Origin: an uncultured Flavobacteriales bacterium
GTDB lineage: Bacteria; Bacteroidota; Bacteroidia; Flavobacteriales_G; Salibacteraceae
DNA: 64,000 nt
Direction of reading: 5' to 3'
Assembly: GCA_905479105.1 (NCBI GenBank)
Contig: CAJQLE010000002.1
Location: 186,001-250,000 of the forward strand
The notes under the pieces are model-generated. The model did no database searches. It saw only the letters and a program-made list of their open reading frames with translations, and was not told the origin of the DNA. Shown piece after piece: positions 1-64,000 of the stretch. Within the stretch, counting starts at the first letter, position 1; each line of letters begins with the position of its first letter. The position numbers and the translations under genes are program-made.

Positions 1-694
1 TATTACAAAACGGGCATCCTACCGCGATGATGTCTGGCTTAACCTCCAAAGCATCTTCGGTTCTCTCAATATTAACTTCCTTATTACCTTTCTCTGCTTC
101 CTTGAACATTTGAGCTCCACCGGCACCGCAACAAAGTCCACTTTGTTTGCATCGCTTCATTTCAGTTAACTCTGAGTCCAATTTTGAAAGCACTTCACGT
201 GGTGCCTCATAAACTCCATTTGCACGACCTAGATAACAAGGATCATGAAATGTGATCTTCTTACCTTTAAATGTACCACCTTCAACAGTAATCCGTCCTT
301 CGTTCAATAAACTTTGCAAAAACTGGGTATGGTGAATCACTTCATAATTTCCACCAAGCTCCGGATATTCATTTTTCAAGGTATTGAAGCAATGTGGGCA
401 TGCCGTTACAATGCGTTTTACATTATATCCATCCAATACCTGAATATTGGCAAAAGCTTGCATCTGAAAAAGGAATTCATTCCCAGCTCGCTTTGCTGGA
501 TCACCAGTGCATGATTCCTCTGCTCCTAGAACAGCAAATTTTACGTTTGCCTTATTCAATATTTTCGCAAAAGCCTTAGTAATCTTTTTGGCACGATCAT
601 CGAAGCTGCCCATGCAACCTACCCAAAAAAGCACTTCAGGTTCTTCGCTTGCGGCCATCATTTCGGCCATTGTTTTTATTTGTAGCGACTCCAT
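1..694 (-). CDS. CCG-domain Fe-S oxidoreductase subunit, 3' end cut by window edge
   Basis: This is a partial minus-strand gene; 231 codons are visible and it runs off the left edge. The translation begins MESLQIKTMAEMM and carries two cysteine-rich CCG-type modules: VGCMG (Cys27) with ESCTGD and ACPHC, then HDPCYLGR with GLCCGAGG and VGCPFC. CCG modules bind [4Fe-4S] clusters in heterodisulfide reductase subunit B, glycolate oxidase GlcF and LutA. The upstream neighbour, 38 bp away on the same strand, is a membrane-anchored 2x[4Fe-4S] protein, so the two probably form one electron-transfer complex resembling HdrC-HdrB or HdrE-HdrD. Redox partners cannot be read from the sequence. The start is either the ATG at 694 or the internal ATG at 670, and the first gives the longer conserved-looking N-terminus. 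Confidence 0.85.
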   Translation of the reverse strand, partial: MESLQIKTMAEMMAASEEPEVLFWVGCMGSFDDRAKKITKAFAKILNKANVKFAVLGAEESCTGDPAKRAGNEFLFQMQAFANIQVLDGYNVKRIVTACPHCFNTLKNEYPELGGNYEVIHHTQFLQSLLNEGRITVEGGTFKGKKITFHDPCYLGRANGVYEAPREVLSKLDSELTEMKRCKQSGLCCGAGGAQMFKEAEKGNKEVNIERTEDALEVKPDIIAVGCPFCN

Positions 695-712
695 TTGTCA
701 ATCTTTTTAATT

Positions 713-730
713 CATGATTAAAAAATCATG
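713..730. other. Short perfect hairpin between the two Fe-S genes
   Basis: CATGATT and AATCATG form a 7-bp stem around a 4-nt loop in the 38-bp gap between the two oxidoreductase genes. Read on the minus strand the loop is TTTT, but no U-tract follows the stem, so it is not a convincing terminator. It could act as an mRNA processing or stability hairpin, which is inference. Confidence 0.35.
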
Positions 731-732
731 CG

Positions 733-2091
733 TTACGCTTCGTCTTTCCAATTCAATCTATCAGCCTGAGCAAACTGCCAAGGCGCACCGTTGTTCTCAA
801 TATTCGTAAACATGCCATTCAACTCTGCTGGTGCAGCAGATTCCTCCATCACTAAAAATCTTCTCAAATCCACAATAATTGAAAGTGGATCAATATTTAC
901 AGGACATGCTTGAGTGCAGGCGTTGCATGTAGTGCATGCCCACAGTTCTTCAGAAGAAACATAATCGCCTAGCAAGCTCTTCCCATCTTCACTTTCAGAT
1001 CCATTCGCACGTTTATGTTTTCCTAACTCCTCCAAGCGATCACGGGTATCCATCATGATTTTCCGAGGAGAAAGAAGTTTTCCAGTTTGATTGGCCGGAC
1101 ATTCAGAAGTACATCTTCCACATTCTGTGCATGAATAAGCATCCATCAAATTCTTCCAAGAAAGGTCGGTCACGTCTTTGGCTCCGAATCGCTGAGGAGC
1201 CACATCACCTGCATCAGGCGCAGGAGCCGCAAATGGATCAACATTCGGATCCATCATCATTTCCACTTCTTTCTTCACACTTTCGAGGTTATTGAATTCA
1301 CCTGAAGGCTGAAGTTTAGAGTAATAAGTATTCGGGAACGCAAGGAAAATGTGAAAATGCTTCGAATAGGGCACGTAGATTAAAAACCCCAAAATGCCTG
1401 TAATATGGATCCACCAACACGTTCTTTCAATGTAGAACAAAGTCATAGGATCATCCGGCATAAACCCAGTCAAATAAGCACTAACCCAAAACGAATCTGG
1501 AAATTCAATCCCCGCATAATGATCAAGTCCAGCTTGCATGACCCAAGTATCTTTCATCATAAACAACACACTATCTGCCGCATTCATAGTAAGCAGCGCC
1601 AGCATTAAAAAACACTCTACAATTAAAATGATGTTGGCATCAGATTTTGGCCATTTTGTCATTTCTGTTCCAGAAAAACGCTTCAGCTTACCTATGTTTC
1701 TTCTAATCAAGAACACCACACACGCAACAAGTACTAAGAAAGCTAGAAGCTCAAAAGAACCAATGAGTACGTAGTAAAGATCACTTCCTATCAAACCATA
1801 GAATAACCTGTGCGTGCCAAAAACACCATCTATGATAATTTCAAGGATTTCGATATTGATCAAAACAAAGCCTACATAAATGAGAATATGCATAAAGCCA
1901 GCAAGAGGTCTTGCTACCATTTTGCTTTGTCCTAATGCCACACGCGCCATGGTTTTCCAGCGCTCACTTGGATTGTCAGACAAATCCAAATCTCTGCCTA
2001 GGTTAATATTACCTTTTATTTCAGCTATTCTACGAATGAAAATAACAGCGGTAGCTACTAAAAGTACCGTGAAAATGATGCTTGAAATCAT
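733..2091 (-). CDS. Membrane-bound (Fe-S) oxidoreductase, HdrC/NarI-like with 2x[4Fe-4S]
   Basis: The protein has 452 residues. Hydrophobic segments lie near 4-20, 62-88, 101-129, 152-172 and 226-242, followed by a soluble C-terminal domain with two complete [4Fe-4S] motifs: C321xxC324xxC327xxxC331 followed by P, and C386xxC389xxC392xxxC396 followed by P. The N-terminal helices with several His residues (for example His68 and His229) suggest a NarI/HdrE-like cytochrome b part, though heme ligands cannot be assigned by eye. It lies 38 bp upstream of the CCG-domain gene and 5 bp downstream of the MCE gene, so it is probably co-transcribed with both. The inferred role is quinone-linked electron transfer in the inner membrane. 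The ATG start is unambiguous because the MCE gene stops just before it. Confidence 0.85.
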   Translation of the reverse strand: MISSIIFTVLLVATAVIFIRRIAEIKGNINLGRDLDLSDNPSERWKTMARVALGQSKMVARPLAGFMHILIYVGFVLINIEILEIIIDGVFGTHRLFYGLIGSDLYYVLIGSFELLAFLVLVACVVFLIRRNIGKLKRFSGTEMTKWPKSDANIILIVECFLMLALLTMNAADSVLFMMKDTWVMQAGLDHYAGIEFPDSFWVSAYLTGFMPDDPMTLFYIERTCWWIHITGILGFLIYVPYSKHFHIFLAFPNTYYSKLQPSGEFNNLESVKKEVEMMMDPNVDPFAAPAPDAGDVAPQRFGAKDVTDLSWKNLMDAYSCTECGRCTSECPANQTGKLLSPRKIMMDTRDRLEELGKHKRANGSESEDGKSLLGDYVSSEELWACTTCNACTQACPVNIDPLSIIVDLRRFLVMEESAAPAELNGMFTNIENNGAPWQFAQADRLNWKDEA

Positions 2092-2096
2092 GTGTG

Positions 2097-3083
2097 TTAT
2101 TCTTTACGATCTTTCTTTTTAGGCTTATCCTCTTTGTCTTCTTTCTTACCAAAAACAGAGATGTGAACATATCGTTCAGGGTTAACCCTTAAGTCTTCAG
2201 CAAGTTTATCGATTTCAAGTGAAGCTTGCTCAAGATTTTTGTAAAGTTTATCGTCATTTAGCAACATACCCAATGAACCCTCTCCCTCATTGATCTTAGT
2301 AATCATGGAGTCAAGTTGCGTTAACGCATTTGTAGCATTTTCAATGGCTGCTGCATAATTAGCTCTTGTTAATGAATCGCTAATTGTAGCTACATTTTCA
2401 AGAATCGCATTGATGTTTTTACTGTTGTTTCTAATGTTGGAGGCAATCGCTGTAATGTCTCCTAAAACTCTGGTAAGGTTTTCGTTTTGAGTAACTACCA
2501 ATTTATCAATATCCCTCGTGGTTTTATTGATTATATCCATGCTAGTCTTGGCCTTCTCTATGGATTCATTGGTAGTAGTTACCAAAATCTTAGTAGTGGT
2601 TACCAAATCTCTTGCTTCGGCTATCACACCTTCTATCTGCAATTGCAGTGGTGCTAATTTCTCTTCAATAATACTTTGTAAGGCTTCATCAATATCGCTA
2701 ATAAGCGTATCTCCGCTCACATGATAAATTGTGTCTTGTGTAAACTCTAAAGAAATCGCTTTGGTGCCTAAGACATCTTCTGAAACAATTCGTGCCACGG
2801 AACTATCTGGAATATTAAGTTGATCCTCTAAAATTTCCATTTCAACCATGATCAGATTTCCGTTCTCAGGAATAAGTGTAATGCTGGCAACACGACCTAC
2901 TTTAAATCCGTTCACAAGAACAACATTGTCAGTACTCAATCCATCAACCTTTTCGTAAATGGCGTAAAAGGATCGTGACTTAGAAAACACATCAGAACCT
3001 TTCAAATAATTCATTCCAAAATAAAGCAGCCCAAGAGCAACAATGATCACTGCCCCTACTTTTATTTCGCTACCTATCTTCAA
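2097..3083 (-). CDS. mlaD: MlaD/MCE-family lipid transport protein
   Basis: The protein has 328 residues. An N-terminal membrane anchor (residues about 8-25, ending LLYFGMNYLKG) precedes one MCE domain (about 36-115, with VDGLSTDNVVLVNGFKVGRV) and a long alpha-helical, coiled-coil-like region (about 135-300) ending in a very basic tail. MCE proteins form rings that carry phospholipids between the inner and outer membranes. The start is a TTG one nucleotide after the stop of the amidase gene. It is preferred because it yields MKIGSEIKVG, the usual family N-terminus, and no in-frame ATG lies nearby. The Mla ATPase and permease genes are not in the window. Confidence 0.85.
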   Translation of the reverse strand: MKIGSEIKVGAVIIVALGLLYFGMNYLKGSDVFSKSRSFYAIYEKVDGLSTDNVVLVNGFKVGRVASITLIPENGNLIMVEMEILEDQLNIPDSSVARIVSEDVLGTKAISLEFTQDTIYHVSGDTLISDIDEALQSIIEEKLAPLQLQIEGVIAEARDLVTTTKILVTTTNESIEKAKTSMDIINKTTRDIDKLVVTQNENLTRVLGDITAIASNIRNNSKNINAILENVATISDSLTRANYAAAIENATNALTQLDSMITKINEGEGSLGMLLNDDKLYKNLEQASLEIDKLAEDLRVNPERYVHISVFGKKEDKEDKPKKKDRKE

Positions 3084-3084
3084 A

Positions 3085-4353
3085 TCAATCTGTTGTATTT
3101 ATTGCTCTCGATATCTCCAATGCTTTCGAAAGCCCAATTCGTTCGCCATTATAAAAAGCTGTAATAAAGGCTTTCGGATATGCATTTTCGCGCACCGTAC
3201 GCTGCAAAGAAACAGCTTTTTTATAATCTGTTACTTCTCCTATGGTATACTTATAAAGACCTTCAACTTCGTATGACTTAACCTCTTCTAATCCATTAAA
3301 ATTTTCAGGTTTCAGATCAATCGGATTGGATGAAGCCATTAATTGAATCTTATAAAAAACGGGCTCAATATTCTCGGATTTAGCTTTCTCTTTCACAACT
3401 AAATTCTCTTGTTTAACATCAGGCTTAGTCGTTGGCTTTTCGTCTTTTTTAACTTCCACGATTGGAGCTTCATCCGTTACTTCAGGAATATTCTTTTCAA
3501 AGTCTAGAGTTGAAATCTCCACCCCTTCAATTTCAGCTTTATACTGCTTAAAAGCCCTATAAATTGCACTAGCCATATACACCTTACCGTTGTCACTATT
3601 CAAAAAATCCTCTTCTCCTTTGTTGGTAAGAAAACCCAATTCAGTAAGAACACTAGGCATGGTTGTGAAGCTAATCACCCAATATGGTGCTTGTTTTACT
3701 CCGCGATCTCTCCTACTCACTCTTTCTCGATATTGCTCCTGAATATGTGCTGAAAGCGTTAAGCTTTGATCGAGGTAAACAGATTGTGCTATTGAGCGGG
3801 CAATTAATGATTCTGGTGAATCAGGATTAAACCCTTCATAGGTCTGCTCATAATTTTCTTCGAGTAAAATCGAAGAATTTTCACGTTTTGCCAATTCTAG
3901 GTTTGCCGCAATTTTCGTCATGGACATTACAAAAGTTTCTGTTCCAAATGCTTCTTTATTCGCAGCAGAATTGCAATGAATAGACAAGAAAAGATCCGCA
4001 TCTGCCTTGTTGGCGATAGTGGTTCGCCCCTTTAACGTAACGAACTTATCCTCTTTTCGGGTATAAATAACATCAACATTCTCATACGCACGCTCAATGT
4101 ATTCGCCCAATTGAAGAGCTACTTCCAATGAAATATCCTTCTCAGATTTTTTATAGCGACCAGTGCCTGTATTACCAGGATCATGCCCACCATGTCCTGC
4201 GTCAATCACTACCTTAAGCACTCCCATTTCAGCTATTTTAGTACCTCGGTGATTGGGAACAAAGGATGAGAAAACCATCAGAACAAAAGCTGTGGCTCCG
4301 AAAGTCAATAGCGTCCTCAGACGCCATCTTGAAAGTGGTTGGTTAACCTGCAT
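3085..4353 (-). CDS. N-acetylmuramoyl-L-alanine amidase with C-terminal SPOR-like domain
   Basis: The protein has 422 residues. A membrane or signal segment (about 11-32) is followed by an Amidase_3 zinc hydrolase domain (about 46-270). Expected zinc and catalytic residues are visible: His54 in DAGHGGHDPG, Glu77, His126 in LSIHCN and Glu238 in LTELGF. It cleaves the amide bond between MurNAc and the peptide stem in the periplasm. After a Lys/Glu-rich linker (about 285-330), residues about 332-418 form a SPOR-like domain (FYKIQLMASS ... AFITAFYNGERIG), which in this family binds denuded septal glycan. It is first in the operon with mlaD and the Fe-S genes, and divergent from lptD. The closely similar SPOR modules in the 37.5-kb gene point to shared septal targeting (inference). 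Confidence 0.9.
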   Translation of the reverse strand: MQVNQPLSRWRLRTLLTFGATAFVLMVFSSFVPNHRGTKIAEMGVLKVVIDAGHGGHDPGNTGTGRYKKSEKDISLEVALQLGEYIERAYENVDVIYTRKEDKFVTLKGRTTIANKADADLFLSIHCNSAANKEAFGTETFVMSMTKIAANLELAKRENSSILLEENYEQTYEGFNPDSPESLIARSIAQSVYLDQSLTLSAHIQEQYRERVSRRDRGVKQAPYWVISFTTMPSVLTELGFLTNKGEEDFLNSDNGKVYMASAIYRAFKQYKAEIEGVEISTLDFEKNIPEVTDEAPIVEVKKDEKPTTKPDVKQENLVVKEKAKSENIEPVFYKIQLMASSNPIDLKPENFNGLEEVKSYEVEGLYKYTIGEVTDYKKAVSLQRTVRENAYPKAFITAFYNGERIGLSKALEISRAINTTD

Positions 4354-4385
4354 AAAATCTAACTGGGTATTTACCTAGTAACTAA

Positions 4386-4417
4386 CAAATGTAGTTTAGG
4401 CTAAGGCATTGCTTCAA
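4386..4417 (-). promoter_or_regulatory. Bacteroidota-type promoter for the amidase-mlaD-FeS operon
   Basis: On the minus strand TACATTTG (4386-4393) matches the -7 consensus TAnnTTTG. A TTG (4415-4417) stands 21 bp upstream, inside the 17-23 bp spacing known for this phylum. The -7 element is 32 bp upstream of the ATG at 4353. This is the best complete promoter match in the window. Confidence 0.6.
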
Positions 4418-4539
4418 TCTAATATATAGAGTATTTCACCCTTGAATGTTAATAGGGACCACACTCTTAATCGTATTTGTAGTGGAGAATTAACAACTTT
4501 TGAATGTTGTAGCACATGTGATTCACAACCTGAAGCGTT

Positions 4540-4547
4540 TAGATTTG
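4540..4547 (+). promoter_or_regulatory. Candidate -7 element for lptD
   Basis: TAGATTTG matches TAnnTTTG and lies 26 bp upstream of the chosen TTG start of lptD. No TTG is found at the expected -33 spacing, so only half of the promoter is supported. Confidence 0.4.
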
Positions 4548-4573
4548 CACTCCGAAGATAATTTAGCCCCAAT

Positions 4574-7192
4574 TTGAAGTTCAGCCTCCTATTTCATTTC
4601 GTCTTATTCATGCTATTGAGCACATGGATTTTCGGGCAGAGTGCTGACAGCAATTCTTCTGAAAGGCCTGATACGCTACAATTTGTATCAGATAGCACTG
4701 AAATTGATTCGCTTTCTTTAATCAACGATTCATTGGCTACTGATTCGAGCAAGAATAATATTAAGCTTAAACGAAAATCGTCACTCGAGCATGAGGTGAA
4801 TTATCAAAGTGACGACTCTATGAAGGTTGATCTACGCAATCAAATGGTTTATTTATACGGAAACGCCATAACCACTTACGGAGACATTGAGCTGAAGGCT
4901 AATTATATTGAAATATCTCTCAAATCAAGCGAATTGAGTGCAAAAGGATTGCCTGACAGCACGGGAAAAATTGTTGGCGAACCAGTATTTACCCAAGGAT
5001 CACAAACGTTTGAATCTAGCGAAATGCGTTACAATTTCAAATCAAAACGAGGTTTGAGTAAGGAGGTGAAAACGCAAGAAGGCGGTGGTTATTTGCATGG
5101 CAGCGTGGTGAAACGGGATACATCTGAAATTATATACATCAAGAATGGGATGTACACCACTTGCGAATATGATGATCCGCATTTTCATATTCACGCTGGT
5201 AAAATGAAGGTGATCCCTCAAGACAAAATAATTACCGGGCCTGCATACTTAAGTATTGCAGATGTTCCAACCCCTTTAGCAGTTCCCTTTGGATTCTTCC
5301 CAAACTCAGAAAGTCGTTCTAATGGACTCATCATTCCGTCTTACGGAGAAGCCGTTAATCAAGGGTTTTACTTGAGCCGAGGTGGATATTATTTCGGGCT
5401 GAATGACAACATGGACTTTGCGCTTACAGGAGATGTTTATACAAGAGGAACGTGGGCAACATATCTCAACAGCAGATATGTAAAACGATACAGATTCAAT
5501 GGCAATTACTCCATTGATTTCGTCAATTCAAAATTTAGCAATAAAGAATATCCTGATTATTTCAGCGCAAGAACTTTTAACGTAAAATGGAGACATACTC
5601 AAGATGCGAAAGCAAGACCAGGAAGCGCTTTTAGTGCTGATGTGAATGCTGGTTCGTCTAAAAACTTTCGAAACAACCTACAATCAAACTCTACGAATTA
5701 CTTACAAAGTCAATTAAACTCTAGTATTCGTTACTCTAAGACTTTTGACAATACTCCATTTTCGTTCTCGGCAGCTGCTAGTGGAAACCAAAACACTCAA
5801 ACCGAAATCATCTCAATTAGGGCTCCTGAAGCTAGCTTTAACATGGCGAGGATTTTCCCATTCAAAGGGAAGGTTCCTGCAAGCTCTACTTCTTTTAAAT
5901 CTAAGGCAGGAATTGATAAGATTGGTATTAATGCTTCAACAGATTTCTCCAATAAATTAGTAGGAAAGGAAGATACCTTATTCAATAATTTTGACAATCG
6001 GATGCTTAAGAATATGGATAATGGTATTCGCACTCAAAGTACCGCCAGCACGAGTATTAAGCTTTTAAAATACCTTACACTATCACCAAGCACATCTCAC
6101 AGAATTGTCGCCTACAGAAAGACCACTCAAAAAGAGTGGAACAGTGATAGCAATAGAATTGACACCAAAAAGCTAACCGGCATTGATGGCTTTTATGACG
6201 GTTCGGCTAGCTTAAGTTTGAGTACGGTTGTTTATGGTACATACCTCTATAAAAGTGAGACAATCAAAGCAATGCGCCATCAAGTAACTCCAACCGCATC
6301 AGTGAGTTATCGACCAGATTACAGTGATCCATTTTGGGGATATTTTAGTGAAGTTCAATCTGATTCACTCGGCAATACCACTCAATATTCATATTTTGAA
6401 GGTGGCCTTTATGGTGCCCCAACAGCCCAAGAAAATGGAGTTGTAAACCTCTCTTTAAACAACACTTTCGAGCTGAAAGTGAGAAATAATAAAGACACCA
6501 CAGGAAAAGACGAAGACAAAAAGCTTAGGATCCTTGACGCGTTCAATTTCAGCACAAATTATAATATACCTAAGGATTCTTTAAACTGGAACCCACTTTC
6601 CATAGCGCTGAGAACAAATGTTTTGCCCGGATTTACAATCAACGCGAGTGCAACGTTAGATCCGTATTACATCAATCCGAGCAATGGAAGAAGAATCAAT
6701 GATTTTCAATATAACAGAACTGGAGATGTAGGAAATTGGACACGAGCCAACGTGGCTTTCTCGTATAACATTCAACCTAAAAAAGGAAAGGAAAAACAAG
6801 AGGAAAAGTCCAATGAGTTGAGCGATGCCAACATGTATTACACCGATTTTGTAGACTTTGATATCCCATGGAGTTTGAGAATCAACTATAACGTTAGGTA
6901 CACGAACACCGTAGTTACGGAAAGCGTAAGTCAAATTATTGATTTGAGCGGAGAAACGAATATCACGAGAAACTGGCGGGTTGGTTTTAAATCTGGATAC
7001 GACCTCACCAATAAACAGATTACCTATAGTTCACTAGACATTTATCGTAACTTACATTGCTGGGAGTTCAGCCTCGGAGTTGTGCCTTTCGGACCACGTC
7101 AGAGTTATAATTTTCAAATCAACGTGAAGAGCGCGATACTGCAGGATTTGAAATTGAACAGAAGAAGGCAATCTTCTCTCCCGGAACGTTAG
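4574..7192 (+). CDS. lptD: LPS-assembly outer-membrane protein LptD, Bacteroidota type
   Basis: The protein has 872 residues. A signal peptide (about 1-22, ending STWIFGQ) precedes a Ser/Asp-rich linker, an OstA/LptA-like beta-jellyroll (about 80-215, MVYLYGNAITTYGDIELKA) and a large beta-barrel (about 230-872). The stretch VPFGFFPNSESRSNG is typical of the Bacteroidota LptD family. The protein inserts lipopolysaccharide into the outer leaflet, normally with the lipoprotein LptE, which is not in the window. Translation starts with TTG at 4574; the reading frame before it has no better start and the TTG gives an intact signal peptide. The gene overlaps the downstream convergent dehydrogenase gene by 4 bp at the stop codons. 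Confidence 0.88.
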   Translation: MKFSLLFHFVLFMLLSTWIFGQSADSNSSERPDTLQFVSDSTEIDSLSLINDSLATDSSKNNIKLKRKSSLEHEVNYQSDDSMKVDLRNQMVYLYGNAITTYGDIELKANYIEISLKSSELSAKGLPDSTGKIVGEPVFTQGSQTFESSEMRYNFKSKRGLSKEVKTQEGGGYLHGSVVKRDTSEIIYIKNGMYTTCEYDDPHFHIHAGKMKVIPQDKIITGPAYLSIADVPTPLAVPFGFFPNSESRSNGLIIPSYGEAVNQGFYLSRGGYYFGLNDNMDFALTGDVYTRGTWATYLNSRYVKRYRFNGNYSIDFVNSKFSNKEYPDYFSARTFNVKWRHTQDAKARPGSAFSADVNAGSSKNFRNNLQSNSTNYLQSQLNSSIRYSKTFDNTPFSFSAAASGNQNTQTEIISIRAPEASFNMARIFPFKGKVPASSTSFKSKAGIDKIGINASTDFSNKLVGKEDTLFNNFDNRMLKNMDNGIRTQSTASTSIKLLKYLTLSPSTSHRIVAYRKTTQKEWNSDSNRIDTKKLTGIDGFYDGSASLSLSTVVYGTYLYKSETIKAMRHQVTPTASVSYRPDYSDPFWGYFSEVQSDSLGNTTQYSYFEGGLYGAPTAQENGVVNLSLNNTFELKVRNNKDTTGKDEDKKLRILDAFNFSTNYNIPKDSLNWNPLSIALRTNVLPGFTINASATLDPYYINPSNGRRINDFQYNRTGDVGNWTRANVAFSYNIQPKKGKEKQEEKSNELSDANMYYTDFVDFDIPWSLRINYNVRYTNTVVTESVSQIIDLSGETNITRNWRVGFKSGYDLTNKQITYSSLDIYRNLHCWEFSLGVVPFGPRQSYNFQINVKSAILQDLKLNRRRQSSLPER

Positions 7193-8535
7193 TAGCCTTT
7201 ATATTCTGCCTCGCGTTCAATAAATTGAATTCCGTATTCTTCTAATTCCACCAACACCGGTTCGTATATCTCCTTCTTGATGGGAACGTGAACACCTGGA
7301 GTGGATATTTTACCATTCAGAATCATCTTAGCAGCAATACCAACCGGCAAGCCAACTGTTTTAGCCATAGCGGTGTGCACTCTATCCTCCCCTTTAATTA
7401 CCATGTATGATTCTGTAGCATGATTCTTTCCGTTCAACTCATATCCAAATAAGTGATACATCACGATCATGTCAAGATCAGTGTCTTTCATGGTCCATTT
7501 TCGCTCCAAAATATGCTGAAGCACTTGAGCTGGAGTAGCATTTGGAATACCAATCTTAATTTCTTCAAACAAGTCTAGCCATTTCAACTTAAACATGACA
7601 TCACTGTCTTGCTCTATGCGCAAATAGTGCATCAACTTCAACTCCACAGAATCGTCAGGATTAAACGCCAAGAAAGAATTCAAGAATTGACGAAAGGTCA
7701 TGTTCTCAGAATCTTCAATGACGTATGAATCATCCGTAGCGCCAAGTTTCACGAAGACGTCCCAAGCTTTTCCGAATCCGGGTTTTCTAAAAGTACCTCG
7801 ATAAATTGTAGGTATATCTTTCAAACCATAAGCCTCTCGATACTTCAAAGAATCACGATTTGCATACCCTTCAAAGCGCCCATATTCAGGCAATTCAATA
7901 ATCTCTGTTCTTCTGAATAATTGATGGTATGGAATGTACTTATAGCGCCCTTCTTGTTTGAACTTCACTGCTCCACCCGATCCTGCTAAAACCACATTGC
8001 GTGGATTCCAAGCAAACTTGTAATTCCATGGATTGTTATCAGATTCAGGAGCCACTAAACCACCGGTAAAACTTTCAAACTGGAGAATTTTCGCTCCTTT
8101 AGATTTAATTTGATCAATCACACGCATGGCGCTCATGTGATCAATTCCTGGATCGACACCAATTTCATTCATTATAACAACCCCAGCATCTTTGGCATCT
8201 TGATCGAGTTCCTCCATTTCTTTAGAAACATAGGATGCTGTTACCATGTGCTTTTTGAGTCCCACGCATTGCCGTGCAACCTCAACATGCATGTGCGCAG
8301 GAAGCATTGATATTATCAAATCCGCGTTTGAAATCTCCTTCAAACGTTGAATCTCATTTGTCACGTTAAACTCAAATGCCTCTGCCCGTTCGTGATCTTT
8401 CACTTTGTCTTGAGCATTCTTCAAGTTCATATCTCCTACCCTCACAAACCAATTTTGTTCTTCAGCATTTCTCAACAAATAATCGATCAACACCGATGAA
8501 CTCAAGCCAGCTCCAAAAACCACTATTCTACGCAT
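7189..8535 (-). CDS. Saccharopine dehydrogenase-family protein
   Basis: The protein has 448 residues, the usual length of glutamate-forming saccharopine dehydrogenases. The N-terminal Rossmann fold starts with VVFGAGLSSS (GAG at 8-10). Family signatures include NEIGVDPGIDHMSAM in the dinucleotide/substrate cleft and a loop around GGLVAPESDNNPWNYKFAW. The expected reaction oxidises saccharopine to glutamate and 2-aminoadipate semialdehyde, or a related step of lysine catabolism. A lysine-ketoglutarate reductase partner is not nearby, so the exact substrate is inference. It is a single minus-strand gene. A near-consensus -7 element (complement of CGAATGTA, 8554-8561) lies upstream of its ATG. 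Confidence 0.8.
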   Translation of the reverse strand: MRRIVVFGAGLSSSVLIDYLLRNAEEQNWFVRVGDMNLKNAQDKVKDHERAEAFEFNVTNEIQRLKEISNADLIISMLPAHMHVEVARQCVGLKKHMVTASYVSKEMEELDQDAKDAGVVIMNEIGVDPGIDHMSAMRVIDQIKSKGAKILQFESFTGGLVAPESDNNPWNYKFAWNPRNVVLAGSGGAVKFKQEGRYKYIPYHQLFRRTEIIELPEYGRFEGYANRDSLKYREAYGLKDIPTIYRGTFRKPGFGKAWDVFVKLGATDDSYVIEDSENMTFRQFLNSFLAFNPDDSVELKLMHYLRIEQDSDVMFKLKWLDLFEEIKIGIPNATPAQVLQHILERKWTMKDTDLDMIVMYHLFGYELNGKNHATESYMVIKGEDRVHTAMAKTVGLPVGIAAKMILNGKISTPGVHVPIKKEIYEPVLVELEEYGIQFIEREAEYKGY

Positions 8536-8576
8536 TCAATAATCAATTTAAGGCGAATGTAGGATTCGTTATGGAG

Positions 8577-8700
8577 GATTGATAATTAATGATTGATGAT
8601 TTATAATTCGCTTTGGCGAACTCATGGTTCGGAGTTAATAGTTCATAGATAGTTGGTTCTCTAATCATCAATGATAAATAATCAATTATCAATCTTTAAT
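8577..8700. repeat. AT-rich imperfect inverted repeat, intergenic
   Basis: Arms at about 8577-8604 and 8660-8695 share GATTGATAATT and then ATnATTGATGATT in inverted orientation, with a small indel and a spacer of roughly 55 bp. TCAATCTTTAAT near the right arm recurs at about 8759-8770, just before the DUF423 gene. The 243-bp gap has no supported gene. The arms could form a long hairpin, a MITE-like remnant, or transcription punctuation between divergent genes. Confidence 0.4.
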
Positions 8701-8778
8701 GGTGCATAATTCTATTTGAACTGCGAACTTTGAAGCTTGAATTCGATTCATTCTATTGTCAATCTTTAATTCAAAACA

Positions 8779-9186
8779 ATGAAAACGAAGCCTTTTCACC
8801 TTCTTTTTGGATCATTCTTCGCAATGACCGCTGTGATTCTTGGAGCGTTTGGCGCACACATGCTCAAAGAATTATTGAGCCCTGAGCAATTGCAGTCCTT
8901 TGAAACCGGAGTGCGTTATCAAATGTTTCACGGTATCGTATTGGTGATGATCGCATTGAAGGGTCATAGTTTTCATTTACCCAACGAAAAAACAATCACC
9001 ACCTTATTTGGAACAGGCATTTTATTGTTTTCGGTCTCCATTTACTTTCTAAACCTTCAAGATGTTTTAGGAGTGAGTTTAAAATGGCTCGGCCCAATCA
9101 CTCCCATTGGTGGAACGCTGTTAATCGCAGGTTGGGCGCTCATTTTCGTTGGCGCTATCCAATTGGTATTCAAGAAAAAAGGTTAA
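8779..9186 (+). CDS. DUF423 family small integral membrane protein (YgdD-like)
   Basis: The protein has 135 residues in four hydrophobic segments (about 7-25, 47-63, 74-92, 103-128). The DUF423 hallmark GAFGAHMLKE is at about 22-31, and TPIGGTLLIAGW is in the last helix. The biochemical function of the family is not established. The gene stands alone after the AT-rich repeat region and about 110 bp before pckA, and it has an ATG start with no clear ribosome binding site. Confidence 0.85.
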   Translation: MKTKPFHLLFGSFFAMTAVILGAFGAHMLKELLSPEQLQSFETGVRYQMFHGIVLVMIALKGHSFHLPNEKTITTLFGTGILLFSVSIYFLNLQDVLGVSLKWLGPITPIGGTLLIAGWALIFVGAIQLVFKKKG

Positions 9187-9236
9187 TTGTGTATAAAATG
9201 TGAGTAAAATCACTGTTAACAAGCCAAATCATTCCC

Positions 9237-9244
9237 AACCTTTG
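9237..9244 (+). promoter_or_regulatory. Candidate -7 element for pckA
   Basis: AACCTTTG differs from TAnnTTTG at one position and is followed by GCAC, a common context in this phylum. It lies about 50 bp upstream of the pckA ATG. No good -33 TTG is visible. Confidence 0.3.
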
Positions 9245-9294
9245 CACGGTCACAAACGCCCTACGATAACTTTAAGTAGGCACAAACTATACAT

Positions 9295-10911
9295 ATGAAC
9301 GAATTCGGAAGAAAGGCGAAGAATGCTACTATTGCAGATCTCGGCCTAGGGAACGTAAGGAATGCGTATTGGAATCTTGAACCTGCCGAGCTGGTTGAAG
9401 ATGTAATCATTCAAGGAGAAGGTTTTTTAACCGACACAGGCGCCTTGGCCATCGAAACAGGAGAGTTTACTGGTAGATCTCCTCAAGATAAATTCATCGT
9501 TCGCGATGACATCACCGAAAACACTATTTGGTGGGAAGGAAGTTTCAACAACAGTTTTGATCCTGATAAAATTGAGCCTCTGCTCCATAGAATGCAGGCA
9601 TATGCTATGAACAAAGATGTTTATGTGCGTGACTGTATAGCATGCGCTGATCCAGCTCATAAACTCAACATCCGTGTAATCACCGAAACTGCTTGGAGTA
9701 ACATCTTCGCAAGCAACATGTTTATTTGCCCATCGGACGAAGAAATTGAAAACTTCGAAGCCGAGTGGACTATACTCTGTTTGCCCGGTTTTATGGCAGA
9801 TCCTGAGGTTGACGGAACACGTCAACACAACTTCTCGATCCTTGATTTCAAGCGAAAAATGGCCCTTATTGGTGGTAGTGGATATACAGGCGAGATTAAA
9901 AAAGGAATCTTCACTGTATTGAATTATGTGCTTCCACAAGACAAAGGTGTGTTGAGCATGCATTGCTCTGCTAATACCGGAAAAGATGGTGATACTGCTG
10001 TTTTCTTTGGATTATCTGGGACAGGGAAAACGACACTTTCTGCCGACCCTAATCGCGCCTTGATTGGTGATGATGAACACGGATGGACAGAAACTGGTGT
10101 ATTCAACTTTGAAGGTGGATGCTACGCAAAGTGCATCGATTTAACGGAAGAAAAAGAACCGGAAATTTGGAAAGCAATCAAGTTTGGCGCCTTACTCGAA
10201 AATATTCAAGTGTATGAAGGCACCACTCGCGTGAATTATGAAGATGGTTCTATAACCGAGAATACGCGTGTTAGTTATCCAATTGATTATATCGAAGGAA
10301 TTGCTAAACCATCTATGGGAGGAATTCCTAAAAACATATTCTTCTTAACCGCTGATGCATTCGGTGTATTGCCTCCAGTTTCTAAATTGACTCCTGGCCA
10401 AGCGATGTATCATTTTATCTCTGGTTACACGGCAAAAGTGGCTGGCACAGAAGCTGGAATTACTGAGCCTGTAACTACGTTCAGTGCATGTTTTGGAGCT
10501 CCTTTCTTGCCACTTCACCCTACGAAGTATGCAGAAATGTTGGGTGAGAAAATGAAGAAGCATGATGTAAACATTTGGTTGATCAACACAGGTTGGAGCG
10601 GTGGCGCATACGGTGTTGGGTCTCGCATCAAATTGAAATATACACGTGCTATGATCACCGCTGCGCTTACTGGACAATTGGAAAATGTGGAATACAAAAC
10701 ACACGAAGTATTTGGATTAAACATGCCAACAACTTGTCCTGATGTTCCTTCTGATATCCTTGATCCAAAGAACACTTGGACGGATAAAAATGCATACGAT
10801 ACGAAAGCAAATAAATTAGCTTCTTCATTTGTGAAGAATTTCTCAACGTTTGCAGACAACGCAAGCGAAGAAATCATGGCAGCTGCACCAAATGTCACTA
10901 CTAACGCTTAG
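9295..10911 (+). CDS. pckA: Phosphoenolpyruvate carboxykinase (ATP)
   Basis: The protein has 538 residues, full length for the ATP-dependent family. Visible signatures are TGRSPQDKF (59-67, substrate loop), the P-loop-like kinase-1a GLSGTGKTTLS (239-249) and kinase-2 GDDEHGW (258-264). It converts oxaloacetate plus ATP to phosphoenolpyruvate, CO2 and ADP, the first committed step of gluconeogenesis, in the cytoplasm. It is a single gene with a clean terminator after it. The ATG is preceded by an AT-rich leader without Shine-Dalgarno sequence. Confidence 0.97.
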   Translation: MNEFGRKAKNATIADLGLGNVRNAYWNLEPAELVEDVIIQGEGFLTDTGALAIETGEFTGRSPQDKFIVRDDITENTIWWEGSFNNSFDPDKIEPLLHRMQAYAMNKDVYVRDCIACADPAHKLNIRVITETAWSNIFASNMFICPSDEEIENFEAEWTILCLPGFMADPEVDGTRQHNFSILDFKRKMALIGGSGYTGEIKKGIFTVLNYVLPQDKGVLSMHCSANTGKDGDTAVFFGLSGTGKTTLSADPNRALIGDDEHGWTETGVFNFEGGCYAKCIDLTEEKEPEIWKAIKFGALLENIQVYEGTTRVNYEDGSITENTRVSYPIDYIEGIAKPSMGGIPKNIFFLTADAFGVLPPVSKLTPGQAMYHFISGYTAKVAGTEAGITEPVTTFSACFGAPFLPLHPTKYAEMLGEKMKKHDVNIWLINTGWSGGAYGVGSRIKLKYTRAMITAALTGQLENVEYKTHEVFGLNMPTTCPDVPSDILDPKNTWTDKNAYDTKANKLASSFVKNFSTFADNASEEIMAAAPNVTTNA

Positions 10912-10930
10912 TAGTCACACTAAACCACTT

Positions 10931-10960
10931 AAAAAGCCCCTCCATTGGTGGGGCTTTTTT
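10931..10960 (+). terminator. Rho-independent terminator after pckA
   Basis: AAAAAGCCCC pairs with GGGGCTTTTT around a 9-nt loop, followed by a T-run. It ends 15 bp before the rsmE start, so rsmE probably has its own promoter or depends on readthrough. Confidence 0.85.
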
Positions 10961-10974
10961 GTTTCTTTGACCTT

Positions 10975-11688
10975 ATGAAACACGCGGCCGACTTACCTCG
11001 TTTTTATTTACCCAACGCTCAATTGGGCGCTATTGCCGAAATTGATTCGGAAGAAGCAAAACATGCACGGGTATTGCGATTAACTGAAGGCAACGTTGTG
11101 CATTTAATTGATGGAAAAGGAAACCTGTTTGAAGGCTCAATAATGAAAGCTGGTAAGAAGATGGAAGTTTCCATTGACACCTTAATTGAAGAAGAAACTC
11201 AGTCTGCGAAAAAATTAATTTTAGCTGTTGCACCAACCAAGAACATGGCGCGCTTTGAATGGGTGATAGAAAAAGCAGTGGAAGTGGGAGTAAATGAAAT
11301 CATGCCTTTGCAATGCGAGCATTCAGAACGCGTGTTCATTAAAGCCGAGCGCTTGCATCGCATTGCTCTCAGTGCAGCGAAACAATCAAAGGCACTTTTC
11401 TTACCCTTGATCCATGAGCTTCAATCGGTGAAAGAAGCCTTTAAAATTGAAGCTGATAATAAATGGATCGCCCATTGCAAAACGGCTGACAAGGCTTCCA
11501 TTTTGGCACTTTCGCAGAACAAAAGTTCCCAAATAATCTTCATTGGTCCAGAAGGCGATTTTAGTCAAGAAGAAATTGACCTGGCGGTTACTCTTGGATT
11601 CAAAGAAGTAAGCCTAGGCGAAAAGAGACTCCGCACAGAAACTGCTGCCATTGCAGCCATAATCGCCTCTAATGTATTTCAAGCTTAA
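10975..11688 (+). CDS. rsmE: 16S rRNA (uracil1498-N3)-methyltransferase RsmE
   Basis: The protein has 237 residues from the ATG at 10975. A longer frame beginning with TTG at 10945 would start inside the pckA terminator and adds no conserved sequence, so it is rejected. The N-terminal PUA-like domain (about 1-70) is followed by a SPOUT (trefoil-knot) methyltransferase with IFIGPEGDFSQEEI and LGEKRLRTETAA, the conserved SAM-knot motifs. It methylates N3 of U1498 in 16S rRNA. It is followed after 18 bp by the DUF4159 gene, probably in one transcript. Confidence 0.93.
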   Translation: MKHAADLPRFYLPNAQLGAIAEIDSEEAKHARVLRLTEGNVVHLIDGKGNLFEGSIMKAGKKMEVSIDTLIEEETQSAKKLILAVAPTKNMARFEWVIEKAVEVGVNEIMPLQCEHSERVFIKAERLHRIALSAAKQSKALFLPLIHELQSVKEAFKIEADNKWIAHCKTADKASILALSQNKSSQIIFIGPEGDFSQEEIDLAVTLGFKEVSLGEKRLRTETAAIAAIIASNVFQA

Positions 11689-11706
11689 AGCCTTATTTTC
11701 ACCGAA

Positions 11707-12375
11707 ATGAAAAGACTTTTACTTATTGCTTTTTTATTGGCAAATGTGTCATGCTTTGCACAAGACTCCTATAAAATCGCCTTAGTGAAATATAGTGGAG
11801 GTGGCGATTGGTATGCGAACCTTGAAACATCACTTCCGAATCTTATTGAATTTTGCAATAGAAACCTTGGAACCAACATTTCAAAAGAGCAAGACATCGT
11901 AGAAGTTGGTGACCGAAGTATTTTCAATTATCCGTTTGTTCATCTTACTGGTCATGGAAACATCTCATTCAATGATCAAGAAGCGCAAAACTTGAGAAAG
12001 TACTTAACTGCTGGCGGCTTTCTGCATATTGATGACAACTATGGCATCGATCCATTCATTCGGGCTGAAATGCAAAAAGTCTTCCCTGAGTTAGAGTTTA
12101 TTGAACTTCCACCAAGTCATCCCATTTTTCACCAGAAATATAATTTCAAAGATGGCTTGCCTAAGATTCATGAGCACGATAATAAACCTCCGCAAGCATT
12201 TGGGTTATACTTTGAAAGTCGATTAGTGTGTCTCTACACTTATGAATCTGATTTAGGCGATGGATGGGAAGATCCTCGTATACATAATGATACCCAATCG
12301 AACCATGAAAAAGCGCTTAAAATGGGCGCCAACATTATTGAATTTGTATTCTTGAGCAATGAGCAAGCAGGATAA
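11707..12375 (+). CDS. DUF4159 domain secreted/periplasmic protein
   Basis: The protein has 222 residues. A signal peptide (about 1-19, ending VSCFAQ) precedes one DUF4159 domain with the characteristic blocks KYSGGGDWY, LTGHGNISF, GGFLHIDDNYG, LPPSHPIFH and GWEDPRIHN. The fold resembles glutamine-amidotransferase-like domains; no enzymatic function is established. It sits between rsmE (18 bp upstream) and the K+ channel gene (17-bp overlap downstream), so the three genes are probably co-transcribed. A lipobox-like Cys16 is present, but the following FAQ fits signal peptidase I cleavage better. Confidence 0.85.
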   Translation: MKRLLLIAFLLANVSCFAQDSYKIALVKYSGGGDWYANLETSLPNLIEFCNRNLGTNISKEQDIVEVGDRSIFNYPFVHLTGHGNISFNDQEAQNLRKYLTAGGFLHIDDNYGIDPFIRAEMQKVFPELEFIELPPSHPIFHQKYNFKDGLPKIHEHDNKPPQAFGLYFESRLVCLYTYESDLGDGWEDPRIHNDTQSNHEKALKMGANIIEFVFLSNEQAG

Positions 12376-13198
12376 GAACAGTTTTAAAGATGAACTATAC
12401 ACAATTATTTTCGGTACCGAAACTAAAACCGGTAAATGGTTTGACGTAATATTACTTATACTCATTGTCTTAAGCACGCTGGCTGTTATGCTGGAGAGCG
12501 TTACTCAACTGCGAGATAACTATGGCAATTGGTTTACATATGCTGAATATGCATTTACTGCAGTATTTTCAATAGAATACATACTAAGATTGTGGACTGC
12601 TAGAAAACCGCTAGGATATGCAACTTCCTTCTACGGAATAGTTGATTTACTTTCAATTCTTCCTACTTATTTAGCCTTGATTGTTTCATCCACTCAGTAT
12701 TTAATGATCATAAGAATCTTTCGATTGATGAGGGTGTTCAGGATTCTTAAAATTGCCCGATTCATGAATGAAGCTGATTCCTTATGGAATTCGCTGAAGG
12801 CTAGTCGCGCAAAAATTGGAGTATTTCTATTTGCTGTTTTCAATGTTGCCGTAATTATGGGAACCATAATGTACATTGTTGAAGGAGGTGAAAATGGTTA
12901 TACAAGTATTCCTAGGAGTATTTACTGGGCAATTGTCACCATGACCACCGTTGGATTCGGGGATATTCATCCGCATACAGACTTGGGTCAATTCTTTGCT
13001 CTAATTCTAATGATTTTAGGTTATGGAATTATCGCGGTGCCTACAGGAATAGTCGGTGTGGCCATGTTTAACCCGCCTGGGACTGAAAATCCGGCAGTAA
13101 GTCAACCAATAATAAACCCTATCCACTGCAACAATTGTGGTCGAACAGGACATTTAGATGACTCCAAATATTGCATGCAGTGCGGCTCAGAACTTTAG
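12359..13198 (+). CDS. Voltage-gated potassium channel with C-terminal zinc ribbon
   Basis: The protein has 279 residues and six transmembrane segments. The S4-like voltage sensor is rich in Arg/Lys (119-135, RIFRLMRVFRILKIARF), and the pore carries the K+ selectivity filter TTVGFGD (196-202). The tail (about 240-279) ends in a four-cysteine zinc ribbon C257xxC260 ... C272xxC275, unlike the bare C-terminus of KvAP-type channels. It should pass K+ across the inner membrane in response to membrane potential. The start overlaps the DUF4159 gene by 17 bp, which suggests translational coupling. The zinc-ribbon tail is what is seen; any redox or metal gating role is inference. Confidence 0.9.
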   Translation: MSKQDKNSFKDELYTIIFGTETKTGKWFDVILLILIVLSTLAVMLESVTQLRDNYGNWFTYAEYAFTAVFSIEYILRLWTARKPLGYATSFYGIVDLLSILPTYLALIVSSTQYLMIIRIFRLMRVFRILKIARFMNEADSLWNSLKASRAKIGVFLFAVFNVAVIMGTIMYIVEGGENGYTSIPRSIYWAIVTMTTVGFGDIHPHTDLGQFFALILMILGYGIIAVPTGIVGVAMFNPPGTENPAVSQPIINPIHCNNCGRTGHLDDSKYCMQCGSEL

Positions 13199-13317
13199 CT
13201 AACATTCCTAAATTTTCATCACTAACCGATTAACATAAACACGGATATTATATTTTCGCGCAACGTCTAGGAGACGACTAACGTCTTTTGAGATATAAAC
13301 TCATAAACTCACTTACA

Positions 13318-14397
13318 ATGAAACACTTTACTCGATTATTTTTTCTTTCAATACTTGTTGTCTCCAGCTATGCAGTGAATGCGCAAACATATGATTTGGC
13401 TGTTACGGAAATGTCTGTCACTCCATCCACATCCACTGGTAATGTGCCTGTTAATGCTAACCTTTATATTCTTGCGACTCTATCAAATGTTGGAACTACT
13501 ATAATCCCTGATCAAGCTGAATTTGATATGCATTTTATCGTTGACAATGATACATTAGAGAGCATCACTTACACATTCCAAGGAGCTTTTAATCCAGGAG
13601 CTACGGGTGTTGCAAACTCAAGTGCATTTGTTTTGACTAATCCAGTTCCAACAGATTTTTGCGCTGCCGCTATTTTCACAACTTTAGTTGATCCAGTTTT
13701 GACTAACAACTTTATGTGTGAGACAAATGTGAGTGTAGGAACAGCCGCTAACGTAGATCTATCCGCTGATAGTGTCGCTATAGTTGCTCCTACAAATATT
13801 GATGGGTTTGATGTTAACAACGGAACCGAAACTGTTCCTGCAATGACCGAGTTATTAGCCGTATTCACTAACAATGGTAATGTTGAATATATCGCGGGAT
13901 ATCCAATTTCATACTCTATCACTTTAGGAGCACAACTATTTAATGTCACTGGAACGCTGCAAGCACCAATGGCGCCAGGGGAAAGCACAATTAGAAATAT
14001 TACAAACGCAGCTATTATCCCTAATTCTCCTCAAGAAGTGGGTACGTATGATTTGTGTGTTATCGTAAATGAAAATGATGCAAATAGTAATAACGATACT
14101 TCGTGCTTAGCATTCTCAATCGTTGATAATTACATTCCTCCGGCTCCTATCGGTGTTGCTGAGGTAAATACCAACGAATACAATGTGATATTCACCAATG
14201 ATTTCATCACTGTATCTAACGTAAACAGTAACCTTAACGCTTCTATCATTGACATGAATGGTCGTGTTATAGCTACTGAGATGATTGTTGAAGATATGCG
14301 TATCTCAACGAGTGAAATCACTTCAGGTATCTACTTCCTTCAAACTGTAAATGAAAAAACAGGTGAAGTGAAAATGAACAAGTTCTCTAAGTTCTAA
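13318..14397 (+). CDS. Secreted CARDB-like protein with T9SS type A sorting domain
   Basis: The protein has 359 residues from the ATG at 13318, which directly begins a signal peptide (MKHFTRLFFLSILVVSSYAVNAQ, cleaved after NAQ). An upstream TTG at 13288 only adds ten residues before it and is not used. The mature part holds two CARDB-like beta-sandwich repeats (about 25-130 and 135-260; each runs from a DLAV- or DLSAD-type start to a central FTNNGN- or LSNVGT-type strand). The last roughly 75 residues resemble a type A sorting domain (IIDMNGRVIATEM ... ITSGIYFLQTVNEKTG), used for export by type IX secretion and surface anchoring. The ligand is unknown. Confidence 0.75.
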   Translation: MKHFTRLFFLSILVVSSYAVNAQTYDLAVTEMSVTPSTSTGNVPVNANLYILATLSNVGTTIIPDQAEFDMHFIVDNDTLESITYTFQGAFNPGATGVANSSAFVLTNPVPTDFCAAAIFTTLVDPVLTNNFMCETNVSVGTAANVDLSADSVAIVAPTNIDGFDVNNGTETVPAMTELLAVFTNNGNVEYIAGYPISYSITLGAQLFNVTGTLQAPMAPGESTIRNITNAAIIPNSPQEVGTYDLCVIVNENDANSNNDTSCLAFSIVDNYIPPAPIGVAEVNTNEYNVIFTNDFITVSNVNSNLNASIIDMNGRVIATEMIVEDMRISTSEITSGIYFLQTVNEKTGEVKMNKFSKF

Positions 14398-14417
14398 GAA
14401 CTACCTTGAACAAAACA

Positions 14418-14449
14418 AAAAAGCCCCGCTTATGGCGGGGCTTTTTTTA
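14418..14449. terminator. Bidirectional terminator between T9SS cargo gene and ligA
   Basis: AAAAGCCCCGC and GCGGGGCTTTT form a strong stem around a short loop with A-run before and T-run after. It serves the plus-strand gene and also the convergent minus-strand ligA, which ends at 14467. Confidence 0.85.
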
Positions 14450-14466
14450 TGCTTTATAGTTTCCAA

Positions 14467-17216
<2,750 letters not shown>

Positions 17217-17269
17217 TTTGCAAAATTCATCATTAAGTAAATCCGTGAATTGAGGGACGCAAGAAGATA

Positions 17270-17683
17270 TTAAGATTCTGTGTTGGTAGCCTTAGACAGC
17301 ACTTCTACCAAATCACTTGGTGGGTTTATTGGCTTTTTCGTATTAAAATCCACGAAAACCAATGTGGTTGAAGCCTGATTTAACAGCTCATTTTTCTCAT
17401 TGAAGGTTTTATAGCTGAAGAAGATCCGAGCGCCTTTTACTTTCTCTATATTGGTTTCAATTCGTAATTCTTCATCGTAATATGCAGGCTTGAAATACTT
17501 GATCTGATAATCAAGCACAGGGAGAATGATTCCATCATCTTCAAGCTGCTTATAGGTCACTCCTAACTCACGTAAGGCTTCAACACGCGCCACTTCAAAA
17601 AATGCCGCAAAATTTCCATAATAGCAATAGCCCATGCGATCAGTCTCAGCGTACCTCACGCGAAGTTTTGTTTCAAAAATCAT
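17270..17683 (-). CDS. Acyl-CoA thioesterase, hot-dog fold (YbgC/4HBT type)
   Basis: The protein has 137 residues. The YbgC-type active-site block YAETDRMGYCYYGNFAAFFE (10-29) contains the catalytic-type acid in ETDRMG. The rest follows the single hot-dog fold, with FKPAYYDEELRIET and ARIFFSYKTFNE. It should hydrolyse acyl-CoA thioesters in the cytoplasm; chain-length preference cannot be read. It stands between two envelope-protein genes, 53 bp and 44 bp away, on the same strand. Confidence 0.85.
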   Translation of the reverse strand: MIFETKLRVRYAETDRMGYCYYGNFAAFFEVARVEALRELGVTYKQLEDDGIILPVLDYQIKYFKPAYYDEELRIETNIEKVKGARIFFSYKTFNEKNELLNQASTTLVFVDFNTKKPINPPSDLVEVLSKATNTES

Positions 17684-17727
17684 AGATCAATTATACCTTA
17701 AATAACACAAATGGCGCTGAAAATTGA

Positions 17728-18342
17728 TCAGAACGAACCTATAATAAACCCCACTTGCGTGAATAACGAGTTCATCTGTTGATTGTTTATGATTGGGTTA
17801 TACTTCATGCCCAACGTAAGCCTATAACCAATAGATGCGCTCAAGTTTATTTTAGGAAAAAGCTTTACAAAAACATCGGCTTGTGGTGAGCATTGAAAAA
17901 ACTCGGTGCTATAGGCATCTATTGTTTGTACATCTTCTCCTTCACCACTTACTTTCAATTCTGATCCGAATCCTCCTCCAGAGATCGATGTTGATAATGC
18001 GAGGTTGAGCTTTTTCTCAGGAAATATAAAACGACCTACCCAAAGACCACCTTGACCAAGGTATATACGAGCTGGCAACCCAATGTATTGATATACGAAT
18101 CGATCAGCAATATTAGCCTGAGCAAATCCCCCGATGATCCACCTATGATCAATCACTGCAGCACCTCTTCCACCTATTGAGTAACACAACTCTTGTTTGG
18201 GGCTAGAAAGGTCAAAATACATTCCACCTATAATTCCAATTTTGGATGGAACAGTAGATCTTCTCGAAAAAATGGTGTCTTGTCCAATAGCTTCAGTAAC
18301 AACAAACATCGAAACTAGCGCAACTAGCAATGCATTTTTCAT
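17728..18342 (-). CDS. Predicted secreted/outer-membrane protein, unknown family
   Basis: The protein has 204 residues with a signal peptide (about 1-20, ending VTEAIGQ). Glycine- and aromatic-rich strands (KIGIIGGMYFDL, WIIGGFAQANIADRF, INLSASIGYRLTLGMKY) suggest an outer-membrane barrel. The terminal strand FTQVGFIIGSF ends in Phe, as barrel substrates of the BAM complex do. No specific family is recognised. It lies 39 bp downstream of hutH on the same strand. Confidence 0.6.
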   Translation of the reverse strand: MKNALLVALVSMFVVTEAIGQDTIFSRRSTVPSKIGIIGGMYFDLSSPKQELCYSIGGRGAAVIDHRWIIGGFAQANIADRFVYQYIGLPARIYLGQGGLWVGRFIFPEKKLNLALSTSISGGGFGSELKVSGEGEDVQTIDAYSTEFFQCSPQADVFVKLFPKINLSASIGYRLTLGMKYNPIINNQQMNSLFTQVGFIIGSF

Positions 18343-18381
18343 AGTTCAGTGGAATAAATGAAAAACGTTACTGTCTTTGAT

Positions 18382-19851
18382 TTAGTGCCTTAAAAATTCA
18401 ATGCTCTTTTGCATCAAATCGTGGAGCACCACATCATCTTCAATGAAGGGTACATTTTCTCTGAAATCGATTCTCAGCTTTTCGATAATTGGTGACGATT
18501 TGCCTTGTCTAAAGTCAGCAGCTTGAGCGGCAGTTAGCAACTCGATGGCCGTAACTTTTTCTAAGTTTTCGAACACGCGTAGCGCTTTAGTGGCACCATT
18601 AGCGCCCATGCTCACGTGATCTTCTTGACCGTTGGACGAGTCAATAGTGTCAACTGACGAAGGAGTGCACAATTGCTTATTCTGACTAACCACCGATGCC
18701 GCAGCATATTGTGCAATCATGAGTCCACTATTGAGACCCGGATTGGCCACCAAATAAGCCGGCAAACCACGCTGACCTCCAATTAGCTTATAAGTTCTAC
18801 GTTCAGAAATACTCGCCAATTCAGCCATGGCGATGCACAAGAAATCAAGCACCAAAGCCAATGGTTGACCGTGGAAATTTCCTGCAGAGATGATTTTATC
18901 TTCATCGGGAATCAACGTTGGATTATCTGTTACAGAGTTAATCTCCGTCTCAACGACTGAATTCACATAGGCGATTGCATCTTTACTCGCTCCGTGCACT
19001 TGAGGAATGCATCGAAAGGAATAAGGATCTTGAACATGCTTTTTAGGTTGAGTAACCCAATCACTTCCTTCCAAATTTAAGCGCATTGCTGCGGCTGTTT
19101 CTCGTTGACCATTATGCGGACGAACGGCATGAACAGCATCATCAAATGGTTCAATTCGACCATCGTATGCATCCAAACTTAACGCTGCTACTTTGTCAAC
19201 ATGCGCAACGTGTTTTTGAAGCTTGCCAAGAATGTACGTAGCATAACCAGACATGAATTGTGTTCCATTCAAAAGTGCCAAGCCTTCCTTCGCGCTCAAC
19301 TCAATAACCGATAGTCCTTCGACCACCAATGCCTCACGAGCAGAAACAATTTCTCCATTGTAATGAACTTCTCCCAAGCCTAATAGCGGAAGTGAAAGGT
19401 GAGCTAATGGCGCTAAGTCTCCCGAAGCGCCTAAAGAACCTTGTTCATACACTACCGGCAAAACACCACTATTGTATAAATCCAAAAGCGCTTCTACCGT
19501 TTGTAGTTTCACTCCAGAATTACCCTTTGACAGCCCTAAGACTTTCAACACAAGCATGTACTTAACGATCTCAGGATCAACAATATCGCCAAGGCCGCAA
19601 GCGTGAGATTTAACCAAGTTCTCTTGCAATTTCCCTAGATCGTCAGGAGCAATTTCAGTATCGCAGAGGCTTCCAAAACCCGTGTTGATTCCGTAAATAG
19701 GACTATCTGCTCGTTCTATGAATGACTCTAAGAATGACCGGCCTTTTTTAATGTTAGCAATGAGTTGTTGCGATAACTCTAAGGATTCTTTTGAATCGAT
19801 AAGTTCTCGAATCTCAGAAATGGAATAGCCGTTGTGGTGGAGCTCTATCAT
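18382..19851 (-). CDS. hutH: Histidine ammonia-lyase
   Basis: The protein has 489 residues. Ala142-Ser143-Gly144 in GSLGASGDLAPLAHL forms the MIO prosthetic group. Residues that define histidine ammonia-lyase are in place: Tyr53 (PIYGINTGFG), His83 (KSHACG) and Glu410 (NGQEDHVSMG), the last being Gln-type in tyrosine and phenylalanine lyases. It deaminates L-histidine to trans-urocanate. hutU, hutI and other histidine-degradation genes are absent from the window. The gene begins the base after the end of hisS, so histidine charging and histidine breakdown share a transcript, which is unusual. Aromatic ammonia-lyase activity is a less likely alternative. Confidence 0.9.
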   Translation of the reverse strand: MIELHHNGYSISEIRELIDSKESLELSQQLIANIKKGRSFLESFIERADSPIYGINTGFGSLCDTEIAPDDLGKLQENLVKSHACGLGDIVDPEIVKYMLVLKVLGLSKGNSGVKLQTVEALLDLYNSGVLPVVYEQGSLGASGDLAPLAHLSLPLLGLGEVHYNGEIVSAREALVVEGLSVIELSAKEGLALLNGTQFMSGYATYILGKLQKHVAHVDKVAALSLDAYDGRIEPFDDAVHAVRPHNGQRETAAAMRLNLEGSDWVTQPKKHVQDPYSFRCIPQVHGASKDAIAYVNSVVETEINSVTDNPTLIPDEDKIISAGNFHGQPLALVLDFLCIAMAELASISERRTYKLIGGQRGLPAYLVANPGLNSGLMIAQYAAASVVSQNKQLCTPSSVDTIDSSNGQEDHVSMGANGATKALRVFENLEKVTAIELLTAAQAADFRQGKSSPIIEKLRIDFRENVPFIEDDVVLHDLMQKSIEFLRH

Positions 19852-21222
19852 TTAGGAAAGTTTATCGTTGATAAAGGAAACCAATTCTTTCTGAGTAAGC
19901 GAATCTTGATCTCCAGAAAGCATATCCTTCACTGTAGCCATTTTTGCTTTGAGTTCCTCTTCTCCGATAATCACAACAAAGCGCACGCCCTTATCATTGG
20001 CATACTTCATTTGCTTTTTCATTTTAGCCTCATCCGGATAGACTTCAGCAGAAAGGCCTTCGGTGCGTAAATCAGCCGCCAAATGAATGGCAGTCAGGAC
20101 TTCCTCCTTTCCAAAGTTTACAAAAAGCACTTGACTTGAAGCTTTTAACGTTTCAGGAAACAAACCTTTGTCCTCCATCAAATCGTAGATGCGGTCAGCG
20201 CCAAAACTCACACCTACTCCACTCATGTCATTCAATCCAAAAATGCCTGTGAGGTCATCATAACGTCCGCCACCGCAAATACTCGATGGGAAATCATCAT
20301 GTCCAACCTCAATAATGGCTCCCGTATAGTAATTCAACCCTCTTGCAAGGGTCAAGTCCAATTCAACTTTTTCACGCACCGCCTCTGGCAAAGCTTTCAG
20401 TACTGCTTTCACTTCTTCAATTCCTTTGTAAGCTTCTTCAGAACCAACTACCGCACCAGCCAACATCTTAAGAGTACCCGAAGCCTCGCCTTTCAGTTTG
20501 ATCAAGTTCAATACTTTCTTCACTCCAGCTTCTGGCAATCCATTGCGCAACATTTCTTCTTTTACGCCATCTGGACCAATCTTATCCAATTTATCAATGG
20601 CTACTGTCATACTCTGAAAATGCTCGCTCATTCCAGCAGAAGCCGCAATTCCACTTAATATTTTTCGGTTGTTGATGCGAATGCGCACATCGCTCAATCC
20701 AAGGTTCGTAAACACCTCATCAACGATGCAGAGCAATTCAGCTTCATTGAGCAGCGAATTGCTACCAATCACATCAACATCGCACTGATAAAACTCCCGG
20801 TAACGTCCTTTTTGAGGACGATCAGCACGCCAAACAGGTTGAATTTGATAGCGCTTGAATGGGAATGAAAGTTCGTTTTGATTCTGCACTACAAAGCGTG
20901 CGAAAGGAACTGTGAGGTCATAGCGTAAAGCTCGATCACTGATCTCAAATGTCAATCCTTGAGAGTCTTTAGCTGCAAGTTTTTCTTCACTTGCTTTTGC
21001 CAAATAATCTCCATTATTAAGAATCTTATAAATTAACCTATCGCCTTCTTCCCCATACTTGCCTAAAAGCGTATCCAAATTCTCCATTGCAGGCGTTTCG
21101 ATCGGCACATAGCCAAACTGCTGAAACACTTTTCGCGCGGTATCAAAAATGAACTGCCTTTTTAGGCTTTGTTCTGGAAGGAAATCACGTGTACCTTTTG
21201 GTATGGAAGGTTTGTTCGCCAT
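19852..21222 (-). CDS. hisS: Histidine-tRNA ligase
   Basis: The protein has 456 residues from the ATG at 21222 (MANKPSIPKGTRDFLPEQ). A longer upstream frame to 21285 starts without conserved sequence and is rejected. Class II motifs are seen: motif 2 around FKRYQIQPVWRADRPQKGRY, the HisA loop LARGLNYYTGAIIE, and motif 3 with GVGVSFGADRIYDL. The anticodon-binding domain forms about the last 95 residues. It attaches histidine to tRNA-His. The stop directly abuts the start of hutH. Confidence 0.96.
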   Translation of the reverse strand: MANKPSIPKGTRDFLPEQSLKRQFIFDTARKVFQQFGYVPIETPAMENLDTLLGKYGEEGDRLIYKILNNGDYLAKASEEKLAAKDSQGLTFEISDRALRYDLTVPFARFVVQNQNELSFPFKRYQIQPVWRADRPQKGRYREFYQCDVDVIGSNSLLNEAELLCIVDEVFTNLGLSDVRIRINNRKILSGIAASAGMSEHFQSMTVAIDKLDKIGPDGVKEEMLRNGLPEAGVKKVLNLIKLKGEASGTLKMLAGAVVGSEEAYKGIEEVKAVLKALPEAVREKVELDLTLARGLNYYTGAIIEVGHDDFPSSICGGGRYDDLTGIFGLNDMSGVGVSFGADRIYDLMEDKGLFPETLKASSQVLFVNFGKEEVLTAIHLAADLRTEGLSAEVYPDEAKMKKQMKYANDKGVRFVVIIGEEELKAKMATVKDMLSGDQDSLTQKELVSFINDKLS

Positions 21223-21228
21223 AGGGCA

Positions 21229-21236
21229 CAAATGTA
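21229..21236 (-). promoter_or_regulatory. -7 element immediately upstream of hisS start
   Basis: The minus strand reads TACATTTG, an exact TAnnTTTG match, ending 6 bp before the ATG at 21222. With the usual 5-8 bp to the transcription start, the mRNA would begin at or next to the start codon. A TTG-like element (21252-21254) is only 15 bp away, slightly short. Confidence 0.45.
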
Positions 21237-21328
21237 GGATGATTGATGATTCAACAGCTGTTTCAAAACCAGCGTTCTGAGACAATTATTGTATATTCAA
21301 CCAACACCACTAATATTAAAAGATCGGA

Positions 21329-21988
21329 ATGAAGATTCGATTCATCATAGTAGGGTCAGCTTTATTGTTCAGTTTTTCTGGATTTACTCAAGAAGACTCA
21401 ACAGCAATTGCACTAAAAAACACTTTCAAGGTTAGTGTAGGTGACGTTTTATCCGGCAATGCTGCGCTATTCTATGAGCGAAGATTAAGCAAAGGAAACA
21501 GCTTCGAAATAAGCTTGGGATATCAGTACCACATCCTTTTCAATTCCAATCATGACAACTTCAGCACTCTACAATTAAAAAATTCAAAAGGAATCACCTC
21601 GAGTTTGGGATACACATTCATGAGTAACAAGCACCCGATGCACGGCTTACAGCTCAGGCTTGATTATAAATATATTCAATTAGACTCCATTGATAAAAAT
21701 TACGAATGGACCCAAGGTGATGGTACTGAGTTTGAAGGAAATCCTTCCCTTTTTTTTCCCATTGAATATGAAATAGGAAATGGGCGTTATAGTATTGTAA
21801 AAATGACAGAAAGAAGGCATGTAATAAAACAGCAGTTCTTTTGGGTGATCCGCAATAAACCGCATAACAAGTTTTTCATTGAGTTTTATACCGGACCAAG
21901 TATTCGATTTGCGGCATTTCTCTACGATATTCATACTATTTGGCCAGGATTAAATAAAATAGAAGGCGAATTCAATTTCAGCGACTAA
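21329..21988 (+). pseudogene. Outer-membrane barrel protein interrupted by an in-frame stop near its C-terminus
   Basis: The open part encodes 219 residues: a signal peptide (about 1-20, FSGFTQ) and barrel-like strands (ISLGYQYHILF, GLQLRLDYKYIQL, FFIEFYTGPSIRFAAFLYD). It stops at TAA (21986-21988) after FNFSD. The same frame then stays open for 21 more codons, ending PMYHLGFRIGLRT and TGA at 22052-22054, which is a typical last barrel strand and overlaps the next gene's ATG as ATGA. This points to a nonsense change near the end of a gene of about 241 codons, or a sequencing error. No named family is recognised. Confidence 0.6.
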
Positions 21989-22050
21989 AAGGTCGGTCTT
22001 TGGCACCTCTACCCTATGTATCACTTAGGATTTAGAATTGGATTAAGAAC

Positions 22051-22251
22051 ATGAAAAAGCACTTTCTATACTTGATATCAGTATTAAGTTTAACCATTTT
22101 CTCTTGCGTAAAAGAGTTTCCAGACAATGAATTCGATTCCCTGGCTCCTCAAGTAACTTCAGAAGACACCTTACAAAGTGAATACTTCATTTCGGTTGAA
22201 TACAAAGACACAATAGCTGAAGTAGAAGCATCAATCGAAAAAGCCCCATAA
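22051..22251 (+). CDS. Small lipoprotein, unknown function
   Basis: The protein has 66 residues: a lipoprotein signal (MKKHFLYLISVLSLTIFSC, lipobox Cys19 in IFSCVK) and an acidic 47-residue mature part with no recognised fold. The start overlaps the TGA of the read-through frame of the barrel gene (ATGA), so the two were probably expressed as a pair. Surface or periplasmic anchoring of the barrel partner is inference. Confidence 0.6.
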   Translation: MKKHFLYLISVLSLTIFSCVKEFPDNEFDSLAPQVTSEDTLQSEYFISVEYKDTIAEVEASIEKAP

Positions 22252-22357
22252 GTATTCTTTCGTGCTTATTGACGATTGAATACTCTAGTGCAAATGACGG
22301 TCTACTTCCATACTTGTATGAAACCGTGAATCGATGTTCTGAATCGAATATCTACGA

Positions 22358-24046
22358 CTATACCTTTCCCAACTTCTTGTATCGAATACGCTTAGGTTCT
22401 TCATCGCCCAAACGTTTCTTACGGTTTTCTTCGTAGTCGCTGTAACCACCTTCGAAATAATAGACTTGACTATCTCCTTCGAACGCCAAAATGTGCGTAC
22501 AAATGCGGTCTAAGAACCAACGGTCGTGAGAGATTACCACTGCACAACCTGCAAAATTGTCTAAGGCTTCTTCTAAAGCTCGAAGTGTGTTGATATCCAA
22601 ATCATTGGTTGGCTCATCAAGCAACAATACGTTAGCACCTTCTTTCAACGTCATGGCCAAATGCAATCTGTTGCGCTCACCACCTGAAAGCACGCTTACT
22701 TTCTTGCCTTGCTCGCTTCCTCCGAAGTTGAATTTAGAAACATAGGCCCGCGCATTGATTTCGCGTCCACCCATGTCAATGATGTCATTGCCACCGCTGA
22801 TTACCTCGTACACTGTCTTGCTCTGATCAATGGATTCGTGTGCTTGATCAACATAAGCAACCTTGACTGTTTCACCCACTTTGAATTCACCTTCATCCGG
22901 CTTTTGCTGCTCCATGATCATTCGGAAAAGTGTTGTTTTTCCCGCACCGTTCGGACCAATGATTCCAACGATTCCCGCTGGTGGTAGTCTGAAGTTCAAA
23001 TGCTCATACAACAAGCGATCATCAAATCCTTTGGACACATCGATGGCTTCAATCACATTATTACCCAATCGTGGGCCTGGCGGAATGTATAATTCCAAGT
23101 TATCTTCCTTGGTTTTTTGCTCCTCGCCCATCATCTTATCGTAGTTAGACAAACGTGCCTTACTCTTCGAATGACGTCCTTTTGGCGACATGCGCACCCA
23201 CTCTAATTCCCTTTCTAGCGTCTTTCTGCGCTTGCTTGCAGTTTTCTCTTCTTGCGCCATGCGCTTAGATTTCTGATCTAACCACGAAGAGTAATTTCCT
23301 TTCCAAGGAATTCCCTCACCTCGATCCAATTCAAGAATCCATCCAGCAACGTTATCTAAAAAGTAACGGTCGTGTGTAATTGCGATTACAGTTCCAGCGT
23401 ATTCTTGTAAATGATGCTCTAACCATTCTACAGATTCAGCATCCAAATGGTTGGTAGGCTCATCCAAAAGAAGGATGTCAGGTTGTTGAATCAACAAACG
23501 ACAAAGTGCCACACGTCTGCGTTCACCTCCAGATAGATTCTTAATGGGAGTATCACCTTCTGGTGTGCGCAATGCATCCATTGCACGCTCTAGCTTAGAA
23601 TCCAATTCCCACGCGCCAACTGCATCAATTTTATCCTGTAAGATTCCTTGACGAGCCATCAGCTTATCCATCTTATCGGCATCTTCGTATACTTCTGGCT
23701 TTGCAAAATCGAGGTTGATTTGCTCGTATTCGTCTAACAAAGCAGTTACTTCTGAAGCACCTTCTTTTACGATGTCCATTACGGTTTTGCTATCGTCCAA
23801 TTCAGGCTCTTGCTCTAAGTATCCAACAGAATACCCATCACTAAAACTCAAATCACCTTGGAAATTCTTTTCAACACCAGCGATAATCTTGAGTAATGAA
23901 GATTTACCCGATCCGTTTAAACCAATAATACCAATCTTGGCACCATAGAAAAATGAGAGGTAAATGTTCTTTAGAACTTGTTTGCTTGGCGGATAAGTCT
24001 TGCTTACCCCTTGCAGTGAAAAAATGATCTTTTTATCGTCTGACAT
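22358..24046 (-). CDS. ettA: Energy-dependent translational throttle protein EttA (ABC-F)
   Basis: The protein has 562 residues with two ABC ATPase domains and no membrane segment. Walker A motifs are GLNGSGKSS (42-50) and, in the second half, GPNGAGKTT. Signature motifs are LSGGERRRVALCRLL and LSGGERNRLHLAMTL, and both Walker B motifs end LLLDEPTN. The P-site tRNA-interaction insert (about 245-310, rich in Arg/Lys) separates the halves. EttA binds the ribosomal E site and gates the first peptide bond according to the ADP/ATP ratio. It is convergent with the small lipoprotein gene and a single gene on its strand. Confidence 0.94.
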   Translation of the reverse strand: MSDDKKIIFSLQGVSKTYPPSKQVLKNIYLSFFYGAKIGIIGLNGSGKSSLLKIIAGVEKNFQGDLSFSDGYSVGYLEQEPELDDSKTVMDIVKEGASEVTALLDEYEQINLDFAKPEVYEDADKMDKLMARQGILQDKIDAVGAWELDSKLERAMDALRTPEGDTPIKNLSGGERRRVALCRLLIQQPDILLLDEPTNHLDAESVEWLEHHLQEYAGTVIAITHDRYFLDNVAGWILELDRGEGIPWKGNYSSWLDQKSKRMAQEEKTASKRRKTLERELEWVRMSPKGRHSKSKARLSNYDKMMGEEQKTKEDNLELYIPPGPRLGNNVIEAIDVSKGFDDRLLYEHLNFRLPPAGIVGIIGPNGAGKTTLFRMIMEQQKPDEGEFKVGETVKVAYVDQAHESIDQSKTVYEVISGGNDIIDMGGREINARAYVSKFNFGGSEQGKKVSVLSGGERNRLHLAMTLKEGANVLLLDEPTNDLDINTLRALEEALDNFAGCAVVISHDRWFLDRICTHILAFEGDSQVYYFEGGYSDYEENRKKRLGDEEPKRIRYKKLGKV

Positions 24047-24067
24047 AATCTATCTTAATAAGGATTT

Positions 24068-24075
24068 CAAAGGTA
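24068..24075 (-). promoter_or_regulatory. Candidate -7 element for ettA
   Basis: The minus strand reads TACCTTTG, an exact TAnnTTTG match, 21 bp upstream of the ettA ATG. No TTG is found at 17-23 bp spacing. Confidence 0.4.
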
Positions 24076-24096
24076 TTATAAGGGATTCAAAAGCGC

Positions 24097-25482
24097 CTAA
24101 AACCTGAAATAAATAAAAGGCTGACCATCGCTGATGGCAATTTGTCCTAAGCAAAGAATAAATAGAACCAAAGAAATTACTGATTTAAGAACCATATTTC
24201 TTCCATTATCTCCATGAAAGCTCTTCATCAAATGATGAGACATCGGTGGCAAGAAAGAAAAGACAGTAGCCAAACAAAGCATTAACCATTGGCGTGGAGT
24301 CACCTCCAAAGCAGTATGATCTTCAAAATTTAAAAGCTCGCCAAAGTAATTTAAGGCATCACCTAATGTTTCTGCTCGAAACCAAATCCACCCTAGCATC
24401 ACCAAAACAAACGTGAGCAAAGACGAATAAAAATGATTCATGCGCTTGAAGAAGATCGAAAAGCGATCAACAGTGAGGAATAAGCCATGCCATGCGCCCC
24501 AAATCACAAAATTCCAGCTGGCGCCATGCCATAATCCGGAAAGTAAAAACACAATCCACAGGTTTCGCAATACAATCCATTGACCTTTTCGACTTCCACC
24601 CAGCGGAAAATATAAATAATCGCGCATCCAAGAACTCAATGTCATGTGCCACCTGCGCCAAAAATCTTGAAATCCTGCTGCGGCATAAGGCCAATTGAAA
24701 TTCTCAGGAAACTTAAATCCCATCAACATTCCTAAGCCTATAGCCATATCGGTATAGCCACTAAAATCAAAATAGATCTGAAAGGTGTAGGCCAATAATC
24801 CAAGTAAGGCTCCTATGGCACCCAATTGATCCGAAGCAAAAGCGGCATCTGCCAATGGAGCCAATCCATCTGCGATCAACACTTTCTTAGTCAATCCTAA
24901 AATGAATTGTTGAAGTCCTGATAATTTAAATCCCCATTTATCTTGATGCGAACGATCGATGAGCTGATTTGAGATATCCTTATATCGGACAATTGGGCCT
25001 GCAATCAATTGCGGAAAAAGGAATACAAACAAAAGATAATCAAGTAACGATTTAGCCCGAGGCGTTTCATTGCGATAAACATCTACGAGGTAACTGATCT
25101 TCTGAAAAGTGAAAAAGGAAATTCCGAGAGGCAAAGCAATTTCCATATAGGAAGGAAATGCAAGTCCCATGCCTTCTAGGACACTTCGAACATTTTCAGT
25201 GAAGAAATTAAAATACTTGAAAATGAAAAGAGTTCCAACATTTATGATCAATCCTGCAGTAAGCCATGATTTTCGATTTTCCTGCTCAAACTTTTGTGCA
25301 ATGACAAAATCAAGGGCGCTGCTCAGCAGCAATACAAGGCAAAAAATAGGCGCTCCCCAAGCGTAGAAAATAAAACTACCCAGAAAGGCTGTTGGGTTCT
25401 TGAATTTAGCGGGAACCAATTGATAAGCCACCAAAAAAACGGGTAGAAACCAAATCAGAAAAATTGCACTGCTGAATAACAC
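24097..25482 (-). CDS. MBOAT-family O-acyltransferase (AlgI/DltB-like)
   Basis: The protein has 461 residues with about ten to twelve hydrophobic segments and a GTG start. MBOAT signatures are FWRRWHMTLSSWMRDYLYFP and LSGLWHGASWNFVIWGAWHG, the latter containing the catalytic His near residue 318. AlgI-type members acylate exopolysaccharides or other extracytoplasmic glycans from a membrane acyl donor. The usual AlgJ/AlgX or SGNH-hydrolase partner is not adjacent in this window, so the substrate is not known. Its 3' end lies 50 bp before ettA on the same strand. Confidence 0.9.
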   Translation of the reverse strand: MLFSSAIFLIWFLPVFLVAYQLVPAKFKNPTAFLGSFIFYAWGAPIFCLVLLLSSALDFVIAQKFEQENRKSWLTAGLIINVGTLFIFKYFNFFTENVRSVLEGMGLAFPSYMEIALPLGISFFTFQKISYLVDVYRNETPRAKSLLDYLLFVFLFPQLIAGPIVRYKDISNQLIDRSHQDKWGFKLSGLQQFILGLTKKVLIADGLAPLADAAFASDQLGAIGALLGLLAYTFQIYFDFSGYTDMAIGLGMLMGFKFPENFNWPYAAAGFQDFWRRWHMTLSSWMRDYLYFPLGGSRKGQWIVLRNLWIVFLLSGLWHGASWNFVIWGAWHGLFLTVDRFSIFFKRMNHFYSSLLTFVLVMLGWIWFRAETLGDALNYFGELLNFEDHTALEVTPRQWLMLCLATVFSFLPPMSHHLMKSFHGDNGRNMVLKSVISLVLFILCLGQIAISDGQPFIYFRF

Positions 25483-25759
25483 GGAGCTAAATTAATCTAC
25501 CTCTCCAGAAATGAAGTCATTAATACATTCCAAATTCACATTTTCGATCTATTATAGTTCAGCAGGTCCTGCAATTGATTCCATGGTTACTAGTATCGCA
25601 ATAAAACATATAGTAATGACTTTCATTTTAATCATGGTTTCTTCGTTTTCTGAAGCAAACCTAAGGGAGGCTGTCAGGCCTCTCAATCACGGAAAACCGC
25701 TAAAACCAACACTTTAGCCGAAAACAGCTACAGAACAAAATAGCTGTCGAGATATAGAC

Positions 25760-26464
25760 TTAAGCCGCCTTTGCTTCATACAGCTCACTAGAACCCGACA
25801 ATCCAATCTTACGAAACTCATCCGCTTTAAGCATATCCATACCCGCTCCTGCTCTATCGCCCAATGACAATCTAAATTTACTTCTCACTTCAAAAGCTTC
25901 TGTATTTCTAGGGTCAACTTTAATGGCTTTATTAAGGTCGCTCATGGCTTTGTAGTCCATGTCTAGCAAACGATAAATTTGTGAACGCTTGATGTAGAAA
26001 GCAGACACGCTTTCATTTAAGCTGATAGCCATCGTTAAATCATCCAACGCTCCTTTGTGACGTAATGCTTTCATGCGCAATATTGCTCTTCGGTAATAAT
26101 TCATCGCATGCTTGGAATCAACCTTCAATGCTTTGGTGAAAAATGCTTCCGCTCTGTCGTAACGCTTATCACGAATTGCTCTGAATGCAACTTCTTCTAA
26201 ATGAATTCGCCAAGACTTCACGTTTTCATTTTTCACATAGTGAAGTAAGCTTTCATCTTGAATGATAAGTTTACCTTCTGTAGAGATCAACATAAGGTAT
26301 GATTCCCTGCAGGTAATATCGAGCATTTCATTCCAATCCTCACCGCGCAAGTATGCTTCCCACACTTTTCGTGCTTGTTGGATTACATGTTGCCAAGCAA
26401 CATCAGAAAAATGACTTGGACGATCGAAAGAATTCAGAAAGATGTTTAGTTCGTTAGTACTCAT
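25760..26464 (-). CDS. Tetratricopeptide-repeat protein
   Basis: The protein has 234 residues. Residues about 92-200 form three TPR units (AFRAIRDKRYDRAEAFFTKA, NYYRRAILRMKALRHKGALD, YKAMSDLNKAIKVDPRNTEA). The N-terminal 90 residues have no recognised domain and there is no signal peptide, so it is probably a cytoplasmic protein-interaction module. It lies 79 bp downstream of the RsmI-like gene on the same strand and may be at the end of the dnaA-ptp-methylase series. Confidence 0.8.
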   Translation of the reverse strand: MSTNELNIFLNSFDRPSHFSDVAWQHVIQQARKVWEAYLRGEDWNEMLDITCRESYLMLISTEGKLIIQDESLLHYVKNENVKSWRIHLEEVAFRAIRDKRYDRAEAFFTKALKVDSKHAMNYYRRAILRMKALRHKGALDDLTMAISLNESVSAFYIKRSQIYRLLDMDYKAMSDLNKAIKVDPRNTEAFEVRSKFRLSLGDRAGAGMDMLKADEFRKIGLSGSSELYEAKAA

Positions 26465-26543
26465 GGCTTCAGATTTTTTGGTTTGTTTTCTAATCTGAGA
26501 CCAAAGCTCTATGCCAAGAATGTAATGTATTTACGTTGTGAAA

Positions 26544-27263
26544 TTAGGACTGTAATTTTCCACTAAATAGCAGGAAAACAGCAGGTTTCTTCCCTAAAAT
26601 AATTCCTGATTTTTTCCAGAGCTCAATTGATTTTGTTACAATCGACTCATTTGGAGCTGTCAAATTTGCGGCAACACATAAATCCGTTTGGGGAGATAAA
26701 TGCTTCAATAATACCGTGAGTATTTTATCATTCCGATAAGGCGTTTCGATGAACATCTGTGTCACATCTTCTTGACGTGATTGTAATTCCAGGACTTTTA
26801 TCTTCTTGATTAAATCTACATCCTCTCTGGGTAAGTATCCATGAAAATGAAAATGCTGACCGTTCATTCCCGACCCCATGAGCGCCAACAATAGTGATGA
26901 CGGGCCAATTAATGGAACTATTTCAATTCCGCGCCTGTGTGCTTCTCTCACAATTATCCCACCTGGATCTGCCACACCAGGAACACCGGCCTCTGAAATC
27001 AAGCCCGTATCTAATCCTTGCTCACAATATTGAAGCAATTGTTTCAAGTCATCTTCACCATGCTTATTCAACTCCATGACTTCAACTTCACTGAAATGAT
27101 GAGGATAGCCAATAGACTTTAAGAAATGACGCGCAGTTTTCGCACGTTCAGTAACGAAATGTTTCAATGCAAAGGTCGCATCCAACGTGTCCTGTGGAAA
27201 CTGCGCAGCACTATTACTTTCAGCTAGAGCTGAAGGAATCATTATAAGCTTTCCTTTTTTCAC
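26544..27263 (-). CDS. RsmI-like SAM-dependent methyltransferase (tetrapyrrole methylase fold)
   Basis: The protein has 239 residues with a GTG start overlapping the phosphatase stop (GTGA). The GTG is preferred because it gives KKGKLIMIPSALAE, the family's N-terminal strand. Tetrapyrrole-methylase motifs include GLISEAGVPGVADPGGIIV and PLIGPSSLLLALMGSGMNGQ. It is shorter than, and diverges from, classic RsmI (2'-O-methylation of C1402 in 16S rRNA). The rRNA target is therefore inference by family. The order dnaA, phosphatase, methylase recurs in Bacteroidota as far as I recall. Confidence 0.8.
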   Translation of the reverse strand: MKKGKLIMIPSALAESNSAAQFPQDTLDATFALKHFVTERAKTARHFLKSIGYPHHFSEVEVMELNKHGEDDLKQLLQYCEQGLDTGLISEAGVPGVADPGGIIVREAHRRGIEIVPLIGPSSLLLALMGSGMNGQHFHFHGYLPREDVDLIKKIKVLELQSRQEDVTQMFIETPYRNDKILTVLLKHLSPQTDLCVAANLTAPNESIVTKSIELWKKSGIILGKKPAVFLLFSGKLQS

Positions 27264-27721
27264 AATTCACTCAAGACTTTTTCTGCACTGCGAGTAAGCA
27301 GCTCATATACATGCTCAAATCCTTGTTGTCCTCCAAAGTATGGATCAGGAACCGACTTGTTTTCTCCAGGATAAATCTCATTGAGCATCATGCTGACCTT
27401 CGAACGATCTTCATCGTTGCGCGCCAACTTGATGACGTTTTCATAGTTTGATTCGTCCATCACATAAATGCGGTCAAATGCATCGTAATCTGAAGCTGTC
27501 AAATGCCGAGCTCTTAAATCACTGATATCAACTCCATGCGATTTTGATGTGGCTTGCATGCGATGATCCGGGGCTTCACCCACGTGCCAATCACCTGTGC
27601 CAGCCGAATCTAATTCAACTTCAATACCTTTTTCTAGAGCAAAATGCCTAAAAGCTCCTTCTGCCATGGGAGAGCGACAGATGTTTCCTAAACAAACGAA
27701 GAGTATTCTGGGTGTATGCAT
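27260..27721 (-). CDS. Low-molecular-weight protein tyrosine phosphatase
   Basis: The protein has 153 residues. The P-loop CLGNICRS (Cys10 nucleophile, Arg16) sits at the N-terminus, and the general-acid loop VPDPYFGG with its Asp is near residues 119-126. It hydrolyses phosphotyrosine or small-molecule phosphate esters in the cytoplasm. It follows dnaA with a terminator hairpin between them and overlaps the RsmI-like gene by 4 bp. No tyrosine-kinase or capsule genes are close by. Confidence 0.92.
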   Translation of the reverse strand: MHTPRILFVCLGNICRSPMAEGAFRHFALEKGIEVELDSAGTGDWHVGEAPDHRMQATSKSHGVDISDLRARHLTASDYDAFDRIYVMDESNYENVIKLARNDEDRSKVSMMLNEIYPGENKSVPDPYFGGQQGFEHVYELLTRSAEKVLSEL

Positions 27722-27732
27722 ATTCGATCAAA

Positions 27733-27766
27733 CAAAAAACCCAATCACGAAGTTCGGATTGGGTTT
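27733..27766 (-). terminator. Rho-independent terminator after dnaA (minus strand)
   Basis: AAACCCAATC (27737-27746) pairs with GATTGGGTTT (27757-27766); read on the minus strand a T-run follows the stem. It sits 11 bp before the phosphatase ATG, so the phosphatase-methylase pair may be expressed by readthrough or attenuation. Confidence 0.75.
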
Positions 27767-27785
27767 CAAAATTGTGAAATCAGAT

Positions 27786-29216
27786 TTATTGAATTGCCAT
27801 TTTCTTCTCAAGATCAGTGATGTAACTTCTGAACTGCTTATCAGTTTCCATCAAGTTGTTCACCGTCTTGCAAGCGTGCAATACAGTAGCGTGATCTTTT
27901 CCTCCGCAATGAGCACCAATGCTCGCTAAAGATGCTTTAGTCATTTGCTTGGAAAAGTACATTGCAATCTGACGAGCCTGAACAACCTCTCGCTTACGGG
28001 TTTTAGACTTCATCAATTCAATAGGAAGATCGAAATAATCACACACCACTTTTTGAATGTAGTCGATAGACACTTCGCGAGCAGTATTGCGCACAAATTT
28101 ATCGATCATCTGCTTAGCTAGGTCAAGCGTAATATTTTTCTTATTCAATGATGCCTGAGCTATCAATGAAATCAAAGCTCCTTCTAATTCACGAATATTA
28201 GTCGCGATGCTATAGGCCAAGTATTCGATAACTTCTTTTGGAAGTTCAATTCCCTCAATATACATCTTCTTTTCAAGAATAGCGATACGTGCTTCCAAGT
28301 CTGGGACTTGAAGATCAGCACTCAATCCCCATTTGAATCGGCTAAGAAGACGCTGCTCCATTCCTTGCATTTCCACTGGTGGCTTATCGCTCGTAAGAAC
28401 AATTTGTTTTCCAGTTTGGTGAAGGTGGTTGAAGACTGTAAAGAATACATCTTGTGTCTTTTCTTTACCTGCCATGAATTGCACATCATCAATGATCAAT
28501 ACATCAATCATTTGATAGAAATGCACAAAATCATTGGTGGAGTTATTTCTTACGGCATCGATAAACTGGTGCGTAAACTTTTCAGATGAAACGTAAAGAA
28601 CAGTTTTATTCGGATGATTTCTCTTAATCTCGATTCCAATGGCATGTGCAAGATGAGTTTTACCCAAACCAACGCTACCATATATTAGAAGTGGATTGAA
28701 AGACGTTCCTCCTGGCTTTTGAGCCACGGCAAAACCCGCAGAACGAGCCAAGCGGTTGCAATCTCCTTCTACAAAATTTTCAAAGGAATAGTTAGGGTTT
28801 AACTGAGAATCAACGACAACTTTCTTTAAACCCGGGATAATAAAAGGGTTCTGAATAGTCTTACTTCCAATATCCAAAGGCATAGAAACCGAAGGGTTTT
28901 TAACCGTTCTAATATTCGAAGTAGGAATTCGTACCGTGTAAGGCTTAGATGTAGTGTAATTATTCTCCATAATGATACTGTACTCCAATCTTCCTTCCGG
29001 ACCAAGTTCTTTCTGAACTGTCTTTTTCAGTAGACTGATGTAATGCTCTTCCAACCATTCGTAGAAAAATTGGCTAGGCACCTGTATCGTTAAGGTATCG
29101 TCCTGAAGCTTGACTGCCTTGATTGGCTCAAACCAAGTTTTAAAACTCTGGAGGCTAACATTGTCTCGAATAACTTCTTGACATCGTTCCCAAACTTCTT
29201 CGTGTAATTTACTCAT
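27786..29216 (-). CDS. dnaA: Chromosomal replication initiator protein DnaA
   Basis: The protein has 476 residues from the ATG at 29216 (MSKLHEEVWERC); a TTG two codons upstream is discarded. Domain I occupies about 1-80 and a linker about 85-135. The AAA+ domain has Walker A GSVGLGKTHL (180-189) and Walker B VLIIDDVQF (239-247). The C-terminal helix-turn-helix carries GGKDHATVLHACKT, the DnaA-box recognition signature. It opens the origin. Upstream are two palindromes but no cluster of DnaA boxes, so this locus is not shown to be oriC. Confidence 0.96.
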   Translation of the reverse strand: MSKLHEEVWERCQEVIRDNVSLQSFKTWFEPIKAVKLQDDTLTIQVPSQFFYEWLEEHYISLLKKTVQKELGPEGRLEYSIIMENNYTTSKPYTVRIPTSNIRTVKNPSVSMPLDIGSKTIQNPFIIPGLKKVVVDSQLNPNYSFENFVEGDCNRLARSAGFAVAQKPGGTSFNPLLIYGSVGLGKTHLAHAIGIEIKRNHPNKTVLYVSSEKFTHQFIDAVRNNSTNDFVHFYQMIDVLIIDDVQFMAGKEKTQDVFFTVFNHLHQTGKQIVLTSDKPPVEMQGMEQRLLSRFKWGLSADLQVPDLEARIAILEKKMYIEGIELPKEVIEYLAYSIATNIRELEGALISLIAQASLNKKNITLDLAKQMIDKFVRNTAREVSIDYIQKVVCDYFDLPIELMKSKTRKREVVQARQIAMYFSKQMTKASLASIGAHCGGKDHATVLHACKTVNNLMETDKQFRSYITDLEKKMAIQ

Positions 29217-29509
29217 ATACAAAAAACTTTTGATGTCACATCAAATTAATTGAAGTAACGGTTACTTTAAATTAGGTTAAGGTCGGTCTGATCACAAAGA
29301 GGGTGTCTTTATTTCACAAAGCAAATATTGACCAAATAAAATGAATAAAAAAGCTTCTTGGGGCTTGATTATGTGAAAAGTTTTACAGCTACGGTTTTAC
29401 ATGTACCAACCTTTAAAAGCTTCAATCCATAAGTGATTGAGCAGTAGCCTCGTGAATGCTTTTCATTGAAGTTAAAGAAATGAACAACATATTGTGAATA
29501 GCGGAATTA
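29217..29509. other. dnaA leader region with two palindromes, no gene
   Basis: This 293-bp AT-rich gap lies between the WYL gene and dnaA. It holds TGATGT-C-ACATCA (29231-29243) and AAGTAAC-G-GTTACTT (29253-29267), both perfect, with centres 23 bp apart and upstream of dnaA. One weak DnaA-box-like sequence (TGTGAATAG, near 29494) is seen, with no cluster. No exact TAnnTTTG match for dnaA was found. Confidence 0.6.
29231..29267. promoter_or_regulatory. Tandem palindromes upstream of dnaA, candidate operator
   Basis: A 13-nt and a 15-nt perfect odd palindrome lie 15-51 bp upstream of the dnaA start. Their centres are two helical turns apart, as for a dimeric regulator binding on one face. Stem-loops in the leader mRNA are an alternative reading. 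Confidence 0.45.
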
Positions 29510-30559
29510 TCAGAACACAAAAGATGTGTTTTCACCCTGATCTTGATATTTTTTCAACGAGTTTACTAACGCTAACTTAACCCTTTCTTTTAATTGCGTT
29601 GGAGAAGTCACTTCTACCTGATCTCCAAATCCCAAAATCAACGTAACCAACTCCACCGTAATTAAAACATCCAGTTCAATCACTAATCCATGCTCTGAAT
29701 TGGAAATTATTGTCTGCGATTGATGAATGGGTTGCGACATTATATAGGGGCTCAAAGAATCACTAAATTTCAAGCGTACTTTTTCAGGCTTTTCATCCGT
29801 CACTGTTATACCCATAGCGTGCTGAAAAAAAGAAGCGGTATTGAATGTATCCAATCTTTCAAATGACCGTTCCTTTTGTTCCACTTTACTCAATCTATCT
29901 AGACTATAGGTGCGAAGCGCATTTTTAGACTCATCAAAGCCAATTACGTACCACCTACCTCGATACTCTTTCAATAAATAAGGATGAAGCAAAATCGACT
30001 GAGATTCACTTGCATTAAACTTCTGATAATCGAAAGTCACGACCTGATCATTCTTTGAAGCAGAAAACAAAATTCCAAGATATTCAGAGCCTTTGTATTC
30101 AGAACCTCGTTCAAACTGCAGAACATCATGATCAGTTTTGTTATCATCAAAAGCAGAAATCTTCATTCGATCCAAAATCTTCTCTATCGCTGTATCAAAC
30201 TGTTTGAAAAGAGGAATATCCTTAAACTGAAACAACGTCTCAGCCGCAGATTTGATCGCATTTAGATCATCTTCATTCAGAGGCAGCTCCGAAATAGTGT
30301 AATTGGGGTCTTCATAAAAATACCCTCCTTTATCCTTACTGAATTTTATGGGCGCATAAAAACCAAGCTCCCCTTCATTGCGCATTGCCCAGATATCTTT
30401 ATCGATAGTTGACATCGATATATGTTCACCATCACTGCCATAAAGCGCCTCTTCACAGGCGGATCTTAAATCATCTTTCGAAGGAAAAGGGCGTTGTTTA
30501 TTGCGAATAGATCGATCAATTATGCGATACCTTAAGAGTGCGTATTTATTGGCTGGCAT
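29510..30559 (-). CDS. WYL-domain transcriptional regulator
   Basis: The protein has 349 residues. An N-terminal helix-turn-helix (about 1-75, with STIDKDIWAMRNEGELG) is followed by a WYL sensor domain (about 150-230, LKEYRGRWYVIGFDE and LRTYSLDRL) and a WCX-like C-terminal domain. WYL proteins bind nucleic acid or nucleotide ligands and often control phage-defence or DNA-damage genes. No defence genes are in the neighbourhood, and it is a single gene between dnaA and tRNA-Arg, so its target is unknown. The ATG start (MPANKYALLRYR) gives the usual N-terminus. Confidence 0.88.
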   Translation of the reverse strand: MPANKYALLRYRIIDRSIRNKQRPFPSKDDLRSACEEALYGSDGEHISMSTIDKDIWAMRNEGELGFYAPIKFSKDKGGYFYEDPNYTISELPLNEDDLNAIKSAAETLFQFKDIPLFKQFDTAIEKILDRMKISAFDDNKTDHDVLQFERGSEYKGSEYLGILFSASKNDQVVTFDYQKFNASESQSILLHPYLLKEYRGRWYVIGFDESKNALRTYSLDRLSKVEQKERSFERLDTFNTASFFQHAMGITVTDEKPEKVRLKFSDSLSPYIMSQPIHQSQTIISNSEHGLVIELDVLITVELVTLILGFGDQVEVTSPTQLKERVKLALVNSLKKYQDQGENTSFVF

Positions 30560-30595
30560 GATTTATTTAGATAGAAAGTAATCTTTGAGACAAAC

Positions 30596-30630
30596 TTTGT
30601 CTTTAATTTTGAGAATAACAACTATGTTTG
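30596..30630 (+). promoter_or_regulatory. Promoter of tRNA-Arg(ACG)
   Basis: TTTG (30596-30599) and TATGTTTG (30623-30630) are separated by 23 bp, a full match to the Bacteroidota consensus. The -7 element ends 13 bp before the tRNA, leaving a short 5' leader. Confidence 0.65.
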
Positions 30631-30643
30631 CCGCCCGAATTTC

Positions 30644-30717
30644 GGCCTCGTAGCATAACTGAATAGTGCACCACATTACGGCTGTGGAGGTTGCAGGTTT
30701 GAATCCTGCCGAGGTCA
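30644..30717 (+). tRNA. tRNA-Arg (anticodon ACG)
   Basis: A complete cloverleaf: acceptor GGCCTCG with CGAGGTC (one G-T pair), D-stem GCAT with GTGC, anticodon stem CCACA with TGTGG around loop TTACGGC (anticodon ACG), T-arm GCAGG-TTTGAAT-CCTGC, and discriminator A at 30717. CCA is encoded (30718-30720). It reads CGU, CGC and CGA after A34-to-inosine editing. Confidence 0.95.
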
Positions 30718-30728
30718 CCAAGAGAGAG

Positions 30729-30758
30729 AAGTCCAACTCAAATGAGTTGGACTTTTTT
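30729..30758 (+). terminator. Terminator after tRNA-Arg(ACG)
   Basis: AAGTCCAACTCA and TGAGTTGGACTT form a perfect 12-bp inverted repeat, followed by TTTT. Confidence 0.85.
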
Positions 30759-30870
30759 CGTTCTACAAGCCAAGTCGGAGACTTGATCGCAGGAAATAAG
30801 GAAAAGGCCATGATGAGTGAAACGAATAGGACTTTACTTTCGGAATTCGGAGCTTAAATGATCACGAAGT

Positions 30871-30887
30871 AATCCTGCCGAGGTCAC
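30871..30887 (+). pseudogene. tRNA-Arg 3'-end remnant
   Basis: AATCCTGCCGAGGTCAC repeats exactly the tRNA-Arg(ACG) 3' end (30702-30718), 169 bp downstream. Its following bases (TAAA) resemble those after the second tRNA instead, and its own terminator follows. It is either a decayed third tRNA-Arg gene or an attachment-site scar. Confidence 0.6.
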
Positions 30888-30895
30888 TAAATGAT

Positions 30896-30928
30896 AAAGC
30901 CCTTGGCGAAAGCGTTAGGGCTTTTTTC
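30896..30928 (+). terminator. Terminator after the tRNA remnant
   Basis: AAAGCCCT (30896-30903) pairs with AGGGCTTT (30917-30924) and is followed by a T-run. Confidence 0.8.
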
Positions 30929-31102
30929 ATATCGGACACCGAACCTTCTCAATTGGGTGTATATAAAAAAGGCCAATGGACGTAAAAGCAGACACAAAGA
31001 CATAATCCAGTCATCGGGCAAAACAGGATCATGAAATAACAACAGCTTAAAGTCAAGAAAAAGAGAAAGTGAAATTCAGACAAAAGAAAAGTCAACTGCT
31101 AT

Positions 31103-31110
31103 TATATTTG
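31103..31110 (+). promoter_or_regulatory. -7 element of tRNA-Arg(TCG)
   Basis: TATATTTG matches TAnnTTTG and ends 13 bp before the tRNA, the same distance as at the first tRNA-Arg. No clear -33 TTG is present. Confidence 0.55.
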
Positions 31111-31123
31111 CACTCCTTTTAAA

Positions 31124-31197
31124 GGCCCCGTAGTTCAACTGAATAGAATATCAGATTTCGGCTCTGACGGTTACAGGTTTGAATCCTGTCGGGGTCA
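31124..31197 (+). tRNA. tRNA-Arg (anticodon TCG)
   Basis: A complete cloverleaf: acceptor GGCCCCG with CGGGGTC, D-stem GTTC with GAAT (one wobble), anticodon stem TCAGA with TCTGA around loop TTTCGGC (anticodon TCG), T-arm ACAGG-TTTGAAT-CCTGT, and discriminator A. CCA is not encoded (CTA follows the discriminator position). It reads CGA/CGG codons. Confidence 0.95.
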
Positions 31198-31207
31198 CTA
31201 AAAAAGC

Positions 31208-31240
31208 AAAGGCTCGCACATAGTGCGGGCCTTTCTCGTT
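31208..31240 (+). terminator. Terminator after tRNA-Arg(TCG)
   Basis: AAAGGCTCGCAC pairs with GTGCGGGCCTTT (one T-G pair) around ATA, followed by a T-rich stretch. Confidence 0.8.
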
Positions 31241-31451
31241 TTAGGACTAGTCCGAGAGTGACATCTCGCGTGAAATGTTAACAACCAAAAAGTACGCAAA
31301 TCTCTCGAAAGCTATTTCTTTTGTGGATGACCATTAATTATACAAATAATTAGATTTAATGGGTTACGAACAACACTTCTTAATGAATAATTCCACATTA
31401 GCCTTGATAAGCTTGTAGGTTTTAATACTTTTCGATTCAAATTAATTTCTA

Positions 31452-32279
31452 GTGGATTACGTTGAAGTAGTGTTGTCATTTGAAGAAAGTGTTTTCGGTG
31501 AAATTCTGGAAGCAGAGCTCGCAGAGATTGGGTTTGAGAGTTTTGTCAATGAACAAAACACACTCAAGGCCTATATCAGCGTTGACAATTTCGTTAGCTC
31601 CGATTTAATGGCAATACTGACATCATATTCTGATAATGTGATGGACAGCAAGATCCAAAACATAGCCCACACAAATTGGAACGCAGTTTGGGAAGCATCC
31701 TACGAACCCGTATTAATCGAAAATAGCATTTACATCAAAGCCCCTTTTCACAAAGACCATCCAACGGCAGAAATAAGCATTACACTAGATCCAAACATGT
31801 CATTTGGAACTGGACACCACCCTACCACACACATGATGCTGAAAGAGTTATCACTCATCGACCTCAGCAACAAACGCCTATGCGATTTTGGATGTGGCAG
31901 TGGGATTTTATCGATTTATGCTTCAATCAAAGGTGCATCTGGAATAGGAATAGAAATTGACGAACACGCTGCAGAAGCCGCTCGAACTAACCTTAAAATT
32001 AATGATGTCTCTAACTTTGATATAATCACAGGTGATATAGCCTCTTTAGGCGAGCAATCTTTTGATATTATCGCAGCCAACATCAATAGAAACGTAATAG
32101 AAGAATCTTTAAAACAATTTAAAAACGTGATACCTCCAGGAGGAAAACTGCTCTGTGCAGGGTTTTTAAATGCAGACGAAGAAGGATTGACTAAAAGACT
32201 GAACAAAGCAGGATTCCAAATCATCAGAAAGGATGAAAAAGAAGGATGGACAATGCTTTCAACACAATACAGCGCATGA
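31452..32279 (+). CDS. prmA: Ribosomal protein L11 methyltransferase
   Basis: The protein has 275 residues with a GTG start (MDYVEVVLSF), and no ATG lies nearby. The N-terminal substrate-recognition domain (about 1-95) is followed by a class I SAM methyltransferase with FGTGHHPTTHMML, DFGCGSGILSIYA (SAM glycine-rich loop) and DIIAANINRNVI (NxN-type motif IV). It trimethylates several amino groups of ribosomal protein L11. The stop overlaps the start of the next gene (ATGA). Confidence 0.94.
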   Translation: MDYVEVVLSFEESVFGEILEAELAEIGFESFVNEQNTLKAYISVDNFVSSDLMAILTSYSDNVMDSKIQNIAHTNWNAVWEASYEPVLIENSIYIKAPFHKDHPTAEISITLDPNMSFGTGHHPTTHMMLKELSLIDLSNKRLCDFGCGSGILSIYASIKGASGIGIEIDEHAAEAARTNLKINDVSNFDIITGDIASLGEQSFDIIAANINRNVIEESLKQFKNVIPPGGKLLCAGFLNADEEGLTKRLNKAGFQIIRKDEKEGWTMLSTQYSA

Positions 32280-35200
32280 GAAAATTGCTAATTCTATTCT
32301 CCATCATCACCATTCCTCAGATAATGGTTGGTCAATCATTTAAGGAGTTTAACAGTCAAGCAACGTTCATTGAAGAACTCAAACAACAAATCGTAGAAAA
32401 ATCTCTGGGTGATGCCAAAAAGGTTCACAAAGACATGATTGATAATTTCGAAGAAATGTGGACTGAGCTTAACTCATTCACTCCTTCCGAAAAATCAAAA
32501 ATCTACAACACCAGCAATAAGATTCTAGATTCTCGATTAAAGGTGATTCCTGATGTCCGCGATTATATTGAAGCTATCATTATCATCAAAGAATCCGAAT
32601 CAGGAGCCTCGAAATTAAATGACTGGCACGTCATACTGGATGCAGTGTTGGGCGGAAGATCTGCCAGAAAAGAGTTCGGAACATTCCTAAGCTTCAGCTC
32701 TCAACTTTATTCTAAGAACATTATTTACCATTCAGCCTCTACAGAGTGGATTTCAGACAATTCAAACTACAGATTTGAAATAGAAGATGGAAACCCGAAA
32801 TTGATAATCCCATCGCTTAACCTTAAATGCCTATCGAAGAACTCAGACCTTGAAATTAAAAACACAAGCGGAGTTTATTATCCATTGGACGAAAAATGGA
32901 TTGGGAAAAATGGAACGGTTACTTGGGAAAGAGCTGGACTTGATCCAAATCGAGTTTATGCCGTCATTAATGACTATGACATTTTAATGAAATTCTCAAA
33001 GTATGATGCTGATTCAGTTACTTTTTACAACGTAGACTACTTTCCAGATCCATTGTTGGGCAGACTAGAAGATGCGGTGCGCGCTAATGTCACTGAAGAA
33101 AACTCTTCTTTCCCATCCTTTGTATCGTACAGTAAACGTCTAAAAATTGCCAACATTGATATAAATGTGGATTATGAAGGCGGTTTCACCCAACGCGGTG
33201 CCCGATTTATTGCCAGTGGGTCAAAAGAAGATCCAGCTTACTTGCTCTTCTACCTCAACGAAAAACCCTTCTTAGAAGTGAAATCAATCAGCTTCAGTAT
33301 TAAAGAAGATAAAATCACCACTACGGATGCAGCTGTGAAATTCATTCTGCATGATGACTCAATTACTCATCCAGGTCTTGATTTTAAGTACAATCGCGAA
33401 TCTCGCCTTGTAAATCTTTTCAAGTCTTTTGAAGGGCTTCAAAAAGCTCCATATTTTGATAGCTATCATGCCATTGATATTTATACAGAATTAGTGACTT
33501 GGAAAATTGACCAACCAAGGATTGAATTCACCACTATACCAAACAGCTCGGACAACAGAGCATTTTTTGAATCGGATTATTATTTCCGAGAAAACAGATT
33601 TGACCAACTTTTAGGATTAAGCATGACTCATCCAATGGTAGAACTTAAGGCCTGCTTTGAGTCAAGAGGTAGCAATTTGATTTGGGATGAAGATGTTGCG
33701 AAATGTCTTCATACAGACCTTACAGACGCTCAGGTCTTACTTCTCAATTACACCAACCTTGGACTTGTAGACTATGACCCTGAGACCCACAGAGTAAGAG
33801 CTAAAGAAAGGATGAATCACTATGTGGCGGCAAAATCTGAAAAAGAAGACTATGATGTCATCCAAGTTAGCTCTGATATTGGGACTATGGAAAACGCGAG
33901 CATGAACCTCATCGATGAGGTATTCACCTTGAAAATTAATGGGATAAAGAACATAACACTTTCCGATTCACATCAAGTAGTGCTCTTTCCAGATAAAGGA
34001 ACCATTACGATGGGAAAAAATCGAGATTTTGATTTTTCAGGTGTCGTAAAAGCAGGTCGTTTAGAATTCTTTGGAAACAATTTCAAATTCTCGTATGACA
34101 TGTTCAATATCGACATGCCTAATGTTGACTCGCTTAGATTGATTGTTTCATCCGGAGAACGAACAGCGACAGGACGAGAACGTCTCGTTCGTGTAAGCAC
34201 AGTAATTGAAGATGTCACCGGCACCTTAGAAATTGACGACCCAGCGAACAAATCAGGACTTGAGCAACTAGAGCAATACCCGATATTTACCAGTATTGAA
34301 ACCTCTTTTGCATTTTATGACAGAAGCAGGATTCATAATACGGCTTACAAAAGAGAGAACTTCTATTTCGAATTGGACCCTTTTGAATTTGACAGTCTAG
34401 ACAACTTTAGAAATGAGCGGGTTCAATTTGACGGAAACTTTGCAAGTGCTGATATATTCCCTGAATTCAGAGAAACATTAAAAGTTCAGCCCGACTACTC
34501 ATTAGGTTTTGTCAGAACCACTCCTAGAGAAGGCTACCCTATCTATCGGGGCAAAGGAACTTACAATGACACGATTAAAATGAGTCATGAAGGGTTGAGA
34601 GGTTCGGGTAAACTTAAATTCTTAAGCAGTACGACCAAATCAACAGACTTTTTGTTTTTACCCCAAGAAATGCAGACCATCGCCAGCTCCTTTGTGATTG
34701 ATGAGCAAATGGGTCAAGTGGAATACCCGCCTACAACAGGTAAAAACATCAAGCAAGATTGGAAGCCTTATGACGACATCTTACACAATGAAACTACAGA
34801 TGCTCCATTTTTGATGTACGATGGATCACAGTTGACAGGAGGTCTAGATTTAACATCCAATGAACTGACCGGAGCTGGACTATTCGCCTTTGACAAGGCA
34901 GAACTTGAATCCGAGCTTTTCGAATTTAAATTCAGTGGCTTTCACAGTGATACGGCTGACTTTAGACTAAAGTCCAATGTTTCTTCTTTTGAAGGCTTTC
35001 AGTTTAAGACCAACAATGTGGAAGCGGATATAGATTTCACCAAAAGAAAAAGTGATTTCGTATCAAATGACGGAACTTCTATGATGGAGTTTCCTGCCAA
35101 CCAATACGTTGCCTTTATGGATCGATTTACTTGGTTTATGGATCAAGAAGCGATCGAACTTTCAGGTGGTAAAACAACCAAAGGAACTAGTGCAGGAGCT

Positions 35201-36730
35201 ATGCAATTTGAAGGTTCGCGATTTATTTCTATGCATCCTGATCAAGATTCTTTAGAATTTTACTCTCCTGCCGCTCGTTATGACGTAAAGAATTCAATCA
35301 TCGATGCCAGTCAAACCGAATTCATTCAAGTAGCAGATGCACTTATATATCCTGACAGCGGACTGATTACTGTTCTGCGAAAGGCGAAAATGAAAACCCT
35401 CAAGAACTGCAGAATTGTTGCCAATGCCATTACGAAATACCACAAAATCGATAGTGCAACGGTGGATATTTTTGCGCGCAAAGACTATTTCGGAACTGGT
35501 TTATATACATACAAGGATGCCGCTGGTGGTCGTCAGCAAATCCGGTTCAACTCCGTAAACGTTGATAGTTCATATCAGACCTATGCTAAAGGAAGTATTG
35601 CTGATGATAGAGGCTTCACTTTAAGTCCATATTTCGAATTCAAAGGTGATGTTCGCCTAGAAGCAAGCAACAAAGACCTCACTTTCAATGGGTATTCCCG
35701 CCTAAGACATCAATGTTATGAAGCAATTCCTTTGGAATGGTTCAGCTTCAAAGCCGCCATTGATCCTGAAGAAATCTTCATACCAATAGGGAAGACCCTC
35801 AATAACGAGGATGATGATTTACTTACCTCTTCAATTGTTCTAGATAAGGATACAGGCGAAATATATTCATCATTTGTATCCGTAAAAAGAAGCGACAAAG
35901 ACCCGAATCTATTGCCAGCCAGCGGCTATCTCACCTACAATGATGACGCTAAAGAGTATAGAATTTCAAACATCAATAAATTAACGCAAAGCTCATTGCC
36001 TGGTCAATACATGAGCTTAGCTTCAGAAGAATGTAAGGTTTATAATGAAGGTAAACTGGGCTTTGGTTTAAACCCTGGTCAATTAGACCTCTCTACAGTT
36101 GGTAATATCACACATGATTTAAAAGACCAAAAAATAGAACTAGACGTCCTGATTCTTTTGGATTTCTTCTTTGAGAACAAACTCATTGATGACATGGGTA
36201 AAACAATGGCTGAAAATGCATTGGGCGAACCTTCAGATTTTGAAAGAGACACCTACCAAAAAGGCTTAAGAGAATTCATCGGAACCGATGCTGCTGATAA
36301 GCTCATCGCAACCATAACGCTTACGGGTGAATTCCGGAAATATCCGTCTGAACTTGAAAAAAATATCTTCCTTACAGAAGTGAAACTGAAATGGAATCCA
36401 GAAACAGACTCCTACCAATCAGTTGGGAAAATTGGTGTCGGAAATATTGGCAAACGCCAAGTAAACGTTAAGGTTAATGGCAAAGTTGAGGTTGAAGTTG
36501 GACGAATTCCAGCAATTTCTATCTACCTTGAAGCAGATAAAGAAACTTGGTGGTATTTTCAATACTCTAGAAACATAATGCAAGCCTACTCGAGCCTAGA
36601 CGAATTTAACTCTACAATCACTGAACTTAAGCCAGATAAGCGCAAATTGAAGGTAGACAAGGGTGAGTCTGCTTATAGCTTTATGCTATCGAGCAAGAGA
36701 CGCAAAGAAGATTTCATGAGTAAATTCTAA
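32276..36730 (+). CDS. Giant secreted protein of unknown function
   Basis: The protein has 1484 residues from the ATG at 32276, which overlaps the prmA stop (ATGA) and starts a signal peptide (MRKLLILFSIITIPQIMVGQ). A longer frame from 32246 lies inside prmA and is rejected. After an alpha-helical start (about 20-130), the chain is almost entirely beta-strand-like, with repeated polar-aromatic alternation (KAGRLEFFGNNFKFSY, LFAFDKAELESELFEFKF, ATVDIFARKDYFGTGLY). No transmembrane segment after the signal and no T9SS sorting domain are seen; the end is basic (SSKRRKEDFMSKF). No family is recognised with confidence. A periplasmic, beta-solenoid or beta-jellyroll role is inference. plsY follows 40 bp downstream. 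Confidence 0.8.
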   Translation: MRKLLILFSIITIPQIMVGQSFKEFNSQATFIEELKQQIVEKSLGDAKKVHKDMIDNFEEMWTELNSFTPSEKSKIYNTSNKILDSRLKVIPDVRDYIEAIIIIKESESGASKLNDWHVILDAVLGGRSARKEFGTFLSFSSQLYSKNIIYHSASTEWISDNSNYRFEIEDGNPKLIIPSLNLKCLSKNSDLEIKNTSGVYYPLDEKWIGKNGTVTWERAGLDPNRVYAVINDYDILMKFSKYDADSVTFYNVDYFPDPLLGRLEDAVRANVTEENSSFPSFVSYSKRLKIANIDINVDYEGGFTQRGARFIASGSKEDPAYLLFYLNEKPFLEVKSISFSIKEDKITTTDAAVKFILHDDSITHPGLDFKYNRESRLVNLFKSFEGLQKAPYFDSYHAIDIYTELVTWKIDQPRIEFTTIPNSSDNRAFFESDYYFRENRFDQLLGLSMTHPMVELKACFESRGSNLIWDEDVAKCLHTDLTDAQVLLLNYTNLGLVDYDPETHRVRAKERMNHYVAAKSEKEDYDVIQVSSDIGTMENASMNLIDEVFTLKINGIKNITLSDSHQVVLFPDKGTITMGKNRDFDFSGVVKAGRLEFFGNNFKFSYDMFNIDMPNVDSLRLIVSSGERTATGRERLVRVSTVIEDVTGTLEIDDPANKSGLEQLEQYPIFTSIETSFAFYDRSRIHNTAYKRENFYFELDPFEFDSLDNFRNERVQFDGNFASADIFPEFRETLKVQPDYSLGFVRTTPREGYPIYRGKGTYNDTIKMSHEGLRGSGKLKFLSSTTKSTDFLFLPQEMQTIASSFVIDEQMGQVEYPPTTGKNIKQDWKPYDDILHNETTDAPFLMYDGSQLTGGLDLTSNELTGAGLFAFDKAELESELFEFKFSGFHSDTADFRLKSNVSSFEGFQFKTNNVEADIDFTKRKSDFVSNDGTSMMEFPANQYVAFMDRFTWFMDQEAIELSGGKTTKGTSAGAMQFEGSRFISMHPDQDSLEFYSPAARYDVKNSIIDASQTEFIQVADALIYPDSGLITVLRKAKMKTLKNCRIVANAITKYHKIDSATVDIFARKDYFGTGLYTYKDAAGGRQQIRFNSVNVDSSYQTYAKGSIADDRGFTLSPYFEFKGDVRLEASNKDLTFNGYSRLRHQCYEAIPLEWFSFKAAIDPEEIFIPIGKTLNNEDDDLLTSSIVLDKDTGEIYSSFVSVKRSDKDPNLLPASGYLTYNDDAKEYRISNINKLTQSSLPGQYMSLASEECKVYNEGKLGFGLNPGQLDLSTVGNITHDLKDQKIELDVLILLDFFFENKLIDDMGKTMAENALGEPSDFERDTYQKGLREFIGTDAADKLIATITLTGEFRKYPSELEKNIFLTEVKLKWNPETDSYQSVGKIGVGNIGKRQVNVKVNGKVEVEVGRIPAISIYLEADKETWWYFQYSRNIMQAYSSLDEFNSTITELKPDKRKLKVDKGESAYSFMLSSKRRKEDFMSKF

Positions 36731-36770
36731 AGGTGAATTTTAGGCATAATGCTAAATTCGCGTTCACGAA

Positions 36771-37430
36771 ATGGTAACAATTCCAACAATCGTTTCCTTA
36801 TTGATCGCCTACTTGCTTGGTTCAATCCCTGCTGCTGTTTGGATTGGCAAAGCATTCTATGGCGTTGACGTGCGCGAATATGGAAGTGGCAATGCTGGCG
36901 CTACCAACACATTTCGCGTATTAGGAAAAAAAGCAGGTATTCCGGTTTTATTAATTGACGCGTTGAAAGGATACTTTGCCGTCAGCCTAGTATATATTTT
37001 TGCGGAAGAACCTATTAGTGAAGCTGCTTTCGTTAATTATCAGCTTGCCTTGGGAGTTTCTGCAGTTATCGGCCATATCTTTCCTGTTTTTGCTGGTTTT
37101 CGCGGTGGAAAAGGAATTGCAACACTGCTCGGTTTAATGCTAGCTGTTCATTACCAAGGTGCCCTTTTAGCATTAAGCATCTTTATTCTTGTTTTCTCAA
37201 TTACTCGCTTTGTCTCTCTCGGTTCGATGGTTGCGGCCCTCAGTTTCCCTTTTATCATCGTATTGGTTTTTAGCGCGACAGTTCCAAGCCTGATTGTCTT
37301 TTCAATGTTTGTTGCCATTTTGGTGCTCATAACCCATCAAAAAAATATTGAACGTCTGGTTCGAAAAGAAGAAAGCAAGGTAAATTTTTCGCTAAAAAAC
37401 CTAATTAGACAAGTAGGCGAAGACGATTAA
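36771..37430 (+). CDS. plsY: Acyl-phosphate glycerol-3-phosphate acyltransferase PlsY
   Basis: The protein has 219 residues with five to seven membrane segments. The three conserved cytoplasmic motifs are visible: GSIPAAVWIGK (about 17-27), DVREYGSGNAGATNTFRVLG and FRGGKGIATLLG. It transfers acyl groups from acyl-phosphate to glycerol-3-phosphate, the first step of phospholipid synthesis. The C-terminus is soluble and charged. It follows the giant secreted protein gene by 40 bp. Confidence 0.95.
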   Translation: MVTIPTIVSLLIAYLLGSIPAAVWIGKAFYGVDVREYGSGNAGATNTFRVLGKKAGIPVLLIDALKGYFAVSLVYIFAEEPISEAAFVNYQLALGVSAVIGHIFPVFAGFRGGKGIATLLGLMLAVHYQGALLALSIFILVFSITRFVSLGSMVAALSFPFIIVLVFSATVPSLIVFSMFVAILVLITHQKNIERLVRKEESKVNFSLKNLIRQVGEDD

Positions 37431-37545
37431 TCCTTGTTTTTGCGTTATTCACATTCAATTGATTAAAATCATTGATTTATAAGGTTTAATCTAGAACCTT
37501 GTTTAAGACTTTTACCTTGCACTTAAAAGCACCTTATCGAAAGTT

Positions 37546-40500
37546 TTGAAGGTTTATCAATACATCATCATCCTACTGCTTTGGCTCCTGAACGTCCCTG
37601 TTTTAAACGCACAGGAATCCGAAGAAGACCTCAATAAAAAGGCACTTGAATTATTCGAACAAGAAGAGTTCGAGCAGGCATTCAAGATCTATTCGACCCT
37701 ATTAAGTATAGAAATGCAAAGCCCAGAGTATAACTTTAGGTTTGGGGCATGCCAACTTTTCACTGCCCAAGACAAAGAAGAACCGCTGAAGTACTTGAAG
37801 TTTGCAGTTGATAATGCCAGTGCTCCAGCACTTGCTCATTTCTATTACGGCTTAGGGCTTCACTTGAATTACCAATTCGATAGAGCCATTAAGGAATACA
37901 AAAAGTATCAACCCGAAGCCACTAAAAAAGAAAAGGAATCAGCCTTAGTAGTTCACCACATCGAGCAATGCGAAAATGGAAAGACGCTTGTCTCAAACTT
38001 TACTGACATTTCAGTTATTCAACGAAGCGTACTTCCTCGTAGTGACTTTTACCGCAATTACGATCTAAGTGAGTTTGGCGGCAAAATCATTGTGAAACCA
38101 GAAGATTTCATGTCCGAAGAAGACAAGAAGCGTGATGCATCTTTTCTCATGTATTTCCAGCAGGAAGCCGACTTGATTTATTACGCATCGTATTCTGAAA
38201 AAAATGCCACTGGAAAAGACCTTTATTTCATCCAAAAACTTCCTACTGGAGGTTGGAGTGAACCTAAGAGATTGAGTGATGAAATCAATACGTCATTCGA
38301 TGAGGATTATCCATTCATACGTCCGGGTGGCAACATGCTCTATTTCGCATCTAAAGGCCATAATAGCATGGGTGGCTATGACATATTCAAAAGTGAGCGC
38401 AGAGGTGATGGTTCTTGGACCAAACCAATCAACATGGAATTCGCCATTAATACACCTTGGGATGAATTCATGTTCATTTCAGATAAAGAAGAAAATTCAG
38501 CTTGGTTTGCGAGCAATAGAGAAACAAACAATAAGCAAGTCACTGTATATCACATCGGAATTGAGCGCATTCCTCTTGACTTGACACTCATTAAAGGAAG
38601 CTTTGAAGCTGAAGGATCTAAAAAAGCCACCATCACCGTTGAGGATATGATCCAAAATAAAGTGGTTGGCGTATTTGACTCAGAACGACAACTAGGTGGC
38701 TATTTGCTAGATTTAAAAGGCAGCGGAAAATACAAGTTCATTGTTGAGGCAGAAGAAAGTAATTCCATTCACACAGGAATTGTTGAGGTTCCGCGCGAAA
38801 AAGGTCTTAAACAATTCAGGCAAGAGATGATTCTTGCTACTGTTGATGGCAAAGAACAACTTCAAATCATCAATCATTTTGACGAACCTATTGAAGACGA
38901 ACAACTTCTAACTGCCGATATCCTAAGAAAGCAAGCTAGCCTTTCAGTGAATTCTTCTGAAGAAGATATAGTTAGAAGTGTCGAAATTATTGATGCGGGT
39001 GATACTCCTGAGAAAAATAGCAATCCATCCGGACTAAGTCAGAAAGAGCGAGTAGCGCTAGCAGGAACTGCCGTAAACACCTTAAAAGAGGAAGGTAAGA
39101 ACATGGATCAAAAAGTGTCTGCTCTCTATGAAGTAATGCAAGAAAATATAAATTCTGATGATCCAGCATCAATAGCAAAAGCTGCTATAGCGAGTGAACT
39201 TGCAGTAATCTACAAAGATGAAGCAGAAAAAAGACAAGTAGCTGTTCAAAGGATGGAAGGAACGCTCTCTACTTTAAGAACAGGATCGTTGGATGAAGAT
39301 GCGTTTAACGCGCAATACGCACAATTAGCAGCAACTCAAAATAATTTTAAGACACTCGAGAAATTTGAAACTAAGATCAGTTCAGATTTCGAAAAACGAA
39401 TGGATCCTACTCTTTCGGAGTATGAAAGCAAAAATCAAGAAGTGCAAACACTTGAATCAGATATTACCTCAATTGATGAAGAGGTTGCTTATTACCGAAC
39501 TGAGATAGATAATTCCAAAGATGATCTGATCAAAGAAGAACTGCAGATTCAGATAGATGAAGCGCAAGCAGCTAAACCTCAAAAAATAGCTGCACTAGAA
39601 AGGGCCAAAAAAGAATTTAAATCACTTGAAACACAAAAATCGAATGCAAAGCGCTACCTCGATTTATCCTCAACTCTCTTGGCATTAGCAGCACAGCAAG
39701 CTCCTCAAATGACCAACATAGTGAGCTCTGCCGCAATCAATGCAATGCAAACTGCGCTAAGCATTAAAGCCCAGTCTGACCCAGCGCTCATGGCTTTTAT
39801 TAATCCTGAAAAAGCTGAAGAGGCCATCGCTGAGAATTTAAGTGATAACAGAAAAGCTACCGATGAATCCTCCGAAGAAAAAACATCAAACCCTGAATCA
39901 ACAGGATCTGCTGGATCCTCTAGCCAAGATGTCAATGACGAAATAAAAGCAATTGAAGCAAAGGAGTCTGCTCCTGAAATAGTCTCTGGAGACTATAACA
40001 CCCATTTCCAAGAGCAATTAGCCATGGCATCAAATGCCGAAGACCCTATAATTGCTGAAAGTAGAAAGGCAGAATTGTATGACCAATGGGCCGAGAACAT
40101 TGAAGTAAGAATGGACTCCATTGAAATTGCAAAATCCAAAACTTCAGATGCTGTCCAAATTTCTAATCTGGATGCTTTGTTGATGAAATTAAATGAAGAA
40201 AAAGCTGAGAAAGAAGACTTAGCAATGGATAGCTATCAGAGCATTGCGAGCCTCAGTGAAGCAGCCGCAAATAATTTCACTGCTCCAAATGAAAATACTC
40301 CATCCAATCAAAATTCGAATATCCCTCCCGTATCACAGGAGCTTCTAGAAGGTGATGGTTTCCCGCCTTCAGTCGTTCAAATCAATGAAACGTACAACTC
40401 GGAACTAGAAAGCTTAACTGCCGCAGCTGAAAATGCTAACACAAGTGAAAACTTACTGAATCTTGCCAAAGGCTATGATAACTGGGCAAAAGATTTGCAG

Positions 40501-43179
40501 GTGGAGTTGGATGTATTAGCCTCTCAAATAAATGTCGCAACCGATGAAGAAACAAAAGCTATACTTCAATCAAAAGCGGCTGAAGTTGGCGAATTACGTT
40601 TAGAAAAAGTTAGTAAATCAACTGCACTCAAGCAAGAAGCATCAACCACTAAAGACGCAAAGGTTGCTGCTGCTTCCCAATCAGAGCTGCAATCTCAGTT
40701 ATATGAGTACGTTGAGAATTACAATAGCCAGGCATTCCAGCAAATTCAAAACCAGATTAACATCATTCCTGATGATAATTTAAAGAAAGCACAGAGTGAA
40801 ACATTAAATAAAAACTGGATGATCGGCATTCAGAATGAAAAAGTCAAAACTGAGGCACGTCTATCAAATACCACCGATCCAAAGCAAATGTTTGATCTTC
40901 AAAATCAGTTAGCCGCCTTAAATGCAGAAAAAGAAATCGTGCAAGGGCGTTTAGATTCTTTAAATATCGATCAAAATATTGCTTCAGGACCATCAGCACC
41001 TGCAAGTGTCATGGTGAAAGGAAGTGAAAGGTTCGAAGGTTACATTCCTGTTGAAAGCGCCTCAATAGAAGAATACTCGATTGAAGCTGATAAAAGCTTA
41101 TCGCTTCAGGAAGATATCGGAGATGAACTTTCTGCATTTGAAACACAGCTTTCGGAAACAAAAAAGAAAAAAGTAAAACGAGAAATTCAAGCTCAAATAG
41201 AACAGAAAGAATCAGAACAGCGCGTAATAAAAATGCAAGCAGATTTCTATACTGAAGCAGCTATCAAATTAGAGTCTGCAGAGACACAAGTACTCACCAT
41301 GGAGGTGGGTGACATGCTCCCTTCAGAAAAACAACAGCAAATCTCAAACGCGCTAGCATTAGAAGCAGAACAAGCAACAACCGAAGCTGTGACAGCTCTT
41401 GAGACTGCTGAGGCTATCAAGAAGAAAAAGACAAGGAAAGCCGCTGTAACAAATGCAATGATTCTGCAGAATAACGCAGCCTTAAAGCGTCAAAAAGCGG
41501 ATCTGTCTCAAAATTTAGTGGGTGAAATTCAAGCCATCGAGAATGCTACTATCGCTAAGAATTTCATTATTCTCCCAATGCAGGAAGTGGTATTACCGGT
41601 GACCAATAAAACACTCAACCCTAATGAAGTTGAAGATGTAAAGGCAACAAACGAATATACTTTCTATCAAGCTGAAAAAGCCAAATCCGACTCCATCAGA
41701 ACTGAAATTATCCGACTCGAATCTTTAGAAAAACAATACACCAACCGCGGTCAGTTTTTAATGGAACAATCTGCTTCAACACCATTGGGAAATGGAGCCG
41801 CCCAAGCCAGACTAGAATTGGCAAATCAAGCCTATGAGGATTTTGAGCGTGCAGATAGTATCTCAGAAAATGTAGCAAGGTTTAAGCGTGAGGCCACATA
41901 TATTGAAAATGAGGCCAATAGAAGTTTGCTTACTCTTCCAGAAGAGGCATACATGAATATATTGGCTTACTACAATAACCCGAATGGAGTTGACGCGATT
42001 TCACCTCAAACTACTACCGAAGAAATTCCCGCTTTAGCTAATTCGTCAACCTCAGGAACAGATCACAACCCCTTTGCTCAAGAGAAAGCCTTTAAATTAA
42101 ATGCTCCCACAGCAGAGGATAATTCATCTCTTATTGTTGAACAGGATTACCTGACTAACACCATATTTGAACTAGAAGAAACGGCTCCAGTGAGCACATA
42201 TAGCGAAAGAAATCCTATTCCAGTGGATCCTCCATTACCAACTGGATTAATGTATAAAGTGCAAATAGGTGCGTTCAGAAATGCCATAAAGCAGGATGCT
42301 TTCAAAGGAATAGCACCTATTGTTGGTGAGTCCACTAATTCAGGATTTACAAGGTATTCAGCTGGTGAGTTCAATACGTTCAGCAGCGCTGACGGTGCTA
42401 AGGTTAAAATCCAAGGTATCGGTTACACAGACGCTTTCGTTGTGGCTTACTTGAATGGTAAGCGCATTTCTATTACTGACGCAAAAACAGCTGAAGCAGG
42501 CGGTCAAATTTCAACGGCAGGTCAAGGAATAGCCGGAACGAACGCACCGAGCAATGCACAAACTAGACCGCAAGCAAATTTCAAACCTTCAATCATCAAG
42601 CAAGGAAGCATCGAGATCAACGCTGTGGAGAATATTGGTGGAACATTCTTTACAGTTCAAGTAGGAGTTTTCTCTAAGCCTGTTAATTCAGCAGCTATAT
42701 TCAACATCACACCACTTAATCAAGAAAACCTTACGAACGGAACTTACCGCTACTCAACTGGGAAGTTTGACAATGAAAACATTGCTACCCAAGCGCGTGA
42801 TGAAGCTCGTGCATTGGGTGTAAGTGATGCCTTTGTTACCGCCTACAGAGATGGTGTAAGGGTTGCAGTGGAAGTGGCGCGTGGAAACACTAACAGCACT
42901 ACTCCAAAGCCTCAGGTCGCACCGAAGCCCGCACCTGTTCAAAACACACCGATCAACACATCCTACAGAATACTATTGGGAAGCTTCATAGGCGAAGTTC
43001 CTTTAATTGAGGCCACTCAAATCTTACTTTTAAGTGGCGAAGGAGTTGATAAGATCAACAACAATGATGGAAGTAGCAGCTACTACTATGGTGAGTATAC
43101 GAATCAATCCGAAGCCACTTCAAGGGCTTCAGAATTGCGCAATGCAGGCTTAACCCAAGCAAAAGCTGTAGAGCAATAA
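37546..43179 (+). CDS. Giant TPR-PD40-coiled-coil protein with three C-terminal SPOR domains
   Basis: The protein has 1877 residues with a TTG start and signal peptide (MKVYQYIIILLLWLLNVPVLNAQ). TPR repeats (about 25-130) precede PD40/WD40-like beta-propeller blades (about 200-335; LMYFQQEADLIYYASYSEK, YFASKGHNSMGGYDIFKS). A long Ala/Glu/Lys/Gln-rich coiled-coil region follows (about 450-1480). The C-terminus carries three SPOR-type domains: about 1567-1650 (MYKVQIGAFRNAI), 1695-1785 (FFTVQVGVFSKPV) and 1804-1877 (SYRILLGSFIGEV). The TPR-PD40 head resembles Bacteroidota OmpA/PorE-type envelope proteins, but the OmpA domain is replaced by the rod and SPOR repeats. A periplasmic scaffold for the division septum is the inferred role. 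It is a single gene with clpS 46 bp after it. Confidence 0.85.
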   Translation: MKVYQYIIILLLWLLNVPVLNAQESEEDLNKKALELFEQEEFEQAFKIYSTLLSIEMQSPEYNFRFGACQLFTAQDKEEPLKYLKFAVDNASAPALAHFYYGLGLHLNYQFDRAIKEYKKYQPEATKKEKESALVVHHIEQCENGKTLVSNFTDISVIQRSVLPRSDFYRNYDLSEFGGKIIVKPEDFMSEEDKKRDASFLMYFQQEADLIYYASYSEKNATGKDLYFIQKLPTGGWSEPKRLSDEINTSFDEDYPFIRPGGNMLYFASKGHNSMGGYDIFKSERRGDGSWTKPINMEFAINTPWDEFMFISDKEENSAWFASNRETNNKQVTVYHIGIERIPLDLTLIKGSFEAEGSKKATITVEDMIQNKVVGVFDSERQLGGYLLDLKGSGKYKFIVEAEESNSIHTGIVEVPREKGLKQFRQEMILATVDGKEQLQIINHFDEPIEDEQLLTADILRKQASLSVNSSEEDIVRSVEIIDAGDTPEKNSNPSGLSQKERVALAGTAVNTLKEEGKNMDQKVSALYEVMQENINSDDPASIAKAAIASELAVIYKDEAEKRQVAVQRMEGTLSTLRTGSLDEDAFNAQYAQLAATQNNFKTLEKFETKISSDFEKRMDPTLSEYESKNQEVQTLESDITSIDEEVAYYRTEIDNSKDDLIKEELQIQIDEAQAAKPQKIAALERAKKEFKSLETQKSNAKRYLDLSSTLLALAAQQAPQMTNIVSSAAINAMQTALSIKAQSDPALMAFINPEKAEEAIAENLSDNRKATDESSEEKTSNPESTGSAGSSSQDVNDEIKAIEAKESAPEIVSGDYNTHFQEQLAMASNAEDPIIAESRKAELYDQWAENIEVRMDSIEIAKSKTSDAVQISNLDALLMKLNEEKAEKEDLAMDSYQSIASLSEAAANNFTAPNENTPSNQNSNIPPVSQELLEGDGFPPSVVQINETYNSELESLTAAAENANTSENLLNLAKGYDNWAKDLQVELDVLASQINVATDEETKAILQSKAAEVGELRLEKVSKSTALKQEASTTKDAKVAAASQSELQSQLYEYVENYNSQAFQQIQNQINIIPDDNLKKAQSETLNKNWMIGIQNEKVKTEARLSNTTDPKQMFDLQNQLAALNAEKEIVQGRLDSLNIDQNIASGPSAPASVMVKGSERFEGYIPVESASIEEYSIEADKSLSLQEDIGDELSAFETQLSETKKKKVKREIQAQIEQKESEQRVIKMQADFYTEAAIKLESAETQVLTMEVGDMLPSEKQQQISNALALEAEQATTEAVTALETAEAIKKKKTRKAAVTNAMILQNNAALKRQKADLSQNLVGEIQAIENATIAKNFIILPMQEVVLPVTNKTLNPNEVEDVKATNEYTFYQAEKAKSDSIRTEIIRLESLEKQYTNRGQFLMEQSASTPLGNGAAQARLELANQAYEDFERADSISENVARFKREATYIENEANRSLLTLPEEAYMNILAYYNNPNGVDAISPQTTTEEIPALANSSTSGTDHNPFAQEKAFKLNAPTAEDNSSLIVEQDYLTNTIFELEETAPVSTYSERNPIPVDPPLPTGLMYKVQIGAFRNAIKQDAFKGIAPIVGESTNSGFTRYSAGEFNTFSSADGAKVKIQGIGYTDAFVVAYLNGKRISITDAKTAEAGGQISTAGQGIAGTNAPSNAQTRPQANFKPSIIKQGSIEINAVENIGGTFFTVQVGVFSKPVNSAAIFNITPLNQENLTNGTYRYSTGKFDNENIATQARDEARALGVSDAFVTAYRDGVRVAVEVARGNTNSTTPKPQVAPKPAPVQNTPINTSYRILLGSFIGEVPLIEATQILLLSGEGVDKINNNDGSSSYYYGEYTNQSEATSRASELRNAGLTQAKAVEQ

Positions 43180-43197
43180 ATATTCTCTCAGACCATT

Positions 43198-43205
43198 TAC
43201 CTTTG
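43198..43205 (+). promoter_or_regulatory. -7 element for clpS-nfeD-floA
   Basis: TACCTTTG followed by CATC is an exact TAnnTTTG match, 20 bp upstream of the clpS ATG. No -33 TTG is seen. Confidence 0.45.
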
Positions 43206-43225
43206 CATCTCACATTTTGTAAAAG

Positions 43226-43504
43226 ATGAGCACAGCATACGAAACAGACGAACTTGTTGAAGAGAGCATTGACCTAGATAATTCTCACGCAATCATTTTA
43301 TATAATGACGATGAGAATTCATTCGATCATGTAATTGATTCATTGGTCGATATCTGCAAGCATGAACCTATGCAGGCCGAACAAGTAGCTTGGATCGTGC
43401 ACACAAAAGGCAAATGCGATGTTAAACATGGTGCTTTTGACAAGCTTCATCCACTTTGCAAGGGCCTTCAGTCTAGAGGGCTTTCTGCAGTAATTGAGCA
43501 ATAA
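43226..43504 (+). CDS. clpS: ATP-dependent Clp protease adaptor ClpS
   Basis: The protein has 92 residues. The conserved surface YNDDENSFDHVIDSL (about 27-41; the NDD motif) binds N-degron substrates, and WIVHTKGKCDVKHG is in the second half. ClpS delivers proteins with destabilising N-terminal residues to ClpA/ClpC. No clp ATPase gene is in the window. It is 2 bp upstream of the NfeD-like gene's leader and probably heads that operon. Confidence 0.92.
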   Translation: MSTAYETDELVEESIDLDNSHAIILYNDDENSFDHVIDSLVDICKHEPMQAEQVAWIVHTKGKCDVKHGAFDKLHPLCKGLQSRGLSAVIEQ

Positions 43505-43506
43505 TC

Positions 43507-43968
43507 ATGAGTGCTAGCATTGTCATCCTATTATTGATAATCGCCATAGGATTGGTGCTGATTGAAATTTTTCTCATTCCAGGAATTGGAATTGCAGGTA
43601 TTGCAGGTGCAATTCTAATAATCACTTCTCTTGTTCTAGCCTATGAAGTAGGCACAGCTTTCGGTCACTATGTTCTAGCTGGTACAGGTCTAATTTCTAT
43701 TGGGTTAGTGCTTTTGGCCTTCAGGACAAAAACATGGGATAGACTTAGCTTGAAATCAGATATTCACTCGAAAGTGGATAATCACGCCACTAACCTTTCT
43801 CTTGGCGAACGAGGAAAAACCGTTAGTCGTTTGAACCCTATGGGAAAAGCGATGTTCAATAATAAATACTTTGAAGTTTCATCAAAAGGTGCGTACATTG
43901 AAGCGGATTCTGAGATTGAAATTGTTCAGGTCGACCATAATAAAATCATTGTCATTCAGATAAATTAA
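43507..43968 (+). CDS. NfeD-like membrane protein
   Basis: The protein has 153 residues. Three hydrophobic segments (about 4-26, 29-47, 54-75) precede an OB-fold-like C-terminal domain (about 95-153, [18 protein letters not shown]). This is the short NfeD form without the serine-protease domain. NfeD-like proteins are encoded next to, and act with, flotillin-like proteins, as here: floA starts 4 bp downstream. Confidence 0.88.
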
Positions 43969-43972
43969 TACT

Positions 43973-44992
43973 ATGCTTTCAGGAATTGGACTTCTCGTTG
44001 TGATTGTAATACTATCCATTGTTGGATTGTGGGTCTTGTTGTATTTTGTTCCCGTTGGATTGTGGTTTCAAGCCATTTTAACAGGTACGAGTGTGCCCCT
44101 ACTCCAATTGGTTTTCATGCGATGGAGAAAGGTTCCACCGGCAATTATCGTTAATGCGATGATCGCAGCCAAAAAAGCGGGCATTGTCATCACTTCCGAC
44201 CAATTGGAAGCCCATTTCCTGGCTGGAGGTCATGTTCAAAATGTAGTGAACGCCTTGATCTCCGCTGACAAAGCAAATATTCCATTAGACTTCAACATGG
44301 CTACAGCGATAGATCTTGCTGGTAGAAATGTGTTTGAAGCGGTTACCATGTCTGTAAACCCTAAAGTGATTGATACACCTCCTGTTACAGCGGTGGCTAA
44401 AGACGGTATTCAATTAATTGCTAAAGCAAGAGTCACGGTAAGAGCAAACATCAAACAACTTGTTGGTGGAGCTGGTGAAGACACCATCTTAGCGAGAGTT
44501 GGAGAAGGAATTGTTACTTCTATTGGATCAGCAGAAAGTCATAAAAAAGTTTTAGAAAATCCTGATTCAATTTCCAAAGTTGTTCTGTCAAGAGGACTAG
44601 ACTCTGGCACAGCATTCGAAATTCTTTCAATTGATATTGCGGATGTAGATATAGGAAAGAATATTGGAGCAGAACTTCAAATGGATCAAGCGGAAGCGGA
44701 CAAGAATATTGCACAAGCTAAAGCGGAAGAAAGAAGAGCCATGGCAGTAGCTGAAGAACAAGAAATGAAAGCGAAAGCGCAAGAAGCTCGGGCTAAAGTA
44801 ATTGAAGCGGAAGCTGAAATTCCTAAAGCTATTGCAGAAGCATTTAGAAACGGCAACTTTGGTGTTATGGATTATCAGCGATATAAGAATATCCAAGCAG
44901 ATACTGAGATGCGAGATTCAATAGCTAGACCACCTGAATCAAAGTTAGGCCCGGTAGGTAGGTCAAGTAAAAAGAAAGAAGACGATAAATAA
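43973..44992 (+). CDS. floA: Flotillin-like protein FloA
   Basis: The protein has 339 residues. The N-terminal hydrophobic hairpin (about 5-40) is followed by an SPFH domain (about 45-215) and an EA-rich coiled coil (about 235-290, [20 protein letters not shown]) that drives oligomerisation. FloA organises functional membrane microdomains. It forms an operon with the NfeD-like gene. Its stop codon directly abuts the stop of convergent tpiA with no spacer base. Confidence 0.93.
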
Positions 44993-45754
44993 TTAAGCTT
45001 CAATTATTGCTTGGAACTTATTGGCATCGATAGAAGCACCGCCAATTAATCCTCCATCAACATCTGGTTGAGCTAATAACTCAGCAGCGTTTTCTGGATT
45101 CATACTGCCGCCATATAAAATGCGCAGTTTATTTGAGACTTCATTCCCGAACTTCTTTTGTATTGAAGTTCTGATAAAGGCGTGCATTTCTTGTGCTTGC
45201 TGCGGAGAAGCTGTTTCACCCGTTCCAATGGCCCATATAGGCTCATAGGCTATTATCATATTAGATACTTCATCGGCTGTAAATTCAAAAACAACTGATT
45301 CCAATTGATGAAGAATAGTTGATTCATGATTTCCCGAATTACGATGATCCAAATGCTCACCACAGCAAAATAAAGGAGTCAGGTTTTGATCTAAGACACA
45401 TCTGATTTTGTTCACTAAGGCTTCATCATTTTCTGCGAAGTATTCTCTGCGCTCAGAATGCCCAACAAGCACCAATGATGTTCCTATTTGATGAACCATT
45501 GAAGCAGAAACTTCACCAGTGAAAGCGCCATTTTCTGTGGCTGCTACATTTTGGGCTCCCAATTCAATTTTGGAACCTGAATTCTTTAAGAATTCAAAAG
45601 CCGATCTCAAATAAATGGATGGTGGAATGATCGTAACATCAGCATTCCTCCAATTGCCTTCACTTTCTTTTTGAACCAATTCACTGATAAGGGTCATCGC
45701 CTCATTCCAATGCATATTCATTTTCCAATTTCCGGCAATTAATCTTTTTCGCAT
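44993..45754 (-). CDS. tpiA: Triose-phosphate isomerase
   Basis: The protein has 253 residues. Catalytic residues are visible: Asn9 and Lys11 in IAGNWKMN, His99 in VGHSERREYF, and Glu171 in AYEPIWAIGTGE, with the phosphate-binding loops YGGSMNP and DGGLIGGAS. It interconverts dihydroxyacetone phosphate and glyceraldehyde 3-phosphate. An exact -7 element (complement TATTTTTG, 45759-45766) ends only 4 bp before its ATG. It is preceded on the same strand by the permease gene. Confidence 0.97.
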   Translation of the reverse strand: MRKRLIAGNWKMNMHWNEAMTLISELVQKESEGNWRNADVTIIPPSIYLRSAFEFLKNSGSKIELGAQNVAATENGAFTGEVSASMVHQIGTSLVLVGHSERREYFAENDEALVNKIRCVLDQNLTPLFCCGEHLDHRNSGNHESTILHQLESVVFEFTADEVSNMIIAYEPIWAIGTGETASPQQAQEMHAFIRTSIQKKFGNEVSNKLRILYGGSMNPENAAELLAQPDVDGGLIGGASIDANKFQAIIEA

Positions 45755-45779
45755 GCTACAAAAATACCCAGAGATTGAG

Positions 45780-46841
45780 TTATTCGTTCAGTAAAGTAGG
45801 GTCGAAATAAGGCATGATCAATTTGAGCAGCCAATTGATCAAAATAAACGTGGTTGAAACCACAAGTGTTAGACCGATGATCACAGGGAAATCTTGATAA
45901 TCTATTGCATTAAGCAGCAGACTTCCCAATCCCTTCCATCCGAAAACAAACTCAACAAAAATCGAACCCGTAAGCAACGCAGCCATCCAACCGCCCAATG
46001 CAGATAACACTGGATTAATCGCATTGGGTAGAGCATGTTTGAATAATATTTTCCTTTCCGATAATCCCTTGGATCTTGCTGTTCGAATAAAATCCTTCTT
46101 CAATACCTCAACCATGCTATTGCGCATCAACTGACCAGAAACACACATTGGTCTTATCGACAAGGCTAAAGCCGGAAGAATCAAGTTTTGAAATTGAATG
46201 ATTTCCTTCCCTTTATACACATCATACTTAAAAAGACTGCCAGTAATTGGCAGTCCCAAATAGTCATTTAACAAGTAACCCAAGAGCCAAGCAATCAGAA
46301 TAGCCGCTACAAATGATGGAACAGCCAGTCCGAAGGAAGTCAAAATTCTCAATAGCGTATCAAGCGTACCGTTCGGTTTCTGGGAAGCATAAACACCAAT
46401 GGGAATACCAATAAGCGCTGCTAAAAACAAACTCGTAAAAACCAAGGCAATAGATTCTGGTAAAGCATCCAATATCATCTTAGAAACCAAGGTCCTATTC
46501 GTATAAGATTTACCCAGATAAGGCCACTTGAAAACAACTTCTGCTGATTTTCCTAACTCAATCGAAAACCATTCACTCCAATTATGATCAGTTCCAGGCT
46601 TTTTAAAACTCACAAAGCTCAAATCATTCATGAAGTATACAAATCGAACCGGAAGAGAGTGATTCAACCCTATTTCATTGCGAATCATCTCGATCTGCGA
46701 ATCATCTGCATGTTTTCCTCCAAGAAGTTTTGCTGGATCGCCAGGTAAAACATTGAATAATAAAAACACAATTGCAGCAACCCCAATAAGAGAGAAAATC
46801 GCTTTGGATGTTAGGTTTAAGATATTAAAGGCGGTGAACAC
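45780..46841 (-). CDS. DppB-type ABC transporter permease, orphan
   Basis: The protein has 353 residues with a GTG start 3 bp after the DoxX gene stop; no other in-frame start is available. Six membrane segments are visible. The EAA loop lies around SKGLSERKILFKHALPNA, and an LPGDPA motif follows the first helix, as in DppB/OppB peptide permeases. The partner permease, ATPases and binding protein are not in the window. Substrate is therefore unknown. It lies between the DoxX gene and tpiA on the same strand. Confidence 0.85.
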   Translation of the reverse strand: MFTAFNILNLTSKAIFSLIGVAAIVFLLFNVLPGDPAKLLGGKHADDSQIEMIRNEIGLNHSLPVRFVYFMNDLSFVSFKKPGTDHNWSEWFSIELGKSAEVVFKWPYLGKSYTNRTLVSKMILDALPESIALVFTSLFLAALIGIPIGVYASQKPNGTLDTLLRILTSFGLAVPSFVAAILIAWLLGYLLNDYLGLPITGSLFKYDVYKGKEIIQFQNLILPALALSIRPMCVSGQLMRNSMVEVLKKDFIRTARSKGLSERKILFKHALPNAINPVLSALGGWMAALLTGSIFVEFVFGWKGLGSLLLNAIDYQDFPVIIGLTLVVSTTFILINWLLKLIMPYFDPTLLNE

Positions 46842-46844
46842 GTA

Positions 46845-48191
46845 TCATCGAAGATACTCCGATTTGAACGTATCATAAGTAGGAAGATCATTATAATGCC
46901 ATTTGCCGATAACCGTTCCTTCCCTCAATAATATCAATCCAGGATTGGATCGGATGATAGTCTTCAACATGGTTGCATCACCAGTCAGAACATCATAATT
47001 TACTTGATGCTCATGACGATAAGTATTTATTTCATCGTATGTATTGGACGCTAATCCATACATAAATGGTCCTCCGTCTGGATCGTTTGCAGCACCATCA
47101 TTCAATGCATTTAGTGCCGCTTGAAATTCAGAATTACTCTCTTTGATATCATAAGAAATAGCCAAGAATATAAATGGTTCGGCTAAAATATCTTCCGTGT
47201 AATCATTGCCATCCGCATCTTCTAAAACGAAGTCATGAATAGGTGGTTCGCATCCTTTAAAAATCAATTCTGTTTCTCGATCCACAAATTCAGCACCTTC
47301 AATTTTCCAAGGTTCTTGAGCCGTTTTATACGTCTTCACTTCACCATTTACACGATAAAACCATGTGTCATCATATACGTCTTGAGGTGCGTCAGGTGGA
47401 CATTCTTTTAGCTCAGATATATTGTTCCCAATCTTATATGGCCTAAAATCCTTTATAGGTAAATGCATCACGCAATAGGCGCTGAACCCAGCGCTGATAA
47501 CGGTTGCAGCTGCGGCCATAATCCAATCACGTGAATCGCTTTCCATCAAGTTCTTAATTCCAAGTAAAACTCCGAATGTTACTAGAGCAAACACCATCGG
47601 AAAATACCAGCTTACCATTCCGAATGAGAAGACAGCAATAAGTAAACCACTGATAACCAAATTCATCAAATCGGTTTTCAAACCTTGAGGTTTGGTTTGA
47701 TCTCGCTTTATAAATATGATTACAGAAAAAACCAACAGCACCACATCTTTTGCAAATGACTGCCATGGAGTAAGCTTAATAGCATCACCAAAACAGCCGC
47801 AATCCTTCATATAACTGATGTCTTCCCTCGCTACGAAACCAAAAATACCTTCAAAGAAATTGGTCAAACCAGACGCAGGATTATCAAAAAACCAATTGGC
47901 AATGGCCGTGTAACCGGTTAAAAAGGTGAAGAAAATCATCAATATGAGCAGCGACCAAGAAGCTAATTTCATTCTAGCACCAAACAAAACAGCAACACCC
48001 AAAACGATTTCGGCAACACAGACCAAAATGGACAGTTCCAACGCCCAAGGGTCAAGCCATGGCATATTGAATACGCCAGCAGCGAAATAATCATTCAGTT
48101 TATATGAAAACCCAATAGGATCGTTCGCTTTTATCAATCCTGAAACAATGAATAGTGAGCCAACGAGTAATCTTGATATTCTACTTAGCAT
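46845..48191 (-). CDS. BT_3928-type DoxX family membrane protein
   Basis: The protein has 448 residues from the ATG at 48191 (MLSRISRLLVGSLFIVSGL); a TTG nine codons upstream is rejected. The N-terminal DoxX-like four-helix membrane domain has GLIKANDPIGFSYKL, and residues about 115-225 hold further helices. A C-terminal soluble domain follows (about 250-448). The pattern KDCGCFGDAIKLTPW is the methylamine-utilisation MauE/DoxX hallmark with two Cys. The C-terminal half resembles a thioredoxin-like fold without an evident CxxC. Function is probably redox-linked (inference). Confidence 0.85.
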   Translation of the reverse strand: MLSRISRLLVGSLFIVSGLIKANDPIGFSYKLNDYFAAGVFNMPWLDPWALELSILVCVAEIVLGVAVLFGARMKLASWSLLILMIFFTFLTGYTAIANWFFDNPASGLTNFFEGIFGFVAREDISYMKDCGCFGDAIKLTPWQSFAKDVVLLVFSVIIFIKRDQTKPQGLKTDLMNLVISGLLIAVFSFGMVSWYFPMVFALVTFGVLLGIKNLMESDSRDWIMAAAATVISAGFSAYCVMHLPIKDFRPYKIGNNISELKECPPDAPQDVYDDTWFYRVNGEVKTYKTAQEPWKIEGAEFVDRETELIFKGCEPPIHDFVLEDADGNDYTEDILAEPFIFLAISYDIKESNSEFQAALNALNDGAANDPDGGPFMYGLASNTYDEINTYRHEHQVNYDVLTGDATMLKTIIRSNPGLILLREGTVIGKWHYNDLPTYDTFKSEYLR

Positions 48192-48215
48192 AAATGTCTT
48201 GTTTAATAAGATTCG

Positions 48216-48223
48216 CAAAAATA
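48216..48223 (-). promoter_or_regulatory. Candidate -7 element for the DoxX-permease genes
   Basis: The minus strand reads TATTTTTG, an exact TAnnTTTG match, 24 bp upstream of the ATG at 48191. No TTG appears at the expected spacing. Confidence 0.4.
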
Positions 48224-48344
48224 TAACCTGAACTCACTCGAAGAGTTCGATTAACAGAGGATTAACTAGTCGATTATGTAACTGTTCTTTTTAGAGCATA
48301 AAACCTTACCCATAGAATGGATGTTTACCTCTAAATTTGAAGCC

Positions 48345-49358
48345 ATGAGCGCAATTCTATCTATCAAACCATTAGGATTTCCATGGGAAACCCAAGACCC
48401 ATTCTTATTCTGTGTTTATCACCGCGATGAATTTCCTGAGGGAAACGGAGAAATGGGTGTTGACAGAAAACACCTAGCCGGAAGAAGTATTGGAAATGAC
48501 TTCACCATTAAAGATGGATGGCGTATGTATCATGGGCAAAGTATCCCAGGGTTTCCGTTTCATCCACATCGAGGTTTTGAGACTATCACCATTAACAAAG
48601 AAGGTTTTGTAGATCACACCGATTCGTTAGGCGCAGCAGGACGTTTTGGTGCGGGTGACACACAATGGATGACCGCTGGGTCTGGCGTTCAACACTCAGA
48701 AATGTTTCCATTGATCAATACAGACAAAGAAAATCCACTAGAGATTTTTCAGATTTGGTTGAACCTTCCCAAGGCTAGCAAGTTTGTGGAACCACATTTT
48801 AAAATGCTCTGGAATGAAGATGTTCCAGTATTAATAGAGGAAGATGAAAATGGTTCTAAAACAGAAGTACAAATCATTGCTGGAGAGTTAAAAGGCAAAA
48901 AAGCGCTCGCTCCTACTCCAGATTCTTGGGCAGCCAATCCGAAAAATCATGTAAGTGTGCTCACCATTAAAATGGATACGAATGCAAAGTGGACACTTCC
49001 TGGATCATCCAAAGAGGCGAATAGAACATTATTCTTCTATAAAGGAATTACTGTGACAATAGATGGAACAGATGTGAACGCTGGACATCTCGTTCATGTT
49101 GACCCAACAGCTGAAATTGAAATTCAAAATGGAGATCAAGAAGCATTCATGCTAATGCTTCAAGGAAAGCCGATCAATGAGCCCGTTGCGCAGTATGGCC
49201 CTTTTGTGATGAATACACAAGAAGAAATTCGTCAAACGATGATTGATTTCCAGAAAACTCAGTTTGGCGGATGGCCATGGCCAAACCAAGAGCAAGTGCA
49301 TGATAAAGATGCTGGACGCTTTGCCCTGCATACTGACGGACGTAAGGAGCAAAAATGA
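48345..49358 (+). CDS. Pirin family protein
   Basis: The protein has 337 residues from the ATG at 48345 (MSAILSIKPLGFPWETQDPF), which fits the family start; an in-frame ATG at 48321 would add eight residues. The first cupin holds the pirin metal site: HPHRGFETI, the GFVDHTDS block and QHSEMFP. The second cupin (about 180-310) is degenerate. Pirins are iron-binding cupins, some with quercetinase activity. A TAAATTTG -7-like sequence (48332-48339) lies right before this ATG. The stop overlaps the next gene (ATGA). Confidence 0.87.
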   Translation: MSAILSIKPLGFPWETQDPFLFCVYHRDEFPEGNGEMGVDRKHLAGRSIGNDFTIKDGWRMYHGQSIPGFPFHPHRGFETITINKEGFVDHTDSLGAAGRFGAGDTQWMTAGSGVQHSEMFPLINTDKENPLEIFQIWLNLPKASKFVEPHFKMLWNEDVPVLIEEDENGSKTEVQIIAGELKGKKALAPTPDSWAANPKNHVSVLTIKMDTNAKWTLPGSSKEANRTLFFYKGITVTIDGTDVNAGHLVHVDPTAEIEIQNGDQEAFMLMLQGKPINEPVAQYGPFVMNTQEEIRQTMIDFQKTQFGGWPWPNQEQVHDKDAGRFALHTDGRKEQK

Positions 49359-49810
49359 GCCTACCAAGAAAGCAAGATGTAATTGCTGCGGCTATTTCAA
49401 TCGTGTCTCAAAAAATTGAGCGAATCAAAGCCGAGCTCGATGATTTGAATGATGGCAACGCACAAAATTCAAAAAGCACGGCTGGAGATAAGCACGACAC
49501 AGAGCGCGCCATGGTTCACCTTGAAATCGAGAAACTTTCAAAATCACTATCTGTTGAATATGCCATTAGGAATGACTTAGAGCAGATCAAAGCGGATAGT
49601 GTAAACTCAGTTATTTCAAATGGAAGCCTTGTTGAAACCTCACGTGGAGTATTTCTGATTGGCGCTGCTTGCGGCAACGTTTCATTGGGTTCAACTTCTG
49701 TATTCTGCATTTCTGCTCATAGTCCTTTAGCAATTGAACTCAACTCAAAATCTGTTGGCGATGTTGCTGAGGTCAATGGCAACGACTTTCTAATCAAGTC
49801 GATTCAATAA
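49355..49810 (+). CDS. GreA/GreB-like transcription factor
   Basis: The protein has 151 residues. The N-terminal antiparallel coiled coil (about 8-80) has an acidic pair Asp45 and Asp48 at its tip (GDKHD), matching the position and spacing of the catalytic acidic pair of GreA (Asp41, Glu44). The C-terminal domain (about 95-151) resembles the Gre FKBP-like domain, with HSPLAIELNSKSVGDVAEV. Gre factors insert the coiled coil into the RNA polymerase secondary channel and stimulate transcript cleavage. It is coupled to pirin by an ATGA overlap. It is divergent from canonical GreA, so an anti-cleavage or regulatory role is possible. Confidence 0.7.
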   Translation: MSLPRKQDVIAAAISIVSQKIERIKAELDDLNDGNAQNSKSTAGDKHDTERAMVHLEIEKLSKSLSVEYAIRNDLEQIKADSVNSVISNGSLVETSRGVFLIGAACGNVSLGSTSVFCISAHSPLAIELNSKSVGDVAEVNGNDFLIKSIQ

Positions 49811-49895
49811 AATTATCATAAGTATCTGTGCTCGAAAAGAAGGAATGAATTTTCATTTTTGATTCACTTAGTTTGCAGTGCGCAATCTCTGTTGC

Positions 49896-50765
49896 ATGAA
49901 ATCTGAAGAAAAAGCCATACGTACCACATACTTTAGCCTTGTTGGAAATACACTTCTGGCAATCATAAAAGCCTTGGCGGGCATTTTCGGCAATTCATTC
50001 GCGCTCATCGCTGATGCCATTGAATCTACAACTGACATTTTTTCTTCGTTCTTGGTATTACTCGGATTCAAATACGCACAGCGGCCAGCAGATGAAAACC
50101 ATCCTTACGGACACGGAAAAATAGAGCCACTCATTACCTTTTTGGTGGTGACTTTCTTGGTCTTGTCAGCAGCCCTAATTGCACATCAAGCCATCGAAAA
50201 CATTCAAACTCCTCACCCATCTCCAAAGTCATGGACGCTCTATGTCTTAGGCGCAATTATCATTTGGAAAGAAGTCTCTTACCGTATTGTGATGAAGAAG
50301 AGCAAAGAGACACACAGCACATCTTTAGCCGCTGACGCCTGGCACCATCGCAGTGATGCCATTACTTCTGTCATGGCATTTGTTGGAATCAGCATTGCGG
50401 TGATTTTTGGCGAAGGCTATGAAACTGCAGATGATTGGGCAGCGTTGCTTGCCTCAGTGTTCATTCTATACAACGGTTACCTCATCTTTCGCCCGGCACT
50501 GGGTGAAATCATGGATGAGCAGGTATATGACGACCTCATGGAAGAAATTAGAGTTGTATCATTAACGGTAGATGGTGTTAGAGGTACCGAAAAATGCTTC
50601 ATTCGAAAAGCTGGAATGCACTACAATGTTGATTTACATGCAATTGTCAGTGCTGATATTAGCGTAAAAGAAGGCCATCATATTTCACATCAATTGAAAG
50701 ACACTTTGCATGATGAAATCGGAAATTTGGGCCAAATTTTAATTCATATCGAACCGCACGAGTAG
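49896..50765 (+). CDS. Cation diffusion facilitator (CDF) family metal efflux transporter
   Basis: The protein has 289 residues from the ATG at 49896 (MKSEEKAIRTTYF); a GTG at 49878 is less likely. Six membrane segments are present. The metal-binding sites are visible in NSFALIADAIESTTDIFSS (ADAxExxTD) and DAWHHRSDAITSV (HxxxD), with the HPYGHGK loop. The C-terminal dimerisation domain covers about 205-289. It exports Zn2+, Fe2+ or Mn2+ in exchange for protons; metal choice cannot be read with certainty. Confidence 0.92.
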   Translation: MKSEEKAIRTTYFSLVGNTLLAIIKALAGIFGNSFALIADAIESTTDIFSSFLVLLGFKYAQRPADENHPYGHGKIEPLITFLVVTFLVLSAALIAHQAIENIQTPHPSPKSWTLYVLGAIIIWKEVSYRIVMKKSKETHSTSLAADAWHHRSDAITSVMAFVGISIAVIFGEGYETADDWAALLASVFILYNGYLIFRPALGEIMDEQVYDDLMEEIRVVSLTVDGVRGTEKCFIRKAGMHYNVDLHAIVSADISVKEGHHISHQLKDTLHDEIGNLGQILIHIEPHE

Positions 50766-50789
50766 TCCATTTCAATCAAAACTTACATT

Positions 50790-51374
50790 ATGCCTAATAG
50801 AAAATTGATCCTGTACATTTCATCGTCCGTAGATGGTTTTATCTCAAAACCAGGAGATGACCTGAGCTTCTTAAAACCAATGCATGTTGAAGGAGAGGAT
50901 TACGGTTATGCTGATTTTGTTTCTTCCATTGACACAGTGATCATGGGCAGAAAAACCTATGATTGGGTAATGAAGGTTGTCGATGCTTTTCCGCATGCCG
51001 ATAAAGAGGCTTATATCATCACGAGAAGTGAAAGGCCTTCCATTGGAACCACTCATTTTTATAATGGTGACCTTACTGAATTGGTGACGCGTTTAAAGAA
51101 ACAACAAGGCAAAAACATCTATTGCGATGGCGGTGCACATTTGGTAAATGAGCTGCTAAGGCTTGATCTTATTGATGAACTCATCGTTTCTGTGGTTCCC
51201 GTTTTATTGGGTGATGGAATCAAATTGTTTCAAACAGGTATTCCAGAGAGAAAGCTCTCTTTAAAATCTGTAAAAGAATACCAAACAGGGATGGTTCAGT
51301 ATCATTATGCATTATCAATGATATCTGATTTCACTGCCTCCCACATCGGTAAGTCCACCGAATCCTCAATCTAG
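50790..51374 (+). CDS. Dihydrofolate reductase / RibD C-terminal-like reductase
   Basis: The protein has 194 residues with the RibD C-terminal/DHFR fold: ISSSVDGFISKPGDDLSFL at the N-terminus, VIMGRKTYDWV in the NADPH-binding region, and YCDGGAHLVNELLRLDLIDE toward the C-terminus. The family includes riboflavin-pathway reductases and many of unknown substrate. It is 24 bp after the CDF gene. It is not a canonical FolA. Confidence 0.85.
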   Translation: MPNRKLILYISSSVDGFISKPGDDLSFLKPMHVEGEDYGYADFVSSIDTVIMGRKTYDWVMKVVDAFPHADKEAYIITRSERPSIGTTHFYNGDLTELVTRLKKQQGKNIYCDGGAHLVNELLRLDLIDELIVSVVPVLLGDGIKLFQTGIPERKLSLKSVKEYQTGMVQYHYALSMISDFTASHIGKSTESSI

Positions 51375-51424
51375 CTAGCTTTCTTCATTTCATCTTTCTA
51401 GTTTTCAATTCTAAAACTAAACAG

Positions 51425-52924
51425 ATGAAAAAGATATATACACTTCTAACAGTTGCAATATTCATGGTTGTTGGACCCATCCAAGCTCAATGGAGTCAAC
51501 TTGGATTAGACATCGATGGAACAGCACCAAATGATAGATTCGGAATGAGTCTTTCTATAAGCTCTGATGGATCAACCATAATTGCCGGTGGGATGTACAA
51601 TCATGCTTTAGAAGTTGGAGCCGGAAACGCTAGGGTATATGAATGGAATGGAACGGCATGGATACAAAAAGGAAATGATCTTTTAGGCACAGCCGCAGAT
51701 GATTATTTTGGAAGCGCAGTCTCAATAAATTCTGACGGACAAATTATCGCAATCGCATCAAATGGATACTCTGGAAATGGATATGATGAAGGGCTCGTCC
51801 AAATATTTGAATGGAATGGTAGGTTATGGATACAAAAAGGAGGCAATATAATTGGAGAGTCCAGCAGAGATAGAAGTGGTAGTTCAATTGCCATAAACTC
51901 TGACGGCAATACCATTGCAATTGGTTCCTCAAGAAATGATGGAACACCAGCCAATAATTTTGACATAGGTCACGTCCGCATCTTTGAATGGTCTGGTTCC
52001 AATTGGATTCAGAAAGGAATGGATATCGATGGTGAAGCAGTAGGTGATCAAAGTGGAGCAGCTCTTGATATCAGTGATGATGGGGACATTGTAGCAATTG
52101 GAGCAACTTCAAACGATGGCGGTGGCTTAAATTCCGCGGGACATGTTCGAGTCTTTGAATGGATTGGAACCTCTTGGGTCCAAAGAGGATCTGATATAGA
52201 TGGTGAAGAAGAGAGTGTTCAGAGTGGTGGAGCTGTCGCCTTGAATTCAGATGGAGATGTTTTAGCAGTCGGAGCGCGACAAAATAGTGGAGCTGGATCG
52301 TATGCAGGTCATGTCAGAATATTTGAATGGAATGGAAATAATTATGTTCCAAAGGGACGTGACATAGATGGCCTAGCACCCAGAAATTACAATGGTGTCT
52401 CCATTTCAATGAACAACGATGGAAATAAAGTCGCCATTGGTGCACCTCAAGGTGGAGTTAGTTCAGGTGGATATGTGCGCATTTATGATTGGTCTGGTAC
52501 ATCTTGGATTCAAAATGGAAACACCATTCATAGTGAATCAAAGGATGATTTTTTTGGATATACTGTTGCGATGAATGGAGATGGAAGCATAGTTGCAGCT
52601 GGAGCCCGCTACAACGGAAATGAGAGGCAAGGGCAAGTGCGTGTTTTTTATGACGTTTTAAGCCTAGGCTTTGAAAGTGAAATATTGAATAATCAGTATC
52701 AGCTCTACCCTAATCCTAACAATGGAAGCTTCAAAATTACTTTAGGTGATAACTACTCTGAAATGAATATTGCAATCACCGATTTAACTGGAAGAATGCT
52801 CCTGTCAAAATTTTTTTCAGGAGGACAGGTACTCGATATCTCAATAACTGAGCCAGCAGGTGTTTACTTGTTAACTCTTCAGTCAAAGAAAAGCACAACC
52901 ACCATGCGATTAGTAATTGAATAG
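51425..52924 (+). CDS. Secreted beta-propeller protein with T9SS type A sorting domain
   Basis: The protein has 499 residues with a signal peptide (about 1-21, GPIQAQ). Residues about 22-405 contain seven to eight tandem repeats of about 50-56 residues (core: RVFEW-G-W-QxG-DIDG followed by S-N-DG), as in FG-GAP/YVTN-type propellers. The last about 80 residues form a T9SS type A sorting domain: YQLYPNPNNGSFKI, ITDLTGRMLLSK and EPAGVYLLTLQSK. The protein should be exported and attached to the cell surface. No specific ligand is suggested. Confidence 0.9.
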   Translation: MKKIYTLLTVAIFMVVGPIQAQWSQLGLDIDGTAPNDRFGMSLSISSDGSTIIAGGMYNHALEVGAGNARVYEWNGTAWIQKGNDLLGTAADDYFGSAVSINSDGQIIAIASNGYSGNGYDEGLVQIFEWNGRLWIQKGGNIIGESSRDRSGSSIAINSDGNTIAIGSSRNDGTPANNFDIGHVRIFEWSGSNWIQKGMDIDGEAVGDQSGAALDISDDGDIVAIGATSNDGGGLNSAGHVRVFEWIGTSWVQRGSDIDGEEESVQSGGAVALNSDGDVLAVGARQNSGAGSYAGHVRIFEWNGNNYVPKGRDIDGLAPRNYNGVSISMNNDGNKVAIGAPQGGVSSGGYVRIYDWSGTSWIQNGNTIHSESKDDFFGYTVAMNGDGSIVAAGARYNGNERQGQVRVFYDVLSLGFESEILNNQYQLYPNPNNGSFKITLGDNYSEMNIAITDLTGRMLLSKFFSGGQVLDISITEPAGVYLLTLQSKKSTTTMRLVIE

Positions 52925-53180
52925 TACTTTGCTTTACGATAAAGATTGGATTGGTTTCTAACCATGACAAGTTTCATTAATCTGTTGCAAATAATCCTGC
53001 AAAAAGTCTCTTATTATATAAACGTGTCCTTTTTTATGTGTTTTTGGTGTACATTCAATTAACGTGAGTTTAAATACACCATATAAAATACTTGATAAAC
53101 TTCAGACAATAAACAATTGAAGCTGTAAGCAGAAAATCCGATCACGCACACTTGACGTCCAAATTTTAACGGATCCACAG
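52925..53180. other. AT-rich intergenic region, no feature found
   Basis: The 256 bp after the T9SS propeller gene hold no gene, hairpin with T-run or TAnnTTTG match that I can support. Confidence 0.5.
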
Positions 53181-54086
53181 ATGATTTTGATCAAACTAAA
53201 AATAAAAAATATCAGATGCATTTTCTTGAGCCTTATACTTGGACTTGCAGTTCACAGTCAAGAAGTGATTCCATTTAAGCTCAATGCGCACAACAACCTT
53301 TCCAATGAAGCGGTATTGAATAACACAGACACGCTACAATTGATGTTTCATACTGCAGCCAGCGATATGACACTTACCACAGCAGCTACACAATGGATCA
53401 AGAGTGTGCAATGGGATCAGGAAAATAAGGTGAAGAGCTGGGGCGGAAGTTCTAATTCAAGAGTAAGTGCAAGCAACACCTTGAACATTGGCACTTTGCA
53501 TTGGGATAGCCTTGCCATCTGGGAGAATGAACGTTCAGGTCCAGGTACCGATGGCAAATTTGGCCTTAACCTTTTCGAAGGAAAAATCATCGAAATCAAC
53601 TTTGACAAAAGTGAAATGATCATTCATTCATCATTGCCAATACAGATAGAAGGTTTTGTGAAAACTCCCCTCCTATTTGAAGACGAGTCCATGTTTATTG
53701 AAGGCATCAGCACCATAGATGACGAAGCTTATCCAAATCGATTCCTTATTCACTCAGGTTATGGTGGTACGATATTACTGGACGATAAGTTTGTGGCTGA
53801 AAGCAACATCGGAAAGCGCGTGGAAATCATAGCCGAAAAAGAATTGAAAGACTCCTATGGCAATACCATAAAAACTAAAAAAGGATTATTGACAAGGTTT
53901 ACCATTGGAAATTTCGATTTCGAAAATATGCCTGTCGGCTTTTTCGAAGGCGCCATTGGTCGCCAGCAAATGAGTGTATTGGGCGGTGACCTGCTCAAAC
54001 GCTTCAACATCATCATAGATGCTGAAAGGGAATTCATCTACCTCAAGCCAAATGAACTTTCAAGAGTTGAGTGGGCGGATATTTGA
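53181..54086 (+). CDS. Retropepsin-fold (aspartyl protease-like) secreted protein lacking catalytic Asp residues
   Basis: The protein has 301 residues with an N-terminal signal segment (about 10-26). Two pepsin/retropepsin-like lobes are visible. Lobe 1 (about 40-145) has LQLMFHTAAS where LxFDTGAS would be expected, then DGKFGLNLF. Lobe 2 (about 165-300) has FLIHSGYGGTIL where LIDSGYGG is expected, then MSVLGGDLLKRFNIIID. At both catalytic sites Asp is replaced by His (His57 and His191), and the first Gly is Ala. Peptidase activity is therefore unlikely. A binding or scaffolding role is inference. Its end overlaps a small frame leading to the DUF1456 gene. Confidence 0.75.
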   Translation: MILIKLKIKNIRCIFLSLILGLAVHSQEVIPFKLNAHNNLSNEAVLNNTDTLQLMFHTAASDMTLTTAATQWIKSVQWDQENKVKSWGGSSNSRVSASNTLNIGTLHWDSLAIWENERSGPGTDGKFGLNLFEGKIIEINFDKSEMIIHSSLPIQIEGFVKTPLLFEDESMFIEGISTIDDEAYPNRFLIHSGYGGTILLDDKFVAESNIGKRVEIIAEKELKDSYGNTIKTKKGLLTRFTIGNFDFENMPVGFFEGAIGRQQMSVLGGDLLKRFNIIIDAEREFIYLKPNELSRVEWADI

Positions 54087-54198
54087 TGGGGATTTAAATA
54101 GTAAAGGAACAGCCGAAAGTGAATCAATGCCATCAAAACAAATTGATCGCGTTAGCTTTGAAGCCGAGAAAAGAAAAACGGAAGAATATATCCCATGA
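54052..54198 (+). CDS. Possible small protein bridging to the DUF1456 gene
   Basis: A 48-codon frame starting at ATG 54052, inside the end of the protease-fold gene, runs to TGA 54196-54198, overlapping the DUF1456 ATG (ATGA). It would encode a charged soluble peptide starting MNFQELSGRIFDG and ending KRKTEEYIP, with no recognised family. The perfect overlap at its end is the main support. Translation, if real, could couple the two neighbours. It could equally be a chance frame. Confidence 0.35.
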   Translation: MNFQELSGRIFDGDLNSKGTAESESMPSKQIDRVSFEAEKRKTEEYIP

Positions 54199-54683
54199 CG
54201 AACAATGATATCATAAGGCGCGTGCGCTACCTCTTTAACTTCAGTGACAAGCAAGTGATTGAGCTCTTCAAATTGGCCAATGAAACCGTCTCGATAGAGC
54301 ACGTGAGCGGTTGGTTAAAAAAAGAAGAAGACCCCACATTGATAGAGATCTCAGATAGGGATTTGGCTGTTTTCCTCAACGGATTAATCATTCTAAAACG
54401 CGGAAAAAAAGAAGGTCCTCAGCCAGAACCCGAAGATCCTTTGAGCAACAATATGATCCTTAAGAAATTAAAAATTGCGTTGGATTTGACAAGCGATGAC
54501 ATGCTAAACCTCTATGCTTCCATTTATAAACCCATAGGCAAACATGAGTTGAGTGCTTTTTTCCGAAATCCTCATCATAGAAAGTACGAGCAATGCATGG
54601 ATCAGTACCTCAGGAACTTCCTCAATGCGCTTCAAACAAAGAATAAGTTAGGACAGCATTCAATAGAACCTAAAAACAAGTAA
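54195..54683 (+). CDS. DUF1456 family protein (YehS-like)
   Basis: The protein has 162 residues with two tandem DUF1456 repeats (about 2-75, NNDIIRRVRYLFNFSD; about 88-155, NNMILKKLKIALDLTS). The family is cytoplasmic and of unknown function. Between the repeats is an acidic linker (PQPEPEDP). The tail is basic. It is probably in the same transcript as the protease-fold gene. Confidence 0.9.
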   Translation: MTNNDIIRRVRYLFNFSDKQVIELFKLANETVSIEHVSGWLKKEEDPTLIEISDRDLAVFLNGLIILKRGKKEGPQPEPEDPLSNNMILKKLKIALDLTSDDMLNLYASIYKPIGKHELSAFFRNPHHRKYEQCMDQYLRNFLNALQTKNKLGQHSIEPKNK

Positions 54684-54780
54684 ATTGGCAGGTTTGACGC
54701 CACAAATGGGCTCAAATCATGCATAATTAGAATTACGAAATGGGGAACATTGCACAGGTCAAGTGCTTGAAGCAATAATA

Positions 54781-57700
54781 TTACTTTATCGTTGATCCCT
54801 TCACATAAGGTGCTTTGGCCTCGACCAACTCCTGCTCTAATGCTGGAATTTGCTCATTCACCATCTTGCTCAATTCTGCTCTCAGCTTTTCCAGCTGGTT
54901 TTGTGCAATTTGAAGGTTTTGCTTATGCGTTGGAGTTGGACCGTAAGTACTCAAGCTTGTTCCCAAAGCTGCAACCGATAAGCGGTCACCAATCGTGGCT
55001 GTAGACTTTTCGCCAACCTCATTTCGCTGTGGATCGCCATTCAACTGCTTATCCATGGTTTGAAGTTGGATGCTTACATCATGCAAGCGCTTATCCAAAT
55101 CGCCTGGTGCACCCTGACTGAGGTTAATGGCAATAGACATCATTTTAAGCTTTTCTAGGTTCTCTTTCACAACCACATTTGTGCCACTTAACTCCAAGTT
55201 GATGTCCTCTAACTGACGCCAAAACGCTGCTGTTGCATCTGGCGTGGCGCCTTCAAGCGAACCTTTCTTCATTCGTTTGACCGTAAATTTTTGAGGAGCA
55301 GCCAAGTCAGTAGTCTGGCCATCGATCATTTTAACCAATGTAGCCGTGTATTCGCCCGGTGCTGCCATTAAGCCTTTTGGCGCTTCATCTTTTTTCTCTG
55401 GTACTTTTGATGAACGAATGGCATCTGTATGCGGGTATCGAAGATCCCATGCAACCCGATGTACACCTTTTTTGGCAGGAGATTCAACCCTACGGATAAC
55501 GTTTCCATCCAAGTCTTTGATGATTAAAAAGACGGCTGGTTTTTGCTGGAGTTTTTCTTGCTCTAGAGTCTCCCAACCAGGAAATGTAATGTCCTGGCTT
55601 TTCATTTTCTTTTCAGCGGCTTTTCGCTCCTCTTCCAACGACTGATAATCTTGCGCCAAATGATAAGTGATTATAGCTCCAAAGTCAGGATTTGGCGCCA
55701 CAAAATGATCCGCACCTTGAGAACTCTTTTTTTCAAAACTGAGCACCGGTCGAGGTATATACCACCAAGCATCTTTGATAGGAAAAAGATGAGCTTCTTC
55801 ATTCATACTTTCCGCACTCACTTCGCGCAGTGGACTATAGTCATCGAGGATGTAAAAACCACGCCCGAATGAAGCACCAACCAGGTCATTTTCTCTTTTT
55901 TGAATCGCGAGATCACGGAATGAAATAGTGGGTAATCCACCTTTTAATTGATGCCATTCAGCACCACCATTCAGTGACGTATAAATCCCGAATTCTGTAG
56001 CCAAAAACATTAAGTCTTTTTTAACATGATCTTGCACCATTCGCCAAACCAGAGTTGTATCGGGAAGATTGTTTGTCATCTTCTTCCAGGTTTTACCCTT
56101 GTCGCTGCTTTTGAAAAAGTAAGGTTTGTAGTTGCCATACTTGTGGTTATCCAAACAAGCATAAACCGTGTTGGCGTCATACAAATCTGCTTTGATGTCG
56201 TTGACAAACGCGGTAGCTGGAGCTCCGAGTGCAGACACCTGCATTTTACGCCACGAATCGCCATCGTTTTCTGTGACTTGAATCAGGCCATCATCGGTTC
56301 CTGCATACACCAATCCTTTTTGAACGGGCGACTCTGAAAGCGAAGTGATGGTGCTGTAGTTTGACATGGCATAGATATCCCATGCATTATCCCAACTCTG
56401 CTTTTTCCCCATAATAGGCAGCTCTATTCGCTCCAAATCTTTGGTTAGATCGCTAGAAATGGCAGTCCAGCTATCGCCTCTATCAGTTGATTTCCAAACA
56501 CGTTGCGAAGCAAAATACAAGGTTTTAGCATCGTGTGGGCTAACTAATATCGGTGCATCCCAATTGAATCGCTCCACTGGATCCCCTTCAGCTGGCTGTG
56601 GTTTTATGTAAACCACTTCTCCCGTGGCTTTGTCTACTCGGGTGAGGTTTCCTTGCTGCCACTCAGCATATACGATCATTGGATTACCAGGCTCAGTGGC
56701 GGGTTGATGGCCGTCACCAAAAAGGGTCACATACCAATCTGAATTCATGATGCCATGCACATTGTCTGTACGTGAAGGACCACCTTGGGTATTGTTGTCC
56801 TGAGTTCCACCATAAATATTGTAGAACGGCTCAGTGTCATCAACCGCGAGCTTATAGAACTGCGTCAGCGGAAGATTGGCCATATATCGCCAATTTTCTC
56901 CGAGGTCAAATGATTCGTAAAGTCCGCCATCACAACCTACCAATAAATAATTTGGATCATCCGCTCTAAACGCCATCGCATGATTATCGCTGTGCTTGTA
57001 TTCTTCTGGCATCTGAGTAAATGTCTTTCCACCGTTTTCACTTACTTGAGCGCGTATATCCATTAAGTAGATTCGATCGAATTGGTGTGGAGATGCATAC
57101 AATTCTTGGTAGTAATGTGGACCTGTGGCGCCAGAAACAGTTGCCGACATTTTCTTCCAACTTGCTCCGTAATCTTCGCTTTTATACACCTCGCCTTTTC
57201 TGCGGTCGAGTTCAATAGCTGCATAGATTACGTTCGGTTTTTGAGGGCTGACAGCAATACCCATTTTGCCCAGATTCCCTTTTGGCAATCCCGTTTTTAG
57301 CTGTGTCCATGTTTTTCCACCATCTGTGCTTTTGTGGATTCCTGTTCCTGGTCCTCCGCCCATATATGCTGCTACGGTTCGGTGACGATCCCAAGTAGCT
57401 GCATATATCACATCTGGATTTTTAGGATCAAGCTCGATATCCGTTACTCCAGTCCATTTATCATTTCCCAAAGTTCTTGTCCAGGTTTTTCCACCATCGG
57501 AAGTCATATAAAAACCACGTTCGCCACCGCTGGTCCATAAAGGTCCTTGAACGGCTGCAAACACGACATCAGAATTCTCGGGATGCACAATGATTTTAGA
57601 AATGTGCTCCGACTTTTTGAGGCCCATATTTTTCCATGTATTTCCACCATCGAGACTCTTGTAAATACCATCACCAAAACTGATGTGACGTCCACCAACA

Positions 57701-58029
57701 TTCTCACCTGTACCAACCCAAACCGTAGTCGGAATGATTGGATCGATGGTTACACAACCCGTGCTATAAACCTTTTGCTTATCAAAAACTGGATCCCACG
57801 TAATGCCGCTATTCTTTGTGCGCCACACTCCTCCCGAGCCAACTGCGATAAACCAGACATTTTCGTTTTCTGGATGTATCGCTATGTCTGCAATTCGTCC
57901 CGACATAAATGCTGGGCCGATGCTTCTAAATTTAAACCCGGTCAATGTAGAATCCGTGATGGATGCATTCTGACTTTGAAGACCAAGGGTCAAAAGAATA
58001 AGTATAGAAGAGATCGCGTGCTTAATCAT
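54781..58029 (-). CDS. Secreted sortilin/VPS10-like BNR-repeat protein
   Basis: The protein has 1082 residues with a signal peptide (about 1-19, GLQSQ). It holds many BNR/Asp-box motifs of the form SxDGGxTW, for example TKNSGITW, KSLDGGNTW, TSDGGKTWTR, KSTDGGKTW, SEDYGASW and KSTDRGDSW, and so forms two seven-bladed propellers (about 30-720). The C-terminal part (about 770-1082) has an Ig-like segment (RVESPAKKGVHRVAWDLRYP) followed by coiled coil. Such proteins are often annotated as glycosyl hydrolases, but no catalytic residues are evident. No T9SS sorting domain is visible, so it is more likely periplasmic. Confidence 0.82.
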   Translation of the reverse strand: MIKHAISSILILLTLGLQSQNASITDSTLTGFKFRSIGPAFMSGRIADIAIHPENENVWFIAVGSGGVWRTKNSGITWDPVFDKQKVYSTGCVTIDPIIPTTVWVGTGENVGGRHISFGDGIYKSLDGGNTWKNMGLKKSEHISKIIVHPENSDVVFAAVQGPLWTSGGERGFYMTSDGGKTWTRTLGNDKWTGVTDIELDPKNPDVIYAATWDRHRTVAAYMGGGPGTGIHKSTDGGKTWTQLKTGLPKGNLGKMGIAVSPQKPNVIYAAIELDRRKGEVYKSEDYGASWKKMSATVSGATGPHYYQELYASPHQFDRIYLMDIRAQVSENGGKTFTQMPEEYKHSDNHAMAFRADDPNYLLVGCDGGLYESFDLGENWRYMANLPLTQFYKLAVDDTEPFYNIYGGTQDNNTQGGPSRTDNVHGIMNSDWYVTLFGDGHQPATEPGNPMIVYAEWQQGNLTRVDKATGEVVYIKPQPAEGDPVERFNWDAPILVSPHDAKTLYFASQRVWKSTDRGDSWTAISSDLTKDLERIELPIMGKKQSWDNAWDIYAMSNYSTITSLSESPVQKGLVYAGTDDGLIQVTENDGDSWRKMQVSALGAPATAFVNDIKADLYDANTVYACLDNHKYGNYKPYFFKSSDKGKTWKKMTNNLPDTTLVWRMVQDHVKKDLMFLATEFGIYTSLNGGAEWHQLKGGLPTISFRDLAIQKRENDLVGASFGRGFYILDDYSPLREVSAESMNEEAHLFPIKDAWWYIPRPVLSFEKKSSQGADHFVAPNPDFGAIITYHLAQDYQSLEEERKAAEKKMKSQDITFPGWETLEQEKLQQKPAVFLIIKDLDGNVIRRVESPAKKGVHRVAWDLRYPHTDAIRSSKVPEKKDEAPKGLMAAPGEYTATLVKMIDGQTTDLAAPQKFTVKRMKKGSLEGATPDATAAFWRQLEDINLELSGTNVVVKENLEKLKMMSIAINLSQGAPGDLDKRLHDVSIQLQTMDKQLNGDPQRNEVGEKSTATIGDRLSVAALGTSLSTYGPTPTHKQNLQIAQNQLEKLRAELSKMVNEQIPALEQELVEAKAPYVKGSTIK

Positions 58030-58297
58030 AGGGCATTGATGTTACAGATAAATGAAGGAATTGATTACAAGAATAATACACTTCGCTTAAAGTTATTCTA
58101 TTAAACAATCGGGAATTGATCAACAGTTGATTACTATTTAAAATGGCCAATATTAAAATATTCCGGTAATCAAACCCACTGGGAGAATCGAATGAAGAAG
58201 ACCTGAGATTATTACTGGATTACTAGGGAATAGAAGATCAAATGCGTACTTTTCAAGTGCGATCTCAAACAATGAGAATGAGCAAAAAAATGAATAG
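58030..58297. other. Divergent intergenic region, no feature found
   Basis: The 268 bp between the sortilin-like gene and cbpA hold no exact TAnnTTTG match near either start and no supported gene or hairpin. The promoters of both genes should be here. Confidence 0.4.
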
Positions 58298-59188
58298 ATG
58301 GCATTCATAGATTACTATAAAATCTTAGGCATTTCTAAAACGGCCAATGAAAAGGAAATCAAAGCTGTCTATCGCAAACTAGCGCGGAAATATCATCCAG
58401 ATTTAAACCCTGAGAACAAGGATGCGGAACTGAAATTCAAAGAAATTAATGAGGCCAATGAAGTTTTAAGCGACACTGAAAAACGCAAGAAATACGACAA
58501 ATACGGTCAGGACTGGAAACAAGGCGAACAACAAGAAAAAGCCCAACAGCAGCGTCAATCTCAGCGCCAATCAAGCCAGCAAGATTTTTGGGGTGAAGAT
58601 TACTCCGATTTCTTCGAATCAATGTTCGGAGGAAGGAGAAGCGCCAACAGACAAGGTCAAACACCAAAATTCAAAGGACAAGACTTCAATGCGGAATTGC
58701 ACCTGGATCTAAAAGAAGTTTACACTTCTCATCAAAAGGTCTTGACCGTCAACGGCAAAAAAATCAGACTCACCATTCCAGCAGGATTTGAAAATGGCGA
58801 GATAATTAAAATCAATGGAAAGGGCGGACCGGGAATAAATGGCGGACCCAGCGGTGATTTATTCATCACGTTTGTGATCAACAATCACACAAATTTTAAA
58901 CGTGAAGGCAGTAATTTATATGCAAATGTTGATTTAGATCTCTACACCTCCATTTTAGGCGGTGAGATCACGGTTGAAACCTTTGATGGCAAAGTCAAGC
59001 TCAATATAAAGCCTGAAACGAAGAATGAATCGAAAGTGAAATTGAAAGGAAAGGGCTTTCCAAAATATAGAGACGAAGGAAAATATGGAGATTTAATCAT
59101 TACGTATCTCATTAAAATTCCTACTGATTTGAGCGAAAAGGAAGTAGAGTTATTCAAGGAACTTCAAAAAATTAAAGCGCATGATTGA
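58298..59188 (+). CDS. cbpA: DnaJ-class co-chaperone CbpA
   Basis: The protein has 296 residues. The J domain (1-70) has the HPD motif at 33-35 (KYHPDLNPE). A Gln/Arg- and Phe-rich linker (about 71-115) follows, then two DnaJ C-terminal substrate-binding domains (about 122-290; [13 protein letters not shown]). The zinc-finger domain of full DnaJ is absent, which defines the CbpA class. It stimulates DnaK. It overlaps cbpM by 8 bp. Confidence 0.93.
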
Positions 59189-59477
59189 CGAGCATTTCAT
59201 ACCGACACAAACGCTTTGTTCGCAGTACAACATTGAAATTTCATTTGTAGATGCTTTGAATAGAATGGGGCTCATACAAATCGAAATCATCGAAGAAACC
59301 CAATTCATACATCAAGACCAACTTGGTGATCTTGAAAAAATCATACGACTTCATTATGAATTGAATGTGAATCTCGAAGGCATTGATGTGGTGTTTAATC
59401 TATTGGAGAAGGAACGTGAAATACGCAAGGAATTAACCGCCCTTCAGAATCGTTTAAGGCTCTATGAAAACGAGTAG
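59181..59477 (+). CDS. cbpM: Chaperone modulator CbpM
   Basis: The protein has 98 residues. Its MerR-like N-terminal and helical segments are in the CbpM pattern ([23 protein letters not shown]-type helix [18 protein letters not shown]). CbpM binds the J domain of CbpA and inhibits it. The 8-bp overlap and order cbpA-cbpM support the call. A duplicated gene end starts 20 bp after its stop. Confidence 0.87.
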
Positions 59478-59497
59478 ATCCGACCTACGCATTTAAC

Positions 59498-59557
59498 AAG
59501 CCAATTTTTATTCTTCGCCTCAATCCACTAAGACATATACTCGGTGCTGCGCATTGT
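59498..59557 (-). repeat. Copy of the glycosyltransferase gene 3' end, left repeat
   Basis: AAGCCAA then TATTCTTCGCCTCAATCCA and onward through GTGCTGCGCAT match 61784-61841 in the same orientation, with only four substitutions in the 49-bp core (59509-59557). Read on the minus strand it encodes MRSTEYMS-stop-WIEAKN, a broken version of the glycosyltransferase C-terminus MRSTEYMSKWIEAKNRLA. It therefore marks the displaced or duplicated gene end. Confidence 0.8.
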
Positions 59558-59581
59558 TCAGTCAAGACTCACTCGACTTAT

Positions 59582-59594
59582 AGTATATTATACT
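59582..59594. promoter_or_regulatory. 13-nt AT-rich palindrome upstream of the lectin gene
   Basis: AGTATA-T-TATACT is a perfect odd palindrome 54 bp upstream of the ATG at 59648. TATATTCG, a variant of the -7 consensus, follows at about 59604-59611. Operator function is only inference. Confidence 0.3.
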
Positions 59595-59647
59595 TTAAGC
59601 ACTATATTCGTGCATCAGAGACCTTTAATTTAGGGTTTCTCCGTAGC

Positions 59648-61768
59648 ATGAAGTGCAGAGTACCAAACATCTTAAAATCTGTAAATGAGCGCAATTTCGC
59701 TCAGAATAGTCTCCATCAAACTTTAAAAGTGTGTTGGGTGATAGCACTGATCATATTGACAAATTTCAGTCACGCTCAAATGACAATTGGTGGCTCTTCC
59801 GCCTCATTACCAAACAATTGCTACCGACTTACATCAGCAGCAAATGCCCTTTCGGGTTATGCATATGATAGCCAAAGCATCGACCTCAACAACGCCTTTG
59901 ATTACAGTTTTTCTGTCAACTTAGGAAACAATGATGCTGGTGCTGACGGTATCATGTTCGTTCTGCGAGCATCGCTGGATCCATCACAACTCATTGCCGG
60001 TGGCACTGGTGGCGATATTGGATTCACAGGCACTGGTTTCGGAAACGGATCAGTAGGTATTGAAATCGACACATATCAAAACGGTGCATACGGAGACCCA
60101 AGCTTTGACCATTTTGGCATTCACAAAAACGCATCAGCCAACCACAACTTGTCCACTTCACTGATTGCACCTGTGCAAGCATCAAGCACCAGCGCAAATA
60201 TTGAAGATGGAATTGATCATTCTTTCAGGGTAGCATGGAACCCAACAACTACAACGCTGAGCATCTATTTTGACTGTGACTTGCGTTTGGAATACACTGG
60301 CGATATAGTGACAAGCATATTTGCAGGCAATCCAAATGTTTATTACGGCTTCATAGGAACAACAGGTGGAGTAAATAATGTTCAGTCGTTTTGCTACGCA
60401 CAGCCAATCGATAGCTTCTTAATCGACCTAGTCAACGACTCTATTTGCAAAGGAGAATCTGTGCAGCTCGCAGCAGGAACTGCTCCTGCCTCATTTTCGT
60501 GGAGTCCAAGCGCGGGGCTTAGTGCAAGCAATGTTCCAAATCCAATTGCCTCGCCAGCAGTTTCCACAGACTATATTGTGACAGCCGATTATTTGTGCGA
60601 AACCAAAACAGACACGGTAAATATTCACGTTTTTGAAACAGATGCCAATACCTTCTCTTTGGGTAATGATACCACCATCTGCACTCCAGATGCCGTCACG
60701 TTTGATCTATCGGCCACGAATTACGTTGGATACATCTGGCAAGACGGTTCGATTGGAAAGCAATACACGAGCAACACTTCAGAGCAAGTCATTATTTCTA
60801 TCACCGATGTTAATCAGTGTACCTTCTCAGATACAGTGAATGTTCAAGTGAACAATACTCCCATATTATCGCTTGGTGCGGATAAAACTTCATGCAATGG
60901 TGAAATTGTAAATCTGAGCTCACCGTTTCCAGCAAGTGGTTACTTATGGTCAAATGGAGGATTGAGTTCAGCTATTTCCACCAGTACGGCAGGCACGTAT
61001 TGGTTACGTGTCACGCAAGATGGAATCTGTTTCGCAACCGATACGATCATCGTTAAGACTCCTGAGGCACCACAATTAGAACTTGGCAATGACACTACCA
61101 TTTGCGCCAATCTGCCGCTTGAACTTTCTGCTGCATTATCCAATGCAGACCAGTATGTATGGTCAACCGATGAGCAAGGCTCAACAATTTTCGTGAAGGA
61201 TTCAGGCTACTATTGGGTTGAAGTGAAATTAGGCCAATGCTTCTACTCTGACAGCATTCTTGTAACTCCAAAACCATCAGCTAGTCTAGATTTGGGTGCG
61301 GACACCTCCATTTGTCGAGGAGATACTTTTTCCTTAAACGGTAGTCTTCCAAACGCTGTCAGTTTTCAATGGTCAGATGGTTTTCAAGATTCAACTCGAA
61401 CGATTTCTGTATCTGGAATTTATAGCCTGCAGGTAATTTTTGAAAATGGATGTGAAACATTTGGAGAAATAGAAATCTTCGAATCTATTTGCGCAACCAC
61501 ACTCATTATGCCGAATGTTTTCAGTCCAAACAATGATGGTATCAACGATCTCTTCGAGGTTTATAAGTTATCAGGAATTGAATCCGCTGATGTTCGGATC
61601 TACAATCGCTGGGGTGAAAGCATGTACAGAGGAACTTTAGAAACACCTTGGGATGGCACCATTAATGGAAGACTTTGCCCGAGTGGACCATACTTCTACA
61701 CCGTTGATTTTATAGATGTTTATGGTAAATCATCTACAGAGCAGGGGTCGCTCACGCTGATTCGATAA
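59648..61768 (+). CDS. L-type lectin-domain adhesin with T9SS gliding-motility C-terminal domain
   Basis: The protein has 706 residues. The signal peptide is unusually long (about 1-44, hydrophobic at 28-41, cleaved after SHAQ). A legume-lectin-like domain follows (about 55-258), with NNDAGADGIMFVLRAS and EIDTYQNGAYGDPSFDHFGIH, the metal/sugar-binding pattern. Then come about five Ig-like or PKD-like repeats of about 70-85 residues, each opening LGxDTxIC (for example LGNDTTICTPD, LGADTSICRGD). The C-terminal domain (about 615-706, MPNVFSPNNDGINDLFEVY ... IYNRWGESMYRG) is the gliding-motility-associated/T9SS type B module. It should be a secreted adhesin. It lies between direct repeats of the neighbouring gene's end. 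Confidence 0.9.
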   Translation: MKCRVPNILKSVNERNFAQNSLHQTLKVCWVIALIILTNFSHAQMTIGGSSASLPNNCYRLTSAANALSGYAYDSQSIDLNNAFDYSFSVNLGNNDAGADGIMFVLRASLDPSQLIAGGTGGDIGFTGTGFGNGSVGIEIDTYQNGAYGDPSFDHFGIHKNASANHNLSTSLIAPVQASSTSANIEDGIDHSFRVAWNPTTTTLSIYFDCDLRLEYTGDIVTSIFAGNPNVYYGFIGTTGGVNNVQSFCYAQPIDSFLIDLVNDSICKGESVQLAAGTAPASFSWSPSAGLSASNVPNPIASPAVSTDYIVTADYLCETKTDTVNIHVFETDANTFSLGNDTTICTPDAVTFDLSATNYVGYIWQDGSIGKQYTSNTSEQVIISITDVNQCTFSDTVNVQVNNTPILSLGADKTSCNGEIVNLSSPFPASGYLWSNGGLSSAISTSTAGTYWLRVTQDGICFATDTIIVKTPEAPQLELGNDTTICANLPLELSAALSNADQYVWSTDEQGSTIFVKDSGYYWVEVKLGQCFYSDSILVTPKPSASLDLGADTSICRGDTFSLNGSLPNAVSFQWSDGFQDSTRTISVSGIYSLQVIFENGCETFGEIEIFESICATTLIMPNVFSPNNDGINDLFEVYKLSGIESADVRIYNRWGESMYRGTLETPWDGTINGRLCPSGPYFYTVDFIDVYGKSSTEQGSLTLIR

Positions 61769-61781
61769 TGCGCTGTAAAGA

Positions 61782-63005
61782 CTAAGCCAACCTATTCTTC
61801 GCCTCAATCCATTTAGACATATACTCCGTGCTGCGCATGGTATGATGCTTAAGCATTTGACCCATGAAATTGGAGCTTCGGTGCTTCGTTAAGTTCTTTT
61901 GAATCGCTTTTAATCGCTCGATAAAAACTTGAGAATGCAAGCCTGCATCAAAGATTCCTTTCAGAATAATAGACCCGTTTTGCTGAGCTTCCGTCCACAA
62001 TTTCTCATCTTGATAAAGCTGAACAGCTTTTTCAGCGTATTCAGCTGCATCGTCAGCAATAAAACCATTCCATGGCAATTGACCGTGCATGGCTTCTGCA
62101 CCGATGGAAGAAGTAACGTTGGGCGTTCCGCATTGCATAGCATTCAATAGCTTGCCTTTTAATCCTGCGCCAAAACGCAATGGCGCCAACAAAACTCGAG
62201 CATTTCCGATCACTTCAAAGGCATCCTCTGCCCTTCCCTTGACGATGAAACCAGAGCTTGGATCATTCATTTCCAGAACTTGCTGGGTTGGATAAGCGCC
62301 ATAAACGTGCAATTCTGCATTCGGCATCTGCTTTCTAATCAGTGGCCAAATGTCAGACTTCAAATACTTTACAGCATCCAAATTGGGAGCGTGATGAAAA
62401 TTGCCAATCGACACAAAATGCTGGCGATCTGAAAAAGTCTTGTCGCTTTTCTGTTCTTCCGCATCCACCATAAATGGCAAATAATGCAGCAAACCAGCAT
62501 CTACTTTAAAAACTCGCTGCAATAGATCCATCTCCACCGCTGAGATCATCAATGTGATGTCTGAACGCAGAATAGCCGCCACTTCTCGAATGGCGACATC
62601 TGAAAGGAGATCGTCATCCTTAAATACGCGCTTTTCTTGAAACGCTCGCTGACGCGCATAGCGCAAGCAGTGTAAGTCTTCCGTGTCTAATATCCGCAAC
62701 GCATTTGGAACGTATTTCGCCACACGCCAGCCGAATTGTTCTTCGGTCATGGAGCGATCGTATATGACCATGTCTGGAGCGAGATTTTGAATCAAAGCAT
62801 CAAAACCAATGTCATTTACTTTAATGCTTAGCTTATTTACGCCAATACCAGAAAGGTCTATTGCAAAAGGACTTTCAGCAGCGGTTGAAGCATAATGAAC
62901 TTCCCAGTTAAGTTGTTGAAATAAGCGGATGATTTGAAGCATCCTGCTCCCAGCTGCCGTTGAGTTTGGCTCTAACCAGACCGTACTGAGAATGAGAATC
63001 TTCAA
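61782..63005 (-). CDS. Glycosyltransferase, GT4-like
   Basis: The protein has 407 residues with a TTG start (MKILILSTVWLEPNSTAAG). The N-terminal donor/acceptor Rossmann half resembles GT-B enzymes. The C-terminal half has FVSIGNFHHAPNLDAVKYL, RVLLAPLRFGAGLKGKLLNA and GTPNVTSSIGAEAM, the nucleotide-sugar-binding E-x7-E-like region of GT4/GT1. Substrate is unknown; no capsule or LPS cluster surrounds it. The last 19 codons are duplicated 2.28 kb away (59498-59557). It lies 12 bp after the DUF1599 gene on the same strand. Confidence 0.85.
   Translation of the reverse strand: MKILILSTVWLEPNSTAAGSRMLQIIRLFQQLNWEVHYASTAAESPFAIDLSGIGVNKLSIKVNDIGFDALIQNLAPDMVIYDRSMTEEQFGWRVAKYVPNALRILDTEDLHCLRYARQRAFQEKRVFKDDDLLSDVAIREVAAILRSDITLMISAVEMDLLQRVFKVDAGLLHYLPFMVDAEEQKSDKTFSDRQHFVSIGNFHHAPNLDAVKYLKSDIWPLIRKQMPNAELHVYGAYPTQQVLEMNDPSSGFIVKGRAEDAFEVIGNARVLLAPLRFGAGLKGKLLNAMQCGTPNVTSSIGAEAMHGQLPWNGFIADDAAEYAEKAVQLYQDEKLWTEAQQNGSIILKGIFDAGLHSQVFIERLKAIQKNLTKHRSSNFMGQMLKHHTMRSTEYMSKWIEAKNRLA
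61784..61841 (-). repeat. Right copy of the direct repeat, functional glycosyltransferase 3' end
   Basis: This forms the intact C-terminal codons MRSTEYMSKWIEAKNRLA of the glycosyltransferase. It matches 59498-59557 in the same orientation with the segment between repeats spanning about 2.2 kb, exactly one gene and its promoter region. Confidence 0.8.
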
Positions 63006-63017
63006 ATGAATGTGGGT

Positions 63018-63554
63018 TTATTCGTTCAATCGAATCAAGGCGAAAAGCGCGTAGTTCATCATGTCTTGATAATTGGCATCAATGCCCTCGCTCATGATGG
63101 TCTTTCCTTTATTGTCCTCAATTTGACGAATGCGTAAAATCTTCATCAAAATCAGATCGGTCAATGAGCTCACGCGCATATCTCTCCAAGCCTCACCGTA
63201 ATCAGTGTTCTTTTTGATCATCAAATCACGCGTCAATGTAGCTTTAGACTCATACAGCTCTTTGGTTCTTTCCAAGGATAATTCCATGCCCTCAGCATCG
63301 GACAATTCTAATTGCAATTGAGCCATGATGCAGTAATTCACAATACCGATGAACTCATCTTGCACGTCCTCTCCCACCTTATTCTCACCTGTTTCTTCTA
63401 TGGTGCGAATGCGCTGCGCCTTGATGAAGATTTGATCGGTCAAAGATTTTGGTCTCAGCACACGCCAAGCTGTTCCGTAGTCAGCAGTTTTCTTCAAAAA
63501 AATGTCTCGGCATTTTTCTAAAGCTTCATCGTATTGTTTAAGTGTATGTTCCAT
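63018..63554 (-). CDS. DUF1599 domain protein with internal duplication
   Basis: The protein has 178 residues built of two similar halves. Repeat 1 (about 17-56, KKTADYGTAWRVLRPKSLTD) and repeat 2 (about 110-150, KKNTDYGEAWRDMRVSSLTD) share the pattern DYGxAWRxxRxxSLTDxIxxKxxRIRxIE. The fold is helical; the biochemical role is unknown. The gene is divergent from folP with only 17 bp between start codons. The order DUF1599-folP recurs in Bacteroidota from what I recall. Confidence 0.9.
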   Translation of the reverse strand: MEHTLKQYDEALEKCRDIFLKKTADYGTAWRVLRPKSLTDQIFIKAQRIRTIEETGENKVGEDVQDEFIGIVNYCIMAQLQLELSDAEGMELSLERTKELYESKATLTRDLMIKKNTDYGEAWRDMRVSSLTDLILMKILRIRQIEDNKGKTIMSEGIDANYQDMMNYALFALIRLNE

Positions 63555-63571
63555 CTATTTTCGTTACCGAT

Positions 63572-64000
63572 ATGGGCCAGCAAATTACAGCAATTCCAAT
63601 GAAACAAACCATCAACTGCCGAGGCAAATTGATCGACTTCTCCACACCACTTGTGATGGGTGTCATCAATGTTACTCCCGATTCTTTCTTTGATGGTGGA
63701 AAATACAACAGTGAAAGTGGCATCATCGAACGCGCTAAAATGCATTTAGAAGCAGGAGCAGCCATTCTTGACGTTGGAGCAATGTCAACCCGCCCGAAAG
63801 CAGAAATGATTGCTGAATCGGAAGAATTGGAGCGATTGATTCCAGCAGTAAAACTGTTGAGAACAACTTTTCCTGAAGCAGTCATATCTGTAGACACCTT
63901 TCGATCTTCTATAGCTCAAGCAGCCATTGAAGCAGGAGCAGATATGATCAATGACATCAGCGGAGGAACAATGGACGATGCGATGTTCACCACCATTGCA
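63572..64000 (+). CDS. folP: Dihydropteroate synthase, 3' end cut by window edge
   Basis: Partial gene; 143 codons are visible and the frame is open to the edge. The TIM-barrel signatures are MGVINVTPDSFFDGG (first strand, pterin site), ILDVGAMSTRP (loop 2; Ser-Thr-Arg-Pro) and DMINDISGG. It condenses 7,8-dihydropterin pyrophosphate with p-aminobenzoate in folate synthesis. The start is ATG 63572, or the in-frame ATG 63599 which starts MKQTINCRGKLID. The 17-bp gap to the divergent DUF1599 gene leaves no room for separate promoters outside coding sequence. Confidence 0.94.
   Translation, partial: MGQQITAIPMKQTINCRGKLIDFSTPLVMGVINVTPDSFFDGGKYNSESGIIERAKMHLEAGAAILDVGAMSTRPKAEMIAESEELERLIPAVKLLRTTFPEAVISVDTFRSSIAQAAIEAGADMINDISGGTMDDAMFTTIA

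What the first reader, a model, noticed from the sequence alone, without database searches (positions are those of the whole stretch)
37546..43179. Giant TPR-PD40-coiled-coil protein with three SPOR domains
A TPR and PD40 head like that of Bacteroidota OmpA/PorE-type proteins is joined to about 1000 residues of predicted coiled coil and three SPOR-type domains at the end. SPOR domains bind glycan stripped of peptides at division sites. The architecture suggests a very long periplasmic rod with a peptidoglycan-binding tip, possibly linking the septum or T9SS machinery to the wall. I know of no described protein with this layout.
Basis: partly seen in the sequence, partly recalled or inferred. 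Interest (0 to 1): 0.6.

Follow-up and report, generated by a model that had tools for sequence, protein, structure and literature searches.

The report
Giant wall-binding scaffold of Bacteroidota
A real, widely conserved and apparently undescribed giant exported protein of Bacteroidota joins a docking head to a long helical arm and a tail that should grip bare cell-wall sugar chains, so it probably tethers some envelope machinery to places where the wall is being split, such as the division site.

Summary
Window 37546-43179 (+) is one uninterrupted 1877-aa gene. Forty homologues from 40 other genomes keep the same head, arm and tail, which excludes a misassembly. The head is TPR, a PD40/TolB-type propeller and a carboxypeptidase-regulatory-like domain. 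The tail has three SPOR domains in 39 of 41 proteins and one in 2. SPOR1 passes Pfam; SPOR2 and SPOR3 rest on profile comparison and predicted fold. The glycan-binding Gln is invariant in SPOR1 and SPOR2 but Leu in this protein's SPOR3, so two domains look competent and one degenerate. The arm is helical but not one coiled-coil rod: AlphaFold2 gives hairpins and bundles with flexible linkers, including four related hairpin units. It resembles a PorE-type scaffold with the OmpA tail replaced by a long arm and SPOR domains, and without a lipobox. In a class sample the head occurs in 72 of 148 genomes and the strong SPOR tail in 60, while SprA occurs in 143, so it is not a core T9SS part. Relatives keep a gene order with an uncharacterised ~1490-aa exported protein upstream and clpS downstream. 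Best reading: a periplasmic scaffold that brings its head's partner to peptide-stripped, mostly septal, wall. New variant of a known kind; function untested.

The parts
37546..43179 (+). Giant TPR-propeller-CRD-helical arm-SPOR protein, 1877 aa
   Evidence: Open frame, TTG start; 40 homologues aligned over the whole length
37546..37611 (+). Signal peptide (residues 1-22, boundary by eye); no lipobox
   Evidence: Read from the translation; no lipobox pattern in the first 45 residues of 41 proteins, although 12 of 41 have some Cys in the first 40
37621..37995 (+). TPR domain (residues 26-150)
   Evidence: AF2 helices; VIA-align to the TPR domain of human SGT, 2vyi, Z 15.3, rmsd 2.8, 122 aligned; TPR_16 in 22 of 41 proteins
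38002..38574 (+). PD40/TolB-type propeller region (residues 153-343)
   Evidence: PD40 in 35 of 41 proteins; 11 strands of 3 or more residues in the AF2 model
38581..38877 (+). Carboxypeptidase-regulatory-like beta domain (residues 346-444)
   Evidence: 8 strands in the AF2 model; CarboxypepD_reg in 8 of 41 proteins at E up to 0.1
38899..39873 (+). First helical block of the arm (residues 452-776)
   Evidence: AF2 helices, mostly high pLDDT, low at 481-495
39355..39615 (+). Hairpin unit 1 (residues 604-690)
   Evidence: Iterated profile hit E 1.5e-11; not significant in the first hhalign comparison of whole blocks
39991..40242 (+). Hairpin unit 2 (residues 816-899)
   Evidence: Profile hit; hhalign of its block to that of unit 3 probability 97.3
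40378..40638 (+). Hairpin unit 3 (residues 945-1031)
40717..40968 (+). Hairpin unit 4 (residues 1058-1141)
   Evidence: hhalign to the block of unit 3 probability 88.1 and of unit 2 70.6
41059..41976 (+). Last helical blocks of the arm (residues 1172-1477)
   Evidence: AF2 helices
41977..42198 (+). Mostly low-confidence linker (residues 1478-1551)
   Evidence: pLDDT under 50 at residues 1482-1523 and 1527-1538
42235..42480 (+). SPOR domain 1 (residues 1564-1645), Gln1573 and Arg1603 invariant
   Evidence: Pfam SPOR; tail profile matches the CwlC SPOR 1x60 here, E 2.5e-4 for the sequence, 0.0046 for the stretch; Q 28/28 and R 28/28
42634..42876 (+). SPOR domain 2 (residues 1697-1777), Gln1705 invariant
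   Evidence: hhalign to SPOR1 E 1.8e-33; Q 28/28, R 22 and K 6 of 28
42952..43176 (+). SPOR domain 3 (residues 1803-1877), degenerate at the Gln (Leu1810)
   Evidence: hhalign to SPOR1 E 7.7e-18; VIA-align to CwlC SPOR 1x60 Z 7.9, rmsd 2.9, 75 of 79 aligned; Q in 13 of 28
32246..36730 (+). Conserved upstream gene, 1494-aa exported protein of unknown family
   Evidence: Upstream on the same strand in 33 of 40 loci; found in all 72 head-bearing class genomes; no Pfam match under E 0.01, no NCBIfam under 0.1, no PDB sequence match under 1
36771..37430 (+). plsY, between the two giant genes
   Evidence: Pfam E 6.6e-57; 29 of 38 loci
43226..43504 (+). clpS, directly downstream
   Evidence: Pfam ClpS E 9.7e-16; downstream in 36 of 40 loci

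Best explanation
An exported, non-lipidated periplasmic scaffold. The TPR-propeller-CRD head docks to one or more envelope proteins (inferred from PorE and CHU_0125, whose heads have the same kind of layout). The helical arm acts as a flexible spacer. SPOR1 and SPOR2, helped by the degenerate SPOR3, bind glycan strands freed of stem peptides. The protein thus concentrates its head's partner where amidases have stripped the wall, above all at the division septum. Shown: the gene, the domain order, its conservation, the predicted SPOR fold and the retained glycan-contact Gln. Inferred: periplasmic location, glycan binding, septal recruitment and the identity of the partner; the product of the conserved upstream gene is the first candidate.
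For: Same layout in 41 proteins. In 40-residue bins, mean identity to the window protein is 0.41-0.66 over residues 41-480 (head) and 0.59-0.62 over SPOR1, against 0.12-0.31 over the arm (481-1520), as expected of two binding ends and a spacer; SPOR2 has 0.35-0.45 and SPOR3 0.32-0.33. Gln in SPOR1 and SPOR2 in 28 of 28, Arg or Lys at the basic position in 28 of 28 of both; PMC6895207 (passages) ties this Gln and a basic patch to denuded-glycan binding. The tail is near neutral (pI 7.7) while head and arm are acidic (4.9, 4.5). Sequence and fold matches to CwlC SPOR. PorE-like head, with the PorE layout from PMC7192894 passages.
Against: No localisation, binding or mutant data. SPOR3 lacks the Gln in this protein, and the modelled SPOR1 lacks the first helix. 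Distribution is patchy (72 of 148 class genomes; 2 of 198 in the phylum-wide draw, one of them the window's own), so it is not a universal division protein. The named neighbours clpS, nfeD, floA, plsY and prmA are not division genes. Another SPOR protein of the same genome carries CCDC81-type HU domains, so SPOR need not mean division in every case.
Confidence: 0.55

Rival explanations
1. An accessory anchor of the type IX secretion or gliding machinery: the PorE-like head binds T9SS parts and the SPOR tail fixes them to the wall.
For: Head related to PorE; the window genome has SprA; PorE is a T9SS component with TPR-propeller-CRD-OmpA layout (PMC7192894 passages).
Against: SprA in 143 of 148 genomes, head in 72; G093 has the head but no SprA match; no T9SS model among the matches of the neighbours scanned; PD40 regions of many other proteins in the same genomes match the head profile too.
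Confidence: 0.15
2. A general outer-membrane to wall tether or integrity factor, spread around the whole cell, like CHU_0125 but using SPOR instead of OmpA; no septal role.
For: CHU_0125 (TPR-PD40-OmpA) deletion impairs outer-membrane integrity (PMC5891637 passages); of the NCBIfam models its family scores best on the head.
Against: No lipobox pattern to hold it in the outer membrane in 41 of 41; the SPOR ligand is enriched at septa (PMC6895207 abstract and passages).
Confidence: 0.2
3. A component working with the conserved upstream ~1490-aa protein, for instance in lipid, LPS or outer-membrane protein traffic, with the SPOR tail only positioning it. This is compatible with the main reading and overlaps it.
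For: Upstream gene in 33 of 40 loci; found in 72 of 72 head genomes against 55 of the other 76 (naive hypergeometric P 1.7e-7, not corrected for relatedness).
Against: Within 3 kb in only 27 of 72 head genomes of the class sample (some of the 42 on other contigs may be assembly breaks); the upstream gene also occurs without the head; its own function is unknown.
Confidence: 0.25

Closest known systems
PorE (T9SS, Porphyromonas gingivalis) family
   Same: TPR, then propeller, then CRD at the N-terminus; a wall-binding domain at the C-terminus; NCBIfam NF052230 matches residues 207-356 (E 7e-20)
   Different: No lipobox pattern, no OmpA match; about 1,070 residues of helical arm and three SPOR domains instead; propeller region about 190 residues against residues 167-435 in PorE; 70.8 bits against a 600-bit cut-off
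CHU_0125 family OmpA-like outer membrane integrity protein
   Same: TPR-PD40 head; NCBIfam NF053607 matches at 203-405 (E 2.9e-23)
   Different: OmpA tail and putative lipoprotein of 656 aa against 1877 aa here; 82.2 bits against a 620-bit cut-off
SPOR-domain proteins (FtsN, DamX, DedD, RlpA, CwlC)
   Same: SPOR domain at the C-terminus with the conserved Gln; sequence and predicted fold close to CwlC SPOR (1x60)
   Different: By PMC6895207 (passages) most have one small SPOR domain behind an N-terminal membrane anchor; here three SPOR domains end a giant exported scaffold

Membership tests
SPOR-domain proteins (PF05036) | A SPOR domain over the Pfam cut-off | tested here: met
   32.1 bits against 21 for SPOR1; 39 of 39 homologous tails match at E up to 1
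SPOR-domain proteins (PF05036) | Conserved Gln in strand 1 and a basic position | tested here: met
   SPOR1 and SPOR2: Q 28/28; R 28/28 and R/K 28/28; SPOR3 of this protein: Leu and Ser, so not met there
SPOR-domain proteins (PF05036) | Binding to denuded glycan, septal localisation | not testable with these tools
   Needs experiment
PorE / CHU_0125 (TPR-PD40-CRD-OmpA) | TPR, propeller and CRD head | tested here: met
   the propeller's closure and blade number were not determined
PorE / CHU_0125 (TPR-PD40-CRD-OmpA) | OmpA_C domain at the C-terminus | tested here: not met
   No OmpA match at E up to 1 in the window protein or in 39 tails (all 20 families shown); SPOR instead
PorE / CHU_0125 (TPR-PD40-CRD-OmpA) | Lipoprotein signal | tested here: not met
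   No lipobox pattern in 41 of 41 (simple pattern, starts chosen by eye)
PorE / CHU_0125 (TPR-PD40-CRD-OmpA) | Score over the NCBIfam cut-off | tested here: not met
   70.8 of 600 and 82.2 of 620 bits
Core type IX secretion system component | Occurs wherever SprA occurs | tested here: not met
   SprA 143 of 148, head 72 of 148

The most novel reading that the evidence does not exclude
A dedicated division-site tether of many Bacteroidia: a giant periplasmic arm that grips peptide-free septal glycan with two or three SPOR domains and holds a TolB-like PD40 head, and with it an outer-membrane or transport machine, at the constricting septum. It would do in this group part of what Tol-Pal or FtsN do elsewhere.
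Probability: 0.22. Interest if true: 0.75.

Novelty: new variant of a known kind. Interest (0 to 1): 0.48.

Why it matters
How Bacteroidota couple the outer membrane and its large machines to wall splitting is, to my knowledge, poorly described. This gene is long, conserved, the only head match under E 1e-100 in 68 of 72 genomes that have one, and sits in a recognisable gene order, so it can be found and deleted easily. It shows that the PorE-type head, known with an OmpA tail whose structure holds a stem-peptide fragment (PMC7192894), has also been joined to a tail that should bind only peptide-free glycan: a change of address from wall in general to wall being split. It also points at an uncharacterised, very well conserved ~1490-aa exported protein next to it.

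Tried and rejected
Misassembly of two genes: rejected, because 40 other genomes carry head, arm and tail in one frame. One further genome (G048, L071 and L072) has it split over two contig ends and was dropped before the counts.

One long coiled coil: rejected on the models. No coiled-coil program was run; this rests on predicted helices with turns.

Arm length set by the number of hairpin units: not supported (Spearman 0.17, P 0.29 over 41 proteins; 7 of 41 had no detected unit).

Foldseek gave no convincing whole-model match. Head half: two matches under E 0.001, human HGSNAT (3.9e-4, TM 0.09 by query) and a Bacteroides fragilis putative cell adhesion protein, 4h40 (5.2e-4, rmsd 21.5). Tail half: none under 0.001. 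Single-domain TPR and CwlC-SPOR matches came from VIA-align; no solved propeller is among the 50 rows shown for the head half. PDB sequence search with the single protein found nothing up to E 1.

A published Bacteroidota outer-membrane machine as a home for it: the F. johnsoniae BAM paper PMC12611786 has no occurrence of SPOR, PD40 or peptidoglycan. The large unnamed outer-membrane proteins in the table of PMC5891637 could not be compared.

Promoter and terminator scan: fewer sites than shuffles, and it does not cover Bacteroidota promoters.

Phylum-wide draw: 2 of 198, one being the window's own genome. This draw differs from the class draw and lists 22 of its 198 rows, so I do not use it for a rate.

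Full report
What was checked. The reported ORF is exact: 37546-43179, + strand, 1877 aa, TTG start, no internal stop. The window lies in a 2.79-Mb, 99.85% complete genome. A search of 60 genomes (the window's own and 59 relatives) gave matches at E up to 0.001 in 60 of 60, but many of these are only to the PD40 part. The nearest named relative is a Flavobacteriales MAG, UBA4422 (78% identity over the whole protein). I took the whole gene from 40 other genomes: 4 named contigs (L031-L034) and 36 stretches (L035-L070), giving 41 proteins with the window. One further genome has the gene split over two contig ends and was dropped; the remaining genomes were not fetched.

Anatomy. AlphaFold2 on an alignment of 41 first halves gave mean pLDDT 85.0 and pTM 0.53: TPR helices 26-150, a beta region 153-343 with 11 strands, a second beta domain 346-444 with 8 strands, then helices 452-776 and 796-910, with pLDDT under 50 at 18-22, 481-495, 776-809 and 913-925. 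The second half (39 sequences; L062 and L064, with one SPOR, left out) gave pLDDT 82.7 and pTM 0.44: helices to residue 1477 with a low-confidence gap at 1141-1162, a long low-confidence linker, then three compact alpha/beta domains. Low pTM means that the overall shape is not known. The TPR region matches solved TPR domains (for example 2vyi, Z 15.3, rmsd 2.8, 122 aligned). PD40 matches 35 of 41 and TPR_16 22 of 41 proteins at E up to 0.1. The PD40 match of the window protein alone is just under the Pfam cut-off. The propeller region spans about 190 residues, against residues 167-435 in PorE (PMC7192894 passages), so it is smaller; the number of blades was not determined.

SPOR tail. SPOR1 passes Pfam in the window protein, and SPOR is matched in 39 of 39 tails. 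SPOR2 and SPOR3 are found by comparison with SPOR1 (hhalign E 1.8e-33 and 7.7e-18), and the profile built from SPOR3 hits SPOR1 and SPOR2 as well in 39 of 41 proteins (own-domain hits are by construction, cross hits are not). L062 and L064 have one SPOR domain by the SPOR1 profile. The tail profile's only PDB match by sequence up to E 10 is the SPOR domain of the B. subtilis amidase CwlC (1x60; E 2.5e-4 for the sequence, 0.0046 for the stretch, over SPOR1). SPOR3 of the model matches the same entry in structure (Z 7.9, rmsd 2.9, 75 of 79; the tool warns that Z under 8 can mean only a common arrangement). In the model only SPOR3 shows the full canonical order of elements; SPOR1 lacks the first helix and SPOR2 has a short one. 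In the 28 tails of alignment A4 (28 of the 41 proteins, chosen for diversity and without the two one-SPOR proteins) the strand-1 Gln is invariant in SPOR1 and SPOR2 and kept in 13 of 28 in SPOR3, where the window has Leu. The position 4 before the strand-3 Gly is Arg in 28 of 28 (SPOR1), Arg in 22 and Lys in 6 of 28 (SPOR2), but basic in only 3 of 28 in SPOR3. In the 41-protein alignment the Gln counts are 39 (SPOR1), 39 (SPOR2) and 17 (SPOR3); I take the 2 missing in SPOR1 and SPOR2 to be the two one-SPOR proteins, absent or misaligned there. PMC6895207 (passages read) reports that this Gln (Q270 in RlpA, homologous to Q251 in FtsN and Q351 in DamX) and a basic patch bind glycan only where stem peptides are gone. 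That the invariant Arg corresponds to FtsN R285 is my alignment from recall.

Arm. From the end of the head to SPOR1 the 41 proteins have 610-1540 residues, median 1206. In the window protein three blocks related by hhalign on 11 near relatives (probabilities 97.3, 88.1, 70.6), and a fourth stretch found by the iterated profile, form a family of ~85-residue helical hairpins (604-690, 816-899, 945-1031, 1058-1141). Unit number does not explain arm length over the 41 proteins (Spearman 0.17, P 0.29; 7 of 41 have none detected).

Neighbours. In the 40 fetched loci, on the same strand, the upstream ~1490-aa gene is found in 33 of 40, plsY in 29 of 38, clpS in 36 of 40, nfeD in 26 of 38 and floA in 25 of 36 (BLAST E up to 1e-4; loci without enough flank are left out of each denominator; the prmA and tpiA counts are biased by that rule and are not used). 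In the class sample the upstream gene is within 3 kb of the head in 27 of 72 genomes, on the same contig but farther in 3, and on another contig in 42, some of which may be assembly breaks. It is found at E up to 1e-20 in all 72 head genomes (in G118 only as fragments) and in 55 of the other 76. Related genomes share both genes by descent, so this is a lead, not proof.

Distribution. Of 148 class genomes (the same handles in the four searches), 72 have the head at E under 1e-100, 60 have the tail at E under 1e-40, all within the 72, and 143 have SprA. In 68 of the 72 there is one such head match; G068, G071, G082 and G183 have a second. Of the 12 head genomes outside the 60, G044 and G049 carry a one-SPOR version (L062, L064), G151 has a weaker tail match in a frame of the same length (E 2.5e-25, with one stop inside the stretch), and the other 9 were not followed. 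One head genome (G093, 95% complete) has no SprA match. So the protein is widespread in the class but often absent, and does not track T9SS.

What it most likely does. Two conserved binding ends on a variable spacer, exported and without a lipobox pattern, fit a periplasmic scaffold. The head order TPR-propeller-CRD is that of PorE (PMC7192894 passages) and TPR-PD40 that of CHU_0125 (PMC5891637 passages), both of which end in an OmpA domain. Here that end is SPOR. If SPOR1 and SPOR2 bind as in other bacteria, the protein gathers at amidase-processed wall, chiefly the septum. Which machine the head holds is unknown. Steps after the domain assignment are inference.

Novelty. No paper describing this layout appeared in the listings of searches (the library lacks most subscription papers, and the two SPOR papers sought are not held). 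The parts are known; the combination, the three-fold SPOR tail and the gene order look undescribed.

Noticed in passing
window 32246-36730 (+): A 1494-aa exported protein, very well conserved (mean column identity 50% over 22 members), in 127 of 148 class genomes, with no Pfam match under E 0.01 and no NCBIfam or PDB sequence match: a better conserved unknown than the giant itself.
   Followed up: partly
window 43226-44992 (+): clpS, an NfeD-like gene and floA (flotillin-like) follow the giant in most fetched relatives; the reason for the conserved order is unknown.
   Followed up: partly
L103:571-1710: A 380-aa frame of the same genome joins CCDC81-type HU domains to a SPOR domain.
   Followed up: no
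L104:1378-2697: A 440-aa frame of the same genome with a sub-threshold TPR match and two SPOR stretches.
   Followed up: no
window 37440-37545: Short blocks upstream of the giant that recur in close relatives (around TTCACATT and GACTTTTAC), possibly a promoter.
   Followed up: no
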